Assembly: GCF_012927455.1 (NCBI RefSeq)
Contig: NZ_JABBPE010000010.1
Coordinates: 1 to 64,000, forward strand
Direction of reading: 5' to 3'
DNA from: Polaromonas sp.
GTDB taxonomy: Bacteria > Pseudomonadota > Gammaproteobacteria > Burkholderiales > Burkholderiaceae_C
DNA length: 64,000 nucleotides
This document shows positions 1-64,000 of the stretch, piece after piece. Made by a program: the position numbers and the translations under genes. A model generated the notes under the pieces. It was not told the origin of the DNA. It was given only the letters and a program-made list of their open reading frames with translations, and did not search any database. Positions within the stretch are counted from its first letter, which is position 1. Each line of letters opens with the position of its first letter.

Positions 1-131
1 GACACGCACCCAATTTTGGGGGCGATGGATTCAATGGCTGCCCACAGCGATGGGTATTCGCCACGGTGGTCCTGCACCATCCGTACTGCGCGTTCGCGCA
101 CTTCCGGGGAAAACTTGTTTGGCTTCTTCAT
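1..131 (-). CDS. IS3-family transposase orfA, N-terminal fragment
   Basis: The frame starts at ATG 131-129 and encodes about 43 residues beginning [18 protein letters not shown] before leaving the window. This resembles the N-terminus of IS3-family OrfA proteins, the helix-turn-helix subunit that is normally joined to OrfB by programmed frameshifting to make the active transposase. Only the first part of the DNA-binding region is visible, so activity cannot be judged. The call rests on recognising the family sequence. Confidence 0.8.
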
Positions 132-181
132 GGCTCAATCCTCTCAGAGATTGGAGCCTCCTCAAAATCCGGGGCGATTCA
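1..181 (-). mobile_element. IS3-family insertion sequence, left end only (runs off window)
   Basis: The outer end of an IS3-type element lies near position 181. Read on the minus strand, it begins with TGAATCGCCCCGG and runs into the start of a transposase orfA at 131. On the plus strand, directly after position 181, an IS30 transposase reading frame resumes in the middle of a conserved motif. The element therefore appears inserted into that older transposase gene. The rest of the element, its other end and any target duplication lie outside the window. Confidence 0.75.
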
Positions 182-381
182 CCAATGAGAACATCAATGG
201 CTTAATTCGCCAGTTCTTGCCCAAGAGCACGGATCTGTCTGGCTATAGCCAAGAGCAGCTTGATGCGATTGCCGATCTGATGAATGGCCGGCCCAGGAAA
301 ACTCTGGACTGGTGCACACCGCACGAGGTCTACAGTGCCTGGCTGGCCAAGCTGGAAGACTCATCGCAAACCATCCAATAA
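181..381 (+). pseudogene. IS30-family transposase, C-terminal remnant
   Basis: The frame from 181 to the TAA at 381 encodes 67 residues containing [33 protein letters not shown] and an end near the AWLAKL segment. This is the C-terminal part of IS30-type DDE transposases, including the catalytic-Glu neighbourhood (NENxNGLxRQ). The preceding part of the gene is absent because the IS3-type end abuts it at 181. A palindromic-looking tail after the stop, near 390-416, may be the old IS30 end, but I cannot delimit it. Confidence 0.8.
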
Positions 382-790
382 ACTACCGCTGTGCTGCACT
401 TGGATTTGAGAGCGCCATGAGCGAAAGCAGGATACCTGCTATTCTTTTAATAGCAGAGAACGGGATGACGTCTACGCAAGTTTTCATGCCCTTGTGGCTG
501 GGACAGAGAGGGCTACGTGGCAGGCGTTTACGTCGGTCCACGTCTTGGGTGCGCCCACTGGGAGAAAAGAGGTGAGCCCGAATTTCACCACTTTCGGCCA
601 TGGCGACGGTGCAGACGCAGGGAGAGTCCGCCCTGAATCCTGTTTTCATTTGGTGCCTACTCGGTTGCTCGGCACCTATGGCACCTCCAAGAAAAAATAC
701 CGCTATCTTTTCAGCAGCAGACTATTAAATGCCCATGAGACTTGCTTGGCTTCTCAACCATGACCCATACGTTCGGTGTACCTGGGATGC
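382..790. other. Intergenic stretch without a supported gene
   Basis: Short open frames exist on both strands here but none has a recognisable product or a convincing start. The stretch contains a 21-bp palindrome at 436-456 (core GCTATTCTTTTAATAGC) that matches the core of the dispersed repeat family seen elsewhere in the window. The rest may be debris from the IS insertions. Confidence 0.5.
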
Positions 791-1153
791 TCACTGCTTC
801 TTCTTAGCCTTGGCAGACACCACAGGCGCCACAGGCACCGCAGGGGTGGTGTTGTCGGCTTCAAGGGCAACGTCTGCGCCTTTGGTAAGTACTTCTTCAA
901 ACTCAGCCAACTCTTCGCCAATGGAAGCGTATTTCTTGGACTTGGCTTTGTTGTCGATCCATTTGAGAACCGCGGCTTCCAGGTCTTCTTTGAAATGAGC
1001 GAGCGCTGATTCTTTGAAGGCTTTGGTTGCCTTCTTCGATGTACTGGACCAGAGGTCAATTAGGTCGGACAGGCCGTTGTCAAAATCATCAAACGTTTCA
1101 AGGTGGATCCAATGGCCGCTTTTATCAAACATTTTTTCTTTCGGTAATTGCAT
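791..1153 (-). CDS. hypothetical protein, acidic with Lys-rich C-terminus
   Basis: This is a 120-residue frame with no family I recognise. The N-terminal half is acidic and probably helical (many Asp, Glu, Leu and Trp residues: GHWIHLETFDDF, LSDLIDLW). The end is a low-complexity Ala/Pro/Val stretch closing with AKAKKKQ. There is no signal peptide or membrane segment. The start at 1153 has no strong ribosome-binding site, and Met8 (1132) is an alternative. An Ala/Lys tail of this kind occurs in some DNA- or granule-associated proteins, but that is only a resemblance. It stands alone, downstream of the tRNA-Asn terminator on the same strand. Confidence 0.55.
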   Translation of the reverse strand: MQLPKEKMFDKSGHWIHLETFDDFDNGLSDLIDLWSSTSKKATKAFKESALAHFKEDLEAAVLKWIDNKAKSKKYASIGEELAEFEEVLTKGADVALEADNTTPAVPVAPVVSAKAKKKQ

Positions 1154-1310
1154 GTATTTCAGCTTAGGGGGCGATCAGTGCTCCAAGCCCGGCCCCCACT
1201 GGCCAAAAGACGTGGTCGTCAAAGCCGAATGGGGATCTGCTTGACCTTGTTGAATCTCTGGGCGAACCAATACAGAACCCACAAAGTTGCCACGGGCCAG
1301 CCCGACCATG

Positions 1311-1343
1311 AAAAAAGCACCTAGGCTTGCGACCTAAGTGCTT
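1311..1343 (-). terminator. rho-independent terminator after tRNA-Asn
   Basis: Read on the minus strand, an 11-bp stem AAGCACTTAGG / CCTAGGTGCTT with one G-U pair is followed directly by a run of T residues. It sits about 18 bases past the tRNA-Asn 3' end, as expected for a terminator of that transcript. Confidence 0.85.
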
Positions 1344-1360
1344 GATTCATTTCTTGTTTT

Positions 1361-1436
1361 TGGCTCCTCAACCTGGGCTCGAACCAGGGACCTACGGATT
1401 AACAGTCCGGCGCTCTACCAACTGAGCTATTGAGGA
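1361..1436 (-). tRNA. tRNA-Asn (anticodon GTT)
   Basis: The minus strand folds as a standard 76-nt tRNA. The 5' end TCCTCAATAGCTCAG pairs with the 3' acceptor strand TTGAGGA, the anticodon loop reads CTGTTAA with GTT as anticodon, the T-loop is GGTTCGAGCC, and the CCA end is encoded (1361-1363). It decodes AAC and AAU. A consensus -10 box lies just upstream and a strong terminator just downstream, so it is probably a single-gene transcript. Confidence 0.97.
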
Positions 1437-1448
1437 ATACAGCCTTAG

Positions 1449-1454
1449 ATTATA
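1449..1454 (-). promoter_or_regulatory. -10 box of the tRNA-Asn promoter
   Basis: A perfect TATAAT is read on the minus strand 12 bases upstream of the tRNA 5' end, a usual spacing for a stable-RNA promoter. The -35 region at about 17 bp is not a clear consensus match. Confidence 0.55.
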
Positions 1455-1739
1455 GCGTGCAATTCCCTACTTTTTGGTGTTGGACGCGCCCATAGGTGCA
1501 TTCTTCGAGAGGGCGTACACGGATGTAGTGGGTAGATTTTTCAATGAAACCCGCATTTATCATCGTTTTCGAGAGTGAAATGCTATTAATTTTATAGCAA
1601 ATATCGTTGCCCCCTCCCTTGGGCATTCTCGCTTTCTTCGGACACCCTGCCCACTGGACGTGCAGGCTCGGCTACCATCCCTACATTCCTGCTACAACGC
1701 ATGAGGTTTAACCGCTTCGTGTCCTTAAACCTCTAAACC

Positions 1740-2507
1740 ATGGGAAAACGACCACGTCCTGTGCCTTGGCTGGCTGCCTTGCAAAATTTCCCGCCGCTGG
1801 AGCGAGCCTGGGGTCCCGACGACCCAGCTCCTGGTTTGTTGGCGGCTGGTGCGGCGCTGGATGTGCGTACATTGATACAGGCTTATTCGCAGGGTATTTT
1901 CCCGTGGTTCAGTCTGGGGCAGCCCGTGCTGTGGTGGAGCCCCGATCCGCGCATGGTGCTGCGCACTGCCGCCTTCAAGCTGCACCGGTCCTTGCGCAAG
2001 AGCCTGCTTCATTTTCTGGATACGCCAGGGTGCGAGATCAGGTTTGACAGCGCTTTTGAGTGCGTCATTAGCGCCTGTGCGGCCAAGTTGAGAGGCGGCC
2101 AAGCCGGCACCTGGATTGTTCCGGACATAGTGAAGGCGTACAGTGCGCTGCACCAGGCGGGGTACGCACACAGTGTGGAAACCTGGGTTGCGGGAGAACT
2201 CATCGGGGGGTTGTATTGCGTCAACCTGGGTAGCATGGTGTTTGGTGAGTCAATGTTTGCGGATCGAACCGACGCCTCCAAAATTGCGTTGGCGGCACTG
2301 GTGGCTTTTTGCCGCGCGCAAGACATCGCGCTGGTAGATTGCCAGCAAAACACGCGGCACCTAGCATCGCTGGGAGCGGGTGAAATCAGCCGCGCCGAAT
2401 TCGTCGCTCACCTTGATAGCAGCGTGGGTAAAACTGCCCCCCGCTGGCACTTCGAAACCGTATACTGGAATCAAATTTTGGCGCCGAGAACGCCGACGTT
2501 ACCGTGA
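1740..2507 (+). CDS. aat: leucyl/phenylalanyl-tRNA--protein transferase
   Basis: Aat transfers Leu or Phe from aminoacyl-tRNA to N-terminal Arg or Lys of proteins, making them N-end-rule substrates for ClpS/ClpAP in the cytoplasm. The 255-residue frame has the family signatures GIFPWF (52-57), WWSPDPR (65-71), GGLYC (156-160) and FGESMF (168-173). The family usually reads GGLYG, so Cys160 is a small deviation. Length is normal. The stop overlaps the GTG start of the next gene, bpt, by four bases, so the two transferases are co-translated, a common pairing in betaproteobacteria. The start follows a weak ribosome-binding site. Confidence 0.96.
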
Positions 2508-3286
2508 CGCACCTCAAAGACCTGCCCCTGCAAAGCCTGCAGTTTTATGCAACGGCGCCCTATCCTTGCAGCTATCTGCCCGGCAAGCAGGCACGCTCGC
2601 AGGTCGCCACGCCCAGCCACCTGATCCACAACGACGCCTATTCCGACCTAGTAACTAACGGGTTCCGGCGTAGCGGCATGTTCACCTACCGCCCCTACTG
2701 CGATGGATGCCAAGCGTGCGTGCCGCTTCGCGTGCCGGTTGCCAGCTTTATAACAGACCGCAGCCAGCGCCGAGCCTGGGCACAGCACCGCACGCTGCAT
2801 ACGCGCATCCTCAAGCTGTGCTTTATCCCAGAGCATTACCGACTTTATCTTCGCTACCAGAACAGTCGCCACGCCGGGGGCGGCATGGACCATGACAGCA
2901 TCGACCAGTACACGCAATTTCTGCTCCAAAGCCGGGTGAACTCGCGCCTAGTGGAGTTTCGCGAAAGCCTGCCCAATGGCGAGGCCGGTTCGCTCAAAAT
3001 GGTTTCCATCCTTGATGTGCTGGAAGACGGCATTTCGGCGGTGTATACGTTTTACGAACCTGACGCGCAGGCCAGTTACGGTAACTACAGCGTGCTTTGG
3101 CAAATAGAGCAGGCCCGGCACTTGAACCTGCCTTATGTGTATCTTGGCTATTGGATAGCCCAAAGCGCAAAGATGAGCTACAAGGCCAGGTTCAAACCGC
3201 ATGAATTGTTGCTCGACGGACGCTGGGCGCCTTCGGTTGCCACCGCTGCCACTGACAAGGACGGCCTTCCCAATCAAGCAAATTAG
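2504..3286 (+). CDS. bpt: aspartate/glutamate leucyltransferase (arginyl-tRNA-protein transferase family)
   Basis: Bpt adds Leu to N-terminal Asp or Glu, the second aminoacyl-transferase step of the bacterial N-end rule. The 260-residue protein carries the N-terminal ATE domain with [19 protein letters not shown] (Cys66, Cys69, Cys72) and a C-terminal GNAT-like half with YVYLGYWI and [13 protein letters not shown]. The start is GTG 2504, overlapping the aat stop as GTGA, which argues for translational coupling. Length is normal for the family and nothing is missing. Confidence 0.95.
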
Positions 3287-3354
3287 GTCAGCTGAATTGC
3301 GTCGACTGCTTCCTTGGCATTTCACAGTGTAAAATTTGTGCAGAAAGTCTGCAT

Positions 3355-4134
3355 ATGAAAAAGTCTGACAGTGGCGCACCCGCTACCCCCACAGTTCAAG
3401 TGATTGAACGCATATTTACCTTGCTGGAAATTCTTGCGAGTCGTGAAGAGGCGGTGACGCTCAAGGAAATCAGCGAAAAATCAGGGCTTCATCCCTCAAC
3501 GGCGCACCGTATATTGAACGACCTGGCGACCGGCCGTTTTGTAGACCGCCCGGTTGCGGGCAACTACCGGCTAGGCATGCGTCTGCTGGAGTTGGGCAAC
3601 CTTGTCAAGGCGCGTTTGAATGTTCGCGATGCCGCCCTCACCCCGATGCGTGAGCTGCATAAACTCACCCAGCAACCCGTCAACCTGAGCATGCGCCAGG
3701 GCGATGAAATTGTGTATGTGGAGCGCACTTTCAGCGAGCGATCGGGCATGCAGGTGGTTCGGTCTATTGGCGGCCGGGCACCACTGCATTTGACCTCCGT
3801 CGGTAAGCTGTTTCTGGCTTCTGACGACCCGCAACGATTGCGCACCTATGCCACGCGCACCGGCTTGTCGGGCCAGACCCGCAACAGCATCACGCAACTG
3901 TCTATTTTGGAACGTGAGCTTTCCAAGGCACGGCAATACGGCATCGCGCGTGACAACGAGGAGCTGGAGCTGGGAGTGCGTTGCATGGCCGCCGGCATTT
4001 ACGACGACCAAGGCCAGCTTGTGGCTGGTCTGTCTATTTCAGCCCCTGCGGACCGGCTCGAGGAAAATTGGCTGCCTAAATTGCAGGCAACTGCCAACGA
4101 GATTTCCGCAGCCCTGGGATACAAGCTCACGTAG
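3355..4134 (+). CDS. IclR-family transcriptional regulator
   Basis: This is a 259-residue dimeric DNA-binding regulator. A winged helix-turn-helix occupies about residues 15-75 (VTLKEISEKSGLHPSTAHRIL is the HTH). The IclR effector-binding domain follows (LTSVGKLFLA, GIARDNEELELGVRCMAAGI, GQLVAGLSISAP). The ligand cannot be told from sequence. Neighbours on both sides (bpt and pbpG) are housekeeping genes, and no catabolic operon lies next to it, so its targets are probably elsewhere. Confidence 0.93.
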   Translation: MKKSDSGAPATPTVQVIERIFTLLEILASREEAVTLKEISEKSGLHPSTAHRILNDLATGRFVDRPVAGNYRLGMRLLELGNLVKARLNVRDAALTPMRELHKLTQQPVNLSMRQGDEIVYVERTFSERSGMQVVRSIGGRAPLHLTSVGKLFLASDDPQRLRTYATRTGLSGQTRNSITQLSILERELSKARQYGIARDNEELELGVRCMAAGIYDDQGQLVAGLSISAPADRLEENWLPKLQATANEISAALGYKLT

Positions 4135-4249
4135 CGCCAACCTGGCAGTAAATAGCCGATAAACCCAAGCACAACGTGCACCACCAGCTATGAAAATAGA
4201 AGCGAAAAAGAGCGGCTAAAGAAAGACCTGCAGGGTCTTAATGAGCTTT

Positions 4250-4277
4250 TTGCGCTGAACACCAAAATTCAGCGCAA
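4250..4277. other. hairpin between convergent genes
   Basis: A perfect 10-bp inverted repeat TTGCGCTGAA / TTCAGCGCAA with an 8-base loop lies in the gap between the IclR gene and convergent pbpG. Neither strand has a T-run after it, so it is not a classical intrinsic terminator. It may stabilise mRNA ends or act as a weak bidirectional terminator. Confidence 0.4.
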
Positions 4278-4291
4278 GCGCATGACATCTG

Positions 4292-5356
4292 TTAATTGAC
4301 AGTCGCCAACTTGGCGGATGCGGTGAGGTTGAGCTTTTGGTCAGCTACAGGATTGGACTCTACCCAGCGACGCACGCGCTCGGCATCGCCCAGGCGGCTG
4401 AGCTTGCCTGCAGAATCGAGAAATACCATGATCAGCTTGCGCCCGGCAATTTTGGTTTGCATCACCAGGCATTGACCAGCTTCTGTGATGTAGCCGGTTT
4501 TTTGCAAGCCAATTTCCCATTCAGGGTTCTTCACCAAGCGATTGGTGTTGTTGTACTGCAGGGTGCGATTTCCCACTGCAACCTGGTAGCCCGCAGAGGT
4601 TGACAATTCGCGAAGCGTAGGGTCGCCGTGCGCAGCATTGACCAGCGTGGCCAAATCCTGCGCGCTTGACTGGTTGAGGCTGGAAAGACCGGTAGGCTCG
4701 ACATAGCTGGTACCCGTCATGCCCAGCATCTTGGCCTTGGCGTTCATCAAACTGACGAACGTTGTCATGCCACCGGGATAGGTGCGCCCCAAGGCATGCG
4801 CTGCACGATTTTCGCTGGACATCAAAGCAAGGTGCAACATTTCACCGCGCGTCAAGGTAGTGCCTACTCTGAGACGCGAACTGCTGTGTTTTTCGGTGTC
4901 CACATCATCTTGCGTCACCGTGATCATTTCATCCATCGGCAACTTGGCACCGCTGATGATGACGCCGGTCATCAACTTGGTGAGCGAGGCAATCGGGAGC
5001 ACGGCTCGATCATTTTTGCTGAACAGCACTTCACGCGTGTCCTGATCAATTACCAGCGCGACGCTTGACTTTAGATCCAGGGCGTCTTGCCCAATGTGCA
5101 GGCCCGCAATTTGGCCGAAAGAAGGTTTGGGTGGAACCGCAGCGTAAATGATGGTTTTACGCTTGGTTGATGCTGCAAACCGGACACTCTTGCGCGTTGC
5201 CACCACCTTTTTGGACGCCGTGGTCTTGGTGACATGCGACTTTTTAACAATCGCCTGCTTGCCGGTCGCCGCATCGGCCGCAGGCACCCCAAATGCGAAA
5301 AATAAAGCCAAAATGCTAACGATTTTTAATGCGGGATTGAAAATCTGTTTAGACAT
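4292..5356 (-). CDS. pbpG: D-alanyl-D-alanine endopeptidase (PBP7-like)
   Basis: This low-molecular-weight penicillin-binding protein cleaves D-Ala-mDAP cross-links of peptidoglycan in the periplasm. The 354-residue protein has an N-terminal signal peptide (about 1-29, hydrophobic then ADAA), a Lys/Thr-rich linker (33-68) and the S11 peptidase domain. All three active-site motifs are present: SLTK (124-127), SEN (181-183) and KTG (286-288). It lacks the long C-terminal domain of DacA-type carboxypeptidases, which favours PbpG. It is transcribed alone, convergent to the IclR gene. Confidence 0.92.
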   Translation of the reverse strand: MSKQIFNPALKIVSILALFFAFGVPAADAATGKQAIVKKSHVTKTTASKKVVATRKSVRFAASTKRKTIIYAAVPPKPSFGQIAGLHIGQDALDLKSSVALVIDQDTREVLFSKNDRAVLPIASLTKLMTGVIISGAKLPMDEMITVTQDDVDTEKHSSSRLRVGTTLTRGEMLHLALMSSENRAAHALGRTYPGGMTTFVSLMNAKAKMLGMTGTSYVEPTGLSSLNQSSAQDLATLVNAAHGDPTLRELSTSAGYQVAVGNRTLQYNNTNRLVKNPEWEIGLQKTGYITEAGQCLVMQTKIAGRKLIMVFLDSAGKLSRLGDAERVRRWVESNPVADQKLNLTASAKLATVN

Positions 5357-5410
5357 GTAGATTGGCCTGCTTTGGGTTGCTATCGATAAGATGTTAGGAG
5401 TGTATACAAA

Positions 5411-5449
5411 TAGAAAAAGTCACGCAATATCAAAAACTTGCGTGACTTT
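5411..5449 (-). terminator. terminator at the end of the leuA operon
   Basis: A perfect 12-bp stem AAAGTCACGCAA / TTGCGTGACTTT with a 10-base loop is followed on the minus strand by TTTTTC. It lies about 110 bp after the stop of the distal leuA gene and ends the minus-strand branched-chain amino acid transcript before pbpG. Confidence 0.85.
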
Positions 5450-5560
5450 CTTAAAAACGCACTCAGTTCTGGCTACTTTTGCCGCCCGATCCCACGATCT
5501 GCACCAGAAGGCCCTCTAAACCATTGAATATAAACAGTTTTATTTCAATAACTCAATGTA

Positions 5561-7099
5561 TCACCCCTGCGCAGCAACCCGATCAGCTTTACTTTGAAGT
5601 TTATTTAGCGCGCTGAGGTAGGCCTTGGCTGACGCGACCACGATATCGGGGTCGGCGCCCACGCCATTGACCACGCGTCCGCTGTTTTGCAGGCGTACCG
5701 TCACCTCTCCCTGGCTTTCCGTCGATCCGCTGATCGCATTGACTGAATAAAGCACCATCTCCGCACCACTATTGACGTGTGACTCAATCGCCTTCAGGGT
5801 GGCATCGACGGGGCCGTTGCCGTCCGATTCACCCCTGACTTCCTTTCCCTCGACGGTGAAGACGACACTGGCTTGTGGGCGCTCACCGGTTTCACTGTGC
5901 TGTGACAGGGAGACAAAGCCATATTGCTCTTTATCGTGCGTGACGCTTTCGTCGCTGACCAGCGCCAGAATGTCCTCGTCGAAAATCTCGCTTTTGCGGT
6001 CTGCGAGTTCCTTGAATTTGGCGAACAGGCTGTTGATGTCGGCCTCACTCTCCGACTGCACGCCGAGGTCTTGCAAGCGCTGCTTGAACGCGTTGCGGCC
6101 ACTAAGCTTGCCCAGCACAATTTTGCTGGCGCTCCAGCCCACATCTTCTGCCCGCATGATCTCGTAGGTCTCACGCGCCTTCAGCATGCCATCCTGGTGA
6201 ATGCCCGAGGCGTGGGCAAAGGCATTGGCGCCTACCACCGCCTTGTTGGGCTGCACCACGAAGCCAGTGGTCTGGCTGACCATGCGGCTGGCAGCCAGAA
6301 TATGCAGCGGTTCGATATTCATATCCAGGTTGAAATAGTCCTTGCGGGTTCTCACCGCCATGACGATCTCTTCAAGTGAACAGTTTCCTGCACGTTCACC
6401 CAGCCCATTGATGGTGCATTCAACCTGACGCGCGCCGCCTATCTTCACGCCGGCCAGCGAGTTGGCGACCGCCATGCCCAAGTCGTTGTGGCAGTGCACC
6501 GACCAAATGACCTTGTCGCTGTTGGGAATGCGTTCGCGCAGCGTTCTGATGAAGTTGCCATACAACTCAGGCACTGCGTAGCCTACGGTGTCTGGCACAT
6601 TGATGGTCGTGGCGCCCTCGTCGATCACGGCCTCCAGCACGCGGCACAGGTAGTCGACATCGCTGCGGAAGCCGTCCTCGGGACTGAACTCGACGTCGGC
6701 TACCAGGTTTCGCGCGAAACGAACCGACAACCTGGCCTGCTCCAGCACCTGTTCGGGCGACATGCGCAGCTTTTTTTCCATGTGCAGGGCACTGGTAGCG
6801 ATAAATGTGTGAATGCGCGCGGAGCGGGCGCCCTTGAGCGCCTCGGCGGCCCGCGAAATGTCTCGATCATTGGCGCGCGACAGTGAACAAACGGTGCAAT
6901 CCTTGATTGCATTTGCGATCGCTTGCACCGCCTCGAAGTCGCCGTTGGAACTTGCTGCAAAACCTGCCTCAATCACGTCAACTTTCAATCGCTCCAACTG
7001 GCGGGCAATACGCAGTTTCTCGTCTCTGGTCATGGAGGCGCCAGGTGATTGTTCGCCGTCACGCAAGGTGGTGTCAAAAATAATCAATTTGTCGGTCAT
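5561..7099 (-). CDS. leuA: 2-isopropylmalate synthase, standard bacterial form
   Basis: The enzyme condenses acetyl-CoA with 2-oxoisovalerate, the first committed step of leucine synthesis, in the cytoplasm. The 512-residue protein shows the HMGL-like TIM barrel with [14 protein letters not shown] (7-20) and the metal-binding HCHNDLG (202-208), followed by the C-terminal LeuA dimer domain that mediates leucine feedback. Length is typical of E. coli-type enzymes. A GGAG ribosome-binding site precedes the ATG. It lies 45 bp downstream of a second, more diverged leuA and probably shares its transcript. Confidence 0.95.
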
Positions 7100-7144
7100 G
7101 AAAAGCTCCGGGTGCGCTGCTAGCTGTATGTGGGGAAAAGTGAG

Positions 7145-8839
7145 TCAGTACGTCATGGCGGTTGTCTTAGCGCCTTTCCCGGCATTGCTTCGTTTCAGAC
7201 CCGAGACGATGGCCTTGAGCGATGCAGAGACAATATTGCCATCCATGCCGACGCCGAACAGCGTCTGGCCGTTGATGCACAACTCCAGGTAAGCCACCGC
7301 CTGCGCGCCAGCACCGGAGCCAATTGCATGCTCGTGGTAATCAAGCACGCGAACTGAAAGGCCGGTCGCTGCATTGAGTCCCGCGATAAAGGCGTCAATC
7401 GGGCCCGTGCCCGCGCCTGCAATCGGGTGGGGGCTGCCGCCCAGCCACACCTCGGCCTTGATGTTGAACGTCCTGCTGCCAGCGCTCCCGATTTCCTGGA
7501 TCACCAGATGCTGTGGTGCGGCGATGGTTTGTACGCCGTATTCCTTTTCAAACAACGCAAAAAGGTCTTGCGCTGTCAATTCCTTGCCGCTGGCGTCCAT
7601 GACGGTTTGTACAACCTGGCTGAATTCGATCTGCAGGCGCCTCGGAAGCTCAAGGCCGAACTCGCTTTCGAGTAGATAAGCAATACCGCCCTTGCCCGAC
7701 TGGCTGTTGACGCGGATGACGGCTTCATAGCTGCGGCCCAGATCTTTCGGGTCGATCGGAAGATACGGCATGTCCCAGAGGTCCTCCTCCCTGCGCGAAG
7801 CGAACGCTTTCTTAATCGCGTCCTGGTGCGAGCCCGAGAACGAGGTGTAGACAAGGTCGCCGGCATAAGGGTGGCGGGGATGGACCGGCAACTGGTTGCA
7901 ATGCTCGACCAAGCGGCGGATATCGTCAATTTTCGAGAAGTCCAGGCCAGGTGAGACGCCTTGCGTGTAGAGGTTAAGCGCCACGTTGACAAGATCGACG
8001 TTGCCGGTCCGTTCGCCGTTGCCGAAAAGGCAACCTTCGATACGGTCGGCGCCAGCCATCAAGGCAAATTCACCCGCTGCCGTACCTGTTCCCCGGTCGT
8101 TGTGTGGATGAACCGAAAGCACGATGGCCTCGCGCCGCGCCAGGTGGCGGTGCATCCACTCCATCATATCCGCAAAGATATTGGGCGTTGAATGCTCTAC
8201 CGTCGACGGAAGGTTGATGATGCATTTGTGCTGGGGCGTAGGCTGCCAGACGCTGGTTACCGCATCGACGACACGTTTGGAAAATTCAAGTTCGGTGCCC
8301 GACCACATTTCAGGCGAATATTGGAATGTCCACTGCGTGCCGGGGTGTTCGTCGGCCAAATGCATGAAGAGACGCGCGTTGTCGGTGGCGAGCTTTACGA
8401 TTTCGTCTTCGTCCATGCCAAGCACGACGCGGCGCATGACGGGGGCGGTGGCATTGTAGAGGTGGACGATGGCCTTTTGGGCGCCTTTTAGCGACTCGAA
8501 AGTGCGGCGAATTAGCGGCTCGCGGGCCTGCGTGAGCACCTGAACAGTGACGTCGTCAGGGATGAGTTTGTCATCTATCAGTCGGCGAAGAAAGTCGAAT
8601 TCGACCTGCGAGGCCGAAGGGAAACCGACCTCAATCTCTTTAAAGCCGATTTTTATGAGGGTATCGAACATTTTGAGTTTGCGCGGGATGTCCATGGGCT
8701 CAATCAGGGCCTGGTTACCGTCGCGCAGGTCGACGCTGCACCATACCGGCGGACGCGTCAACACGGCATCGGGCCAAGTGCGACCGACCAGACGGATCGG
8801 GGGGAAGGACTTATATTTGCTCGAAGGGGTTTTCAACAT
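7145..8839 (-). CDS. leuA: 2-isopropylmalate synthase, long (actinobacterial/yeast-like) form
   Basis: This second IPMS is only distantly similar to the one downstream. It is about 564 residues if it starts at ATG 8839 ([12 protein letters not shown]); ATG 8845 is two codons longer. It has [13 protein letters not shown] instead of [20 protein letters not shown] as the metal site, and a C-terminal regulatory domain ending in a Gly/Ser-rich region with [12 protein letters not shown]. These are features of the long LeuA subfamily. A leucine-rich leader ORF and a terminator stand between it and pssA, indicating attenuation control. Having both forms in tandem suggests different feedback sensitivities; that is inference. 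Confidence 0.93.
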
Positions 8840-8880
8840 GGTCATCTTCTTAACTCGAATTTCAAAACTTGGCAACCCAA

Positions 8881-8916
8881 TAAAAAACGACCCGTTGCTG
8901 GTGCAAACGGGCCGTT
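8881..8916 (-). terminator. attenuator terminator of leuA
   Basis: Read on the minus strand, AACGGCCCGTT and AACGGGTCGTT form an 11-bp stem with one G-U pair, followed by six T residues. It lies 22 bases after the leader peptide stop and 41 bases before the leuA start. The 5' arm contains GCCCG, complementary to CGGGC in leader codons 13-15 (8950-8954). That gives a simple competing antiterminator helix if a ribosome stalls on the upstream Leu codons. Confidence 0.85.
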
Positions 8917-8938
8917 GAATTGGGTGTACGCGTACGCG

Positions 8939-8992
8939 CTACCGTCTTCGCCCGATGGCAGGTAGCAGTAGTACTAACGAAATTTTTTTCAT
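8939..8992 (-). CDS. leuL: leuA leader peptide (17 residues)
   Basis: The short frame from ATG 8992 to TAG 8939 encodes MKKISLVLLLPAIGRRR: four Leu, one Val and two Ile in 17 residues. The Leu codons are TTA, CTA, CTG and CTA, and the Val codon is GTA; TTA, CTA and GTA are rare in a genome this GC-rich. A GAAGG ribosome-binding site precedes the ATG closely. It starts 19 bases after pssA ends. Its composition, position and the downstream terminator fit a classical ribosome-mediated leucine attenuator. Confidence 0.85.
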   Translation of the reverse strand: MKKISLVLLLPAIGRRR

Positions 8993-9011
8993 ACCTTCAA
9001 TATACCATGAT

Positions 9012-9824
9012 TTATTTGTGAAGACCGCGCTCATCCGGCTCGTCGGTCGACGTGGAAATGACGCTGGTCTGCAAGCCCTTGGCCTTGCGCCAGCCGTACA
9101 GTACGTATCCCGATAAGCCATAGACAACAAACAAGCCGAACATCACAATTGGCGGATGGATGTTGATCGCTGCGATCCCCAAGGCGATCAGCACGATCAC
9201 CACGAAGGGCACGCTGCGCTTCATCTGCACGTCCTTGAAACTGTAGAACGGCACATTGGTCACCATGGTGAGCCCGGCGTACAGGGTCAAGCCGAACGTA
9301 TACCAGCGCACCTCTAGCCCTGTGAAGCCAGCGTCGGACATCAGCCAGATAAAACCGGCTACGAGAGCCGCCGCTGCCGGTGAGGGTAAGCCCTGAAAGA
9401 AACGCTTATCTACTACTGCGGTATTGACGTTAAAACGGGCCAGCCTTAGCGCGGCACAGGCGCAATAAACGAAGGCGCCAATCCAGCCCCAACGTCCTAA
9501 ACTGGTGAGAGCCCACACATAGGCTATCAGAGCGGGTGCGGCCCCGAAAGACACCATATCGGACAGAGAGTCCATCTGCTCGCCAAAGGCGCTTTGGGTG
9601 TTGGTCATGCGGGCGACTCTTCCATCAAGGCTGTCGAGCACCATGGCGCAAAAAACGCCAATGGCAGCCTGATCAAATTTGCCGTTCATCGCCATGACGA
9701 TGGCGTAAAAGCCACCGAACAGCGCCGCGAGCGTGAACAGGTTAGGCAGTATGTAGATGCCTTTGCGACGCTTGCGTACCACCACCTCATGTGTCATCGA
9801 ACCGGATTCCTCGCCATCATGCAT
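9012..9824 (-). CDS. pssA: CDP-diacylglycerol--serine O-phosphatidyltransferase
   Basis: PssA makes phosphatidylserine, the precursor of phosphatidylethanolamine, at the inner membrane. The protein has the CDP-alcohol phosphotransferase signature DSLDGRVARMTNTQSAFGEQ followed by MDSLSD, supplying the four metal-binding Asp residues, and about eight hydrophobic membrane segments. I chose ATG 9824 because AGGAG lies 8 bases before it; an in-frame GTG at 9845 would add seven residues. In betaproteobacteria pssA commonly sits between ilvC and leuA, as here, although it has no role in amino acid synthesis. Confidence 0.95.
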   Translation of the reverse strand: MHDGEESGSMTHEVVVRKRRKGIYILPNLFTLAALFGGFYAIVMAMNGKFDQAAIGVFCAMVLDSLDGRVARMTNTQSAFGEQMDSLSDMVSFGAAPALIAYVWALTSLGRWGWIGAFVYCACAALRLARFNVNTAVVDKRFFQGLPSPAAAALVAGFIWLMSDAGFTGLEVRWYTFGLTLYAGLTMVTNVPFYSFKDVQMKRSVPFVVIVLIALGIAAINIHPPIVMFGLFVVYGLSGYVLYGWRKAKGLQTSVISTSTDEPDERGLHK

Positions 9825-9863
9825 AAAAAAACTCTCCTGAAGCACAACTGGTGCGCGAAAACA

Positions 9864-9880
9864 GCTATAAATACGATAGC
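9864..9880. repeat. palindromic core of dispersed repeat (GCTAT-N7-ATAGC)
   Basis: The sequence GCTATAAATACGATAGC lies between pssA and ilvC and matches the palindromic core of the approximately 60-bp dispersed repeat family described in the findings. The longer tail of the repeat is not recognisable here. Confidence 0.5.
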
Positions 9881-10022
9881 AAGTCGGATTCTACTGCCCA
9901 TAAATGACACGCTGGGCAACAATGCGCCCCTGAATTATTCACTGTCCAAAGGTAGCAAGCCAGCGGTTCAACTGCTTAATGTGACTGCACGCTGCAGGCA
10001 GATACCAGTTTGCTTTCAACAT

Positions 10023-10055
10023 AAAAAAAGCCGCGCAAAGACTTTGCGCAGCTTT
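10023..10055 (-). terminator. terminator after ilvC
   Basis: On the minus strand, AGCTGCGCAAAG and CTTTGCGCGGCT form a 12-bp stem with one G-U pair and a single-base loop, followed by seven T residues. It lies 55 bp past the ilvC stop, so ilvBHC is probably its own transcript and pssA has a promoter in the 200 bp between. Confidence 0.85.
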
Positions 10056-10109
10056 CAGCAGGACAATGCCTGATTAGACTCCAAATTTAGTTTGGGACCT
10101 GGTTTGCGC

Positions 10110-11135
<1,026 letters not shown>

Positions 11136-11202
11136 CTAAATAATCACAAACAGATCAAAAAATCCGGCAAAAGCGCCGCGGGCGTTGCCATTGCCGGCAA
11201 CT

Positions 11203-11694
11203 TCAAACTCTCAAAATCCGCTCGCCTCGGCCGATGCCGCTTGAACCGGTTCGCACCGTCTCCAGAATGGCGCTGCGGTCGATCGCTTCCAGAAACGCAT
11301 CGTTTTTGGTCTGGTCGCCCGTCAGTTCGATCGTGTAACTTTTTTCAGTCACATCAATAATCCGCCCGCGAAATATATCAGCCATGCGCTTCATCTCTTC
11401 ACGCTCCTTGCCGACAGCGCGCACCTTAACCATCATGAGCTCGCGCTCGGTGTAAGAGCCTTCAGTCAGGTCAACCACCTTGACCACTTCAATCAGGCGG
11501 TTCAGGTGCTTGGTGATCTGCTCGATTACATCGTCCGAACCAGCGGTCTGTATCGTCATGCGCGACAGGCTCGGATCTTCCGTCGGTGCGACGGTCAGGC
11601 TTTCAATGTTGTAGCCGCGGGCCGAGAACAGGCCCACGACGCGGGAAAGCGCGCCAGGCTCGTTTTCCAGCAAGACTGCAATGATATGTTTCAT
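11203..11694 (-). CDS. ilvH: acetolactate synthase small (regulatory) subunit
   Basis: This subunit binds valine and controls feedback inhibition of the catalytic subunit encoded just upstream. The 163-residue protein begins MKHIIAVLLENEPGALSRV, the ACT domain with the ligand-binding NEPGALSRV turn, and has the C-terminal ALS_ss domain (GDQTKNDAFLEAI). Length matches E. coli IlvH. The gap of about 120 bp to ilvB shows no terminator. Confidence 0.96.
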   Translation of the reverse strand: MKHIIAVLLENEPGALSRVVGLFSARGYNIESLTVAPTEDPSLSRMTIQTAGSDDVIEQITKHLNRLIEVVKVVDLTEGSYTERELMMVKVRAVGKEREEMKRMADIFRGRIIDVTEKSYTIELTGDQTKNDAFLEAIDRSAILETVRTGSSGIGRGERILRV

Positions 11695-11813
11695 ATTGAG
11701 TAGATTCCTCTTTTCGGTGCCCTCCCCGTCCGGCGGTAACCGAACGGCTTGGCAGCCAATAGATTCTTCGGGTTGTCATGCCGGACTTGATCCGCCATGA
11801 CAGGCTTTTTGTC

Positions 11814-13592
11814 TTACAGGTCTTCCGACCCCAGCAGCATTTCAGTGATGCCCTTGCCGGCCTGCACCATCGGAAACACGTTTTCTGTAGGGTCGGTGCG
11901 AAAGTCCATGAAAACCGTGCGGTCCTTGAGCTTGCGCGCTTCGCGAAGCGCCGGCTCCACGTCCTGTGGCTTTTCGATCAGCATGCCGACATGCCCATAG
12001 GCTTCGGCCAGCTTCACAAAATTAGGCAATGCGTCCATGTAGCTGCTGCTGTAGCGGCCGGCGTATTCAACTTCCTGCCATTGGCGAACCATGCCCAGGT
12101 AGCGGTTGTTCAGTGACACGATTTTGATCGGTGTGTTGTACTGCAGGCAGGTTGAAAGCTCCTGGATGCACATTTGCACCGAGCCTTCACCAGTGATGCA
12201 GAACACTTCCGAGTCGGGTTTGGCCAGCTTGATGCCCATGGCATAGGGAATGCCGACGCCCATAGTGCCCAGCCCGCCGGAATTGATCCAGCGGCGCGGC
12301 TCGTCAAACTTGTAGTACTGCGCGGCCCACATCTGGTGCTGACCGACGTCTGACGTGATATAGGTATCGGCGTCCTTGGTCATGTTCCATAGCGTTTCTA
12401 CCACGTACTGCGGCTTGATGACATCGCCGGTACCCAGGCTATATTTCATGCAATCCCGTTTGCGCCAGCCTTCGATCGTGTCCCACCAGCCGCCCAACGC
12501 ATTGGCATCGGGCTTGAGGCCCGATTCTTTGATCATGGCGATCAGTTCGGTCAGCACGTCTTTTACATCGCCCACGATTGGGATATCAACCTTCACACGC
12601 TTGGAGATGCTCGACGGATCAATATCAATGTGAATGATCTTGCGTTCGTTCTGCGCGAAGTGTTTGGGGTTACCAATCACGCGATCATCAAATCGGGCAC
12701 CAACTGCCAGCAACACATCACAGTGCTGCATCGCGTTGTTGGCTTCAACGGTACCGTGCATGCCGAGCATGCCGAGGAATTTCCTGTCGCTGGCTGGATA
12801 AGCGCCCAGGCCCATCAACGTGTTGGTGCAGGGGTAGCCCAGCATGTCCACCAGGGTACGCAACTCTTGCGAGGCATTGCTAAGAACAACACCGCCGCCC
12901 GTGTAAATATAGGGCCGCTTGGCCGATAGCAGCAACTGCAGCGCCTTTCGAATTTGCCCACCATGCCCTTTACGCACCGGGTTGTAGGAGCGCATTTCAA
13001 CACTCTGCGGATACCCGGTGTAAAGCGTTTTGTTGAACGAAACGTCTTTAGGGATATCCACCACCACCGGACCTGGCCGGCCCGTCCGGGCGATGTGGAA
13101 GGCCTTTTTTAAAGTGTCGGCCATCTGCCGTACATCCTTGACCAGGAAGTTGTGCTTGACGATGGGACGGGTAATGCCCACGGTATCGCATTCCTGAAAC
13201 GCGTCCAGACCAATCGCGTGAGTTGGAACCTGACCCGTGATGATGACCATCGGGATGCTGTCCATGTAGGCCGTTGCGATACCCGTCACCGCGTTGGTGA
13301 CGCCAGGGCCAGAGGTGACCAGGGCCACGCCGACATCACCGGTTGCGCGCGCATAGCCATCGGCCGCGTGTACGGCGGCTTGCTCGTGACGCACCAGGAT
13401 GTGCTGGATGGTGTCCTGCTTGTAGAAAGCGTCGTAGATGTGCAAAACCGCGCCGCCCGGATAACCCCAAACGTGCTTGACGCCTTCGGCTTGAAGCGCC
13501 TTGATGAGAATTTCTGCGCCTCGGAGTTCCTGCGAGTTTGCGGGAGCAGATGCGGCGGCTGCGGAAGCGATTTCCGCTTTTGAAATGTCCAT
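11814..13592 (-). CDS. ilvB: acetolactate synthase large (catalytic) subunit
   Basis: This ThDP-dependent enzyme makes acetolactate or acetohydroxybutyrate, the first common step of branched-chain amino acid synthesis. The 592-residue protein has the N-terminal PYR domain with the catalytic Glu in LVRHEQAAVHAADGYARATG, a central FAD-binding domain, and the C-terminal PP domain with GEGSVQMCIQELSTCLQYN and NNRYLGMV. I start it at ATG 13592 (MDISKAEIAS) rather than the in-frame TTG two codons upstream. A 38-codon ORF ends five bases before this ATG and may influence its translation. Confidence 0.96.
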   Translation of the reverse strand: MDISKAEIASAAAASAPANSQELRGAEILIKALQAEGVKHVWGYPGGAVLHIYDAFYKQDTIQHILVRHEQAAVHAADGYARATGDVGVALVTSGPGVTNAVTGIATAYMDSIPMVIITGQVPTHAIGLDAFQECDTVGITRPIVKHNFLVKDVRQMADTLKKAFHIARTGRPGPVVVDIPKDVSFNKTLYTGYPQSVEMRSYNPVRKGHGGQIRKALQLLLSAKRPYIYTGGGVVLSNASQELRTLVDMLGYPCTNTLMGLGAYPASDRKFLGMLGMHGTVEANNAMQHCDVLLAVGARFDDRVIGNPKHFAQNERKIIHIDIDPSSISKRVKVDIPIVGDVKDVLTELIAMIKESGLKPDANALGGWWDTIEGWRKRDCMKYSLGTGDVIKPQYVVETLWNMTKDADTYITSDVGQHQMWAAQYYKFDEPRRWINSGGLGTMGVGIPYAMGIKLAKPDSEVFCITGEGSVQMCIQELSTCLQYNTPIKIVSLNNRYLGMVRQWQEVEYAGRYSSSYMDALPNFVKLAEAYGHVGMLIEKPQDVEPALREARKLKDRTVFMDFRTDPTENVFPMVQAGKGITEMLLGSEDL

Positions 13593-13594
13593 GA

Positions 13595-13711
13595 TCAACC
13601 TTTGTGAATTTCTCTAACGAAATACCGTGGGTGCCTCTTCTCCCGCTCTTGTGAAGCAGAGTCGAGACTTGAGGCCAGAACCATAAGCAGATACATAATC
13701 CGCCGAGCCAT
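13595..13711 (-). CDS. possible ilvB leader peptide / upstream ORF (38 residues)
   Basis: A frame from ATG 13711 to TGA 13595 encodes a peptide starting MARRIMYLLMVLASSLDSAS, with Ile, Leu-Leu, Val-Leu and Leu clustered in the first 16 residues. It ends within a few bases of the ilvB start. Its position and composition resemble a branched-chain amino acid leader. No terminator hairpin with a T-run is visible between it and ilvB, so if it regulates, translational coupling is more likely than classical attenuation. It may be fortuitous. Confidence 0.35.
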   Translation of the reverse strand: MARRIMYLLMVLASSLDSASQEREKRHPRYFVREIHKG

Positions 13712-13914
13712 GACCCGTTTGCCTTTTGAATAGCAGCGAGCATTATTGCATTTCTGCGTTGTGCACAGGCAGAAAAAGCGCGAAAACCAAGGCTGGCGTT
13801 GTCTGATGCGATAATTTTGATCGGTAATCCGTAATTGCGAGCCAATACGCACGACGCCGTGGCGTCACTGAATCAAAATAACTACAGCGCTGGACAAGCC
13901 AGAATTCGAAACCG

Positions 13915-14481
13915 TTGGCAACTGAACAAGAACTTTCTGACTTTTTGAAAAGCGTTGAAAAACGGGCTTTCAAGCGCAGCATCTACCACGTGCGGGATGA
14001 AGAAGCTGCCTTGGATATCGTTCAAGACAGCATGATGAAACTGGCGCAGCACTACGGCGACAAGCCTGCTGCGGAGTTGCCCATGCTGTTTCAGCGGATT
14101 TTATCCAACACCACGCTGGACTGGTTCCGGCGTCGCAAGACCCGAAACGCGCTTTTCTCCAATATGAGCGATTTTGAATCGCCAGGAGAAGACGGAGATT
14201 TTGATCTTCTGGAAACTTTAGAGACGCTGACCAACTCCGAAGGTACAGAGAGCGCTCAGGATGCTACGGAACGGACTCAAATATTTAGGGAAATCGAACT
14301 TGAGATAAAGGAACTGCCCGGCCGTCAACGGGAAGCGTTTCTGATGCGTTACTGGGAGGAGATGGACGTGGCTGAAACAGCTGCGGCGATGGGTTGCTCG
14401 GAAGGCAGCGTCAAAACGCACTGTTCCCGCGCGGTTCACGCCCTCAGTAAGGCCTTGAGCGCAAAAGGTATAAAACTATGA
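13915..14481 (+). CDS. ECF-family RNA polymerase sigma factor
   Basis: This 188-residue group 4 sigma factor has region 2 with DEEAALDIVQDSMMKLAQHY and LDWFRRRKTR, and region 4 with LPGRQREAFLMRYWEEMDVAETAAAMGCSEGSVKTH (quoted in part: the HTH starts near DVAETAAAMG). The start is TTG 13915, the only reasonable one in this frame. Its stop overlaps the ATG of the next gene, a DUF3619 membrane protein, as ATGA. A DUF3106 protein and an RDD protein follow. DUF3619 in this position is a candidate anti-sigma partner; that is inference from gene order. Confidence 0.9.
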   Translation: MATEQELSDFLKSVEKRAFKRSIYHVRDEEAALDIVQDSMMKLAQHYGDKPAAELPMLFQRILSNTTLDWFRRRKTRNALFSNMSDFESPGEDGDFDLLETLETLTNSEGTESAQDATERTQIFREIELEIKELPGRQREAFLMRYWEEMDVAETAAAMGCSEGSVKTHCSRAVHALSKALSAKGIKL

Positions 14482-14906
14482 CTAATTCAGTGCAAAAAAG
14501 AGCCGCTATCCTGCAAGACCGTTATGGCCTGAAAGCTGCTTGTTACTTGTCCGCAGGCGCCGCAGACCTGCCGTACGAAATTTCCGAGCGTCTGCGTGCC
14601 GCTCGGGCCCAGGCGGTTTCCAAGCGAAAAATCGTAAAAATGGAAACCTCGGGCGGCATAGTTAACGCCGGTGGCAGCGCTGCGCTTTCATGGGGTTCCG
14701 ATGATCGTGTGAGCTGGTGGGCTCGCATTGGTTCAGTTCTGCCCCTCATTGCCCTGGTGGTCGGCCTGCTTGCCATCAATTCAATTCAAAGCGATAACCG
14801 CGACCAGGAAGTGGCAGAGGTTGATGCTGCGCTACTGACCGACGAGCTGCCCCCGGCTGCATTTGCAGATCCCGGCTTTATCCAGTTTCTCAAGGCCACA
14901 CATTAA
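14478..14906 (+). CDS. DUF3619 family membrane protein
   Basis: A 142-residue protein overlapping the sigma factor gene by four bases. It has a soluble N-terminal half (RYGLKAACYLSAGAADLPYEISERLRAAR, a conserved DUF3619 stretch), one transmembrane helix at about 89-103 (VLPLIALVVGLLAI) and an acidic tail. One membrane span, translational coupling to an ECF sigma gene and a cytoplasmic N-terminus fit an anti-sigma factor, but the function is unproven. Confidence 0.8.
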   Translation: MTNSVQKRAAILQDRYGLKAACYLSAGAADLPYEISERLRAARAQAVSKRKIVKMETSGGIVNAGGSAALSWGSDDRVSWWARIGSVLPLIALVVGLLAINSIQSDNRDQEVAEVDAALLTDELPPAAFADPGFIQFLKATH

Positions 14907-14937
14907 AGCCCTGACGGCGCTAAACCCTAACTTTTAA

Positions 14938-15711
14938 ATGACCGCGCAAGTCGCCTTTTTAGATGCTCAATCGCACCATGACCATACCGAACTGCTCGCG
15001 CGCGGAGCGCTGCAGACCGGGACGTTGAGGTTGTCGCAGTTTTTCGCCGCGTTTGCGCTGGTCGGCCTCCTGTCCGTTCTGCCTGTTTCCGGATTTACTC
15101 AGGTCATCAAGCAGGCAACTTCTGCCGCGCCCTCAGGCAGAAAGCCGATTGAGGCGGCATCCAAAGGGCCCACATCCCGACCCTCCTGGCTAGAGCTTTC
15201 TTCGAGGCAACAACAGGCGCTTGCGCCCTTGGCCTCGAGCTGGAACACCATTAGCGAGGTGCAAAAGCGCAAATGGCTGGAAATTTCCAAGAATTACGCC
15301 GCACTCCCACTGGAAGGTCAGACCACCATGCACAGCCGCATGAACGAATGGGTCACTCTCAGCCATCAGCAACGCGCCCAGGCACGCCTTAACTTCGGCA
15401 AAAGCAAAGAGCTGTCGAAGGAATTGACGCCCGAAGAGAAAAAAGCCAAATGGCAGACCTATCAGGCGCTGAGCGCTGAAGAAAAGCAAAAGCTGGCGGC
15501 CAAAGCCAGCCCCAAGCCTGCCGGCGCCGCAACTGCTCTCAGGCCAGTGGCACCGCAAAAATTAGCGGCAGTCCCGCCGCACTCCAGCGCCTCAGGAGCC
15601 AGGCCGTCACCTAAAATAGCGCCATTCCAGCCAGCGATAGCCCCCAATTCAATGGTGCCGCATGCAGGCGAAATGGCCAACGGCGAATCGGGAACTGCAA
15701 CGCAGCGCTGA
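14938..15711 (+). CDS. DUF3106 domain-containing protein
   Basis: This 257-residue protein has a hydrophobic N-terminal segment (about 32-58, FFAAFALVGLLSVLPVSGF) that could export or anchor it. The DUF3106 region follows, with repeated short motifs built around Trp and LS/LPEE-like turns (LASSWNTISEVQKRKWLEISKNY, LTPEEKKAKWQTYQALSAEEKQ). The C-terminal 70 residues are low-complexity Ala/Pro. DUF3106 proteins are periplasmic with unknown role. It lies in the same operon as the ECF sigma factor and overlaps the next frame. Confidence 0.8.
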   Translation: MTAQVAFLDAQSHHDHTELLARGALQTGTLRLSQFFAAFALVGLLSVLPVSGFTQVIKQATSAAPSGRKPIEAASKGPTSRPSWLELSSRQQQALAPLASSWNTISEVQKRKWLEISKNYAALPLEGQTTMHSRMNEWVTLSHQQRAQARLNFGKSKELSKELTPEEKKAKWQTYQALSAEEKQKLAAKASPKPAGAATALRPVAPQKLAAVPPHSSASGARPSPKIAPFQPAIAPNSMVPHAGEMANGESGTATQR

Positions 15712-16309
15712 AACCCGCAAACGCGCTGCCGGTGGGGCTGGTGATTTAACTCAACCGGTTCTGCAGACCGCAGCCTGCAATCACTTACCGCCAAAATTGA
15801 CAGTATCCTGCACCCCAACCCCCTCACTTTTCAGGCGTATGGCCTGCTGGATGTACGAAGGCCTGCTGATGTTTGGCGTGGTGTTCCTTGCCGGCTACCT
15901 GTTCGGCACGCTGAGCCAGACCAAAAATGCCTTGGATAACCGCCACGCGCTTCAGACGTTTGTGTTCGTTGTCGTCGGCATTTATTTTGTTTGGTTCTGG
16001 GCCAAAGGGCAGACCTTGGCGATGAAAACATGGAACATCCGTATGGTGGATGTCAACGGTGCCCCCATCACCCAGCAGCGCGCTTTGCTACGTTACCTGC
16101 TGAGTTGGCTCTGGTTTCTGCCGCCACTGCTTGTAAGCTGGCTGCTGGGTCTGCCAGCAAGGGAAAGCGCCGTATTGGCCGTCGGCTGGGTCGCTATTTG
16201 GGCAATTTTGGCGAATTTTCATCCTACCCGGCAGTTCTGGCATGACGCTTGGGCTGGCACGCGGCTGGTGACTTGGGTGCCGCCGGCCCGGGCAAAGCGC
16301 GGCACCTGA
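15662..16309 (+). CDS. RDD family membrane protein
   Basis: An integral inner-membrane protein with the RDD domain. FRRMACWMYEGLLMFGVVFLAGYLFG forms the first helix (the RDD signature is the R..A...D/E near it), VFVVVGIYFVWFW the second, and the GQTLAMKTWNIRMVDVNG loop and two further helices follow. The role of RDD proteins is generally unknown; some are linked to ion transport. The frame opens at ATG 15662, overlapping DUF3106 by 50 bp, but about 45 residues of this N-terminus look non-conserved. The true start may be TTG 15797. Confidence 0.82.
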   Translation: MQAKWPTANRELQRSAETRKRAAGGAGDLTQPVLQTAACNHLPPKLTVSCTPTPSLFRRMACWMYEGLLMFGVVFLAGYLFGTLSQTKNALDNRHALQTFVFVVVGIYFVWFWAKGQTLAMKTWNIRMVDVNGAPITQQRALLRYLLSWLWFLPPLLVSWLLGLPARESAVLAVGWVAIWAILANFHPTRQFWHDAWAGTRLVTWVPPARAKRGT

Positions 16310-16354
16310 TTAGCACTGGCAACAACGTAGCCGTAAGCTGCGCGACAATCCTGC

Positions 16355-16813
16355 ATGTCCGAACAAATCCCGTTTCCCATTCCTGGTTCAGCCCCCGCTC
16401 AACCCAGCGGTGACAGTCAGTTGCCCGTTGGTGAACAAGTTAATCCCCAAAAATACCGCAAAGGCCTGAGCCGCGTCTGGCACGCTACTGGATATTCCAT
16501 GGCTGGGCTGCGCGCCGGTTGGTCCGAAACGGCTTTTCGCCAGGAAGCGATCTCCTCCCTTGTGCTTGTTCCCCTCGCCTTCTGGCTGGGTCAAAACTGG
16601 GTCGAGACCGCTTTGCTGGCCGGCACGGTCATTCTCATCATGATTGTCGAACTGCTCAACACCGGCATCGAAACCGCCATCGACCGCATCGGCCCAGAGT
16701 GGCACGACCTCTCCAAGCGTGCCAAAGACATGGGCAGCGCCGCCGTGTTGCTCAGTTTGCTGCTGTGCGCCGGCACTTGGTCCCTGGCGCTGTACCAGCG
16801 GTTTGCCGCATGA
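16355..16813 (+). CDS. dgkA: diacylglycerol kinase
   Basis: This small trimeric inner-membrane kinase phosphorylates diacylglycerol released by lipid turnover. The 152-residue protein has a soluble N-terminal extension of about 35 residues and then the DgkA core: an amphipathic RVWHATGYSMAGLRAGWSETAFRQE, three transmembrane helices, and the catalytic EllNTGIETAIDRIG segment followed by H-DLSKRAKDMGSAAV. Its stop overlaps the start of the next gene as ATGA. It is about 30 residues longer than the E. coli enzyme. Confidence 0.94.
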   Translation: MSEQIPFPIPGSAPAQPSGDSQLPVGEQVNPQKYRKGLSRVWHATGYSMAGLRAGWSETAFRQEAISSLVLVPLAFWLGQNWVETALLAGTVILIMIVELLNTGIETAIDRIGPEWHDLSKRAKDMGSAAVLLSLLLCAGTWSLALYQRFAA

Positions 16814-17415
16814 GTTCTGCCAAACTGACCGGGCCAGCTTTCTCAATATGTGTTTATTGCGGCTCGCGAACTGGCAATCAACCCGAATTCGCGGCGTTGG
16901 CCCGCCAGGTGGGTAGCTGGATCGGACTGCACGGCGGCCAACTGGTGTACGGCGGTGGCCGCAATGGCTTGATGGGTATCCTCGCCGATGCCACACTAGA
17001 AGCCGGGGGCCGGGTGATTGGCGTGATTCCCCAAGCATTGGTGGAAAAAGAATGGGCTCATACCGGATGCACCGAACTGCACATTGTGGAGAACATGCAC
17101 GAACGCAAGCGCATCATGGCCGAGCATGCCGACGCGTTCCTGACCATGCCCGGAGGTATTGGTACGCTGGAAGAATTCTTTGAAGTCTGGACCTGGCGTC
17201 AACTGGGCTACCACGACAAGCCGGTCGGCCTGCTGAACCACAAGGGCTACTACAACAGCCTGTTGGGGTTTTTGAACTCTGCCGTGACGCAGGGCTTCAT
17301 GAGCGACTGGCAAATTGATTTGATTCGTACCGGGCCCGAAGCGCGCGCTCTGCTCCAGACATTGGTTGAGGCTGCGGGTATGGCCTCTGGCAAGCCGCAG
17401 CTGGACCAGATTTGA
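16810..17415 (+). CDS. LOG family protein (TIGR00730; cytokinin riboside 5'-monophosphate phosphoribohydrolase-like)
   Basis: The real start is ATG 16810, overlapping dgkA by four bases, although the frame is open further upstream. The 201-residue protein has the Rossmann-like fold of LOG proteins with VYCGSRTG near the N-terminus, QLVYGGGRNGLMG, the HERKRIMAEHADAF stretch and the hallmark PGGIGTLEEFFEVWTW. LOG enzymes hydrolyse nucleoside 5'-monophosphates, releasing ribose 5-phosphate. In non-plant-associated bacteria the physiological role is unclear and may be nucleotide salvage or housecleaning. Confidence 0.93.
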   Translation: MSSAKLTGPAFSICVYCGSRTGNQPEFAALARQVGSWIGLHGGQLVYGGGRNGLMGILADATLEAGGRVIGVIPQALVEKEWAHTGCTELHIVENMHERKRIMAEHADAFLTMPGGIGTLEEFFEVWTWRQLGYHDKPVGLLNHKGYYNSLLGFLNSAVTQGFMSDWQIDLIRTGPEARALLQTLVEAAGMASGKPQLDQI

Positions 17416-17703
17416 GAGTCCAGCCCTGTTTTCCAGGCGAATGGTCCAGGGCCGTAGCGTCAACTGGTGCGCCAATATCGCCGGTTTCATTTGCAGCAGC
17501 CGGTACTCCAGCGCATCCCAGCTGTCCCTCATGTCGCGGTAGCGGCTGTAAAACACCAGCCCGCTCTGTCCGGACTGGTAGATAAACCGGGAATACTCCG
17601 GATCGGTCAGGTCGTACACGGCACGCATGGTTCCGTCAAAGCCCGCCCATGGCGCGCGAAGCGGCTCCTGCCAGTGTGGGTGTGAAGGGGCGGCTGCACT
17701 AAG
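17416..17703 (-). pseudogene. penicillin amidase (acylase) family, C-terminal remnant
   Basis: The minus-strand frame gives APWAGFDGTMRAVYD, then DPEYSRFIYQSGQSG and YSRYRDMRDSWDALEY. This resembles the C-terminal end of penicillin-amidase-family N-terminal-nucleophile hydrolases, where a GQSGxxxSxxYRD motif precedes the last helix. Nothing upstream encodes the rest of the roughly 800-residue enzyme, and the frame continues without a natural stop into the antisense of the LOG gene. It is a truncated relic. Family assignment is from motif recall only. Confidence 0.6.
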
Positions 17704-17705
17704 GT

Positions 17706-17890
17706 CTGGTTCAGAAATGGCGGCAGCTGCAGCGGGTCATCGAATTAACCACGCAAACCCAGCCTGAAGCGGCCACCCACTGAAGCACACGCACCATGGT
17801 CAAACAAGCCGGTGCCAGTGCGTCCTCAATCTCACGTATTTGGCGCAGTCACGGCCTCAAGCCGCATTCCCGTCAAGAAAAGTTCAGCAG
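17706..17890 (+). pseudogene. IS630-family transposase fragment with in-frame stop
   Basis: The plus-strand frame reads VIELTTQTQPEAATH, a TGA stop at 17781-17783, then STRTMVKQAGASASSISRI and WRSHGLKPH. This matches the N-terminal helix-turn-helix region of IS630-type transposases, where a conserved ATHWSxRT block is expected. The TGA replaces the expected TGG for Trp. No catalytic domain follows. It is a dead fragment abutting the penicillin-amidase remnant. Confidence 0.65.
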
Positions 17891-17923
17891 CCAGACCGGC
17901 TCGATCGCCAATTCGGGACTAGA

Positions 17924-18880
17924 TCAGTCGGCTGCACCTGAGAAATTACTACCGTTCGCGCCCAAACACGCTGCATCAAAGTTAAAACTGACGATAGGGG
18001 CCGTGAAATCGTCAAAGGATGCACCTAGCGCAATTTCACCCTCCTGTAGCAACAGGCACTCTTGCCGGCGCAAGGCCACAATGACCGGGTTGTCAGAAAA
18101 ACGTACCCAAGTGCCGTAACTGCTGACATCTTCCAGATAATATTTGCCCGCCCGCCACGAAATTTTGGAATGCCAGCGGGAAACCCGAGGGTCCTGCACC
18201 ACAAATTGCGACGCTTTATCGCGACCCAGGAATATCGGTAGCCGGTCAGATGTATACACAGCGTAGCTGTCCAGCCATGAGAGGCGAATGGTTGCGGGCG
18301 GTGCAGCCGGCGTGGCAACCGGCAATGGTGTGAGGCTGGCGGGTTGAGTTAGAAACGCTGACATGATGTCTGATTGCCACTCGATCCGGTGTACAACGCA
18401 GGCTTCACTGCGGCCGCGAATGTCCATCGCGCCCAGACAGCGAAACCGCACCATGCTGTCGTAACCGAGCTCGCGGATGACCGAGTCTGTGGCAAGAATC
18501 TGCTCGGGGCCGGACAGGTCACTCAGACGGGAGGCTACATTGACGGCATCGCCAAAACAATCGCCATCCTGTTCGACGATGTCACCACGGGCCATGCCGA
18601 CCTGAAGCCGCATTTTCAGTTGCTCGGGCCAGTTGCGAATGCGGTCTTGGTGCACCCGCTGCATTTCAGTCACGGCTTCAATCGCGCTAAGGTTCTTGGT
18701 AAACACCATCAGTACCCCGTCACCCAAGTTTTTTACCACGCGTCCATCGCGCGCTTTGCACACTTCGCCTATCCACTGAGTTAACCGCGTGATGGCTTGG
18801 GTTGCCTTGGCGTTGCCCAATGACTCAAACACGCCGGTGCTTCCAGTCAGATCGGCAAAAACCACAGTAAGTTCTAACAT
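17924..18880 (-). CDS. class III adenylate/guanylate cyclase domain protein with C-terminal FHA domain
   Basis: The 318-residue protein has an N-terminal cyclase homology domain (about 1-165). The first metal motif is FADLTGSTGVF, NLGDGVLMVF holds the second metal Asp, and DAVNVASRLSDL is the conserved NxxxR helix. A linker of about 40 residues with Ala/Pro leads to an FHA domain (about 210-290) with LGRDKASQFVV, SRWHSKI and SYGTWV. FHA domains bind phosphothreonine peptides, so cyclase output may respond to Ser/Thr phosphorylation. Whether the product is cAMP or another cyclic nucleotide cannot be told. Both flanking genes are decayed. Confidence 0.88.
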   Translation of the reverse strand: MLELTVVFADLTGSTGVFESLGNAKATQAITRLTQWIGEVCKARDGRVVKNLGDGVLMVFTKNLSAIEAVTEMQRVHQDRIRNWPEQLKMRLQVGMARGDIVEQDGDCFGDAVNVASRLSDLSGPEQILATDSVIRELGYDSMVRFRCLGAMDIRGRSEACVVHRIEWQSDIMSAFLTQPASLTPLPVATPAAPPATIRLSWLDSYAVYTSDRLPIFLGRDKASQFVVQDPRVSRWHSKISWRAGKYYLEDVSSYGTWVRFSDNPVIVALRRQECLLLQEGEIALGASFDDFTAPIVSFNFDAACLGANGSNFSGAAD

Positions 18881-18996
18881 GTCGTGATTCTGCTAATGAT
18901 TTGTAATTATTTAAATTAATTAAAACACATAGATACAAAAAATGTTGCACATCCAATGTGACTTGGCCGCGGCCAAAAACTCCCGTTAGATGCTTG

Positions 18997-19635
18997 TTAG
19001 GTGGCAGGTAGCTGGAATTTATCGCCTTGAATTCGAGAAATTCGTCGAATCCGTAAATACCGCTTTCCCGCCCGTTGCCTGACTGACACCGTACAGCCCG
19101 CTACCAAGGCCCGGGTGATTTTCAGCGTAATCTGACTGAACAGAAAATTCAATGGAGTGATGCAGCCCACCACCCCGATGGGATCGCGCAGCATTAGCAA
19201 ACTGCTGACCTTTTTCTCCCACTCAAAAGCGCGCGCTACCTTTGCAAAGTTGCACCAATGCCAAGCCGGCCCGCCGACCTGCACGGCCCGCGCTATTTTA
19301 AAAGGCATGCCGACCTCGCGGGAAATTGTAAGCTTCAACTTTTCGGATCGCCCCTCGATCCCAGCGGCGATCGTGCCAAGGTGGCCCGCGCGGGTTTCCA
19401 GAGGTGGCGTGGACCAGCTGTCAAATGCCGTGCGGGCTGCCAGCACCGCGGCTTTGGCCTCTGGCACCATGCCAGAGGGCACCGTCGCTACCAATGCTTC
19501 GGTGTTGAAGTCGTAGACCGGCAGGGTTTCGCTGGAGCGGGCCTTGACCCATTGGCCGTTGATGTAACGCACTGGATACGTGGCGAGGGCGGCAGTCATG
19601 GCGGAGTTGGTCATGTCGGGCGTCGTTCCAACCAA
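18997..19635 (-). pseudogene. aldehyde dehydrogenase, N-terminal fragment
   Basis: The frame reads YINGQWVKARSSETLPVYDF and DPIGVVGCITPLNF, then QITLKITRALVAGCTV. This is the N-terminal NAD-binding part of an aldehyde dehydrogenase, where the family has ITPWNFP; here Trp has become Leu. After about residue 185 the similarity ends in unrelated sequence. The catalytic Cys and Glu regions (a further 300 residues) are missing, so it cannot be active. Starts at 19635 or 19614 are both possible. Confidence 0.8.
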
Positions 19636-19970
19636 TGCACAATTGCAAAAATCAGGGGTTTTCCTCGGGGGATCAGATTTCTGGCTGCATGTTTCACTAA
19701 TTTAGGGCGGGACCAAAGGGCTGACGGTAAATAGCATTTAAAACCTGAAGTTGCTTCACATTTCGTTACTAAGTAAATGCATTATTTGTTGTTCTAAGTC
19801 AAAAAATTTGGGTAAGACCGATTGCATCCAACGCAAGTGAGTATTAATCTAACAGAACACACAGAAATGACACAAAAGTGTGTGAATATTGACAAACGAT
19901 TTCGCCGCTATCTTGCATTGCTAATCGAGCCATACCTAATGCGGCAAGCTTGACAGAAAGTTTCCACACC
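19636..19970. other. AT-richer intergenic region
   Basis: This stretch is clearly lower in GC than its surroundings, with runs such as AAAAAATTTGGG and ATTATTTGTTGTT. I see no gene, RNA or repeat in it. It probably holds the promoter of the small gene starting at 19971; a TTGACA at about 19891 is a possible -35, without a clear -10. Confidence 0.4.
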
Positions 19971-20312
19971 ATGCGCTGGTTAAAACCAAATTTAAGAAGC
20001 AGCTTTATGGCCTTCCTGGGTCAAGGTCCCGTAACGCCTTCGACGATGGACGACCGCACCGAAATCATTCGCGAATTCATCCTGGACGAATTGGGTGAAT
20101 TTGGCGAAAAACACTTTCCAAATATTGGACGTCGCGTGCGCTATGCCCAGGACGTCGTGAGTCTGTGGTACGCCCGCGGCGACGTGATGGCGGTGCTTTC
20201 GGCGGTACACGGAGAAACCATTGCCCGCGAAAAAGTAGATCGCATCACCGACCAGTTCAGGGGACTGCTGCCGCGTGGCCTGAGTTCAAGGCCCAGTCCG
20301 CTGAGCACTTGA
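19971..20312 (+). CDS. hypothetical protein
   Basis: A 113-residue cytoplasmic protein from ATG 19971 (a TTG seven codons upstream is also open). No family is recognised. The middle is a charged, probably helical block (TEIIREFILDELGEFGEKHFPNI, RRVRYAQDVVSLWYARGD) that looks folded and under constraint. The last 15 residues are Pro/Ser-rich. A good terminator follows on the same strand, which supports it as a real transcribed unit. Confidence 0.7.
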   Translation: MRWLKPNLRSSFMAFLGQGPVTPSTMDDRTEIIREFILDELGEFGEKHFPNIGRRVRYAQDVVSLWYARGDVMAVLSAVHGETIAREKVDRITDQFRGLLPRGLSSRPSPLST

Positions 20313-20352
20313 TCGCCCTCAGCCTTCAAGCCCTTTATTCAACCCCCTCCAT

Positions 20353-20378
20353 CAACCAGCTGCGTGCTGGTTTTTCTT
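20353..20378 (+). terminator. rho-independent terminator
   Basis: AACCAGC / GCTGGTT form a 7-bp stem with a 4-base loop, followed by TTTTTCTTT. It lies 40 bp past the small hypothetical gene and faces the convergent ldcA gene. Confidence 0.75.
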
Positions 20379-20407
20379 TGGCCAGTCGCAGCTGTTGCGC
20401 CGGCGTG

Positions 20408-21355
20408 CTATGGATGACCCCACAGCAAAAAGGCATCTCTGCCCTCCACGGCCAAGGTGATTTGGCGCCCTACCGGCAGCAGCACCTTGGTGGCGACATG
20501 GCCAAACGGCAGTCCGGTCAGCACGCGCGCCTTGATCTGGCTCTGCAGCCACGCAACCACCGTGGGCAGCTTGAAGCCCTTGTCGTGCGGCACTGCCTTG
20601 AAGCCAGTGAACTGCCCGAAAATAACGGCCTTTTGTTGCGCCAGCACCCCCGCATGCAGCAGTTGCGTGAGCATGCGTTCCACCCGGTAAGGGTGCTCGC
20701 CAATATCCTCAAGAAACAAAATACCGCCTGGGACAACGGGCAGATAAGGCGTGCCGACCAGCGACGACAGCATGGCCAGATTGCCGCCCCACAGCACTGC
20801 GTTCTTGATGTTGAATTGGCCTGCAGCGCCCGTTGCACTTGCACCGTCAGCTATTAAAGTGATAGCGTGCTTGGGAAGCTTCCAGCCCGTTCCCTCGCCC
20901 TGCCCGGTGATCAGGTCGTCAAAGCAGGCTTCCATGATGTCGTCGGGCGCAGCCGCGGTCCCAAAGTCGCAACCCAGCGCGGGACCGGCCCAGGTTACAG
21001 CGCCGGTCTTGGCCAGCACAGCCATCTGAAACGCCGTGAAGTCGCTCAAACCCACAAAATGCGTGCCCTTGCCAATGCTTTTGGCCACGGCTTTGTAGTT
21101 GATGCCTGGCAGGATGCGCGACAGGCCGTAGCCGCCTCGCGAAACAAGCGCGACATCGGCGCCACTGGCCGCTGCGCGGTGAATGGCGGCCAGCCGGGTG
21201 GCGTCGTCGCCGGCAAAGCGCTGGTGACTCGCCAGTGCGTCGGCGTCAACTTCGACCTCGTAACCCAGGGTCTGCAGGCGTTTCACGCCGCGTTTGAAGC
21301 TGGCTTTGTCGCGCACCGCGCTGGAGGGTGAGTAGATATAGATATGTTTTTTCAC
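20408..21355 (-). CDS. ldcA: LD-carboxypeptidase (S66 family)
   Basis: LdcA removes the terminal D-Ala from recycled tetrapeptides of peptidoglycan in the cytoplasm. The protein has IYSPSSAV at the N-terminus, SRGGYGLSRILP, the nucleophile Ser in FVGLSDFTAF, and WGGNLAMLSSLVGTPYLP leading to the C-terminal catalytic domain. I start it at GTG 21355 (VKKHIYIYSPS); the longer TTG start adds non-conserved residues. The segment encoding KHAITLIADGAS (around 20850-20878) contains a partial copy of the dispersed palindromic repeat, inserted in frame in a surface-loop region. Confidence 0.9.
   Translation of the reverse strand: MKKHIYIYSPSSAVRDKASFKRGVKRLQTLGYEVEVDADALASHQRFAGDDATRLAAIHRAAASGADVALVSRGGYGLSRILPGINYKAVAKSIGKGTHFVGLSDFTAFQMAVLAKTGAVTWAGPALGCDFGTAAAPDDIMEACFDDLITGQGEGTGWKLPKHAITLIADGASATGAAGQFNIKNAVLWGGNLAMLSSLVGTPYLPVVPGGILFLEDIGEHPYRVERMLTQLLHAGVLAQQKAVIFGQFTGFKAVPHDKGFKLPTVVAWLQSQIKARVLTGLPFGHVATKVLLPVGRQITLAVEGRDAFLLWGHP
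20850..20878 (+). repeat. partial copy of dispersed repeat inside ldcA
   Basis: GCTATTAAAGTGATAGC followed by GTGCTTGGG matches the first half of the repeat family. It is read through in frame by ldcA on the opposite strand. Confidence 0.55.
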
Positions 21356-21413
21356 GGGGTCCAGTATCCCATTGCCGGCGCAGCGCAGGTCCGGCAACCG
21401 ACTCCAGTTGTTT

Positions 21414-23133
<1,720 letters not shown>

Positions 23134-23134
23134 C

Positions 23135-23788
23135 TCAGGCCTCCCGAGAATTTGCAGGGCTGGCGCCCAGGCGCAGGCGGTCCATCCAGTCGCCCAGTGC
23201 CTGCTCGTTTTCACCGCCCTGCGCATACAGCGCCCGCATCGCCGCATGCGCTTCCGGCCGATGCTGGTTGAGCTTGACCTTGCACTGCAACTCAAGCAAC
23301 TTCAGCTCAAAGGCGACGATGCCGTTCATCATCTTGTGCTGGTAGTCCTCGCCCAACCCGCGCCACTGGTTGGCGTACGCCGGGTCATGGTCGGCAATCA
23401 GGTGTTTGAGCAGGTGGTCCTTGTCGTCGAAATGCTCGAGCAGGCGAGCCTCGACGGTGCAATGGACAGTGATGTAGTTCCAGGTCGGAACACGGGCCAA
23501 ATCGGGGTACACGCGAGGCGTCATGTAGGCGTGCGGACCCATGAAAGTCACGACTGCTTTCGGCCTGGCCTGAAGATAATGCCAGTGTGGATTGGCTTTT
23601 GCAACGTGGCCCAGCAAGACGAATGGTGCTTCCTGGCCAGCTTGAGGGAACTGCTCAAGGTGTAGTGGCAAATGGGTCACATAGGGCAGGCCGGCATCGT
23701 CGGTGCTGATCAGGCTGGCAAAAGGGTAGGCTTCCATCAGCGCGGCCGCCTGACCGGCGTCGCCCTTGAATTGTGGGGGGAGGTACAT
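23135..23788 (-). CDS. paiB: PaiB-like FMN-binding negative transcriptional regulator
   Basis: The 217-residue protein starts at ATG 23788 (MYLPPQFKGD) after GGGAGG. It matches the PaiB/FMN-binding split-barrel family: MYxPxxF N-terminus, YPFASLIST, THLPLHLEQ, HVAKANPHW, VVTFMGPHAYMTPRVYP and VPTWNYITVHC. In Bacillus, PaiB was named as a negative regulator of sporulation and degradative enzymes; in proteobacteria it is more likely a flavin-dependent protein of unknown substrate. It forms a probable pair with the small membrane protein downstream. Confidence 0.9.
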   Translation of the reverse strand: MYLPPQFKGDAGQAAALMEAYPFASLISTDDAGLPYVTHLPLHLEQFPQAGQEAPFVLLGHVAKANPHWHYLQARPKAVVTFMGPHAYMTPRVYPDLARVPTWNYITVHCTVEARLLEHFDDKDHLLKHLIADHDPAYANQWRGLGEDYQHKMMNGIVAFELKLLELQCKVKLNQHRPEAHAAMRALYAQGGENEQALGDWMDRLRLGASPANSREA

Positions 23789-23865
23789 GCCCTGAAGTAT
23801 GGCCGAAGGCGCAGTTGAACGCCTGGCCGAACGGCCGTCATTGATGCCCCGATGCCGCCCCGTCA

Positions 23866-24825
23866 TCAAAGCCCGTCCAGAAAAGCAACCAGAAGCTCAT
23901 TGACCGCCGCAGCGCGTTCGCGCTGTATCCAGTGCCCCGCGCCATCGAGAATGTGGCAGCCGCGCAAGCCGGGCAGCGTCGTGGGGAAGTGTTCGATCTG
24001 CGAACGCGAGCTGGGGAACTTGAGCACGTCGTCGCACGCGCCGGCAATGTATAGCGACGGCTGCGGGATGCTCGCGCCGCGCCATGGAACCAGCAATTGC
24101 GTCGACAGCGCCATGCTGCGGTACCAGTTCAAGCCACCCCGAAAGCCGGTGCGACTGAACTCGCGGGCCACATAGGAGAGGTCTTCACGGTCCAGCCACG
24201 CGGGCAGCACGTCGGGCTCGACGGTGTTGTCCAGAAAGCCGGCGTCGGGCGGCAGCACCCCGGCGACTACCCGGCCGGGTCCGTCGCCGGACATGCTGAA
24301 GCCCAACCGCCGCAAGGTCGCCTCGGGGTCTGCGCCCAGTTCAGATTCTGCGACGCCCGGCGTCTGGAAATACTGCATGTAGAACGTTCGGATGCCCTGC
24401 TTTTCCAGCGCGTCGAGCAGGTTGACACCCGATGGCGGCGAAAAAGGAACGCTCAGGCCGACCACCGCCCGAAAAATATCCGGCCGAAGCAGCCCGGCAG
24501 ACCACGCCACCGGGGCACCCCAATCGTGGCCGACGATAACGGCCTGCGTCTCGCCCAGCGCGTGGACCAGTTCCGTCATGTCGCCGACGTGGTGCAGCAT
24601 GGTGTAAGACGCCACGTCGAGGGGCGCGTCGGTGCCGCCGTAGCCGCGCATGTCGGGCGCCACCGCCCGGTAGCCAGCGCTGGCCAGGGCGGCCAACTGG
24701 TGTCGCCAGGAACACCACGATTCTGGAAAACCATGGCACAGCAGCACCAGCGGTCCACGGCCCTGCACGGCCACCCGCATGTGAATGCCATTGAGCGGCA
24801 GGGTTTGCAGCGTCACCTCGTTCAT
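23866..24825 (-). CDS. alpha/beta hydrolase, epoxide hydrolase-like
   Basis: The 319-residue protein has HGFPESW (31-37, oxyanion hole), nucleophile Asp101 in GHDWGAPVAW, and the catalytic His in AGHWIQRE near the C-terminus. HGxP plus Asp nucleophile and a long cap domain fit soluble epoxide hydrolases, which add water to epoxides through a covalent ester. The start ATG 24825 overlaps the TGA of the upstream FAD monooxygenase gene (TGATG), so the two are translationally coupled. An oxygenase that makes an epoxide and a hydrolase that opens it would form a logical pair; the substrate is unknown. Confidence 0.88.
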   Translation of the reverse strand: MNEVTLQTLPLNGIHMRVAVQGRGPLVLLCHGFPESWCSWRHQLAALASAGYRAVAPDMRGYGGTDAPLDVASYTMLHHVGDMTELVHALGETQAVIVGHDWGAPVAWSAGLLRPDIFRAVVGLSVPFSPPSGVNLLDALEKQGIRTFYMQYFQTPGVAESELGADPEATLRRLGFSMSGDGPGRVVAGVLPPDAGFLDNTVEPDVLPAWLDREDLSYVAREFSRTGFRGGLNWYRSMALSTQLLVPWRGASIPQPSLYIAGACDDVLKFPSSRSQIEHFPTTLPGLRGCHILDGAGHWIQRERAAAVNELLVAFLDGL

Positions 24826-26237
24826 CAGATGGCGGCTAAAAGTCTGGGCAGGTTGGCCGCCGCAGCGCCTGCCTTGGCGCCACTCTCCTTGATCCGCACG
24901 AACTTGGCGGAGTCGTCTGCTTTCACACCGCGCATCATCGCCGTCACGCTGTTCAGGCGGAACTGCGACAGCCACGTGTGTACCCCGGGGTGCTGTCGCC
25001 AGCGCGCAGTGTTGGCCAGGGTCACGGCCCACATGGTCAGCCAGTCGGCTGGCGCCTCCGGGCTGGGTACCACGGTACACAAGGCGTTCATGGCGTCCTG
25101 GTCGCCGAGGTGGCATTCGACATAAGCGGTCAGCGCCGCGCTGAAAAGCGGCTGGTACCAGCGCACCATCAGCAGGTTGATATGGTCACCATCGAACACC
25201 GGCAAGGCCGGTGGTGGCTTCACAATGGCGCCTGCACTGCAATCGATGTAGAGCGTGTCAGGGTCCGCCGGCACCTTGCCCTGGGCCAGCACGATCTGCA
25301 TTGGCTCAATCGCTTTGACGTGGCCCATCCGCACGACGTCTTCAATGCGTCGGAGCTGCGCCAGTTCTGCCTGCGACACCACGGCGCAGCGGTAGGTGGT
25401 GGGCTCCACCGAACGGTCGATGCGCATCAGCGAGCCACGCTCCTCCAGCCTGCTGAACAAGTCGGTCAGCGACGTGGCCTCGGCGATGGACTCGAATTGG
25501 CCGATGGTGCTGCCGATGGTCCGATCAAAATCGTCGGCACCGGGCTGGTTGTTCGCGCGGTCCATCAGCCAGGCGTCGCGCGGCATGATCCAGCGGGTGC
25601 GATGCGGCGGCACTCCGTTCTGGATCAGCCACAAAACAGCGTCCATGCCGGTCTTGCCGGATCCGACCACGGTGTAGCATGCATAGGGACGGCCGATATG
25701 GGGTATCTGGTTCACCGGTACGCAGCTTATCCCCGGGGCGACGGCGTATTTCGGCGGGTGGGTTGACGGTACTGCCGTTCGGGCGTGCGTGGCATTGACC
25801 ACCTTGCGGCGCACCGTCACCTGCTGGCGCTCCCCGCTGGTGAGTGACTGGACCTGATGCGATCCGTGTGCTCCCTTGCTGTACTTGGACATCGGCAACC
25901 ACTGCACCCGCCCGGAGGGAAAAAAATGCTGTTGCATCACCTGGTCGAAGTAGGCCAGCACCTCGACACCCGAGGCAAGGCCGTAAAGCCCCTCATTCAG
26001 ACCGGTCTGGTCTTTGGCCCAGTTGCTCAATTCTCGCGAGGCCACACCATAGAACGCCGAAGGCTGGTGCAGCCGCACGAACGGGTAGGCGTCGTTCCAG
26101 TGACCGCCGGGGCGGTGGTGGCGGTCCACCATCAACACTGTGGCGTCGGCGTTCTCGGTGAGGAGCGTGTCGACAAAGGCCATGGCGGTGGCCCCGGCGC
26201 AAACGACGAGGTAGTCGGTTTCAAGGGAGGTGTTCAT
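24825..26237 (-). CDS. FAD/NAD(P)-binding monooxygenase-like oxidoreductase
   Basis: A 470-residue flavoprotein-like sequence. The first dinucleotide fold is DYLVVCAGATAMAFVD; it lacks the first glycine of GxGxxG (Cys instead). A conserved GGHWNDAYPFVRLHQPSAFYG follows, which I recall from a group of putative flavin monooxygenases. The second Rossmann motif VVGSGKTGMDA (about 197) is intact and would bind NADPH. The altered FAD motif may lower cofactor affinity. It is the first gene of a coupled pair with the epoxide-hydrolase-like gene. Confidence 0.78.
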   Translation of the reverse strand: MNTSLETDYLVVCAGATAMAFVDTLLTENADATVLMVDRHHRPGGHWNDAYPFVRLHQPSAFYGVASRELSNWAKDQTGLNEGLYGLASGVEVLAYFDQVMQQHFFPSGRVQWLPMSKYSKGAHGSHQVQSLTSGERQQVTVRRKVVNATHARTAVPSTHPPKYAVAPGISCVPVNQIPHIGRPYACYTVVGSGKTGMDAVLWLIQNGVPPHRTRWIMPRDAWLMDRANNQPGADDFDRTIGSTIGQFESIAEATSLTDLFSRLEERGSLMRIDRSVEPTTYRCAVVSQAELAQLRRIEDVVRMGHVKAIEPMQIVLAQGKVPADPDTLYIDCSAGAIVKPPPALPVFDGDHINLLMVRWYQPLFSAALTAYVECHLGDQDAMNALCTVVPSPEAPADWLTMWAVTLANTARWRQHPGVHTWLSQFRLNSVTAMMRGVKADDSAKFVRIKESGAKAGAAAANLPRLLAAI

Positions 26238-26312
26238 GTTGCTTCCGTTGGTTGGGGGTTGGGGGTGCGCAGTGCAGGCAGTCGAAGATATGGACCATCG
26301 CGAGCGTGTCGG

Positions 26313-26810
26313 TCAGCAGGTTGCCGGGTGCCCGGCCTTGCCTGCCGGCCAGCGCTGCAGCTTGCTGCGTGCGCCGTTGGTGGCGGGGTTCATCAGGGTG
26401 TCGTGCTCGGCCCGCTTGGCGCACAGCTCGATGACGTAGCCGCTGGGGTCGCGAAAATAGATCGAATCGACCATGCCGTGGTTCGACGGAACCCGTGTTT
26501 CTATGCCCGCGGCCTGGCCTTTCGTCAGCATGGGCGGCAAGGCTTCGGCCCCCACCTCCAGCGCGATATGCAGGTCGAAGTCGTGCTGGCGCTTGAACTC
26601 GAAGGGCATGTCGGTGGTTTCAAAAAACGCCAGGTGCGAGGCGTCCTCCATGCGGTAGAAGGTGTGCAGCGTGTGCGTACCGCGCCCGGTTTTGGTTTCA
26701 CCAAGTTCCAGCGTACTGACCAGTGGCAGGCCGAGGAAGTCTTCATAGAAGCAGCGCGTCTCTTCCGAGTCACGGCAGCGGTAGGCGTTGTGGTGCAGTT
26801 TGCGGATCAT
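26313..26810 (-). CDS. VOC (glyoxalase/bleomycin resistance/extradiol dioxygenase) family protein
   Basis: The 165-residue protein from ATG 26810 (MIRKLHHNAYRCRD) has two beta-alpha-beta-beta-beta modules. Likely metal ligands are His6 in LHHNAY, His-x in DFDLHIALEV and Glu in GYVIELCAKR. HNAYRCRDSEETRCFYEDFLGLPLV is typical of small VOC proteins that act as lyases or isomerases on ring-cleavage or dicarbonyl products. The last 25 residues are Lys/Arg-rich. It belongs to the same minus-strand block as the monooxygenase and cupin genes. Confidence 0.85.
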   Translation of the reverse strand: MIRKLHHNAYRCRDSEETRCFYEDFLGLPLVSTLELGETKTGRGTHTLHTFYRMEDASHLAFFETTDMPFEFKRQHDFDLHIALEVGAEALPPMLTKGQAAGIETRVPSNHGMVDSIYFRDPSGYVIELCAKRAEHDTLMNPATNGARSKLQRWPAGKAGHPATC

Positions 26811-26820
26811 GGTTAGCCTC

Positions 26821-27003
26821 TCAGTCCTTCGAAAGCCGCGTCCTTCTGGGCGCGACAAAGTAAGTGTAGAAACCTTCATTGACCTGGTCCCAGGTCGGCC
26901 GGGCCTTCATGGTGGCAATCCAGCGCGACAGATTCTTCCACTGCGCGTAGTCAAGGCGGGCGACCTCGCCGGCCGACAACATGTCGACCCGCCATTCAGA
27001 GGT
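26821..27003 (-). pseudogene. glutathione S-transferase, C-terminal remnant
   Basis: The frame encodes EWRVDMLSAGEVARLDYAQ and RWIATMKARPTWDQVNEGFY before its stop. This matches the last helices of glutathione S-transferases (RWLxxMxARPxWxxVNE). The N-terminal thioredoxin fold and most of the C-terminal domain are absent. Upstream, the open frame runs into a copy of the dispersed repeat (27005-27064), which may mark the deletion point. Confidence 0.75.
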
Positions 27004-27004
27004 C

Positions 27005-27064
27005 GCTATAGATTTAGTAGCTTCTTGCGCACGTCTTGATTGGGCTGGAGGCCTTTTTGACTTA
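27005..27064 (+). repeat. copy of dispersed ~60-bp repeat at a gene truncation
   Basis: GCTATAGATTTAGTAGC leads into TTCTTGCGCACGT, TTGATTGGGCTGGAGGC and TTTTTGACTT. It lies exactly where the GST remnant loses similarity. Confidence 0.8.
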
Positions 27065-27136
27065 AATAAACTACTCAGCATCCCAAGTCGGCGCGCAGGC
27101 CAGGCGTTCGGGCGAGTCCAACTGTCGTTTCCAGGA

Positions 27137-27583
27137 TCATCCCGGCTCGGCGATAGTCAAGCCATGTTGCCTGGCAACAGCCACCAACTTTTCAATATCG
27201 GGTTGCTCGGGGGCGATCTCGCGGTCCAGCTCGGCAAACATGCTCGATGCACCGAGTCGCGAGGTCATCGAAACCATCGCGGCGCCACCCTGACGAAAGC
27301 GAAACGCGTGCATCGTGCCCGCAGGCAAATGCACCAGCGTGCCGGTGAGCGCTGTCTGGTCTGCGCCGTCGATGCTGAAATCGACCTCGCCCCGGGCCAC
27401 GAAGAACGATTCGTCCCACGGGTGGCTGTGCGGCACCGGGCCGCTGCCTTCAGGTCCTTCCTGCAGAAAGATTTCATAGCCACCCGTCGCCGCCCCCGAG
27501 GCCAGCACCGTGATGTGCTCGCCGACGACGTTCAAGGGACGGGGATAGTCTTTAGGCGCGACGACAAAGGCTTTTGTGGTCAT
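27137..27583 (-). CDS. cupin domain-containing protein
   Basis: The 148-residue protein is a single-domain cupin. The metal motif is PHSHPWDESFFVARGEVDF (His, His and Glu of cupin motif 1), and motif 2 is HLPAGTMHAFRF (His). GGGAG lies 7 bases before the ATG. Small cupins of this kind act as dioxygenases, isomerases or sensor domains; the substrate is not deducible. It lies between catabolic-type genes and is probably part of the same pathway block. Confidence 0.88.
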   Translation of the reverse strand: MTTKAFVVAPKDYPRPLNVVGEHITVLASGAATGGYEIFLQEGPEGSGPVPHSHPWDESFFVARGEVDFSIDGADQTALTGTLVHLPAGTMHAFRFRQGGAAMVSMTSRLGASSMFAELDREIAPEQPDIEKLVAVARQHGLTIAEPG

Positions 27584-27831
27584 GGAATTTCTCCCTGGGT
27601 TGGATTGAAAGTTGGAAAGAGTTGTCGCGCGATGCTTTCAATGCGTCGCGACAGGAGGTATGGTGGCCGCGTTCATCGAACCCCGAATCGGCGACACCGG
27701 CTGATGCACACTCTGCACCAGGAAGTCCGATAGCCGGCTTGTCCCGATTGACGGGGTCACACGGACACCCGGCATGACCACTGCCTGCCCTGCCCCGTCT
27801 GGTCTGTAGGTAGGCGGTGCGGGGCTCGAAC

Positions 27832-28125
27832 TCAGCCCTTCGCACTGACCACAAACGATTCGCGCACGGGCGGGCCGGCCAGCAGCGGGACGATCTTGGC
27901 CAGTTGCTGCGAAACGTAGCCACTGGCCTCGCTGGCCTTCTGGTCGGCCTCGGTCTCCCACAAGGTCACCGAGATGCCTTTTCCCGTCACGGGGTCGGTC
28001 AGCAGCATGGCATCCTTGAAGCCCTTTTGGTTTTTGGCCGCCGGGATGATCGAGTCGCGATAGACGGTGGCGGCTTCATCGATCTTGCCTGGCTGTGCGT
28101 GGACAGTTATGACTCGTGCAAACAT
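27832..28125 (-). CDS. antibiotic biosynthesis monooxygenase (ABM) domain protein
   Basis: A 97-residue ferredoxin-like protein with the ABM signature: MFARVITVHAQPGKIDEAATVY, LLTDPVTGKGISVTLWETEAD, ending VVSAKG. These dimeric proteins include cofactor-free oxygenases that act on aromatic polyketide-like quinols, but many are of unknown function. AAGGAG precedes the ATG well. It is 250 bp upstream of the cupin gene on the same strand. Confidence 0.88.
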   Translation of the reverse strand: MFARVITVHAQPGKIDEAATVYRDSIIPAAKNQKGFKDAMLLTDPVTGKGISVTLWETEADQKASEASGYVSQQLAKIVPLLAGPPVRESFVVSAKG

Positions 28126-28301
28126 GGGATGTCTCCTTGTTGATGCGCGTGGAATTTCACAGCGCGCATCAGACTTTGCGCGGCCAGCGTCCCGTCGTCC
28201 ATCAGTGGCACTAAAAAGTTATAAAAATCTTCGATGGACCCATCGCGCTCTGGAGCGCCCAGCGCAGGCGCGCCAGGCCGCAGGGCTGATGCGACAACGC
28301 G

Positions 28302-29884
28302 TCAGCGCAAGGCGTCGGCCGCGTGCGGGTCTTCCATTCCGGCGGCGATGCGCAGGAAGGTGTGGGCGCGCTGGAGATAGCGTGGACGTGCCGACAGCCA
28401 CCGCCCAGCCAGACGTGCTTCGGCCAGCCTGGGCGCGATCTGGACGAGTCGCTGGAATTCGACCTGCGCCATCGCGATTTCGCCCACTCCCACCCAGCTG
28501 ATGGCGCCTACGACATGGGGAATGGGACTGCCCGGCGCTTCCCGCAACGCTGTCTGAGCCGCTTCCACGGCGGCCGCGTAGTCGCCAGTGGCGAAGTGCG
28601 CAAAGCCCAGGACCGCCAGGAAAGCGGCGCGCGACGGGTCGCGGGGGCTCAATCGCAGGGCATCCAGTGCATACGGCACACCTTTGGACTCATCACCCGT
28701 GGTTGCCTCGTAGCAACCCAGCCAGCTCAGTGTGAGCGCACAGTTGGGATTGATCTGGTGGGCCTTGCGCAACTCGGCCAGTCCATCATCGGGCTGTCCG
28801 GCCATGAAAAGCAACTGCGCGCGCCAACGGCGTGCATGGTGGTCGCCGTGGTCCAGCGCAAGGGCGCGGGTCGCAGCCACCAGCCCTTGCGTAATGGTTT
28901 CTGGCATCGATTCTGTAGTGTTGTGGTACGCGTGCCACCACTGCACCAAAGCGATGGTGCGCAGGGCCAGCGCACAGCCGGCATCAAGCGCCAGCGCCTG
29001 CGTCGCCCACCGGAAGGCTTCGTCACGGGGCGAATGGTCATAGGCCATGTCGCTGGCCGAAGCCACAGCCCAGCCGCGTTGCGCCAGGGCATAGGCACTG
29101 AGGTTGTCGGGTCGCACCCTGCGAGCCCGGCTGGCTTCGGGCACTTCAATCTGTGGCGCCATGGCGACGACTACAGCGCGGGCGACCTCGTCCTGGAGAT
29201 CGAAGATGTCTTCGACAACCCGGTCGTATTTCTCGGCCCAGATGTGCTCACCCGTCAACGCATCAATCAGTTGCGCCACCACGCGCACGCGCGTGCCTGC
29301 GCGGCGCACACTGCCTTCGACCACATAACGAACGCCCAGTTCGCGCGACACGGTACGCACGTCTACCGCCTGGCCCTTGTAGGTGAATGCCGAATTGCGA
29401 GCGATCACGAACAGGCTGTGAAACCGTGACAATTCGGTGGTGATGTCCTCGGTAACGCCGTCTGCGAGGAATGCCTGTGCGGATCGTCGCTGAGATTGAG
29501 GAAGGGCAGGACCGCGATGGAGGGTTTGTCGGGAAGCGCCAACGCTGCCGCCGGTGGGCTTTGAAAGTCGTCAGCTGCAAAGGGCGGCACTTTCAGCTCC
29601 AGACCAAAGCGGTAGCCGTGACCGGCTACCGTGACGACCGCCTGCGGGCCGAGCAGCTTGCGCAGCGTCGCGACCTGCACATTCAGATTGTTCTCACCCA
29701 CCACGGTTTCGGGCCAGATGCGCCGCATCAGGTCGTCTTTGCTCACCACGCGCTCACGGCACTCGATCAGGCATTGCAGCAGGTTGAACGCCCGGGCACC
29801 GATGACAACGGGCGCGTCATCGAGCATCAACTGGCGAGTGCCGGGCAGCATGTCGAAACATCCAAATCGGTACCGTGCTTGCAT
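28302..29884 (-). pseudogene. winged-helix / TPR transcriptional regulator with frameshift
   Basis: Two overlapping frames make one gene. From 29884 an OmpR/CadC-type winged helix (RYRFGCFDMLPGTRQLML, RRIWPETVVGENNLNVQV, VVTVAGHGYRF) is followed by PSIAVLPFLNLSDDP. At about 29481 one base appears missing: the continuation AQAFLADGVTEDITTELSRF lies in the other frame. That frame then runs to 28302 with a typical SRELGVRYVVEGSVRRAG module and TPR-like helices. The usual product is a single protein of about 525 residues. It is either a real loss of function or a sequencing error. It would be the local regulator of the catabolic block. Confidence 0.85.
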
Positions 29885-30032
29885 CAGTCACCCTGCAGAT
29901 GAAAAGTAATTTCGGATTCAGGACACCCTTGGGAGCCTGTCCGAAACGTTTTTTCACATTCTGCAGGAAATAGCGTCGGCCGTCCCGGCTCGTTGCGAGG
30001 TCCTCACCCAGCCAGGTGAGTCGTTCGCCGCT

Positions 30033-31655
30033 TTATTCCCACTCAATCGTAGCGGGCGGCTTGCTGCTGACGTCGTAGGTAACCCGGTTGATGCCGCGCA
30101 CCTCGTTGATGATGCGGCCCGACACCTTTTTGAGCAGCGCGTAAGGCAGTTCAGCCCAGTCCGCCGTCATGAAATCGCTGGTTTGCACGGCACGCAAGGC
30201 GACGACGTATTCGTAGGTGCGGCCATCGCCCATCACGCCCACGCTTTTCACGGGCAAGAACACCGCGAAGGCCTGGCTGGTCAACTCGTACCAGGTTTTG
30301 CCGGACCCGGCATCCTTGAAGTTGTGCAACTCTTCGATAAAGATGGCGTCGGCCCGGCGCAGCAGATCAGCAAACTCTTTTTTGACTTCTCCGAGGATTC
30401 GAACACCCAGGCCCGGACCAGGGAAGGGGTGGCGGTAGACCATGTCGTGCGGCAGGCCGAGGGCTTCGCCCAGTTCGCGCACTTCATCCTTGAACAGTTC
30501 GCGCAGAGGTTCGAGCAACTTCAGGCCCAATTGCTCAGGCAGGCCACCGACGTTGTGGTGGCTTTTGATCGATACCGCCTTTTTGCTTTTGGCCGCACCC
30601 GACTCGATCACGTCGGGGTAAATCGTGCCTTGAGCCAGCCATTTGGCGCCTTTGTAGGCACCGTCCAGCCCGGCCTTGAGCCGCGCCGCCTCGGCCTTGA
30701 ACACTTCTACAAACTCGCGGCCAATGATCTTGCGCTTGGCTTCGGGGTCGCTCACGCCGGCGAGGTGTCCGAGAAACTGCCCGGCGGCATCGACGCGTAT
30801 GACCTTGGCGTGCAGCTTGCCAACAAACATATCCATCACCATGTCGCCTTCATTCAGGCGCAACAGCCCATGATCGACAAACACACAGGTGAGTTGGTCG
30901 CCAATGGCGCGGTGAATCAGTGCCGCAGCAACCGATGAATCGACACCGCCTGACAGGCCGAGGATGACTTCCTCGTCGCCGACCTGCTGACGAATTTTCT
31001 CAACCGCCTCCACAATGTAATCGCCCATCACCCAGTCTGGCCGCGCGGCGCAGATGTCCAGAACGAAGCGCTCTAAAAGGGCCTTGCCTTGGGGCGTGTG
31101 CGTGACTTCGGGATGAAACTGCACAGCGTAGTATTTGCGTTCCTCGTCGGCCATGCCGGCAATCGGGCAGGAGTCCGTGGAGGCCATGATCTTGAAGCCG
31201 GGCGGCATTTCGGTCACGTTGTCGCCATGGCTCATCCAGACATGCAGCATGCCGTGGCCTTCTGGCGTCGTGTAATCCTGTATGCCGTCCAGCAACTTTG
31301 TGTGGCCACGGGCACGAACTTCGGCGTAACCGAACTCGCGCTTGTGCCCGCCTTCGACCTTGCCGCCCAGGGCTGCGGCGATGGCGTACATGCCAAAGCA
31401 GATGCCCAGCACCGGGATGCCCAGCTCAAACACTGCTTGCGGCGCGCGCAAGGTCTCGTCTTCCCACAAGCTGGCATGGCTGCCTGAAAGAATCACGCCC
31501 TTGAGATTGCCATCTTTGGCGTAGTCTCGAAGCCACTCGTCGGTGACATCGCAGGGGTGGACTTCGCAAAAAACATGGGCCTCGCGCACGCGGCGGGCAA
31601 TCAGTTGGGTGACTTGGGAGCCGAAGTCGAGGATGAGTATCTTGGAGTGCTGCAT
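30033..31655 (-). CDS. guaA: GMP synthase (glutamine-hydrolysing)
   Basis: GuaA converts XMP to GMP using glutamine and ATP. The 540-residue protein has the class I glutamine amidotransferase domain ([16 protein letters not shown]; nucleophile Cys in GICFGM; His-Glu in FHPEVTHTP), the PP-loop ATP pyrophosphatase domain ([12 protein letters not shown]) and the C-terminal dimerisation domain ending PPATIEWE. Length is normal. It follows guaB on the same strand, separated by 294 bp that hold three repeat units, so the pair may still be co-transcribed. Confidence 0.97.
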
Positions 31656-31704
31656 TGGATTGGATTAGTCGCCATGGCCGTCATAAGTATTGAAGACAAT
31701 TTTC

Positions 31705-31949
31705 CGACGGGCCGCCCCTATGAAAATTATCTCCCGCGGGGGCAGCGCAGTACACGAAGTAAAAAGCGTAGGGGCCAATGGCCGCCACACCGGGCCGCCC
31801 CGAGTAAGGCCAGCCACCTTGGCGGGCAGAGAGTTACCCGAAGTGAGCGAACGTGGGGGCAACATCGTGCGCCGCGCCGGGCCGCCCCAAGCAAGCACAG
31901 CCCCCTCGGGGGGCAGCGCAGTACACGAAGTGACAAGCGTGGGGGCCAT
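31705..31949 (-). repeat. three tandem units of a GC-rich intergenic repeat between guaB and guaA
   Basis: Units at about 31705-31777, 31779-31861 and 31865-31949 share GGGCCGCCCC, a variable middle, GGCAGCGCAGTACACGAAGT and AGCGTGGGGGCC. The best-preserved unit contains a CCCCCTCGGGGGG hairpin. Read with the genes, the third unit begins ATGGCCCCCACGCTTGTC directly after the guaB stop. A fourth copy occupies the same position after another gene (51338-51418). The family is not a coding sequence despite an open frame through it. Confidence 0.9.
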
Positions 31950-33419
31950 CTACTCAGCCCGATAATTGGGCGCTTCTTTGGTGATTTGCACGTCGTGGAC
32001 GTGGCTCTCACGAATGCCGGCGGAAGTAATTTCCACAAACTCGGCTTTGTTCTGCATGTCGTCGATGGTGGAGCAACCGCAGTAACCCATGCTGGCGCGT
32101 AAGCCGCCCGCCATCTGGAAAACGATGGAAACCATGGAGCCTTTGTACGGCACCCGGCCTTCAATGCCTTCGGGCACGAGTTTGTCGGCATTCGGGTTGC
32201 CGGTGCTCGACTCCTGAAAGTAGCGGTCCGCGCTGCCCTGTTGCATGGCGCCAATGCTGCCCATGCCGCGGTAGCTCTTGTAGCTGCGACCCTGGTACAA
32301 AATGACCTCGCCCGGCGCCTCTTCGGTGCCCGCAAACATGCCGCCCATCATCACGGTGTTGGCCCCCGCGGCAATGGCTTTGGCAATGTCGCCGCTGTAG
32401 CGAATGCCGCCGTCCCCAATTAGCGGGACGCCGCTGCCGCGCAAGGCGGTGGCGACATTGTCGATGGCCATGATCTGGGGTACGCCCACACCGGCGACGA
32501 TTCGGGTGGTGCAAATACTGCCCGGACCGATGCCCACCTTGACTGCGTCGGCACCGGCTTCTACCAAAGCCAGCGCGGCTGCACCGGTGGCAATATTGCC
32601 GCCTATCACGTCGATGTGCGGATAGTTCTTCTTGACCCAACGCACCCGCTCAATGACGCCGTGGCTGTGGCCATGGGCTGTATCGACCACGATGGCATCC
32701 ACGCCGGCCCGGACCAGCGCTTCAACGCGCTCCTCCGTGCCTTCACCAACGCCGACCGCAGCGCCTACGCGCAGGCGGCCCGAGGCGTCGCGTGCGGCAT
32801 TGGGGAAGTTGGTCTGCTTGGTAATGTCCTTGACCGTGATCAGACCTTTGAGCTCAAAGTCGTCGTTGACCACCAGCAAGCGTTCCAGCTTGTATTTGTT
32901 GAGCAAGGCTTTAGCTTCGGCTGCAGAAGTGCCCTCTTTGACCGTGATCAGCTTCTCGCGAGGCGTCATGATCTGGTGCGCCTTGACGTCGTAGCGGGTT
33001 TCAAAGCGCAGGTCACGGCTGGTGACTATGCCAACCACTTTGCCGCCGGCGCACACCGGAAAACCGGAGATGCCCAACTGCTCGGACAATTCCAACACCT
33101 GCAACACGGTGTGCTCGGGCGTGATCACCACGGGGTCGCGCACCACACCGGACTCATAACGCTTGACCTTGGCCACATGCGCGGCCTGTTCTTGCGGCGT
33201 GAGGTTTTTGTGTACGATGCCAATGCCTCCCTCCTGGGCGATGGCAATCGCGAGCCGAGCTTCGGTCACCGTGTCCATGGCCGCTGACACGAGCGGCAGA
33301 TTCAGGCGAATGTTTCGGGAGAACTGGGTGGAAAGTGAGGCGTCCTTGGGCAGGACCTGGGAGAACGCTGGCACCAACAATACGTCGTCGAAGGTAAGCG
33401 CTTTGCCGAGTAGGCGCAT
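31950..33419 (-). CDS. guaB: inosine-5'-monophosphate dehydrogenase
   Basis: GuaB oxidises IMP to XMP with NAD+, the committed step to GMP. The 489-residue protein starts at ATG 33419 ([18 protein letters not shown]). It has two CBS domains (about 95-205) inserted in the TIM barrel, the catalytic Cys loop GPGSICTTR, and the flap with [12 protein letters not shown]. Length is typical. The 26 residues encoded upstream in the open frame are not conserved and were left out. Confidence 0.97.
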
Positions 33420-33567
33420 AGGGATAGCTCCAAAAACGCGATTGTACCTTTGTCCCATGAAGCCTTCGGTCCTCCTGGCGGCCCGCGAGCGCTGCACTCG
33501 AGTTACGAAAAGGCAGCGTCATCGGCCAAGCGACACAAAACGTTACCACTCCGGCTACACTGCAAAA

Positions 33568-34101
33568 ATGGACTTCAAACCTGCATTCAAAACCCTTATT
33601 TTGGCCATCGCCGGCGCGTCATTTGCGCTCACGGCATTTGCCCAGTGGCAGTGGATTGACAAGGATAATCGCAAAGTTTTTAGCGACCGCTCGCCGCCGT
33701 CCGACATTCAGCAAAAAAATATCCTGAAGCGCCCTGGCGGCGCCAGTCGGACAGCAGCGGCCGTGCCCAAAGACATTACCGCGGTGCCTGCAGTTGCCGT
33801 CGCATCTACCCCGGCCGGCATGGCCAGCGCTCCCAAGCTACCGGGTAAGGACACACAACTAGAAGCCAAGAAAAAGCAGGCAGAAGATGCCGAAGCCGCC
33901 AGCAAAAAGGTGGAAGAAGAAAAAATAGCCGCCGCAAAAACCGAAAATTGCGGTCGCGCCAAGCGCGGCGTCGCCAGCTTAGACTCTGGCGTACGGGTAG
34001 CGACGACCAATGCAAAGGGCGAGCGGGAAATCATGGACGACAAATCCCGCGCCACCGAAACCAGGCGGCTGCAGGACATCGTTGCGGCGGACTGCAAGTA
34101 A
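33568..34101 (+). CDS. DUF4124 domain-containing secreted protein
   Basis: The 177-residue protein has a signal peptide (ILAIAGASFALTAFAQ, cleavage near 25). The short DUF4124 motif WQWIDKDNRKVFSDRSPPSDI follows at once, then a low-complexity Ala/Val stretch and a Lys/Glu-rich coiled-coil-prone region (AKKKQAEDAEAASKKVEEEK). Near the end are ENCGRAKRGVASL and DIVAADC, two Cys that could form a disulphide. The role of DUF4124 is unknown. It is divergent from guaB. Confidence 0.85.
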   Translation: MDFKPAFKTLILAIAGASFALTAFAQWQWIDKDNRKVFSDRSPPSDIQQKNILKRPGGASRTAAAVPKDITAVPAVAVASTPAGMASAPKLPGKDTQLEAKKKQAEDAEAASKKVEEEKIAAAKTENCGRAKRGVASLDSGVRVATTNAKGEREIMDDKSRATETRRLQDIVAADCK

Positions 34102-34155
34102 AGCCACGCTGTCATTAACCACGCGCATTGAGCGAGTCACACGGGACGCACGCGC

Positions 34156-34485
34156 TCAATAGCCTGCTTTTCCACCTTTGCGTATTTTGGCGAAAAGGCC
34201 CGCCCGCTTGACACCCTGGCGGTCAAAACGCTCGCGACGGGCGATTTTTGGGTCCACGCGCAGACTGCGGTAAATTTCCACCCGGTCGCCCTCTTTCAGC
34301 ACCTGCCCCAAATTGGTTTTTTTACCCCAGATACCCAGCGTCGGCTGGGCCGCCTGCAACTCGGGAAAGTCTTCAAAAATATGGCATTCAGCCAGCGCCT
34401 GCGTGACGGTGCTGCCGGGCGCAAGCTCCAGCGCCCACTCGCGGACCTGCCGCGGCGCTGGTGAATAAACAAGAGATATCTTCAA
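34156..34485 (-). CDS. rnfH: RnfH family protein
   Basis: The 109-residue protein has the RnfH ubiquitin-like fold: MKISLVYSPAPRQVREWALEL, VTQALAECHIFEDFPEL, LGIWGKKTNLGQVLKEGDRVEIYRSL, followed by DPKIARRER. It is normally encoded next to ratA, as here (21 bp apart on the same strand). The function is not settled; the name comes from a link with the Rnf electron-transport complex. Confidence 0.93.
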   Translation of the reverse strand: MKISLVYSPAPRQVREWALELAPGSTVTQALAECHIFEDFPELQAAQPTLGIWGKKTNLGQVLKEGDRVEIYRSLRVDPKIARRERFDRQGVKRAGLFAKIRKGGKAGY

Positions 34486-34506
34486 GCGAGACTGACCTCG
34501 GGGCTT

Positions 34507-34953
34507 TCACGCCTCGCCGTATACCTGCGAAGCACGTTTGACAAAGGCATCAACCAGACTGCCGGCAATCTTGTCAAACACCGGGCCTACCAGCGCCGCC
34601 AGCGCCGCACTGTCGAAGTCATAACGCAAGGTGAAGTCGATCTTGCAGGCGCGCTGGCTAGCGTCGCCCAGCGGGGAAAACTCCCATTGGCCGTCCAGCC
34701 TTGAAAATGGACCATCGACCAGTTCGATGCTGACCTTACGGTCTGGCTCATGCAGATTGCGTGTGGTGAAGCGGTGCTTCAGTCCTGCAAACGCGATGCC
34801 GATTTTGGCCGTCATGCCGGCGGCTGTTTCATCGAGCACCGAGGTCTTGTCGCACCAGGGCAGAAACTGCGGATAGCTCGCTACGTCGGTGACCAACGCA
34901 TACATTTCAGCAGGGCTATACCAGATGAGGACGGACTTGTGAACTGTTTTCAT
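34507..34953 (-). CDS. ratA: RatA-like ubiquinone-binding / ribosome-association protein (START-like)
   Basis: The 148-residue protein from ATG 34953 (MKTVHKSVLIWYSPAEMY) is a polyketide-cyclase/START-fold protein. The conserved stretch YALVTDVASYPQFLPWC and a C-terminal helix DKIAGSLVDAFVKRASQVYG fit the RatA/Coq10 group. RatA was reported in E. coli to interfere with ribosomal subunit association, while homologues bind ubiquinone. It is paired with rnfH and divergent from smpB, the arrangement found across beta- and gammaproteobacteria. Confidence 0.92.
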   Translation of the reverse strand: MKTVHKSVLIWYSPAEMYALVTDVASYPQFLPWCDKTSVLDETAAGMTAKIGIAFAGLKHRFTTRNLHEPDRKVSIELVDGPFSRLDGQWEFSPLGDASQRACKIDFTLRYDFDSAALAALVGPVFDKIAGSLVDAFVKRASQVYGEA

Positions 34954-35007
34954 ACAATGGAAGGCTGGGCGCAATTGTATTAGCCGATGCTGCCCCTACA
35001 TCTAGCC

Positions 35008-35565
35008 ATGGCCACCAAAGAAGCAAACTCCTCCAAAAAAATCGCCGCGGCCTCATCCGGGAAAGCCGCCGACAAAGTTCTCTCCAAGCTCGACGCGAAA
35101 GCCGCCGCGGCCGCTATCCGCATTGCCGACAACAAGAAAGCCACCTTCAATTACCACATCGAGGAGCGCTTTGAGGCCGGCATGGTGTTGCAGGGCTGGG
35201 AGGTGAAGTCGGTGCGCGAAGGCAAGGTGCAACTCACCGACGGCTACGTGGTGATTCGCAATGGCGAGCTTTTCATCATCGGCTGCCAGATCAATCCGCT
35301 GGGTACGGCCTCGACTCACGTCCGCCCTGATTCCGTGCGGACCAAGAAGCTGCTGATGCACAAGGAAGAAATTCGCCGGCTGGTCGGCAAGGTCGAGCAA
35401 AAAGGCTTCACGCTGGTGCCGCTGAACATGCATTGGAAAGCCGGCAAGGTGAAGTGCGAAATCGGCCTGGCTAAAGGCAAGGCCGAGCACGACAAGCGCG
35501 ACACCATCAAGGACCGCGAGGGCAAGCGCGAGGTGGAGCGCGCGATGAAATCCAGAAGCCGGTAA
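35008..35565 (+). CDS. smpB: SsrA-binding protein
   Basis: SmpB binds tmRNA and takes it to stalled ribosomes for trans-translation. The core (from about residue 45) has [57 protein letters not shown] and the basic tail [25 protein letters not shown] take ATG 35008 (MATKEANSS). The Ala/Ser/Lys-rich extension of about 35 residues before the core is longer than in E. coli. The tmRNA gene itself is not in the window. Confidence 0.96.
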
Positions 35566-35594
35566 CTACCGAGAAAAAATTATTTGGGTTAAAT

Positions 35595-35623
35595 GGAATA
35601 AAGTCCCCTCGCAAGGTGTTTAT
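35595..35623 (+). promoter_or_regulatory. ECF-type promoter of the lipoprotein-sigma operon
   Basis: GGAATAA (35595-35601) and GTTTAT (35618-35623) are separated by 16 bases and lie about 50 bases before the lipoprotein start. This pair resembles the promoters of betaproteobacterial ECF sigma operons. The operon encodes its own ECF sigma factor, so autoregulation is likely. The assignment is by pattern only. Confidence 0.55.
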
Positions 35624-35673
35624 CCGGTTGCAGATATCTTCTGCCTACCTACTATTCACTCCGGGAGAATTCC

Positions 35674-36075
35674 ATGAAACTTTTGAGCCTTGCAGTCTTG
35701 AGCGCCGCCCTTGTGGCGGGCTGTTCCGGTATGTCCAGCATGAGCGGCATGGGCGGCATGCACAGCGGCAGCCCGGCCAAAGTCGCCGACGGGGTGTTGG
35801 TTGGTCCCAATGGCATGACGCTGTATACCTTTGACAAGGACGCCACAGACAGCGGCAAGTCGGTTTGCAACGGCCCGTGTGCCACCAACTGGCCGCCGCT
35901 GATGGCGAGCGACATGGACAAGCCATCGGGCGACTACTCGGTGGTGACGCGCGACGATGGCAAAAAGCAGTGGGCCGTTAAAGGTAAACCGCTGTACTAC
36001 TGGATCAAGGACACGAAAGCCGGTGACAAGACGGGCGACGGCGTGCAAAGCGTCTGGCACGTCATCAAGCCCTGA
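35674..36075 (+). CDS. Met/Gly-rich lipoprotein of the COG4315 type
   Basis: The 133-residue protein has a lipoprotein signal peptide ending AALVAGC (lipobox Cys17), a Met/Ser/Gly-rich stretch (GMSSMSGMGGMHSG), and two short repeats with the pattern GMTLYTFDKD...CNGPCATNWPP and GKPLYYWIKDTKAGD...WHVIKP. These secreted repeat domains have unknown function. The Met/His-rich start and Cys pair could bind copper or another soft metal; that is inference. GGGAG precedes the ATG. It is the first gene of an ECF sigma operon. Confidence 0.85.
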   Translation: MKLLSLAVLSAALVAGCSGMSSMSGMGGMHSGSPAKVADGVLVGPNGMTLYTFDKDATDSGKSVCNGPCATNWPPLMASDMDKPSGDYSVVTRDDGKKQWAVKGKPLYYWIKDTKAGDKTGDGVQSVWHVIKP

Positions 36076-36111
36076 GCTTCAGCGCTGACATAACCCCAAT
36101 GTCCGCAGCGC

Positions 36112-36660
36112 ATGGATCGTACTGAGCTGATCGCCGAGATCCCGGCCCTGCGGCGTTATGCGCGCGCCCTGACGGGAAATGCTTGGGCGGCTGACGACCT
36201 GGTTCAGGACACGCTGGAGCGCGCCTGCACCAAATGGCGCCTCTGGGCGGCTGGTTCTGATTTGCGTGCCTGGCTGTTTACCCTGATGCACAACCTGTTT
36301 GTTAATCAACTCCGGCATTCAAGCCGGCAAGCTGGCTTAGCGACGCCGCTCGATATCGATGCGCTGCCAGAGCAACTGGCAGCGCCCGATGCCGGCCAGG
36401 AGCAGAGGCTTGATTTGCAGCGTTGCCTGATGCGCCTGCCGCAGGACCAGCGCGCGGTGCTGCTGCTCGTCAGTGTGGAAGACATGAGCTACGAAGAAAC
36501 CGCCCGTATTGTGGGGGCGCCTGTGGGCACGGTGATGTCACGGCTGTCGCGCGCACGTACGCGTTTGCGCGAACTTATGAACAGCCCAAACCAAACATCT
36601 GCGACACCGGCATTGGCCGAGAGCAACCAAAAAGTGTCCGCCCTGCGGCGCCTGAATTAA
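36112..36660 (+). CDS. ECF-family RNA polymerase sigma factor
   Basis: The 182-residue sigma factor has region 2 (IPALRRYARALTGNAWAADDLVQDTLERAC, WLFTLMHNLFVNQLR) and region 4 (LPQDQRAVLLLVSVEDMSYEETARIVGAPVGTVMSRLSRARTRLRE, of which DMSYEETARIVGAPVGTV is the HTH). It differs clearly from the other ECF sigma at 13915. It lies between a lipoprotein gene and a putative anti-sigma gene with gaps of 36 and 18 bp, so all three form one operon. Confidence 0.93.
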   Translation: MDRTELIAEIPALRRYARALTGNAWAADDLVQDTLERACTKWRLWAAGSDLRAWLFTLMHNLFVNQLRHSSRQAGLATPLDIDALPEQLAAPDAGQEQRLDLQRCLMRLPQDQRAVLLLVSVEDMSYEETARIVGAPVGTVMSRLSRARTRLRELMNSPNQTSATPALAESNQKVSALRRLN

Positions 36661-36678
36661 ATTTTCTCGAATTCAACC

Positions 36679-37551
36679 ATGGACCCGCGCCCTGCTGACA
36701 AACCCTCGCTTGACGAGCTGAATGCGCTGCTTGACGGGCAGTTGCCGGCGGCTGCGCGTGCGGCGGTGCAGGCCCGCGCGGCGGCCGATCCGGCGGCGCG
36801 CGAAACCCTGGCTGTCTGGCAGGCGCAGCGCGACGCCTTGCGCGAACTGCACCGCGCGCTGCTTGACGAGCCGATTCCGGAAACCTTGCTGGCGGCCGCC
36901 CAGCACAGTGCGCGGGCGCGTCAGCAGCGCGAGGGCTGGTGGCGTTGGGGTGGCATGGCGGCATCAGTGACGATGGCGTTTGCGCTGGGCTGGTTGGCCC
37001 ATGGTGGCTGGCTTGGCGTCCGGCCCGGGGATACTGCCCAAACCCTCGCGGCCAGCCAGAACCGGGCGGGCCGGGAGTTTGTTCATCAGGCGGCTTTGGC
37101 CCATGCCGTGTATGCGCCCGAATTGCGCCATCCGGTTGAGGTGGCGGCGGCGCAGCAGGAACATCTGGTGCAATGGTTGTCCAAGCGCCTGGTCAAGCCC
37201 TTGAAGGTACCGTCGCTCACCGCTCAGGGCTACAGCCTGATGGGCGGGCGGCTGCTGCCGGGCGAAAGCGGCGCGCGCGCGCAGTTCATGTTTGAAAACA
37301 CCGCCGGCGTCCGCGTCACGCTGTATCTGGGCGCAGTCGATGGGCGTGCCTCAACTGCCTCAACTGCCGCAGCTGCCGCCAACGCCAAGCCGGCCGTCCC
37401 AGCCTCCCAGGACACGGCTTTTCGCTACAGCAGCGAAGGCCCGGTACCCGGTTTTTATTGGGTAGATCAGGGCTTTGGCTATGCGATGAGCGGCCCGGTT
37501 TCGCGCGAGGAATTGATGAAGCTGGCCGAGCTGGTCTACCAGCAGCTTTGA
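36679..37551 (+). CDS. putative anti-sigma factor (transmembrane)
   Basis: The 290-residue protein has a cytoplasmic N-terminal domain (1-90: SLDELNALLDGQLP, AVWQAQRDALRELHRALLDEPIPETLL), one transmembrane helix (about 95-112, MAASVTMAFALGWLAHGG) and a periplasmic domain of about 175 residues with GYSLMGGRLLPGESGARAQFMFEN. The HxxxCxxC zinc motif is absent, so it is not a ZAS-type anti-sigma. The two-domain layout and position after the sigma gene support the role. The periplasmic part may sense the stress relevant to the lipoprotein. Confidence 0.85.
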   Translation: MDPRPADKPSLDELNALLDGQLPAAARAAVQARAAADPAARETLAVWQAQRDALRELHRALLDEPIPETLLAAAQHSARARQQREGWWRWGGMAASVTMAFALGWLAHGGWLGVRPGDTAQTLAASQNRAGREFVHQAALAHAVYAPELRHPVEVAAAQQEHLVQWLSKRLVKPLKVPSLTAQGYSLMGGRLLPGESGARAQFMFENTAGVRVTLYLGAVDGRASTASTAAAAANAKPAVPASQDTAFRYSSEGPVPGFYWVDQGFGYAMSGPVSREELMKLAELVYQQL

Positions 37552-37572
37552 TTCTCCTTGGGCAGCGCAGCC

Positions 37573-38718
37573 TTAAAGCCCGCGCAGCGGGTGGGTCTGC
37601 GCCGTCCAGGGACTTTCAAAAAACGGCGCCACCATATCTGGCGTGACCTTCTCAATTTTGGCCGGCTTCCAGCGCGGTTCGTGGTCCTTGTCGATCACCA
37701 GTGCGCGTATACCTTCCACCGTTTCACTGCGGTCGCCAGGCCGCAGATGAAAGCAGTGGTGCATCATGCCGCACTCCATGCGCAAGTCATCGGCCAGCGT
37801 CATCGCGCGGGCGCGACGGATTTGCTCCAGCGTCACGTGCAACATCAGCGGCGAGCGCTTGCGCAAGGTGGCCGCCGTCTTGCGCGCCCAGTCGCCCTCG
37901 GCAGCTTCCAGCGCGCGGATGATCTGCACCACGTCCGGCAGCGAGAAAAAGTTGTCAAATTCGGCTCTAGCCCAATCAGGACGGGTGCCAGTAGCTATTA
38001 AATGTATAGCAATCCAGGCCTCGACCTGGGCCGTATCCTGGAACGCCTGCGCCGCCAGCGCGTCCCACAAGGCCGGCAAGCGCGCCGCCTCCAGCTTGAC
38101 ATCGGCCAAGCCAAAGCGGATGGCGTCGTCTGCGCCTATGACCTCCCCGGTCAGCGCCAGGTACTCGCCGACATGGCCTGGGCAGCGGCTCAGGAAGTAA
38201 CCACCCCCTACGTCCGGGAACAGCCCGACGTTGGTCTCGGGCATGGCCATCTTGGTGTGCTCGGTGACGATGCGGACTTTCGCCCCCTGGCTGATGCCCA
38301 TGCCGCCGCCCATCACGATGCCGTCCAGAAAGGCGATATAGGGCTTGGGATAGTTATGAATCAGGTGGTTGAGGGTGTATTCAACGGTGAAAAAATCTTC
38401 CAGGGACGGGTCACCAGCAAGCGCAGCCTGATGAAAAAACCGCAGGTCGCCACCGGCGCAGAAGCCGCCAAAAAGACTTTCCGGGGTACCGGGGCGCCCG
38501 ACCTTGTTGCTGCCGCGAATCGCCACCAGCAGCACGGCCGGGTCGTCGCGCCAGGCTTGCAGAATGCTGAGCAGTTCGCGCAACATGGGCAAGGACAGCG
38601 CATTGAGGGCCTTGGGCCGGTTCAGCGTGATGAGTCCACAGCTGCCACTACGCTCTGCAATCACATCACTTTTGTGGTCGTTTTTTCTCAAGCCGGTTTC
38701 TGCCATCTCTGCATTCAT
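37573..38718 (-). CDS. enoyl-CoA hydratase/isomerase family protein, 3-hydroxyisobutyryl-CoA hydrolase-like
   Basis: A crotonase-fold protein of 381 residues. ITLNRPKALNALSLPMLREL, FCAGGDL, DGIVMGGGMGIS and PETNVGLFPDVGGGYFLSR match 3-hydroxyisobutyryl-CoA hydrolases (valine degradation), which carry the Glu in PETxxGxFPDVG and a long C-terminal region. The start is ATG 38718 with GGAGG 8 bases before it, overlapping the EamA stop as ATGA. A copy of the dispersed repeat (37953-38010) is translated in frame as AIHLIATGTRPDWARAEFD, inside the C-terminal part. Confidence 0.88.
   Translation of the reverse strand: MNAEMAETGLRKNDHKSDVIAERSGSCGLITLNRPKALNALSLPMLRELLSILQAWRDDPAVLLVAIRGSNKVGRPGTPESLFGGFCAGGDLRFFHQAALAGDPSLEDFFTVEYTLNHLIHNYPKPYIAFLDGIVMGGGMGISQGAKVRIVTEHTKMAMPETNVGLFPDVGGGYFLSRCPGHVGEYLALTGEVIGADDAIRFGLADVKLEAARLPALWDALAAQAFQDTAQVEAWIAIHLIATGTRPDWARAEFDNFFSLPDVVQIIRALEAAEGDWARKTAATLRKRSPLMLHVTLEQIRRARAMTLADDLRMECGMMHHCFHLRPGDRSETVEGIRALVIDKDHEPRWKPAKIEKVTPDMVAPFFESPWTAQTHPLRGL
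37953..38010 (-). repeat. dispersed repeat translated within the HIBCH-like gene
   Basis: On the minus strand GCTATACATTTAATAGC leads into TACTGGCACCCGT and TTGGGCTAGAGCC. The repeat is in the sense orientation relative to the gene, the opposite of the copies in truB and yejF, yet it keeps the frame open. Confidence 0.85.
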
Positions 38719-39599
38719 GATCTTTGCCTCCATCCAATCAGTTCATTAACCACCAGCGCCCCAATGACCAGCGCTCCGCCGGTCAGCACGCTCGCCCCCG
38801 GCACCTCGTTGGCGCCAAACCAGGCCAGCAGGATACCGAAAATTACTTCCAGCAGCGCCAGCAGCGCCACTTCCGGCGCCTTGAGCACACTCGCGCACAA
38901 CACCGCCAGCACACAGGGAATCGCCAGCTGAAACAGCCCGAGCAGGGCCAGCAGGGCGATGTCGTGCGGCGTAGCCGAAAATGGCAAGGCCAGCGGCAAG
39001 GTCGCCAGCGAGGAAATCAGCGCGCCCAGCAGCACGGCGGGAACCAGGTCGATTTTCTGCCCATGGCTGCGGCTGTGCTGTACCACCGTCCAGTTGCAGG
39101 CACCGGCCAGGGGCACCAGCAAAGCGACCAGCGTTCCATCAAGGCGGCTGGCCAGGTCGGTTTGCCCACCGTACATCCATGCGATACCCAAGCCGGCCAT
39201 GGCAATAGCCAGCCAGGTGCGCGCGGGAATCCGGTGGCCAATGAAAACGCGGGCCAGCAGTGCCGTGATAAAGGGGCCGAGGGCCATCATCACCAGCACA
39301 TTGGCCACCGTGGTAAGCGTCAGCGCCACCATGAAGGCCGTGAACATCACGCTCCAGCACAGGCCGGACAGCCAGAACGCCGGGCCGCCTTGGCGCATCC
39401 TGAAAAAAACCACCCGTCCCTGAAAAAAAGGCAGTAGGACCAGCAGCGAGAGCGCCGTGAACAGGCTGCGCCAGAACGTCACTTCAAAGCTGCGCGCCGA
39501 CTCCAGCTGGCGCGCCACCACGCCTGCCGTCGACCACATCAAAGTGACGACAACCATCAGGGCGACTGCCCTGAGGTGAGTGAGTTGCGTGAGTTTCAT
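38715..39599 (-). CDS. EamA/DMT superfamily transporter
   Basis: A 294-residue inner-membrane protein with about ten transmembrane helices in two EamA repeats (ALMVVVTLMWSTAGVVARQLE, GLFQLAIPCVLAVLCASVL). ATG 39599 (MKLTQLTHLRAVALM) is the first start near the conserved first helix; the frame is open further upstream. It is probably a metabolite exporter of unknown substrate. It overlaps the following gene by four bases, but the pairing with a CoA-ester hydrolase gives no clear clue. Confidence 0.9.
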   Translation of the reverse strand: MKLTQLTHLRAVALMVVVTLMWSTAGVVARQLESARSFEVTFWRSLFTALSLLVLLPFFQGRVVFFRMRQGGPAFWLSGLCWSVMFTAFMVALTLTTVANVLVMMALGPFITALLARVFIGHRIPARTWLAIAMAGLGIAWMYGGQTDLASRLDGTLVALLVPLAGACNWTVVQHSRSHGQKIDLVPAVLLGALISSLATLPLALPFSATPHDIALLALLGLFQLAIPCVLAVLCASVLKAPEVALLALLEVIFGILLAWFGANEVPGASVLTGGALVIGALVVNELIGWRQRS

Positions 39600-39632
39600 A
39601 AAACCATCTGTCCCGTGACGAAACCTGCAGAC

Positions 39633-39662
39633 AAAAAAAGGCCGCTGCCGGGCAGCGGCCTC
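39633..39662 (-). terminator. terminator after typA
   Basis: On the minus strand GGCCGCTGCC / GGCAGCGGCC form a perfect 10-bp stem with a one-base loop, followed by seven T residues. It lies 65 bp past the typA stop and separates it from the EamA gene. Confidence 0.9.
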
Positions 39663-39724
39663 TGACAAGCCCTTCTCGATTCACCTCGCCCCGGCCGCCG
39701 CAGCGGGTGAAGGCTTGGCGGAAT

Positions 39725-41548
39725 CTAGCGACCGGAGCGTTTGCGCTCGCTCTCTGTCAGGTGACGCTTGCGCAGGCGGATCGACTTGGGCGTAATTTCG
39801 ACCAGTTCGTCGTCCTCGATAAACTCCACGCCGTATTCCAGCGTCAATTCGATAGGAGGGGTGATCTTGATCGCGTCTTCCTTGCCGCTGACGCGAAAGT
39901 TGGTCAGCTGCTTGGTGCGCGTGGCGTTGACCACCAGGTCGTTGTCACGACTGTGGATGCCGACAATCATGCCTTCGTACACCGGGTCGTTGGCCCGCAC
40001 GAACATGCGGCCGCGGTCGTCCAGCTTGCCCAGCGCGTAGGTGAAGATTTCACCAGCGTCCATGGAAATCAGCACGCCGTTTTTGCGCCCACCAATATCG
40101 CCCTTATGCGCCTCGTAGCTATCGAAGATGTTGGAGATCAGGCCCGAGCCGCGCGTCAGGTTCAAGAATTCGTTGGTGAAACCGATCAGGCCACGCGCCG
40201 GGATGCGGTATTCCAGGCGAACGCGCCCTCGGCCGTCCGGGTCCATGCTGCTCAGTTCACCCTTGCGCTCGCCCAAAGCCTGCATCACGCCGCCTTGGTG
40301 CTGCTCTTCAATGTCCACGGTCACCAGCTCGATAGGCTCATGGCGTTCACCGTTCACGTCTTTCATCACAACGCGTGGCTTGGACACTGCCAGCTCGTAG
40401 CCTTCGCGGCGCATGTTCTCCAGCAGGATGGTCAGGTGAAGTTCGCCGCGACCCATGACTTCAAAGATACCTTCTTCGCCGGTTTCCTTGACGCGCAGCG
40501 CGACGTTGTGCTGCAGTTCCTTTTGCAGGCGGTCCCAGATCTGGCGGCTGGTGACGTACTTGCCTTCGCGGCCAGCCAGCGGGCTGGTGTTGACGCAGAA
40601 GTTCATGGTCAGGGTCGGTTCGTCGACCTTGAGCATGGGCAGCGGCGCCGGGTTGATCGGGTCAGTGATGGTCACGCCAATGCCGATGTCGGTCAGGCCG
40701 TTGATCAGCACGATTTCACCGGGGCCGGCGTCTGTAGTCTGCACGCGCTCCAGTCCCTGGAAGGTCAACACCTGGTTGACACGGCCTTTAACGGCCTTGC
40801 CATCCGGGCCTTCCATCACAACCACATCCATCATCGGCCTGATCGTGCCCTGACTGATGCGGCCGACGCCAATTTTCCCAACGAAGGTCGAAAAGTCCAG
40901 CGCAGAAATTTGCAGTTGCAGCGGCGCATTAGGGTCGCCCTTTTGGGCGGGCACGTGTTTGAGCACGGTGTTGAACAAGGCAGACATGTCGGGACCCCAC
41001 TGTTCACCCGGTGCGCCCTCTTCCATCGACGACCAGCCATTGATGCCCGAGGCGTAGACCACGGGGAAGTCAAGTTGTTCATCGGTGGCACCGAGCTTGT
41101 CGAACAGGTCGAAAGCGGCGTTAACCACAAAATCAGGCCTTGCACCGGGCTTGTCGACCTTGTTGACCACCAGGATAGGCCGGAGGCCCAGGGCCAACGC
41201 CTTCTTGGTCACAAAGCGGGTCTGCGGCATGGGGCCTTCCTGCGCATCGATCAGCAGCACCACGCCGTCGACCATGGACAGGGCACGTTCGACTTCACCG
41301 CCGAAGTCGGCATGGCCGGGGGTATCAACGATATTGATGTGCGTGCCTTCCCAGGTCACGGCGCAATTCTTGGCCAGAATCGTGATGCCCCGCTCTTTTT
41401 CGATGGCGTTGTTATCCATCACGGTGTCGACAACTTTTTCGTGCTCGGCAAAGGTGCCGGACTGGCGCAGCAATTGGTCGACCATGGTGGTCTTGCCATG
41501 ATCGACGTGGGCGATGATGGCGATGTTACGGATCTGTGTATGACTCAT
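39725..41548 (-). CDS. typA: translational GTPase TypA/BipA
   Basis: TypA is a ribosome-binding GTPase involved in 50S assembly and stress adaptation. The 607-residue protein from ATG 41548 (MSHTQIRNIAIIAHVDHGKTT) has G1 AHVDHGKTT, G3 DTPGHADF, G4 NKVDKPGA, an EF-G-like domain 2, the ERALSMVDG stretch and domains III and V with the C-terminal RKRHLTESERKR. Length is normal. It lies downstream of truB at a 34-bp gap and ends with a strong terminator, so it closes the rimP-nusA-infB-rbfA-truB block. Confidence 0.96.
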   Translation of the reverse strand: MSHTQIRNIAIIAHVDHGKTTMVDQLLRQSGTFAEHEKVVDTVMDNNAIEKERGITILAKNCAVTWEGTHINIVDTPGHADFGGEVERALSMVDGVVLLIDAQEGPMPQTRFVTKKALALGLRPILVVNKVDKPGARPDFVVNAAFDLFDKLGATDEQLDFPVVYASGINGWSSMEEGAPGEQWGPDMSALFNTVLKHVPAQKGDPNAPLQLQISALDFSTFVGKIGVGRISQGTIRPMMDVVVMEGPDGKAVKGRVNQVLTFQGLERVQTTDAGPGEIVLINGLTDIGIGVTITDPINPAPLPMLKVDEPTLTMNFCVNTSPLAGREGKYVTSRQIWDRLQKELQHNVALRVKETGEEGIFEVMGRGELHLTILLENMRREGYELAVSKPRVVMKDVNGERHEPIELVTVDIEEQHQGGVMQALGERKGELSSMDPDGRGRVRLEYRIPARGLIGFTNEFLNLTRGSGLISNIFDSYEAHKGDIGGRKNGVLISMDAGEIFTYALGKLDDRGRMFVRANDPVYEGMIVGIHSRDNDLVVNATRTKQLTNFRVSGKEDAIKITPPIELTLEYGVEFIEDDELVEITPKSIRLRKRHLTESERKRSGR

Positions 41549-41582
41549 GGTTGACTTTCTGGGGACTTGAAACGGGTCGGAA

Positions 41583-42638
41583 TTAATGTTGAAAAGAGCC
41601 CGCACTCACTGGTGCGGCCATGGAAAGTGACGCTAAAACTTCTACTGCACGCTGCGCCGATTGCAGGATGTCCTGGATTTCAATCGGGCTCAGCAAACGC
41701 TGTGGAATCAGTTCGTCGGCCGTGATGTGGGCCGAACCCAAAAACGCCGCAGGTTCGCTGCCGTAGACCTGCACCAGTGGTGCATCGGCGCCCCACTGAC
41801 CAGGCTCGCCGCGCCGGCGCAGGCCGCTCAAAAAGCGTCCTGCATTATCGGCGTCCAATGTGACAGAAGGGTACGCGGCCACCAGCGACTGCGCCGGCAA
41901 CAAGCACGCTTCACGCTCGGCTTCGGTCATGGCTTCGAGCGCTGGCAGCGTCACGCACTGTGTCGCCACAAAGCCACCGGTTTCCAGCCGCCGCAGCGAG
42001 CCCAGGTGCGCGCCGCAACCCAGGGCTTCGCCGATGTCTTCACCGAGCGTGCGGATGTAAGTGCCCTTGCTGCATCTTACTATGATTTTGATAGCTGCTG
42101 GCGCCCGTGCGTCATGGGCTAGAGCCATATTTAGCTCATAAATGAGGATGTGACGCGCTTCCCGCTCCACCTCAATGCCCTTGCGGGCATATTCGTACAG
42201 CGCCTTGCCGTCTTTTTTCAGCGCCGAATACATCGGTGGAATTTGCGCCAGCGGGCCGGTAAAGCGCTGCGTGATCGTCTGTAGCAGCTCGGGCGTAATT
42301 TGCGGCACAGGCCGGGTTTCAATCACGTCGCCTTCGGCGTCAGCGGTTGTTGTCTTCTGGCCCAACAACAGTAGCGCTTCGTAAGTCTTGTCGGCATCAA
42401 GCTGGATCTGGCTGAACTTGGTGGCGGCGCCAAAGCACAGCGGCAACACGCCAGTGGCCAGCGGATCGAGCGTGCCGGTATGCCCGGCCTTGTCCGCGCG
42501 CAGCAGCCATTTGGCTTTTTGCAGCGCCTGGTTGCTGGACAGGCCCAGCGGCTTGTCAAGCAGCAGCACGCCATGCACGGGACGTCGCTGAATCTTTTGA
42601 CCTTTGGGAGTCTGACGATGAAAGGAGGTTTGCGTCAT
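41583..42638 (-). CDS. truB: tRNA pseudouridine-55 synthase
   Basis: TruB makes pseudouridine 55 in the T-loop of tRNAs. The protein from ATG 42638 (MTQTSFHRQ) has HGVLLLDKPLGLSSNQALQ, the catalytic Asp in GHTGTLDPLATGVLP, MYSALKKDGKALYEYARKGIEVER, and the conserved CSKGTYIRTLGEDIG. A copy of the dispersed repeat (42080-42139) is translated in frame as NMALAHDARAPAAIKII, directly before CSKGTYIRTL. The enzyme is otherwise complete, and the insertion falls in a beta-hairpin that varies in other members. Confidence 0.94.
   Translation of the reverse strand: MTQTSFHRQTPKGQKIQRRPVHGVLLLDKPLGLSSNQALQKAKWLLRADKAGHTGTLDPLATGVLPLCFGAATKFSQIQLDADKTYEALLLLGQKTTTADAEGDVIETRPVPQITPELLQTITQRFTGPLAQIPPMYSALKKDGKALYEYARKGIEVEREARHILIYELNMALAHDARAPAAIKIIVRCSKGTYIRTLGEDIGEALGCGAHLGSLRRLETGGFVATQCVTLPALEAMTEAEREACLLPAQSLVAAYPSVTLDADNAGRFLSGLRRRGEPGQWGADAPLVQVYGSEPAAFLGSAHITADELIPQRLLSPIEIQDILQSAQRAVEVLASLSMAAPVSAGSFQH
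42080..42139 (+). repeat. dispersed repeat translated within truB
   Basis: CTATGATTTTGATAGCTGC leads into TGGCGCCCGT, GTCATGGGCTAGAGCC and ATATTTAG. On the truB strand it reads through as AHDARAPAAIKII with no stop. Confidence 0.9.
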
Positions 42639-42644
42639 AAGCTT

Positions 42645-42712
42645 TGACAGGCTCAGCGTACGGAGCCTGCCCGAACGCTTCGTTGGCACCGTTGTCCCGA
42701 ACCTGTCAAGGG
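42645..42712. repeat. GACAGGCTCAG-type inverted repeat between truB and rbfA
   Basis: TTTGACAGGCTCAGCG... and CCCGAACCTGTCAAGG form an imperfect inverted repeat spanning the truB-rbfA gap. A similar sequence (CCTGAACCTGTC ... GACAGGTTGAGCCCGAACGG) lies at 60113-60183. This resembles a widespread intergenic repeat type in proteobacteria. Confidence 0.5.
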
Positions 42713-42728
42713 GGGGAACGGCGCGAAC

Positions 42729-43097
42729 TCAGTCGTCTTGGGCGCGGGAAGAAACCGCCTTGGCAATCAAGGCGTTCATGTCTGCCGCACGCTCGGAGGT
42801 GCGGTCAAACTGAAAATGCAAGGTGGGCACGGTATGAATCATCAGGCGCTTGAACAGGCCATTGCGCAGAAACCCGGCCGCCTGGTTGAGCGCGACTTCG
42901 CACTCTTTCGCATCGCCGACCAACACACTGAAAAATATCTTGGCATGGGCATAGTCGGGCGTCACTTCAACCGCCTGGATCGTAACCATGCCAACCCTGG
43001 GGTCCTTCAACTCGCGCGCGATCAGCTCCGTCAGATCGCGCTGGATCTGATCGGCAACGCGGAAGCCGCGGTTAGGGGTAGATGACTTTTTACGCAT
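42729..43097 (-). CDS. rbfA: 30S ribosome-binding factor A
   Basis: RbfA is a KH-fold protein required for 16S rRNA 5'-end maturation and cold adaptation. The 122-residue protein begins [22 protein letters not shown] and has [33 protein letters not shown], the conserved middle, and [18 protein letters not shown] near the end. Length is normal. It lies between infB and truB on the same strand. Confidence 0.96.
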
Positions 43098-43140
43098 GAA
43101 ACAATGGTTTGGACTTGTAGGCTCGACTAGGAATAAGGCC

Positions 43141-43168
43141 GCCGGCCAACACTTGCGAGTTGGCCGGC
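43141..43168. other. hairpin between infB and rbfA
   Basis: A perfect 10-bp inverted repeat GCCGGCCAAC / GTTGGCCGGC with an 8-base loop lies in the 89-bp infB-rbfA gap. No T-run follows on the minus strand, so it is more likely an mRNA-processing or stability element than a terminator. Confidence 0.55.
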
Positions 43169-43186
43169 GTCTGCATCTTTGTTTCC

Positions 43187-46087
43187 TTACAAGGTACGTG
43201 CCACTTCCTTGATCTCGAAGAACTCAAGAACGTCGCCAACTTCGATGTCGTTGTAGTTCTTGACGTTCAAACCGCACTCGAAGCCTTCCTTGACTTCCTT
43301 GGCATCGTCCTTGAAGCGCTTGAGCGAGTCGAGTTCACCCGTGAAGATGACCACGTTTTCGCGCAGCAAACGCAACCTGGCGGTGCGGCGGACCACACCG
43401 GCGGTGACCATACAGCCGGCAATCGAGCCGATCTTGCTGACCTTGAAGACCTGGCGAATCTCGGCATTGCCGATAATTTCTTCCTTCTTGTCGGGCGTCA
43501 GCATGCCGGACATGGCGGCCTTGAGTTCATCCACCGCGTCATAAATGATCTGGTAGTAACGAATGTCCACGCCGTTGTTCTCGGCTTGCTTGCGCGCCTG
43601 AGCATCGGCCCGGGTGTTGAACCCGATCAGCACGGCTTTGGAGGCGATTGCCAGGTTGACGTCGGATTCGGAAATACCGCCAACGCCGGAGTACACCAGC
43701 TGAACTTTGACCTCGTCGGTCGAAAGCTTGAGCAGCGACTGCGCCAGCGCTTCCTGCGAACCCTGCACATCGGCCTTGATGATGATGGGCAGCATCTTGA
43801 CTTCGCCAGCCGAGATGTCCGAAAACATATTTTCCAGCTTGGACGCCTGCTGCTTGGCCAGCTTGGTATTGCGGAACTTGCCAGCGCGGTAGGTGGCAAT
43901 TTCGCGAACACGGCGTTCGTCAGTCATCACCATGAACTCGTCGCCGGCCTGTGGCACTTCGGTCAGACCCTGGATTTCCACGGGAATGGAAGGCCCGGCG
44001 GTCTTGATGGGTTTGCCGTTTTCGTCAAGCATGGCGCGCACGCGGCCGTAGGTTGAACCGGCCAGCACCACGTCGCCCGCCTTCAAGGTTCCGGACTGTA
44101 CCAGCACGGTCGCCACCGGGCCGCGCCCTTTGTCTAGCCTGGCCTCGATCACCAGACCCTTGGCCATGGCATCGACCGCTGCCTTGAGTTCCAGCACTTC
44201 GGCCTGCAGCAGCACCTGCTCTAGCAAGGTGTCGACGCCTGCGCCGGTATGGGCTGAAACCGGCACAAACGGGGAATCACCGCCAAACTCTTCCGGCACA
44301 ACACCTTCGGTGACCAGTTCGCCCTTGACGCGCTCCAGATTGACACCGGGCTTGTCGATTTTGTTGATCGCCACGACGATGGGGACACCCGCCGCCCTGG
44401 CGTGCTTGATGGCCTCCTTGGTTTGCGGCATTACGCCGTCATCGGCGGCCACGACCAGAATCACGATGTCGGTAGCTTGGGCGCCGCGCGCGCGCATGGC
44501 GGTAAACGCCTCGTGGCCCGGGGTGTCCAGGAACGACACCATGCCGCGCGGGGTTTGCACGTGGTAGGCGCCAATGTGCTGGGTAATGCCACCGGCTTCA
44601 CCGGCCGCCACTTTGGCGCGGCGAATGTAGTCGAGCAGCGAGGTTTTGCCATGGTCAACGTGTCCCATGACAGTCACCACCGGCGCTCTAGGCAGCAATT
44701 CGGATTGCTGGCCTTGCACATCGTCGGCGGTAAACGCTTCTGGATCGTCCAGCGCAGCGGTGACTGCCGTATGGCCCATTTCTTCCACCAGAATCATGGC
44801 GGTGTCCTGGTCCAGCGGCTGGTTGATGGTGACCATCTGGCCGAGTTTCATCAGGTGCTTGATCACCTCGGAAGACTTGACGCTCATTTTGTGCGCAAGT
44901 TCTGCCACGGTAATGGTTTCGGGCACATGAACCTCGATCACCTTGAATTCGGTAGGCGCTACAAAGGTGGATTCTGGACGTGCATCGCGATCACTGCTGC
45001 GACGACCCCGTGGGCCTCCACGGAAATTGCCACGCCCGGGTACCACCGGTGCACCACGACTCGGCAAGCCCTTTTTCTTGGCTGCGTCATCTTTCCAAGT
45101 GGACGACAGATTCTCTGATTTGACTTCTTTCTTGCCGGCGGCCCCGGGGGCTGCAGGCGCACCCGCCGCCGCGCCGGGCTTGACCGCGCCGGGAACAACG
45201 GTTGGCTTGTGCAGCGTACCCTTCATGGCCAGCTTTGGATCCACATGAGGTACCAGCACACGCTTGGGCGCCGACATCATGGCCCGAATGCCAGCAGCTT
45301 CCGCTTCGGCTCTGCGGCGGCGCTCCTGCAGATCCTGCGCTTTGGCAGCATCTGCCTGAAATTCTGCCGTGGCTTTGGCTTTGGTTGCCGCCAGCGCGAC
45401 TGCAGCATGGGCGGCTTTGCTGGCCTGTTCTGCGGATGCAGCTTCAGCGGCTCTGGAAACTTCGGCAGAGGGCGCCGCCACCTGAATTTTTCCGATGCTG
45501 GGCTTGTTCTTTTTAGCGGCATCTGCCGCAACAGCCGCTTGGGCCGCAGCCTGGGCAACTTGTTCGGCGGCCTCGCGTTCCTGTTCGCGTGCCGCTTCCT
45601 GGGCGTCATGCTCTTCACGCAAACGGCGTTTTTCCGTCAGCTCTTCTTCCTGGCGACGCAACAATTCCGCGTGGCGACTGGCTTCTTCTTCTCGTCGAAT
45701 CAGCTCGGAATCATCAACCACCGGGGCCGCTGGCGCTGCTGCAGTTTCGCGCTGCAGTTCTTCGGCGGGCAGGTCGGACTCGTCTTCGCGCTTGACGAAG
45801 GTACGCTTTTTACGGACTTCCACCTGGATAGTGCGGGCCTTGCCCGAAGAGTCGGCCTGCTTGATCTCACTGGTGGATTTCTTCACCAGCGTGATTTTTT
45901 TTCGTTCGGCCGCGACGGTGCCGTGGCTTGCCTGCAGATAGCCGAGCAGCTTTTGCTTGTCCGCTTCGGACAGGGGATCGCCGGCCTGCGCCTTGGCAAC
46001 GCCCGCACTGGTCAATTGCTCGATCAGAGTGGCGGGAGATTTGTTCAATTCAGCTGCGAATTCAGCGACGGTAGTGGTACTGGACAT
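43187..46087 (-). CDS. infB: translation initiation factor IF-2
   Basis: IF-2 is the GTPase that brings initiator tRNA to the 30S subunit. The 966-residue protein has an IF2_N domain at the start ([22 protein letters not shown]), a long Ala/Glu/Arg-rich region (about 60-260), a basic Gly/Arg patch ([17 protein letters not shown], about 350), a second IF2_N domain, then the G domain near 475 ([27 protein letters not shown]) and the C1-C2 domains ending [14 protein letters not shown]. It is complete and sits between nusA and rbfA. Confidence 0.97.
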
Positions 46088-46114
46088 ATGTGGTTTTCCT
46101 GCTGGCCTCCATGA

Positions 46115-47635
46115 TCATTGCTCTTGGACCGTTGCTGGTGCAGCGGTGCCAGCAGCGTCATCGGTAAACCAATGGGCGCGTGCAGTCATGATCAGGGCTT
46201 TGGCTTCGTCCGTGGACTGGCCGGTGATATCTGTAAGTTCGTCCACGGCCAGATCGGCCAGGTCGTCGCGGGTATATATGCCCGCTTCAGTGAGTTTGGC
46301 GATCAGCTCGGGGGTCAGGCCTTCCACGTCACGCAAGTTCTGCGAAACACCGTCGGCATTTTCTTCCTTGGCAATTTCCATCGTCAGAAGTGCATCTTTG
46401 GCGCGGGTGCGCAGCTCATTGACGGTATCTTCGTCGAACGATTCGATTTCGAGCATTTCCTGCAGCGGCACGTAAGCCACCTCTTCCAGGCTGGTGAAGC
46501 CTTCGGAGATCAGAATGTCGGCGATGTCCTCGTCCACATCGAGTTTTTCCATGAACAGCTTGCGGCTGGTGTCGGTCTCGGACGCCTGCTTTTCAGCCGA
46601 TTCGTTGGCGTCCATGATATTGATCTTCCAGCCGGTCAGCTCGGACGCCAGGCGCACGTTCTGGCCACCGCGGCCAATGGCGATGGCAAGGTTTTCCTCG
46701 TCCACCACCACATCCATGGCGTGACGCTCTTCGTCGACCACGATGGACGAAACATTGGCGGGGGCAAGCGCGCCAATGACAAATTGAGCCGGGTCTTCGC
46801 TCCACAGCACAATGTCGACGCGCTCGCCTGCCAATTCGTTGGTGACGCCGTTGACGCGGGTACCGCGAACGCCGACACAGGTGCCGATCGGGTCGACGCG
46901 CTTGTCATGCGACAGCACGGCAATCTTGGCACGCGAGCCGGGGTCACGGGCGCAGGATTTGATCTCCAGCAGACCCTGCTCGATCTCGGGCACTTCCTGG
47001 CGGAACAACTCGATCATGTACTCCGGCGCGGTACGCGACAGGATGATGGGTGCACCTCGCAGCGTGGTGTCCACTTCCATGATCATGGCGCGCACGCGAT
47101 CACCGGAACGAAGGTTTTCCTTAGGAATCATGTCGCTGCGGCGCAGCCGGCCTTCAACACGGCCGGATTCGACAATCAGGTCGCCCTTGTCCATGCGCTT
47201 GACGGTGCCAACAAAAATCTTGTCGCCACGTGACATGAAATCGGTAAGCAGCATTTCGCGTTCGGCGTCGCGAATTTTTTGCAGAATGACCTGCTTGGCA
47301 GCTTGCGCCCCAATCCGGCCTATCGGCAGGCTTTCAACCGGTTTTTCGATGTAGTCGCCTTCTTCGATGTCGGCAATTTCGTCGCGTGCGTCGCTCACCA
47401 ACTCTTCGGCTTCCGGATTTTGCAGGCCGGCTTCGTCGGGCACCACCAGCCAGCGGCGGAAGGTTTCGTAACTGCCGCTATCGCGGTCAACCGCAACGCG
47501 GATGTCCACTTCGCCGGTATACACCTTCTTGGTAGCCGAGGCGAGCGCAAGCTCAACAGCGCCAAAGACGACGTCACGTTCAACGTTTTTCTCACGCGAG
47601 ATGGCATCAACCAACATCAACAGTTCGCGATTCAT
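46115..47635 (-). CDS. nusA: transcription termination/antitermination factor NusA
   Basis: NusA binds RNA polymerase and RNA to control pausing, termination and antitermination. The 506-residue protein has the N-terminal domain ([19 protein letters not shown]), an S1 domain ([19 protein letters not shown]), KH1 and KH2 ([40 protein letters not shown]) and two C-terminal acidic helical repeats ([32 protein letters not shown]). It lies 22 bp after rimP and 27 bp before infB. Confidence 0.97.
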
Positions 47636-47657
47636 TTCACAAGCCTGCCTTTCTTAA

Positions 47658-48272
47658 TTATTTCTCTGTAGGAACATCAGCCGCCGGTGTCATTCCGTGA
47701 GCCGTTTTGGGTTTGCGCCCCTTGAAATCGACCACCGCGGCCAGACGCGCCTGATGAATTTCGTCGAGCGTAAAACCGAGCGCTTGCAGGGGCGCGGGAA
47801 TCCTGTTCTTGCTGACTTTCTGGCCTGGTTTAACGGCGGGCTCATCGCTCCACACAATCTGCCAGGCGGCCGGCGTATCTTTGGACCCAACGCGCTCCAG
47901 CGTGCCGCGGAATTTTTTACGGCTGGCTGAAACCGTCGAACCTGCACTCGCCGCCACACCAATCGGCGCTTTAAGGGTGATGTCGATCAATTCGCCGGAA
48001 AAACGCTCAAAATCTTTCTCGCTGCGCAGCAGCCGGTCAATGCCGGGGGAACTGACTTCCAGCCGCGCATACTCAGCGCCTTCAACTTCCAGCACAAACT
48101 GCAACTGGCGCGTGACCTTTTCGCAATCTTCCGCGTTGACAAACTGTTCAAGCCCGGGAACGTGGGGCATGTCAATCGTCACGCGCAGCAAGCCGCCGCT
48201 CGTGCGCTCGACTTCCACCAGCTCGTAGCCCAGTCCCGTCACCGTTTGCTCAATCGTCTCTTGAATCGCCAT
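47658..48272 (-). CDS. rimP: ribosome maturation factor
   Basis: RimP assists 30S subunit assembly. The 204-residue protein begins MAIQETIEQTVTGLGYELVEVERTSGGLLRVTID, has FVNAEDCEKVTRQLQFVLEVEGAEYARLEVSSPGIDRLL, and a C-terminal SH3-like part. It is about 40 residues longer than E. coli RimP, with a Lys-rich tail and an inserted low-conserved segment (SAGSTVSASRKKFRGTLE). It is the first gene of the rimP-nusA-infB operon, and a terminator lies in its short leader. Confidence 0.94.
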   Translation of the reverse strand: MAIQETIEQTVTGLGYELVEVERTSGGLLRVTIDMPHVPGLEQFVNAEDCEKVTRQLQFVLEVEGAEYARLEVSSPGIDRLLRSEKDFERFSGELIDITLKAPIGVAASAGSTVSASRKKFRGTLERVGSKDTPAAWQIVWSDEPAVKPGQKVSKNRIPAPLQALGFTLDEIHQARLAAVVDFKGRKPKTAHGMTPAADVPTEK

Positions 48273-48308
48273 TCAGTCTTTTTAAATCCGTCTTTGGAAA
48301 ACAAACGC

Positions 48309-48342
48309 CCAAAAAAAATGGGCGGTGAAAACCCGCCCATTT
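48309..48342 (-). terminator. terminator in the rimP leader
   Basis: On the minus strand AAATGGGCGG / CCGCCCATTT form a perfect 10-bp stem with a 7-base loop, followed by eight T residues. It ends only 37 bases before the rimP start. Either it terminates the upstream apbE transcript, or, if the promoter at 48358 is real, it is an attenuator in the rimP leader. A rimP-leader attenuator has been described in enterobacteria. Confidence 0.85.
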
Positions 48343-48357
48343 GGTCGTGAAGGGCAT

Positions 48358-48363
48358 ATTGTA
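48358..48363 (-). promoter_or_regulatory. candidate -10 box for the rimP-nusA operon
   Basis: TACAAT is read on the minus strand 15 bases upstream of the leader terminator. No good -35 is seen at 17 bp. It lies inside a second, smaller inverted repeat (GAAGGGC / GCCCTTC, 48349-48378). It is the only plausible promoter I see between apbE and rimP. Confidence 0.35.
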
Positions 48364-48538
48364 ACGCCCTTCCCGTTCCACGCGAACATTTTTATGCCGG
48401 TTCTCCCTAAAAATGCCTCTGCAAAACACCAACCACCGGTAACTTTAAGCAACGAAAGTTGCAAAAAGCGGAAACTGAAAAAAGTGATGCATTGGCAGAA
48501 CTCAGCATCGCTTCGACGAAGCTTTTTCAGCCGCTTTT

Positions 48539-49573
48539 TTACTGTTTACTACCTGCCAGGCGCTGGCGCATCGCAGGCGTCATCTCGATATTCCGGTTTG
48601 TATCGATCAGCAGCACTTCGTTCAGGCCCAGGCGCTGCGCCATGGCCCGCCAATGCTGTGGGCCGACGACGAAGAGCGGTTTAGTGTTTCCATCGGAGCG
48701 CAAACCTGCATCCGTGCCTCCCGACGTGATGATGGTCACGGACGCCACCAAGTCTATGGTTTGCCCGCTGCGCGGATCAATGACGTGGGGATGGCGTTTG
48801 CCATCCTTCATGAAATAGCGCTGGTAGTCGCCGCTGGTGCCGATCGCTTCGTTGTCATGCAGGTCGACTGCGGCAACCGTGCCCTCGCCGCGCGGGTCGC
48901 GGATGCCGACCTTCCAGGGCCGTTCACCGGGCTGGCCGATCGCCAGAATATTGCCGCCTATATTGACCAGCGCCGCTTTTACACCCGCATCTCGCAGCAG
49001 CCGCGCCGCCCGGTCCAGCGCATAGCCTTTCGCATAGCCGCCCAGGTCCAGCATCACCGCCTTGTTGCGACTTGAAATCCTGGTGCCGTCGTAGCGCAGA
49101 TCGCTCATGCGCGGCTTGGCATCGACCCAGCGCTTGATTTCTGCGGGCGCTGGCGTGTGCACCGTGATGTCGCTGCTCTGAAAGCCCCACAAGCGGATCA
49201 GATGGCCGACCGCCGGATTGAATAAATTGTCCGATCGTTCGGCGAGCCTGGTGGCCGATTGCAGCATGTCGACCATCTCGGCGTCGGCCTGAAACGTCTC
49301 CCCGCGCGCGATGCTCTCGTTCAAGGCGGTCAAGGCGCTGGGCTGCCAGGCATGAAACTTATTGTGCAGCCGGTCAAACTCGCTCAAAACGCTGGCTCCC
49401 AGCCGCTGAGCATCCGCCTGCGATCCGCCGTAGATTGCCACTTCGACCGCAGTACCGAACACATACCCCGGAATACGATGGATCGCGTCAGCGGCGGGAC
49501 TACCACCTGCTGGCAGCAGCAAAAGGAAGCCAACGAGATAATTAAACAGTTTGCGCCGGGCCGTCGAGAACAT
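48539..49573 (-). CDS. apbE: FAD:protein FMN transferase
   Basis: ApbE attaches FMN to Thr residues of flavoproteins such as NqrB/NqrC or RnfG in the periplasm. The 344-residue protein from ATG 49573 has an N-terminal signal or anchor (FNYLVGFLLLLPAGGSPAADA; no lipobox Cys). ApbE motifs follow: GTAVEVAIYGG, EFDRLHNKFHAW, GGYAKGYALDRAARLL, NIGGNILAIG and, near the end, ITSGGTDAGLRSD holding metal-binding residues. The lack of a lipobox means it is probably soluble in the periplasm or anchored by its N-terminal helix. Confidence 0.92.
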   Translation of the reverse strand: MFSTARRKLFNYLVGFLLLLPAGGSPAADAIHRIPGYVFGTAVEVAIYGGSQADAQRLGASVLSEFDRLHNKFHAWQPSALTALNESIARGETFQADAEMVDMLQSATRLAERSDNLFNPAVGHLIRLWGFQSSDITVHTPAPAEIKRWVDAKPRMSDLRYDGTRISSRNKAVMLDLGGYAKGYALDRAARLLRDAGVKAALVNIGGNILAIGQPGERPWKVGIRDPRGEGTVAAVDLHDNEAIGTSGDYQRYFMKDGKRHPHVIDPRSGQTIDLVASVTIITSGGTDAGLRSDGNTKPLFVVGPQHWRAMAQRLGLNEVLLIDTNRNIEMTPAMRQRLAGSKQ

Positions 49574-49648
49574 GGCTTTATTAGAGCATTCACGCAAGCC
49601 GCCACACGCCGTCGTGGTTGATAGTGCATAGGGCGCACGGACAACGCT

Positions 49649-51313
49649 TTAAGCCTGCGACACCAATACCCGGGTGTAGGGATGGCGCGGCGCATCCAGC
49701 ACATCAAGGACGGTGCCCGACTCGACCACCTCGCCGTCCTTCATCACCAGCACCTCATGGGCCATGGCACGAATCACGTCCACGTCGTGGGTGATCAACA
49801 GATAACTCAGCCCGCGTTCGCGCTGCAGGCGCTGCAGCAGCGCCAGCACCTGCTTTTGTATGGTCACATCGAGCGCGCTGGTGGGCTCGTCAAGCACCAG
49901 CAGGCTGGGGTTGATGATGAGCGCACGCGCAATTGCGAGGCGCTGGCGCTGCCCGCCCGAGAATTCATGCGGATAGCGCTGCAACAGGCCCGAAAACTGT
50001 CCCGCTTGCAGGCCTTCCCCCATGCCCACGTCGTCCAGCGATTGCTCGACGCGCTGTCGCCGCTGGCTCGGGTTCAGCGCAGGCTCATGCACCAGCAAGC
50101 CCTCACCGACAATCGCCTCCACCGTCATGCGGGGAGACAGCGAGGAAAACGGATCCTGAAACACCACCTGAACAGCGCTGCGAATGACCCTGTTGCGGGC
50201 CACCTGCCGGCTCCAGGAGTCGCCCGCAGCCTGCAATTGCCCGGAATAAGGCAGCAGTCCCAGGCTGGCCAGGGCTAGGGTGGACTTGCCTGAGCCCGAT
50301 TCGCCGACTACTCCCAGCGTCTTGCCGCGTGGGATAGCAAAGCTGGCGTCTTTGACGGCGACAAATTCACCTCTTTTGAACCAGCCCCTGAAACCGGGGA
50401 TGCCTACCGGATACGCCACGCGCAGATGGCTGGCGCGCATCACCGGCTCGGAAGCTGCCGTCGCGGCTGGCCCTTCGGCCACATTGCGTACCGGCTTGCT
50501 GTCAATAAGCTTGCGGGTGTAGGGGTGCTGGGGGTTGGCAAACACCTCAGCGACGATGCCTTGCTCGACGATGTGCCCGTTTTCCATGACAGCGACGCGG
50601 TCAGCGAAACGCCGCACCAGATTGAGGTCGTGCGTAATCATCAGCACGGCCATGCCGTTGCGGCGCTGCAAGTCGCCGAGCAAGTCCAGAATTTGACCAC
50701 GCAGGGTGACGTCCAGCGCCGTGGTCGGTTCATCGGCCAGCAGCAGCTTGGGCTGGCAGGCCAGCGCCATGGCAATCATGGCGCGCTGGCGTTGCCCGCC
50801 CGACAGCTGATGCGGAAATGCCAAGGCCCGTCTTGCAGCCTCCGGGATGCCCGTATCTGCTAACAATTTGATAGCTGCTTGCGCTGATGCTGCTTGGGAT
50901 ACACCTTGTTTTAGTTGTAGAACTTCGGCAATCTGGTCGCCCACGCTGAACAGCGGGTTCAACGCCGTCATGGGCTCCTGAAAAATCATGGCGATGTCGC
51001 GGCCCCGAATGCCGCGCAACTCGCGCTCGGGCAGAGCCAGCAGATCCACCGCCCCCCTTTGCTCGCTGTCTGGCGTGGCCCCGCGAGCGGCGAACAGCGC
51101 GTGCCCGGCGAGTTCAGCGTTTTGAACCAGCCGCAACAGGCTCAGCGCCGTCACCGTCTTGCCCGAGCCAGACTCTCCCACCAGGGCCAGCTTTTCTCCG
51201 GGCGCGATGGAAAAATTGATGCCGTGAACGACTTCTTTGCCGCCGAAAGCAACGCGCAGGTCTTTGACCTCAAGCAGGGGGTGGGTTGCGTCGTTTTTCA
51301 AAGCGGTTTGCAA
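49649..51313 (-). CDS. yejF: peptide ABC transporter ATP-binding protein (fused double ATPase)
   Basis: The protein contains two ABC ATPase domains in one chain. The first has [23 protein letters not shown] and [12 protein letters not shown]; the second has [23 protein letters not shown] and [12 protein letters not shown]. This is the YejF/oppDF-fusion arrangement that powers uptake of peptides or peptide antibiotics. The frame is open up to 51358 through a GC-rich repeat, so I propose TTG 51313 as start; this is uncertain. Repeat-derived residues [19 protein letters not shown] (50859-50917) lie in frame in the first ATPase. Confidence 0.9.
50859..50917 (+). repeat. dispersed repeat translated within yejF
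   Basis: CTAACAATTTGATAGCTGC leads into TTGCGCTGATGCTGCTTGGG and TTGTTTTAG. It diverges more than the other copies but keeps the core AAIK frame seen in truB. Confidence 0.7.
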
Positions 51314-51337
51314 GTTGATGCTGCAAAGGAAGGCGGC

Positions 51338-51418
51338 TGCCGCGCCGGGCCGCCCCAAGCAAGTTCAACTCCTTCGAGGGGCAGCGCATTACACAAAGTG
51401 AAAAGCGTGGGGGCCATT
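51338..51418 (-). repeat. GC-rich intergenic repeat between yejE and yejF
   Basis: A fourth copy of the unit seen between guaB and guaA. On the minus strand it begins ATGGCCCCCACGCTTTTCAC right after the yejE stop, contains CCCCTCGAAGGAG, and ends GGGGCGGCCCGGCGCGGC. Its placement relative to the upstream stop codon is the same as at guaB. Confidence 0.9.
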
Positions 51419-52578
51419 TAGTCAGCCTTTCGCGGGTCCAGCGCATCGCGCAGCGCATCGCCCATCAGCGTGAGCAGCAGCAAGGTCACCACCAGCACGC
51501 AGAAAGTCGACAACGAAATCCACCAAGCGTCGATGCTGTTTTTGCCCTGCGACAGCAGCTCGCCCAGCGACGGCGTCCCCGGCGGCACGCCGAGGCCCAG
51601 AAAGTCGAGCGACGTCAGCGCCAAAATGGCCGCGCTCATGCGAAAAGGCAAGAAAGTTACCACCGGCGTCATGCTGTTGGGCAGCACATGGCGAACGATG
51701 ATTTGCCAGTTCGACAGGCCCAGCGCCCTTGCAGCCCGCACGTAGTCAAGCTGGCGGTTGCGCAAAAACTCGGCCCTCACATAGTCTGACAGCCCAAGCC
51801 AGCCGAACAGGCTCAGCAACACTAGCAGCAGCGAAATGCTGGGCGCGAAGACGGCGCTGAAAATGATCAGCAAATACAGCTCGGGCATAGAGCCCCAGAT
51901 TTCCATAAAGCGCTGGAAAGCCAGGTCGGTTTTGCCACCGAAATAGCCTTGGATGGCGCCGGTGATCACCCCGAGCAACACGCCCGTGGCCGTCAGCGCA
52001 AGCGCAAACAGCACACTGACACGAAAGCCGTAAATCAGTTGCGCCAGCAGATCACGCCCGCGGTCGTCGGTGCCGAACAGATTGGCCAGTGTGGGGCGCG
52101 ACGGATTCGGTTCTTTGGCAAAGTAATTCAGGGTTTTCGGGCCGTAGGGGTTGGGCGCAAAAACAGCCCAGTTACCGCCTTTTGTGAGCTTGTCGCGAAT
52201 GAATGGGTCGAGGTAATCCGCGGCGGTCTCGAAATCGCCGCCAAAGACTTTTTCCGGATAAGTCTTAAATATCGGAAAGTAGAAACCGCCCTCATACCTG
52301 ACCATCAGCGGACGGTCGTTGGAGACCAGTTCAGCGGCCAGACTGAGCAGCACCATCGTGCAAAACAGGACTAGGCTGTAAAACCCCAGTTTGTTGCGGC
52401 GAAAACGCTTCCAGGCCCGCCGGGCGGGACTCAGCCCAACGGCGGGGGACGTGTTTAGATTAATTCCGCGGCGGATCGGGCCCGGCCCGGCCGTCGGCGG
52501 CGCCCCCTCAGAGGGGGGGCGGGCAGGGGCAACTTCGGGGGGGTCAATCAAATCGTACACGCGGGTCCACCCAAACAT
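51418..52578 (-). CDS. yejE: peptide ABC transporter permease (YejE type)
   Basis: An inner-membrane permease with about six transmembrane helices. The large periplasmic loop after the first helix (SNDRPLMVRYEGGFYFPIFKTYPEK, GNWAVFAPNPYGP) is typical of YejE. The EAA loop is YVRAARALGLSNWQIIVRHVLPNSM. ATG 52578 overlaps yejB by 35 bp. The N-terminal 45 residues before RRAWKRFRRNKLGF are Pro-rich and partly encoded by a GC-rich repeat-like sequence, so the start is uncertain. Confidence 0.9.
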   Translation of the reverse strand: MFGWTRVYDLIDPPEVAPARPPSEGAPPTAGPGPIRRGINLNTSPAVGLSPARRAWKRFRRNKLGFYSLVLFCTMVLLSLAAELVSNDRPLMVRYEGGFYFPIFKTYPEKVFGGDFETAADYLDPFIRDKLTKGGNWAVFAPNPYGPKTLNYFAKEPNPSRPTLANLFGTDDRGRDLLAQLIYGFRVSVLFALALTATGVLLGVITGAIQGYFGGKTDLAFQRFMEIWGSMPELYLLIIFSAVFAPSISLLLVLLSLFGWLGLSDYVRAEFLRNRQLDYVRAARALGLSNWQIIVRHVLPNSMTPVVTFLPFRMSAAILALTSLDFLGLGVPPGTPSLGELLSQGKNSIDAWWISLSTFCVLVVTLLLLTLMGDALRDALDPRKAD

Positions 52579-53575
52579 AGCAAAGGTCGCTGATCAGCTT
52601 GGTCACCAGGCCGATCAGCGTGAACAAAAACAGCGTGCCCATCACCACCGGGTAGTCGCGCCGGATAACGCTTTCGTAGCTGAGCAGGCCCAGGCCGTCG
52701 AGTGAAAACAGGGTTTCGATCAGCAGCGAGCCGGTGAAAAAAGCACCGACAAAAGCCGCCGGAAAACCCGTGATGATCGGAATTAGCGCATTGCGAAAAA
52801 CATGCTTGTAGAGCACCTGCCGCTCGCCCAGGCCTTTGGCGCGCGCCGTGACCACATACTGCTTTCTGATTTCTTCCAAAAACGCGTTCTTAGTCAGAAT
52901 GGCGGTGACGGCAAAGCTGCCCAGCACCATCGCGGTGACCGGCAGCGCGATATGCCACAGGTAGTCCACGATGCGCGCTCCCCAGCTCATTTCGTCCCAG
53001 GTACTTGACGTCAGGCCGCGAAGTGGAAACCATTGCAGCTGCCCGCCAAAAACCACCAGCAGCACCAGGCCGAGTACAAAACCGGGAATCGCGTAGCCGA
53101 TCAGCACCAACAAGGTGGTGATCAGGTCAAACTGTGAGCCGGCGCGCACCGCCTTGGCCACACCCAGCGGCACGGCTACCAGGTAGCTAATGAAAAACGT
53201 CCACAGACCCAGGCTGATGGAAACAGGCAGTTTTTCGATGATCAGTTGCGACACATCGCGGTTCTGGAAAAAGCTTTTGCCCAGGTCGAACCGCGCGAAC
53301 TGCCCCAGCATCTGCCAGAAGCGTTCAGGCGCCGCCTTGTCGAAGCCATACAGCACCTTGATCTGCTCGATGCGTTTCGGGTCCACGCCCTGCCCGCCGC
53401 GGTAGCTGAAGCCCCCGCCTTCGGCACCGCCTCCACCGGCGCCGGTTTTCGCCTCGGCCAGGTACTGCTCGACCGGGCCGCCGGGCACGAACTGCACCAC
53501 GGCGAAGGTGATCAGCAAAACGCCAAACAGCGTCGGGACCATCAGCAAAATACGTTTGAGAAGGTAGGCGAACAA
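52544..53575 (-). CDS. yejB: peptide ABC transporter permease (YejB type)
   Basis: The 343-residue permease has the DppB-like N-terminus (MFAYLLKRILLMVPTLFGVLLITFAVVQFVPGGPVEQ), an inserted Gly-rich loop (GAGGGGAEGGGF), about six transmembrane helices and the EAA motif YVVTARAKGLGERQVLYKHVFRNA. It starts one base after the yejA stop, so the operon is tightly coupled. Confidence 0.94.
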   Translation of the reverse strand: MFAYLLKRILLMVPTLFGVLLITFAVVQFVPGGPVEQYLAEAKTGAGGGGAEGGGFSYRGGQGVDPKRIEQIKVLYGFDKAAPERFWQMLGQFARFDLGKSFFQNRDVSQLIIEKLPVSISLGLWTFFISYLVAVPLGVAKAVRAGSQFDLITTLLVLIGYAIPGFVLGLVLLVVFGGQLQWFPLRGLTSSTWDEMSWGARIVDYLWHIALPVTAMVLGSFAVTAILTKNAFLEEIRKQYVVTARAKGLGERQVLYKHVFRNALIPIITGFPAAFVGAFFTGSLLIETLFSLDGLGLLSYESVIRRDYPVVMGTLFLFTLIGLVTKLISDLCYVWVDPRVRFD

Positions 53576-55402
53576 TTACTTGGCCCACCAAGTGTAAATA
53601 GCCCAGTTTTCGCCGGCGGCATAAGGCGGCATCGGGTCGTGTCGCGCCAGGCGCCGGTCGTTGAACGCCATGCGGTGGGTAGCGGCTGTCCACTGCGGGA
53701 TCAAGTAATGGCTGTGGGTGATGACGCGCTCCAGCGCGCGGCACGCCGGCAGCAAGTCAGCTTTGGTCTTAGCACTCGTCATGCGCGTGATGATCGCATC
53801 GACAGCCGGGCTGCTGACACCGGCAAGATTGCCGGAATCTTCAGTGATGGCCGCCTTGCTGCCGAACAGATCGGCAAATTCCTGGCCCGGGTTGTTGGTT
53901 CCGGCATAAGCCAGCGTGGTGATGTCGAATTCGAACCGGTTAAGGCGCTGCTGGTACAGCGCGAAGTCGACGGCGCGGTGGTTGAATTCGATGCCGAGTT
54001 TTTCCAGATTGCGCGCCCACGGTGAGACCACACGCGCGCCGCCTTCGTTGCTGTCAAGGTATTCGATCACCATCGCCTCGCCCTTTTGGTTGCGCAGTGC
54101 GCCGTCCCTGATTTCCCAGCCGGCCTGCTGCAGCAGGTCGCGGGCGCGGCGCAGGTTCTCTCGCAGGCCGCTGTCGCCCTCGGTGCGTGGTGGCACAGCG
54201 GGCGGCCCGAAAACCGCGGCGGAAAGCTCTTTGCGCCAAGGTTCCAACAAGGCCAGCTCGTCGGACCCGGGCACGCCCGTCGCCTGGCAATCGGTGTTGC
54301 CGAACAGGCCGCTGACGCGCTGGTAGGCGTTGTAGAACATCTGGCGGTTCATCCACTCGTAGTCCATCGCCAGCCCTAGCGCCTGGCGTACGCGCACATC
54401 CCTGAATTTTTCGCGGCGGGTGTTGATGACATAGCTCTGGAAACCCGATGGCAGGCGGTGTTTGAACTCGCCTTTGACCAGCTCACCCGAGTCGAACTTT
54501 TTGCCATTAACGCGGCGGGCCCAGTCGCCGGCCGAAAAGAAGCGCATCAAGTCGAATTCGCCGGCCTTCAGCGCTTCGAGCCGGGCCGTGTTGTCTTTAT
54601 AAATTTTGACCAGCACGCGGTCGAAATTGGCCGTGCCGCGCCGCACGTTCAAATCCTTGCCCCAATAGTTCGGGTCGCGCAGGTAGGTGATGTCCTTGCC
54701 GAACCGCACCGAGCCGATCTTGTACGGGCCACTGCCGATCGGAATATCCATCACCACCGCATCAAAACGCTTGGGCTTGCCGCCTTCCACTCCCCATTTA
54801 CGGCTGAACACCGGAAGACCGCCGACGGTCAATGGCAGTTCACGGTTCGGTTTCTTGAAGTGGTAACGTACGGCGCGTTCATTGACGACTTCGATGCCGG
54901 CCACGTCTTCCAGCACGGTTTTATAAGCCGGTGAGGTGTAAGGGCCGAGCAGCGTGTCCAGACTGTGCTTGACGTCTTCGGCCAGTACCGGATCGCCGTT
55001 GTGAAATCGCGCTTCCTTGCGCAACGTGAAGGTGGCCGACATGCCGTCTAGCGCCACCGTAACGTCTTCGGCCAGCAAGCCGTAGCCCGACGCGGTTTCA
55101 TCGAGCGAGCCAATCAGCAGTGATTCGAACATCATCTCTGACAGATATGCCGGTGCGTTGCCCTTGATGGTGAACGGGTTGTACTTGTCGAACGTTGACA
55201 CCCGCAAATTGCTAACCAGCCGCAATTCGCCGCCCTTGGGCGCTGCGGGGTCTACGTAGTCGAACTGGGCGAAGCCGGGCGGGTATTTGAGGTCGCTCCA
55301 CAGCGCGTAGGCGTAAGCGGACCAGGATACGGGGGTAAAACACGCCAACAGGACCGGCATTAAAGACATCCTCAAAGCCTGAAAAAAAGACAAATCCCGC
55401 AT
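53576..55402 (-). CDS. yejA: extracellular solute-binding protein, family 5 (YejA type)
   Basis: A periplasmic peptide-binding protein of 608 residues. A signal peptide ([22 protein letters not shown]) is followed by [29 protein letters not shown], the conserved family-5 start, and [26 protein letters not shown]. It gives specificity to the yejBEF importer. In E. coli the system takes up microcin C and supports peptide uptake; here the peptide range is unknown. It is the first gene of the operon. Confidence 0.93.
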
Positions 55403-55512
55403 GCGACAATTCTGCACTAATTAAGTCGGCAATATTTCACGGCCTGCAGGGACCTACCCTGCTGGAGCCGAGGATTGTTGATCGGTTCACTTGTACATAC
55501 TGGAGCACAAGC

Positions 55513-56307
55513 ATGGGTTTTCTTACCGGCAAAAAACTGTTGATCACGGGCTTGTTGTCCAACCGGTCTATCGCCTATGGCATTGCCAAGTCCTGCCACG
55601 CCCAAGGCGCGGAGCTGGCCTTCAGCTACGTCGGTGAGCGCTTCAAGGACCGTATCACCGAATTCGCGGCCGAGTTTGGTTCCAACCTGATTTTTGACTG
55701 CGACGTGAGCGACGACGCACAGATCGACAAGATGTTTGCCGATCTGTCAAAAACCTGGCCAAAGTTTGACGGTTTTGTGCACAGCATTGGCTACGCGCCA
55801 CGCGAGGCGATTGCCGGCGATTTTCTGGACGGCCTGTCGCGCGAGGGTTTCCGGATTGCCCACGACATCAGCTCTTACAGCTTTCCGGGCATGGCCAAGG
55901 CAGCGCTGCCTTACCTCAACAACAAGTCATCCCTGCTCACACTGAGCTACCTCGGTGCCTTGCGCACCGTGCCTTACTACAACACCATGGGTCTAGCCAA
56001 GGCAAGCCTAGAGGCCAGCGTGCGCTACTTGGCAGAATCCCTGGGGCCGCGCGGTATGCGTTGTAACGGCATCAGCGCCGGCCCCATCAAAACTCTGGCG
56101 GCCAGCGCCATCAAGGATTTTGGCAAGCTACTCAGCATCGTTGCGGCCGCCTCGCCGCTGCGCCGCAACGTAACGATCGAAGAAGTGGGCAATGTGGCGG
56201 CTTTCCTGCTGTCCGACCTGGCATCCGGCGTGACCGCCGAAATCACCTATGTAGACGGTGGTTTCAGCCACACGGCTGGCGCCAGTCGCGACAGCGAGGT
56301 ACTTTGA
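55513..56307 (+). CDS. fabI: enoyl-[acyl-carrier-protein] reductase (NADH)
   Basis: FabI completes each cycle of fatty acid elongation in the cytoplasm and is the target of triclosan. The 264-residue short-chain dehydrogenase has the FabI-type N-terminus [24 protein letters not shown], the catalytic YNTMGLAK (Tyr-x6-Lys) and [18 protein letters not shown]. Length is normal. It is divergent from yejA and followed by repeats, so it is probably a single-gene transcript. Confidence 0.96.
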
Positions 56308-56309
56308 GT

Positions 56310-56370
56310 CGCTATCTTATTCATAGCTGCTTACGCCCGTAGTTGCTGGGCTACAGGCCTAAATAGCTTC
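56310..56370 (+). repeat. dispersed repeat after fabI
   Basis: GCTATCTTATTCATAGC leads into TGCTTACGCCCGT, GTTGCTGGGCTACAGGC and CTAAATAGC. It lies directly after the fabI stop. Confidence 0.85.
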
Positions 56371-56729
56371 TAAACTGAGATTTTCAGCGTCCGGAAGGAC
56401 TGGCCCGATAAAAACTGTCCGCCGACAGCAGCCCTGGTCTGCCTTCAAGCCAGCAAGAGTGTGGACAGCGACCATAAGAATAGTGCTGGGGTGGGTTCTC
56501 TTGCCATTAGAGGTAAGGGCTGCAAACACAAGGGAAGCGGTGTTTAAAACACGTGCTTGTTCAATAGGCAGGTGCGAGCTACGCAGGCTCCTGTCGCGAC
56601 CTTCCGGTCGGTGAATTCCCTGCTTGTGCCTTGGCACCCGGACCTATAAACTGTACATGCATACAGTTTCATGGCAAACCTTTTGTCCAAGCATTCAGCC
56701 AGCGTCTAAGCTGCAAAAAATTCTTGGAA
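56371..56729. other. intergenic stretch between two repeats, no supported gene
   Basis: About 360 bp flanked by two copies of the dispersed repeat. A 92-codon frame on the minus strand (56359-56637) begins MPRHKQGIHRPEG and contains IEQARVLNTASLVFAALTSN. I recognise no family and it has no good start signal. It could be relic DNA carried between the repeats. Confidence 0.4.
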
Positions 56730-56788
56730 CTATTATTTTGATAGCTAACCACGCCCGTTCTGCTTGGGCCAAAAGCATAAATGATCTC
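56730..56788 (+). repeat. dispersed repeat overlapping the ligE start
   Basis: CTATTATTTTGATAGCTAACC leads into ACGCCCGT, TGCTTGGGCCAAAAGC and ATAAATGATC. The ATG proposed for ligE (56781) lies in the last bases of this copy. Confidence 0.8.
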
Positions 56789-57725
56789 CAAAATCAAAAA
56801 AAACAATATCCTGAAAGGCCTGCCAGCCAATGCCCCTCTCGCATTCGGCTTCCTTCGCATTCGGACACTCCCGCTGCTACTTGCCTTCGCCGGCCTGCTG
56901 ACGCCCGCCCTGCCCCATGCCGCGGCCGAAGGCGCTCCACCGCTGATGCTGGCCAAGGTGTATCAAGTGGGCGTTCCGCTGGCGGACTATTGGGCTAGTG
57001 AAAAGCTCGACGGCGTGCGCGGCTACTGGGATGGCGAAAAGCTGTTGACCCGCGGTGGCGAGCGCGTTGCAGCACCCGATTGGTTCACGGCAGGTTGGCC
57101 CAAGGTGCCCATGGATGGCGAGCTGTGGGCAGGCCGTGGCCAATTTGCCAAGGCAGTTTCTACCGTGCGCCAGCAAACCCCCGATAACAAAGCGTGGCGT
57201 GCCATGCGTTTCATGGTGTTCGATTTGCCGGCGCAAGGCGGTCCGTTCAACGAACGAATTCCGGCATTGAACGGATTGGTCAGTCAGATTGATCAGCCTT
57301 GGGTGCAGACGGTGGCGCAGTTCAAGCTGGCGAATCACTCCGCACTGCAGAGCTTGCTGCTCAGAACCGTGAAGCAAGGCGGCGAAGGCCTGATGCTGCA
57401 CCGTGGCGCATCGCTTTACCGAGGCCAGCGCAGCGACGACCTGCTGAAGGTCAAAACCCACGAGGACTCGGAAGCCCGCGTGATCGCGCACATTGCGGGC
57501 AAAGGCAAGTATGCTGGCCAGATGGGCGCACTGCTGCTGGAAATGCCCGCAGTTGGCGGCAAGCCGGCGCAGCGTTTCAAGTTGGGCACGGGTTTTACGC
57601 AGGCGCAACGGCGAGACCCGCCGGCTGTGGGGATGCAGGTGACCTATCGGTTCAGGGGTTTAAACAGCAGCGGTATTCCGCGCTTTGCCAGCTTCATGCG
57701 GGTGTTTGACGACCAGCCCGGCTAA
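56781..57725 (+). CDS. ligE: ATP-dependent DNA ligase, periplasmic LigE type
   Basis: The 314-residue protein has a Lys-rich start and a hydrophobic stretch (LPLLLAFAGLLTPALPHAAAEG, about 30-50) that looks like a signal peptide. The nucleotidyltransferase motif I SEKLDGVRGYWDG (Lys about 75), motif III FMVFDLP, motif IV EGLMLHR and motif V LLKVK follow, then a short OB domain. LigE enzymes lack further domains and are proposed to act on DNA in the periplasm during uptake. The ATG lies within a repeat; a later start would shorten the signal peptide. Confidence 0.9.
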   Translation: MISKIKKNNILKGLPANAPLAFGFLRIRTLPLLLAFAGLLTPALPHAAAEGAPPLMLAKVYQVGVPLADYWASEKLDGVRGYWDGEKLLTRGGERVAAPDWFTAGWPKVPMDGELWAGRGQFAKAVSTVRQQTPDNKAWRAMRFMVFDLPAQGGPFNERIPALNGLVSQIDQPWVQTVAQFKLANHSALQSLLLRTVKQGGEGLMLHRGASLYRGQRSDDLLKVKTHEDSEARVIAHIAGKGKYAGQMGALLLEMPAVGGKPAQRFKLGTGFTQAQRRDPPAVGMQVTYRFRGLNSSGIPRFASFMRVFDDQPG

Positions 57726-57780
57726 AAATAGCGGCGCCGCCTGGCGTGACTTCCGCCAACTCATGCCGCCTTTCTTGCCG

Positions 57781-60069
57781 CTATTTCTTCACGCAGTCGG
57801 CGTAGTAACGCAGTTTTCCTTTGGCATCCGACTCCTCGACCAGCCCGTGAATATCCGTCTCAAAACCTGGGCACTGCGCGTTGAACTCGCGGGCAAACTT
57901 GAGGTAGTCGACAATTTTCTTGTTAAACACCTCCCCCGGGATGAGTAGCGGAATACCGGGCGGGTATGGCGTGACCAAGCCGACGGTGATGCGGCCTTCC
58001 AGACGGTCAATCTCGACCCGCTCCGTTGTGCGGTGAGCGATGTGAGCATAGGCGTCGCTGGGCGTCATAGCGGGCGCCAGGTCGCTCAGATAGACCTCGG
58101 TCGTCAAGCGCGCGATGTCGTACTTGGCGTACAGGGCGTGAATGTGCTGGCACAGGTCGGCCAACCCCATGCGCTCGTACTTGGGGAACTTCTGGCAGAA
58201 CTCGGGCAGGATGCGCCACATCGGCTGATTCTTGTCATAGTCGTCCTTGAACTGTTGCAGCGCTGTCAGCAACGTGTTCCAGCGCCCTTTGGTGATGCCG
58301 ATGGTGAACAGGATGAAAAAACTGTAGAGTCCGGTTTTTTCCACAATCACGCCGTGCTCGGCCAAAAACTTGGTCACGATGCTGGCTGGAATGCCGGTTT
58401 TGGCAAACTTGCCATTAAGGTCCAGACCGGGCGTGACGATGGTCGATTTGATTGGGTCCAGCATGTTGAAGCCGGTCGCCATCTGGCCAAAACCATGCCA
58501 GTTGTTGGCGCCGTTCTTCGCTGTCTTGGCACTGCGCGACTCGCCCTTGATGATCCAGTCCTGGGCCCGGCCAATGCCTTCGTCCACCAGTTTGTCCGGC
58601 CCCCAGACCTTGAACCACCAGTCAGCGCCATATTCTTCGTCGATCTTGCGCATGGCACGGCGAAAGTCCAGCGCCTCGGCAATGCTCTCCTCGACCAGCG
58701 CCGTGCCGCCGGGTGGCTCCATCATGGCGGCGGCCACGTCGCAGCTGGCAATGATGCTGTACTGCGGCGAGGTCGAGGTATGCATCAGGTAGGCCTCGTT
58801 AAAGAGGTGCCGGTCCAGTTTGATGTTTTGCGAGTCCTGCACCAGCACTTGGCTGGCCTGGCTGATGCCGGCCAGCAGCTTGTGAATCGACTGGGTGGCA
58901 TACACCACCGCATTTTTCGGCCGGGTGCGGTTTTTTCCCATGGAATGGTAGCAGCCATAAAACGGGTGAAACGCAGCGTGCGGCAGCCAGGCTTCATCAA
59001 AGTGCAGGTTGTCCACGTAGCCGTCGAGCATGCCCTTGATGGTTTCGGTGTTGTAGAGCACGCCATCGTAGGTCGACTGCGTGAGCGTCAGTACGCGCGG
59101 CTTGACCTTTTCCGGGTCGACATTTTTGAGCAGCGGATTGGCCTTGATCTTGGCCTTGATGGCTTCGGGCTCGAACTCGCTTTGCGGAATCGGTCCGATG
59201 ATGCCGAAATGGTTGCGTGTGGGCTTCAAAAATACCGGAATCGCCCCCGTCATGATGATGGCGTGCAGGATGGATTTGTGGCAGTTGCGATCAACCACCA
59301 CCACATCGCCGGGTGCCACTGTGTAATGCCAGACGATCTTGTTGCTGGTTGACGTGCCGTTGGTCACGAAGAAGCAATGGTCGGCATTGAAAATGCGCGC
59401 GGCATTGCGCTCGGACGCGGCCACCGGGCCGGTGTGGTCGAGCAGTTGACCCAACTCTTCCACCGCGTTGCAGACGTCGGCACGCAGCATGTTCTCGCCA
59501 AAAAACTGGTGAAACATCTGCCCGACCGGGCTTTTCAGGAAGGCCACGCCACCTGAATGGCCCGGGCAATGCCATGAATAGGAGCCGTCTTCGGCGTAGT
59601 CCAGCAAGGCCTTGAAAAACGGCGGCTGAACGCCTTCCAGGTAGCTCTTGGCTTCACGGATGATGTGGCGCGCCACGAACTCGGGGGTGTCTTCAAACAT
59701 GTGAATGAAGCCGTGCAGTTCGCGCAGGATGTCGTTCGGAATATGGCGCGAAGTTTTGGTCTCGCCATACACATAAATCGGTACATCCAGATTCTTGCGG
59801 CGCACCTCTTCAATGAAATTGCGCAGGTTCAAAACGGCCGGATCGAGGTCAGGCCCGGGGGTGAACTCCTCGTCGTCAATCGACAGGATAAAGGCGCTGG
59901 CGCGGCTTTGCTGCTGCGCAAACTGAGACAGGTCGCCGTAGCTGGTGACGCCCAGCACCTCAAAGCCTTCGCTTTCAATGGCCTGTGCCAGCGCGCGAAT
60001 ACCGAGGCCGGAGGTGTTTTCGGAGCGGAAATCTTCGTCAATGATGACAATCGGGAAACGGAATTTCAT
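57781..60069 (-). CDS. arginine/lysine/ornithine decarboxylase (class I, Orn/Lys/Arg family)
   Basis: A PLP enzyme that decarboxylates a basic amino acid, giving a polyamine precursor or acid resistance. The 762-residue protein has the N-terminal wing domain (IVIIDEDFRSENTSGLGIRALAQAIE), PLP-binding FFVTNGTSTSNKIVWH, the Schiff-base Lys in VYATQSIHKLLAGISQASQV, and the C-terminal domain with PYPPGIPLLIPGE. This length matches biodegradative ADC/LDC/ODC. The substrate cannot be settled from the motifs I can see. It is convergent with ligE. Confidence 0.93.
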   Translation of the reverse strand: MKFRFPIVIIDEDFRSENTSGLGIRALAQAIESEGFEVLGVTSYGDLSQFAQQQSRASAFILSIDDEEFTPGPDLDPAVLNLRNFIEEVRRKNLDVPIYVYGETKTSRHIPNDILRELHGFIHMFEDTPEFVARHIIREAKSYLEGVQPPFFKALLDYAEDGSYSWHCPGHSGGVAFLKSPVGQMFHQFFGENMLRADVCNAVEELGQLLDHTGPVAASERNAARIFNADHCFFVTNGTSTSNKIVWHYTVAPGDVVVVDRNCHKSILHAIIMTGAIPVFLKPTRNHFGIIGPIPQSEFEPEAIKAKIKANPLLKNVDPEKVKPRVLTLTQSTYDGVLYNTETIKGMLDGYVDNLHFDEAWLPHAAFHPFYGCYHSMGKNRTRPKNAVVYATQSIHKLLAGISQASQVLVQDSQNIKLDRHLFNEAYLMHTSTSPQYSIIASCDVAAAMMEPPGGTALVEESIAEALDFRRAMRKIDEEYGADWWFKVWGPDKLVDEGIGRAQDWIIKGESRSAKTAKNGANNWHGFGQMATGFNMLDPIKSTIVTPGLDLNGKFAKTGIPASIVTKFLAEHGVIVEKTGLYSFFILFTIGITKGRWNTLLTALQQFKDDYDKNQPMWRILPEFCQKFPKYERMGLADLCQHIHALYAKYDIARLTTEVYLSDLAPAMTPSDAYAHIAHRTTERVEIDRLEGRITVGLVTPYPPGIPLLIPGEVFNKKIVDYLKFAREFNAQCPGFETDIHGLVEESDAKGKLRYYADCVKK

Positions 60070-60303
60070 GGCGTGAGGGATTGTGTTGGCGTACTTTGTG
60101 GTACGGGCAGTTCATGGGCGCCCTGAACCTGTCGGAGGGCAAGAGGAACGCTCGATGGGCATAGACAGGTTGAGCCCGAACGGTTTGATGTGACACACGG
60201 CAAGGTGTCGAGACTGCGCAGTGTAAGGAAATATTGTGTCTATGCGTTTGCGGGGGTCTGTATGCCTCAAAATGTAGCGCATCACAAGTCAACAGGAAAA
60301 AAC
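60070..60303. other. intergenic region with inverted repeat
   Basis: The divergent gap between the decarboxylase and nfeD. It holds a second copy of the GACAGG-type inverted repeat (60113-60183: CCTGAACCTGTC ... GACAGGTTGAGCCCGAACGG). Promoters for both genes should lie here, but I see no clear boxes. Confidence 0.5.
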
Positions 60304-60732
60304 ATGAGTGAATCAACCATATGGTGGCTCCTGGCGGGTGCTGCGGTTGCGATTGAACTGGTCACAGGAACCTTTTACCTGCTGATGCTCACCGTTGGGC
60401 TGGTTGCAGGCGCGGTAGCCGCTCACCTCGGCTTTGGCATGATAGGCCAGATGGGAATTGCAGCCGCCGTTGGCGGCGGCGCGGTAGCCGTATGGCACTG
60501 GTATCGCAGCAAAAGCCCATCACCATTGCCGGCCAATGCCAACCGGGATGTCAACCTTGATATCGGCGAGCCGGTCCACGTTGCGCAGTGGAATGCGGAC
60601 GGCACCACCACGGTGAAATTTCGCGGCGCCAACTGGACCGCCATCGCTGCAAGCCAGGCTGAGTTGGCGGGCCCCGGCAGCTTTCGCATCAAGGAAATGC
60701 TGGGCAACCGGCTGGTGATTGAAAAGCTGTAG
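60304..60732 (+). CDS. NfeD family protein
   Basis: A 142-residue inner-membrane protein from ATG 60304. Two or three transmembrane helices (about 5-65: WWLLAGAAVAIELVTGTFYLLML, GAVAAHLGFGM) precede a C-terminal OB fold (NLDIGEPVHVAQWNADGTTTVKFRGANWTA). NfeD proteins of this short form pair with stomatin/SPFH proteins in membrane microdomains; the SPFH gene follows 96 bp downstream on the same strand, supporting the assignment. Confidence 0.92.
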   Translation: MSESTIWWLLAGAAVAIELVTGTFYLLMLTVGLVAGAVAAHLGFGMIGQMGIAAAVGGGAVAVWHWYRSKSPSPLPANANRDVNLDIGEPVHVAQWNADGTTTVKFRGANWTAIAASQAELAGPGSFRIKEMLGNRLVIEKL

Positions 60733-60828
60733 GCTGCGTGCGGCGTTCACACACAAATTTGACGGCGATTGTGACTGGATCATCCGGTCCGGCGCAGGCA
60801 CACCCTGTTCTAAATTAACGGAGAATTT

Positions 60829-61740
60829 ATGGAAATAGCACTGGTCATCCTGCTCGTGGTTGGCATTTTTATTGTGCGCAGCATCAAGGTGGTGCCGCAG
60901 CAAAACGCCTGGGTGATCGAGCGTTTGGGGAAATACCATGGCAGCCTCACGCCGGGTCTGAATTTTCTGGTGCCCTTTATCGACAGGGTGGCCTACAAGC
61001 ACAGCCTCAAGGAGATCCCGCTCGACGTGCCCAGCCAGGTGTGCATTACGCGCGACAACACTCAGTTGCAGGTCGACGGCATCCTGTATTTTCAGGTGAC
61101 CGACCCGATGCGGGCTAGCTACGGCTCATCGAACTACATTGTGGCGGTCACGCAGTTGGCCCAGACCTCGCTGCGCTCGGTCATCGGCAAGCTGGAGCTC
61201 GATAAAACCTTTGAAGAGCGCGACATCATCAATGCGCAAGTCGTTGCAGCGATCGACGAAGCGGCCTTGAACTGGGGGGTGAAAGTGCTGCGCTACGAGA
61301 TCAAGGATCTAACCCCGCCCAAGGAAATCTTGCATGCGATGCAGTCGCAAATCACCGCCGAACGCGAAAAGCGCGCGCTAATTGCAGCCTCCGAGGGGCG
61401 AAAGCAGGAACAAATCAACATCGCCACCGGCGAACGCGAAGCTTTTATCGCCCGCTCCGAAGGTGAAAAACAGGCCGCCATCAACAACGCTCAAGGTGAA
61501 GCTTCGGCCATCACCGCGGTTGCAGAAGCCAATGCAAAGGCCATTGAAGTAGTCGCTGCAGCGATTCGGCAACCGGGCGGCGAGCAGGCCGTGCAACTCA
61601 AGGTGGCAGAAAAGGCCGTTGAAGCCTATTCACGGGTGGCCAGCGACGCAACCACCACGCTTATCGTGCCGAGCAACATGACGGAAGTGTCGACATTGAT
61701 TGCGTCAGCCATGAAAATGGTGCAATCCAGCAAAGCTTGA
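60829..61740 (+). CDS. qmcA: SPFH/band 7 (stomatin-like) membrane protein
   Basis: The 303-residue protein has one N-terminal membrane helix (ALVILLVVGIFIVRSI), the band 7 domain (VIERLGKYHGSLTPGLNFLVPFIDRVAYKHSLKEIPLDVPSQ) and a coiled-coil region rich in Ala/Glu/Gln (ITAEREKRALIAASEGRKQEQI). These proteins oligomerise in the membrane and are linked to protein quality control. It is paired with nfeD upstream. Confidence 0.94.
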   Translation: MEIALVILLVVGIFIVRSIKVVPQQNAWVIERLGKYHGSLTPGLNFLVPFIDRVAYKHSLKEIPLDVPSQVCITRDNTQLQVDGILYFQVTDPMRASYGSSNYIVAVTQLAQTSLRSVIGKLELDKTFEERDIINAQVVAAIDEAALNWGVKVLRYEIKDLTPPKEILHAMQSQITAEREKRALIAASEGRKQEQINIATGEREAFIARSEGEKQAAINNAQGEASAITAVAEANAKAIEVVAAAIRQPGGEQAVQLKVAEKAVEAYSRVASDATTTLIVPSNMTEVSTLIASAMKMVQSSKA

Positions 61741-61798
61741 CCGTTACCCTTATGCTTATCCTTACCGCTATCTCTTAGCTTAGGAAAAAGGCAAAGCC

Positions 61799-62173
61799 AT
61801 GAACCCCAAAAATGTTCTGGGTACCGACTTGCTACCCTGCTCTTACGATCCTCTTACCGGTTATTTCCGCGACGGCTGCTGCAACACCGACGAGTCAGAC
61901 ATGGGCTCCCACTTGGTGTGCGTGCGTGTAACCAAGGAGTTTTTGGCATTCTCCGGCGCCTGCGGAAATGACCTCGTCACACCACAGCCCCAGTACAGAT
62001 TTGCCGGCCTCAAGCCGGGCGACCGCTGGTGCCTTTGCGCCAATCGCTGGCGGGAAGCGCTGGAGTCCGGCGTTGCCCCGCCTGTAGTTCTGGAAGCCAC
62101 CCACCACAAAGCCCTGGAATTCGTACTCATGGCACAACTGCAAAAGCACCGGTTTCAGGGCGCCTTGCAGTAG
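61799..62173 (+). CDS. DUF2237 family protein
   Basis: A 124-residue protein beginning MNPKNVLGTDLLPCSYDPLTGYFRDGCC, with DMGSHLVCVRVTKEFLAFS and GLKPGDRWCLCANRW, and ending VVLEATHHKALEFV. This is the DUF2237 pattern (GCxxTGFxRDGxC, GDxWCLCxxRW). The several conserved Cys and His residues suggest metal binding. The function is unknown. It has no visible operon partner. Confidence 0.9.
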   Translation: MNPKNVLGTDLLPCSYDPLTGYFRDGCCNTDESDMGSHLVCVRVTKEFLAFSGACGNDLVTPQPQYRFAGLKPGDRWCLCANRWREALESGVAPPVVLEATHHKALEFVLMAQLQKHRFQGALQ

Positions 62174-62251
62174 CGACCTGTTCTTCAAGCTCATTGCCAA
62201 GCGCTATTCCCCCGATGCGGCTTCTGGCACTGCTACAATATAAAGCTACGC

Positions 62252-62341
62252 GGAAGGGTGGATGAGCGGTTTAAGTCACACGCCTGGAAAGCGTGCGTGG
62301 GGTTATTCCCACCGCGGGTTCGAATCCCGCCTCTTCCGCCA
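62252..62341 (+). tRNA. tRNA-Ser (anticodon GGA)
   Basis: A class II tRNA of 90 nt. The acceptor stem GGAAGGG pairs with CTCTTCC, the anticodon loop in GCCTGGAAAGC has GGA, a long variable arm (GTGGGGTTATTCCCAC) follows, the T-loop is GGTTCGAATCC and CCA is encoded (62339-62341). It decodes UCC and UCU. TACAATATAAA lies 12 bp upstream as a likely -10. Confidence 0.97.
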
Positions 62342-62351
62342 GTAATTGATA

Positions 62352-62380
62352 AAAGCCCATGTAAATCATGGGCTTTTTTT
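62352..62380 (+). terminator. terminator after tRNA-Ser
   Basis: AAAGCCCATG / CATGGGCTTT form a perfect 10-bp stem with a 5-base loop, followed by seven T residues, 10 bases past the tRNA. Confidence 0.9.
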
Positions 62381-62703
62381 CGCCTTTACGTTTCGACTAT
62401 CAAAGCGACTATCAAATAGAAAAAAGCAAAGTTCGCTCCTTGGGTCGGATCAGCGATGGCATGACTTGGACATCCGGGGATGGGTATTTAAAGTCTCTCG
62501 TGTGCAGTCGTTTTTTTCGACGCATCATTGCTGAGTTAGGCAGATGCCCGACTGCTTGATCCATACCGGTCACTGAAGCCAGTAGGTTGTCGGTCGGCAA
62601 TGTAGCGACGAATTCAATTGCCGCTGCACCCACCCCTACTTGGCAGCCAACTGGTCGTCGTTCTCCAGGGAGACTGGCATTGCTTACTGGAGCGGGGGAT
62701 AGG
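62381..62703. other. non-coding remnant between tRNA-Ser and IS21 element
   Basis: No supported gene. It begins with a direct repeat CGACTATCAAA-G-CGACTATCAAA (about 62395-62417), reminiscent of DNA next to integration sites at tRNA genes, but no integrase is visible. The rest looks like degraded sequence with short open frames only. Confidence 0.45.
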
Positions 62704-64000
62704 TGTTGCCGCCAACCGAAAACTGACCATCTGAACGGATAAGTGCCAATCCAAAACTGACCAGGGTGTTCCACTGACCTGCTGAATATTTCAGCAGGTA
62801 CTTAAAAGGTGATCACCATGGAAATGATAGGCAAGGTCAGGCGCATGAAGCTGCGCGACAAACTCTCCCACAGCGCAATCGCGAAGGCCACCGGACTGTC
62901 GCGCACCACGGTCAAGAAGTGGCTCAAAGCCTCTGGCGACAAGGCCCCCAAGTACGTCAGAGAAAGTGTTGAAGGCAAGCTCACCGCTTTTGAAGAAACA
63001 TTGGACCAGTCCCTCAGCGCCGACGCCCATCGACCCAAACACGGCAGGCGCACGGGGCGCGCGTTGTTCAAGCAAATTCAGGCCCAGGGCTACCGGGGTG
63101 GCTACAGCATAGTGACCAACTTCATCCGCGCGTGGCGCGAGAAGACAGGTAAATCACCCAGCAAAGCCTTTGTCCCTCTGAGTTTCGAGTTGGGTGAGGC
63201 GTTCCAGTTCGACTGGAGCGATGAAGGCTTGGTGGTGGGCGGCATCTTCTACAAGGTGCAGGTCTCGCATTTGAAGCTGTGCGCGAGTCGGGCATTCTGG
63301 CTGGTGGCCTACCCCAGCCAGGGCCATGAAATGCTGTTTGATGCCCACACCCGATCCTTCCAGGCGTTGGGTGGTGTCACGCGCCGTGGCATCTACGACA
63401 ACATGAAGACGGCGGTGGACAAGGTGAAGAAGGGCAAGGGGCGCATCGTCAACGCCCGCTTTGCGGCGATGTGCAGTCATTACTTGTTTGATCCGGATTT
63501 CTGCAACGTCGCTTCCGGTTGGGAGAAAGGCGTCGTAGAGAAGAACGTGCAAGACAGTCGTCGCCGCATCTGGATTGAAGCGGGAACCCGGCGCTTTGGC
63601 ACTTTCATTGAGCTCAATGCCTGGTTGGGTGAGCGATGCCGTTCCTTGTGGGCTGACACCGCGCACCCGGTCCACAAGCAGTTCACCGTGGCCGAAATGC
63701 TGGAGTTGGAAAGGCCGCATTTGATGAACATGCCCGTACCCTTTGATGGCTACGTCGAGAAGTCTGCCAGGGTAAGTAGCACCTGCTTGGTAGCGGTGGC
63801 GCGCAACCGATACTCCGTGCCTTGCGAATGGGCGGGGCACATGGTGAGCACCCGGCTGTATCCCACCTGTGTTGCGGTAGCTGCGGACGACACCATCGTG
63901 ACCAGTCATTCCAGGATGACGGGATCCGGTCAAACCAACTACGACTGGCAGCACTACATCGACCTGGTGCAAAGAAAGCCGGGGGCCTTGCGAAACGGTG
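62704..64000 (+). mobile_element. IS21-family insertion sequence, left part (runs off window)
   Basis: The element starts near TGTTGCCGCCAACCG (62704). Two direct repeats AAAACTGACCA (about 62719 and 62753) lie between this end and the transposase gene, as expected for IS21-type TnpA-binding repeats. The istA gene follows and runs out of the window; istB and the right end are not visible. Confidence 0.85.
62818..64000 (+). CDS. istA: IS21-family transposase IstA (partial)
   Basis: The frame opens at ATG 62818 and stays open for 394 codons to the window end, so the gene is cut by the edge, not by a stop. It has an N-terminal HTH (HSAIAKATGLSRTTVKKWL) and the DDE transposase core with FQFDWSDEGLVVGG, GIYDNMKTAVDKVK and KGVVEKNVQDSRRRIW, supplying the Asp, Asp and Glu residues. 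It would work with the helper ATPase IstB. No damage is seen in the visible part. Confidence 0.93.
   Translation, partial: MEMIGKVRRMKLRDKLSHSAIAKATGLSRTTVKKWLKASGDKAPKYVRESVEGKLTAFEETLDQSLSADAHRPKHGRRTGRALFKQIQAQGYRGGYSIVTNFIRAWREKTGKSPSKAFVPLSFELGEAFQFDWSDEGLVVGGIFYKVQVSHLKLCASRAFWLVAYPSQGHEMLFDAHTRSFQALGGVTRRGIYDNMKTAVDKVKKGKGRIVNARFAAMCSHYLFDPDFCNVASGWEKGVVEKNVQDSRRRIWIEAGTRRFGTFIELNAWLGERCRSLWADTAHPVHKQFTVAEMLELERPHLMNMPVPFDGYVEKSARVSSTCLVAVARNRYSVPCEWAGHMVSTRLYPTCVAVAADDTIVTSHSRMTGSGQTNYDWQHYIDLVQRKPGALRNG

Follow-up and report, generated by a model that had tools for sequence, protein, structure and literature searches.

The leu leader of Escherichia coli and Salmonella works by transcription attenuation and encodes a 28-residue peptide with four Leu residues, as outlined in PMC6123439. 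A rare-codon Leu peptide, LeuL, again of 28 residues, precedes leuABCD in Campylobacter jejuni and other Epsilonproteobacteria (PMC3847290), and the actinobacterial LEU element, found upstream of leuA, combines a leader ORF carrying a Leu run with further RNA pairing, including a pseudoknot (PMC1262725). In S. meliloti trpL, the leader mRNA starts at the AUG, and the terminated product, rnTrpL, is a small leaderless mRNA (PMC7298713, PMC10117765). No description of a betaproteobacterial leuA leader was found in the literature searched, the scope of which leaves out subscription papers, above all Vitreschak et al. 2004, which is cited in PMC6123439.

Here, we describe a leader ahead of leuA in a window of 64,000 nucleotides, the whole stretch of DNA analyzed, from Polaromonas sp. 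(contig NZ_JABBPE010000010.1). Its start site, ribosome stalling, termination, and leucine response are inferred from its codons, possible structures, conservation, and the position of a promoter motif, and on these grounds we consider it very probably a transcription attenuator before leuA that has its own promoter and responds to leucine through the translating ribosome. Like the E. coli and Salmonella leader, so far as the cited account describes it, it has Leu codons in a short peptide, a terminator before leuA, and alternative pairings; unlike that leader, its peptide has 17 residues, it has an extended -10 element of its own and no Shine-Dalgarno sequence, its mRNA is probably leaderless, it matches no Rfam leader, and most relatives examined carry an extra segment, segment 5. 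With C. jejuni LeuL, in the features which that report gives, it shares the rare-codon Leu peptide and a short RNA, ending there behind the stop codon, whereas a ribosome binding site, of which there is none here, was part of the basis for predicting the LeuL orthologues (PMC3847290). The likeness to the actinobacterial LEU element rests on its description rather than on sequence comparison, and in the relevant parts of that account, it is the leuA Shine-Dalgarno box that its Leu codons pair with, and classical attenuation is considered unlikely (PMC1262725). As in S. meliloti trpL, the leader mRNA would run from the AUG, a reading that is based here on the -10 position and the lack of a Shine-Dalgarno sequence; trpL, as portrayed in the sources above, concerns tryptophan in an alphaproteobacterium, and its start site and trans action are demonstrated, whereas here the start site is predicted from the sequence and a trans action is a somewhat unlikely possibility. 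The kind of switch is classic; what sets this one apart, with no claim to priority, is the form conserved among the relatives examined, the probable leaderless start, and the extra paired segment that is usual among relatives.

Gene Row and Leader

The leader, the terminator, and leuA all lie on the minus strand, the first two ahead of the leuA start at 8845, in a minus-strand gene row that we take to run ilvB, ilvN, ilvC, pssA, leader, long leuA, and a second, shorter leuA-like gene. The features are as follows.

11702-11769, minus strand: ilvH RNA (RF02993), 85 bits, directly before ilvN
9012..9845, minus strand: pssA-like gene (ORF), upstream of the leader
8999..9007, minus strand: candidate extended -10 promoter element TGGTATATT, ending 6 nt before the leader ATG
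8939..8992, minus strand: leader peptide ORF MKKISLVLLLPAIGRRR, ATG 8992-8990, 17 codons, TAG 8941-8939
8963..8977, minus strand: control codons 6-10, TTA GTA CTA CTG CTA (Leu Val Leu Leu Leu)
8926..8974, minus strand: 1:2 hairpin, Leu codons paired with the stop-codon region (MFE fold)
8950..8954, minus strand: segment 2 core CGGGC (codons 13-15), predicted 5' strand of the antiterminator
8908..8912, minus strand: segment 3 core GCCCG, predicted 3' strand of the antiterminator and 5' arm of the terminator
8882..8916, minus strand: intrinsic terminator, hairpin 8916-8886 (AACGGCCCGTT..AACGGGTCGTT) and T-run 8887-8882
8872..8876, minus strand: degenerate segment 5 (GTTGC), apparent remnant of the commoner GTTGCTGGT, only 5 bp
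7145..8845, minus strand: long leuA (ORF), 566 aa, the presumed controlled gene
5561..7099, minus strand: second, shorter leuA-like gene, 45 nt downstream of the long leuA

We take the 566-aa product of 7145..8845 to be 2-isopropylmalate synthase and the ORF at 9012..9845 to be pssA-like. The long and short leuA-like genes of the window (5561-8845) share 26% identity and are probably cotranscribed. The ilvH RNA is a cis-regulatory RNA in the same ilv-pss-leu row and a separate element before ilvN. A scan of 13 leuA loci also placed it upstream in 5 of them, the other loci often being too short to reach it. No leader before ilvB was recognized in the window by eye.

Conservation and Distribution

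The upstream set comprised 89 leuA regions, namely, the window, 79 of 80 named loci, and 9 other loci; since the 80 loci are the best of 534, they are near relatives. One locus with only 28 nt upstream (L089) was unused, as were L002-L007, whose contigs each match in length that of one of the named loci. The nearest named relatives of the window leuA among these best 80 of 534 loci are Polaromonas, and the nearest row on the leuA tree is Polaromonas sp. P2-4. By the rules of our script, a homologous short leader that contains a Leu run and has a terminator after it precedes leuA in 80/89 regions. Five regions were without a leader under this rule (L013, L014, L016, L086, and L087), and four were set aside for another ORF picked or another leader type (L011, L012, L015, and L100); of these, L086, L087, and L100 do carry such a Leu-rich leader, which the start, run, or picking rule missed. 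Because L064 and L104 are duplicates, 78 distinct leaders remain, from which alignments of 53 main-class rows (A1) and 58 rows (A2) were made. The commonest form in Comamonadaceae is, by eye, close to MNRISLALLLSPHGRRR, and leaders of Roseateles and its kin carry ...LLLLGEPRVR or ...EEPRVR.

A covariance model built from the 53 main-class rows (relatives plus the window) finds a single copy in the whole window genome. Of the 12 genomes of the same family that an order-wide draw listed, 11 have the element; across the order, at E 0.01, it is found in 33/399 genomes, with many matches weak. Among near relatives, 33/61 carry the element, and 32 of these fall among the 37 genomes of the genus group, the window included. 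According to coordinates compared by eye, and with several of the genomes incomplete, the long leuA follows the element in 9/32 genus-group genomes; in 21/32, a search detected no long leuA, and the gene behind the element is the short leuA-like one. The last two are a partial match (G002) and an odd contig (G012), and one genome (G034) has two elements, one ahead of each leuA type. The presence of the same element, in 21 relatives, before a short leuA-like gene that is distantly related to the long one indicates that the switch follows leuA function, and it suggests that in these short-only relatives the long leuA was lost with the switch retained. The odd contig (G012:C280) holds mirror-image leader copies at 427-579 minus and 2536-2688 plus, probably an assembly artifact.

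In other families, a Leu-rich ORF precedes 28/49 long leuA genes under a loose rule (3 Leu in 6 residues) that carries no chance control; the count derives from 52 regions chosen from 65 places, 3 of them in the same family. Leaders of very different makeup, such as ...LLLRPART and ...LLRLAR, were seen before leuA in other Burkholderiales families (for example, L145, L147, L154, and L177), most of those picked having a -10-like hexamer 6-9 nt before the ATG. If our reading is correct, leader-peptide leucine control at leuA would be general in Comamonadaceae, with other forms elsewhere in Burkholderiales. The covariance model can now serve annotation, and no Rfam family matched the element in the window or the 13 relatives scanned.

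Rare Leu Codons

The preliminary description of this locus reported a leader with four Leu codons, three of them TTA/CTA, and a Val GTA, and the sequence of MKKISLVLLLPAIGRRR agrees, with Leu codons TTA, CTA, CTG, and CTA at positions 6, 8, 9, and 10 and Val GTA at position 7. It further held all of the TTA, CTA, and GTA codons to be rare. For Leu this is borne out, as TTA and CTA account for 11 and 19 of 416 Leu codons (together 30/416) in 14 hand-picked window genes; GTA, at 39/343 Val codons in the same genes, is only moderately uncommon. The window has a G+C content of 58.8%. At window usage, the chance of at least three TTA/CTA among four Leu codons is ∼0.0014, a post hoc figure.

Conservation of the Leu codons among relatives, which had been named as a check, is apparent. 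The 319 Leu codons of the 78 leaders comprise 187 CTA, 99 CTG, 13 CTT, 8 TTA, 8 CTC, and 4 TTG, whereas CTA makes up 3/3327 Leu codons in the neighboring leuA genes, counted over their first 1500 bases for 75 of the 78 leaders. Pairing with the TAG stop could explain part of the constraint on CTA. However, 12/80 leaders end in TGA, which is not the complement of CTA, and each still has two or three CTA codons; moreover, CTA fills 79/157 main-class Leu codons when the last is excluded. Selection for rare Leu codons therefore stands. Counting against the attenuator model, codon 10 is non-Leu in some relatives (e.g., CCA in L045 and ATC in L066).

Predicted Promoter and Start of the Message

A TGnTAnnnT motif ends 6-13 nt before the leader ATG in 80/80 leaders, the window included, and within 6-8 nt in 76/80; the distances are 6 nt (15 rows), 7 nt (50), 8 nt (11), 9 nt (2), 10 nt (1), and 13 nt (1). 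Elsewhere, 22,219 positions gave 2 matches. The -10 rule was then applied to 22 further leaders, a second set that precedes the short leuA-like gene and played no part in making the rule; the motif lies at 6 nt (12) or 7 nt (10) in 22/22. Among 20 leaders picked from the survey of other families, 19 of them outside this family and its nearest, the shorter TAnnnT ends 6-9 nt before the ATG in 16 and does not in 4, against a background of 0.13 per position.

In the window, the -10 element is situated just beyond the pssA-like stop codon. The leader had been placed after pssA and not at an operon start. The second point is probably wrong: with a conserved extended -10 ending 6 nt before its ATG, the leader most likely opens a separate transcription unit where pssA ends, and a promoter of its own explains its place there. 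We also considered a plainer origin, in which the hairpin does no more than terminate the pssA transcript and the short ORF arose by chance. The hairpin does sit after pssA, where it would end pssA read-through. Among the aligned leaders, however, the DNA further upstream of the -10 has no shared columns, while conservation over 80 leuA upstream regions extends to the ORF, the Leu codons in it, and the -10, and the same element stands before the other leuA-like gene in the 21 relatives described above; we therefore hold a plain pssA terminator to be extremely improbable.

For a leader with its own promoter, the position of the motif bears on the first base of the message. The -10 would put +1 on or next to the A of the AUG, and in the window +1 is predicted to be the A itself. 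The base preceding the leader ATG is C in 57, T in 15, G in 8, and A in 0 of 80 leaders (pyrimidine in 72/80), and a pyrimidine-purine context is usual at transcription start sites. Positions 18 to 3 ahead of the ATG (16 nt) contain a Shine-Dalgarno match of at least 4 bases from our own motif list in 0/80 leaders; in the window leader, GAAGG ends 1 nt before the ATG, a spacing unusable as a Shine-Dalgarno sequence. At leuA starts, a Shine-Dalgarno sequence is found in 42/80 with a slightly wider list (GAGA added) over 22 nt, and this wider list accounts for part of the contrast with the leaders. The simplest reading of the -10 position and the lack of a Shine-Dalgarno sequence is that the leader mRNA is probably leaderless. 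Should leaderless mRNAs prove the rule for these leaders, translation starting at a 5'-terminal AUG would be part of an amino acid sensor over much of the order.

RNA Structures and Proposed Switch

The window contains a Leu-rich leader ORF (4 Leu of 17), an intrinsic terminator, and a mutually exclusive antiterminator, and its 146-nt stretch 9015-8870 folds better than 200/200 shuffles (z -3.78). A strong terminator had been noted 22 bases past the leader stop; it begins exactly 22 nt beyond it, and its hairpin has a computed energy of -18.7 kcal/mol, with a median of -21.4 kcal/mol over 78 rows. The complementarity proposed between CGGGC (8954-8950) and GCCCG (8912-8908) is confirmed letter by letter, the window antiterminator being only 5 bp. 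The architecture had been called simpler than the enterobacterial leu leader. This does not hold, as a 1:2 hairpin of the Leu codons holds segment 2, and the logic is the classic one compressed. In this hairpin, the TAG stop pairs with a CTA, namely, codon 10 in the window fold and codon 8 in the consensus, and in the consensus form 97.8% and 95.3% of cells are paired in its two helices (A1, 53 rows).

In the attenuator that we favor, RNA polymerase would start on the leader AUG or no more than one or two bases from it, and a ribosome would make the 17-residue leader. When leucyl-tRNA is ample, the ribosome would reach the TAG and cover segment 2, leaving segments 3 and 4 to form the terminator and transcription to stop before leuA. 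If the leucyl-tRNA that reads the rare CTA/TTA codons runs low, the ribosome would stall at codons 6-10 and open the 1:2 hairpin; segment 2 would pair with segment 3 before segment 4 exists, the terminator would fail, and leuA would be transcribed, here probably with the second leuA-like gene. In most relatives examined, segment 5, present only in the read-through RNA, could then pair with the loop of the terminator and with its 3' arm.

Once the RNA is complete, computed stability favors the terminator over the antiterminator by ∼11 kcal/mol, even when the leader is masked, so the attenuation model needs co-transcriptional order. Whole-RNA MFE folds cannot show the switch because the terminator wins in every state in 4/5 sequences and in all but one state in the fifth (L093); prefix folds, of the RNA up to the terminator loop, were used instead for 76 leaders (L092 and L102, without a GGG core, were excluded). 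When the first or the last Leu codon occupies the ribosomal A site, the probability of the antiterminator is at least 0.5 in 71/76 and 73/76 prefixes, respectively, in keeping with the leucine attenuator and antiterminator named in the preliminary description. With the ribosome at the stop, the corresponding count is 0/76, largely by construction because segment 2 is masked there. Without a ribosome, the antiterminator is preferred in 23/76 prefixes, the window included (0.99), so termination here would need translation to the stop.

Covariation of the terminator and antiterminator pairings had also been proposed as a check. The pairing itself is kept, in 99.0% of cells for the terminator (53 rows) and 89.5% for the antiterminator, whereas both-sided changes are few and antiterminator covariation is slight, and the check tells little about either helix. 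The 1:2 hairpin and terminator together have 98.0% standard pairs, with 3 both-sided changes in 2 pairs (53 rows), and the RNAalifold covariation term is small (-0.49). One compensation occurs in L084 and L085, where a terminator pair changes from C-G to U-A and the antiterminator keeps a G-U. As the alignments read, the strong conservation signals are the Leu codons, the -10, and the covariation in the downstream 4:5 helix, a feature absent from the preliminary description.

A structured 5' RNA ahead of a biosynthetic gene would also be expected of a metabolite riboswitch or T-box, which would sense a small molecule or uncharged tRNA directly and make the ORF incidental. We give this explanation next to no weight, since the codon-level signal is strong and no Rfam match falls at the site in the window or 13 relatives; an Rfam leader, riboswitch, or T-box identity was accordingly rejected for the leader site. 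In the 13 relatives, the Rfam matches are to ilvH RNA only, elsewhere than the leader site. The Rfam leucine operon leader, which we take to be the name of the enterobacterial family, has no match in window positions 8000-10000 at E up to 5 and no gathering-score match in the whole window or the 13 relatives.

Segment 5, a Probable Helix beyond the Terminator

In most rows, segment 5, past the T-run, is complementary to the loop of the terminator and its 3' arm (ACCAGCAAC and others). Its forms are GTTGCTGGT, GCTGCTGGT, GTCGCTGGT, GCTGCGGGT, GTTGCGGGT, and others. The resulting 4:5 helix is at least 7 bp in 60/78 rows and in 19/22 second-set leaders, one of which (L219) is probably a chance match. 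It is shorter than 7 bp in 18/78 rows, the window included, with 7 changes of this state on the tree and the attenuator not lost. Judged from these complementarities, the 4:5 pairing is likely, and segment 5 is, by its remaining letters, decayed in the window genome. If so, a conserved RNA helix past the terminator would be a candidate for an added function.

Both-sided changes occur at 5/9 pairs of the 4:5 helix (25 cells, with 84.7% of cells paired), and 17 of the 25 cells are A-U to G-C at columns 117-145. For the antiterminator and 4:5 helix jointly, both-sided changes and covariation score exceed those of all 500 shuffles and all slid versions. Over the 49 rows with a helix there, the leuA tree shows 8 changes in the pair state at column 117 (A-T, G-C, and one T-G). 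The mean score of each loop with its own segment 5 is 19.9, compared with 14.9 when swapped, and 0/5000 permutations are as high; relatedness inflates this difference, and the partners were chosen as the best fit. A tree-based test of independent pairs offers only 1-3 pairs per site on starred branches; none were opposite at sites 117, 116, and 113, and at site 111 some random pairings were.

The first role considered for segment 5 is in cis, where it would pair with segment 4 in the read-through RNA and keep the antiterminated fold. The both-sided changes point this way, and because column 117, the most variable pair, lies inside the terminator arm, the 4:5 helix competes with the terminator. 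Against this, the helix is computed to favor the antiterminated state by only ∼0.5 kcal/mol (median), the 4:5 probability is at least 0.5 in 23/59 rows (median 0.14), accessibility of the leuA start site is unchanged at the median (0.53 and 0.53), and the helix is short in the 18 rows above without attenuator loss. We regard a cis role as possible but on balance doubtful. In the window, the leuA start site is computed to be less accessible when antiterminated (0.26 vs 0.58). A thermodynamic lock and a mask on the leuA start were both rejected as functions of segment 5, the computed effect at the median being small for both; the spacing of 11 to 33 nt argues against a DNA operator palindrome.

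The same complementarity would serve a pseudoknot with the intact terminator loop in read-through RNA or make segment 5 a trans target of the terminated leader sRNA. The loop part alone has a median of -11.75 kcal/mol, with 2-9 nt of loop before it, and segment 5 ends 18-35 nt ahead of leuA (60 rows); the S. meliloti trp attenuator RNA, in the part of the work that treats it, is leaderless and acts in trans (PMC7298713). Sequence alone does not separate cis from trans, and we rate this pseudoknot or trans role as somewhat unlikely. A second, overlapping terminator ending in segment 5 would fit the T-runs that follow it in several Polaromonas (e.g., L037 and L046) and in most of the second set. 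It is very unlikely, since the T-run is not conserved, with 0-1 T in the next 8 nt in 24/60 rows, and such a terminator would halt transcription in the starved state.

A broader reading combines two layers, co-transcriptional termination and post-transcriptional tuning of leuA mRNA translation or decay through segment 5. In it, the terminated leaderless mini-mRNA (∼110 nt), or the terminator hairpin in cis, would loop-pair with the conserved segment 5 just ahead of the leuA start, and the window lineage would have lost this layer. We consider the two-layer combination unlikely.

The rows with a short 4:5 helix differ in form. In L055, L056, L060, and L065, 5 bp are followed by a mismatch inside an otherwise similar segment 5 stretch. 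A 10-row clade (L040, L042-L045, and L047-L051), mostly metagenome-assembled, offers a ready comparison for the role of segment 5, as it keeps the leader and terminator and is without the segment.
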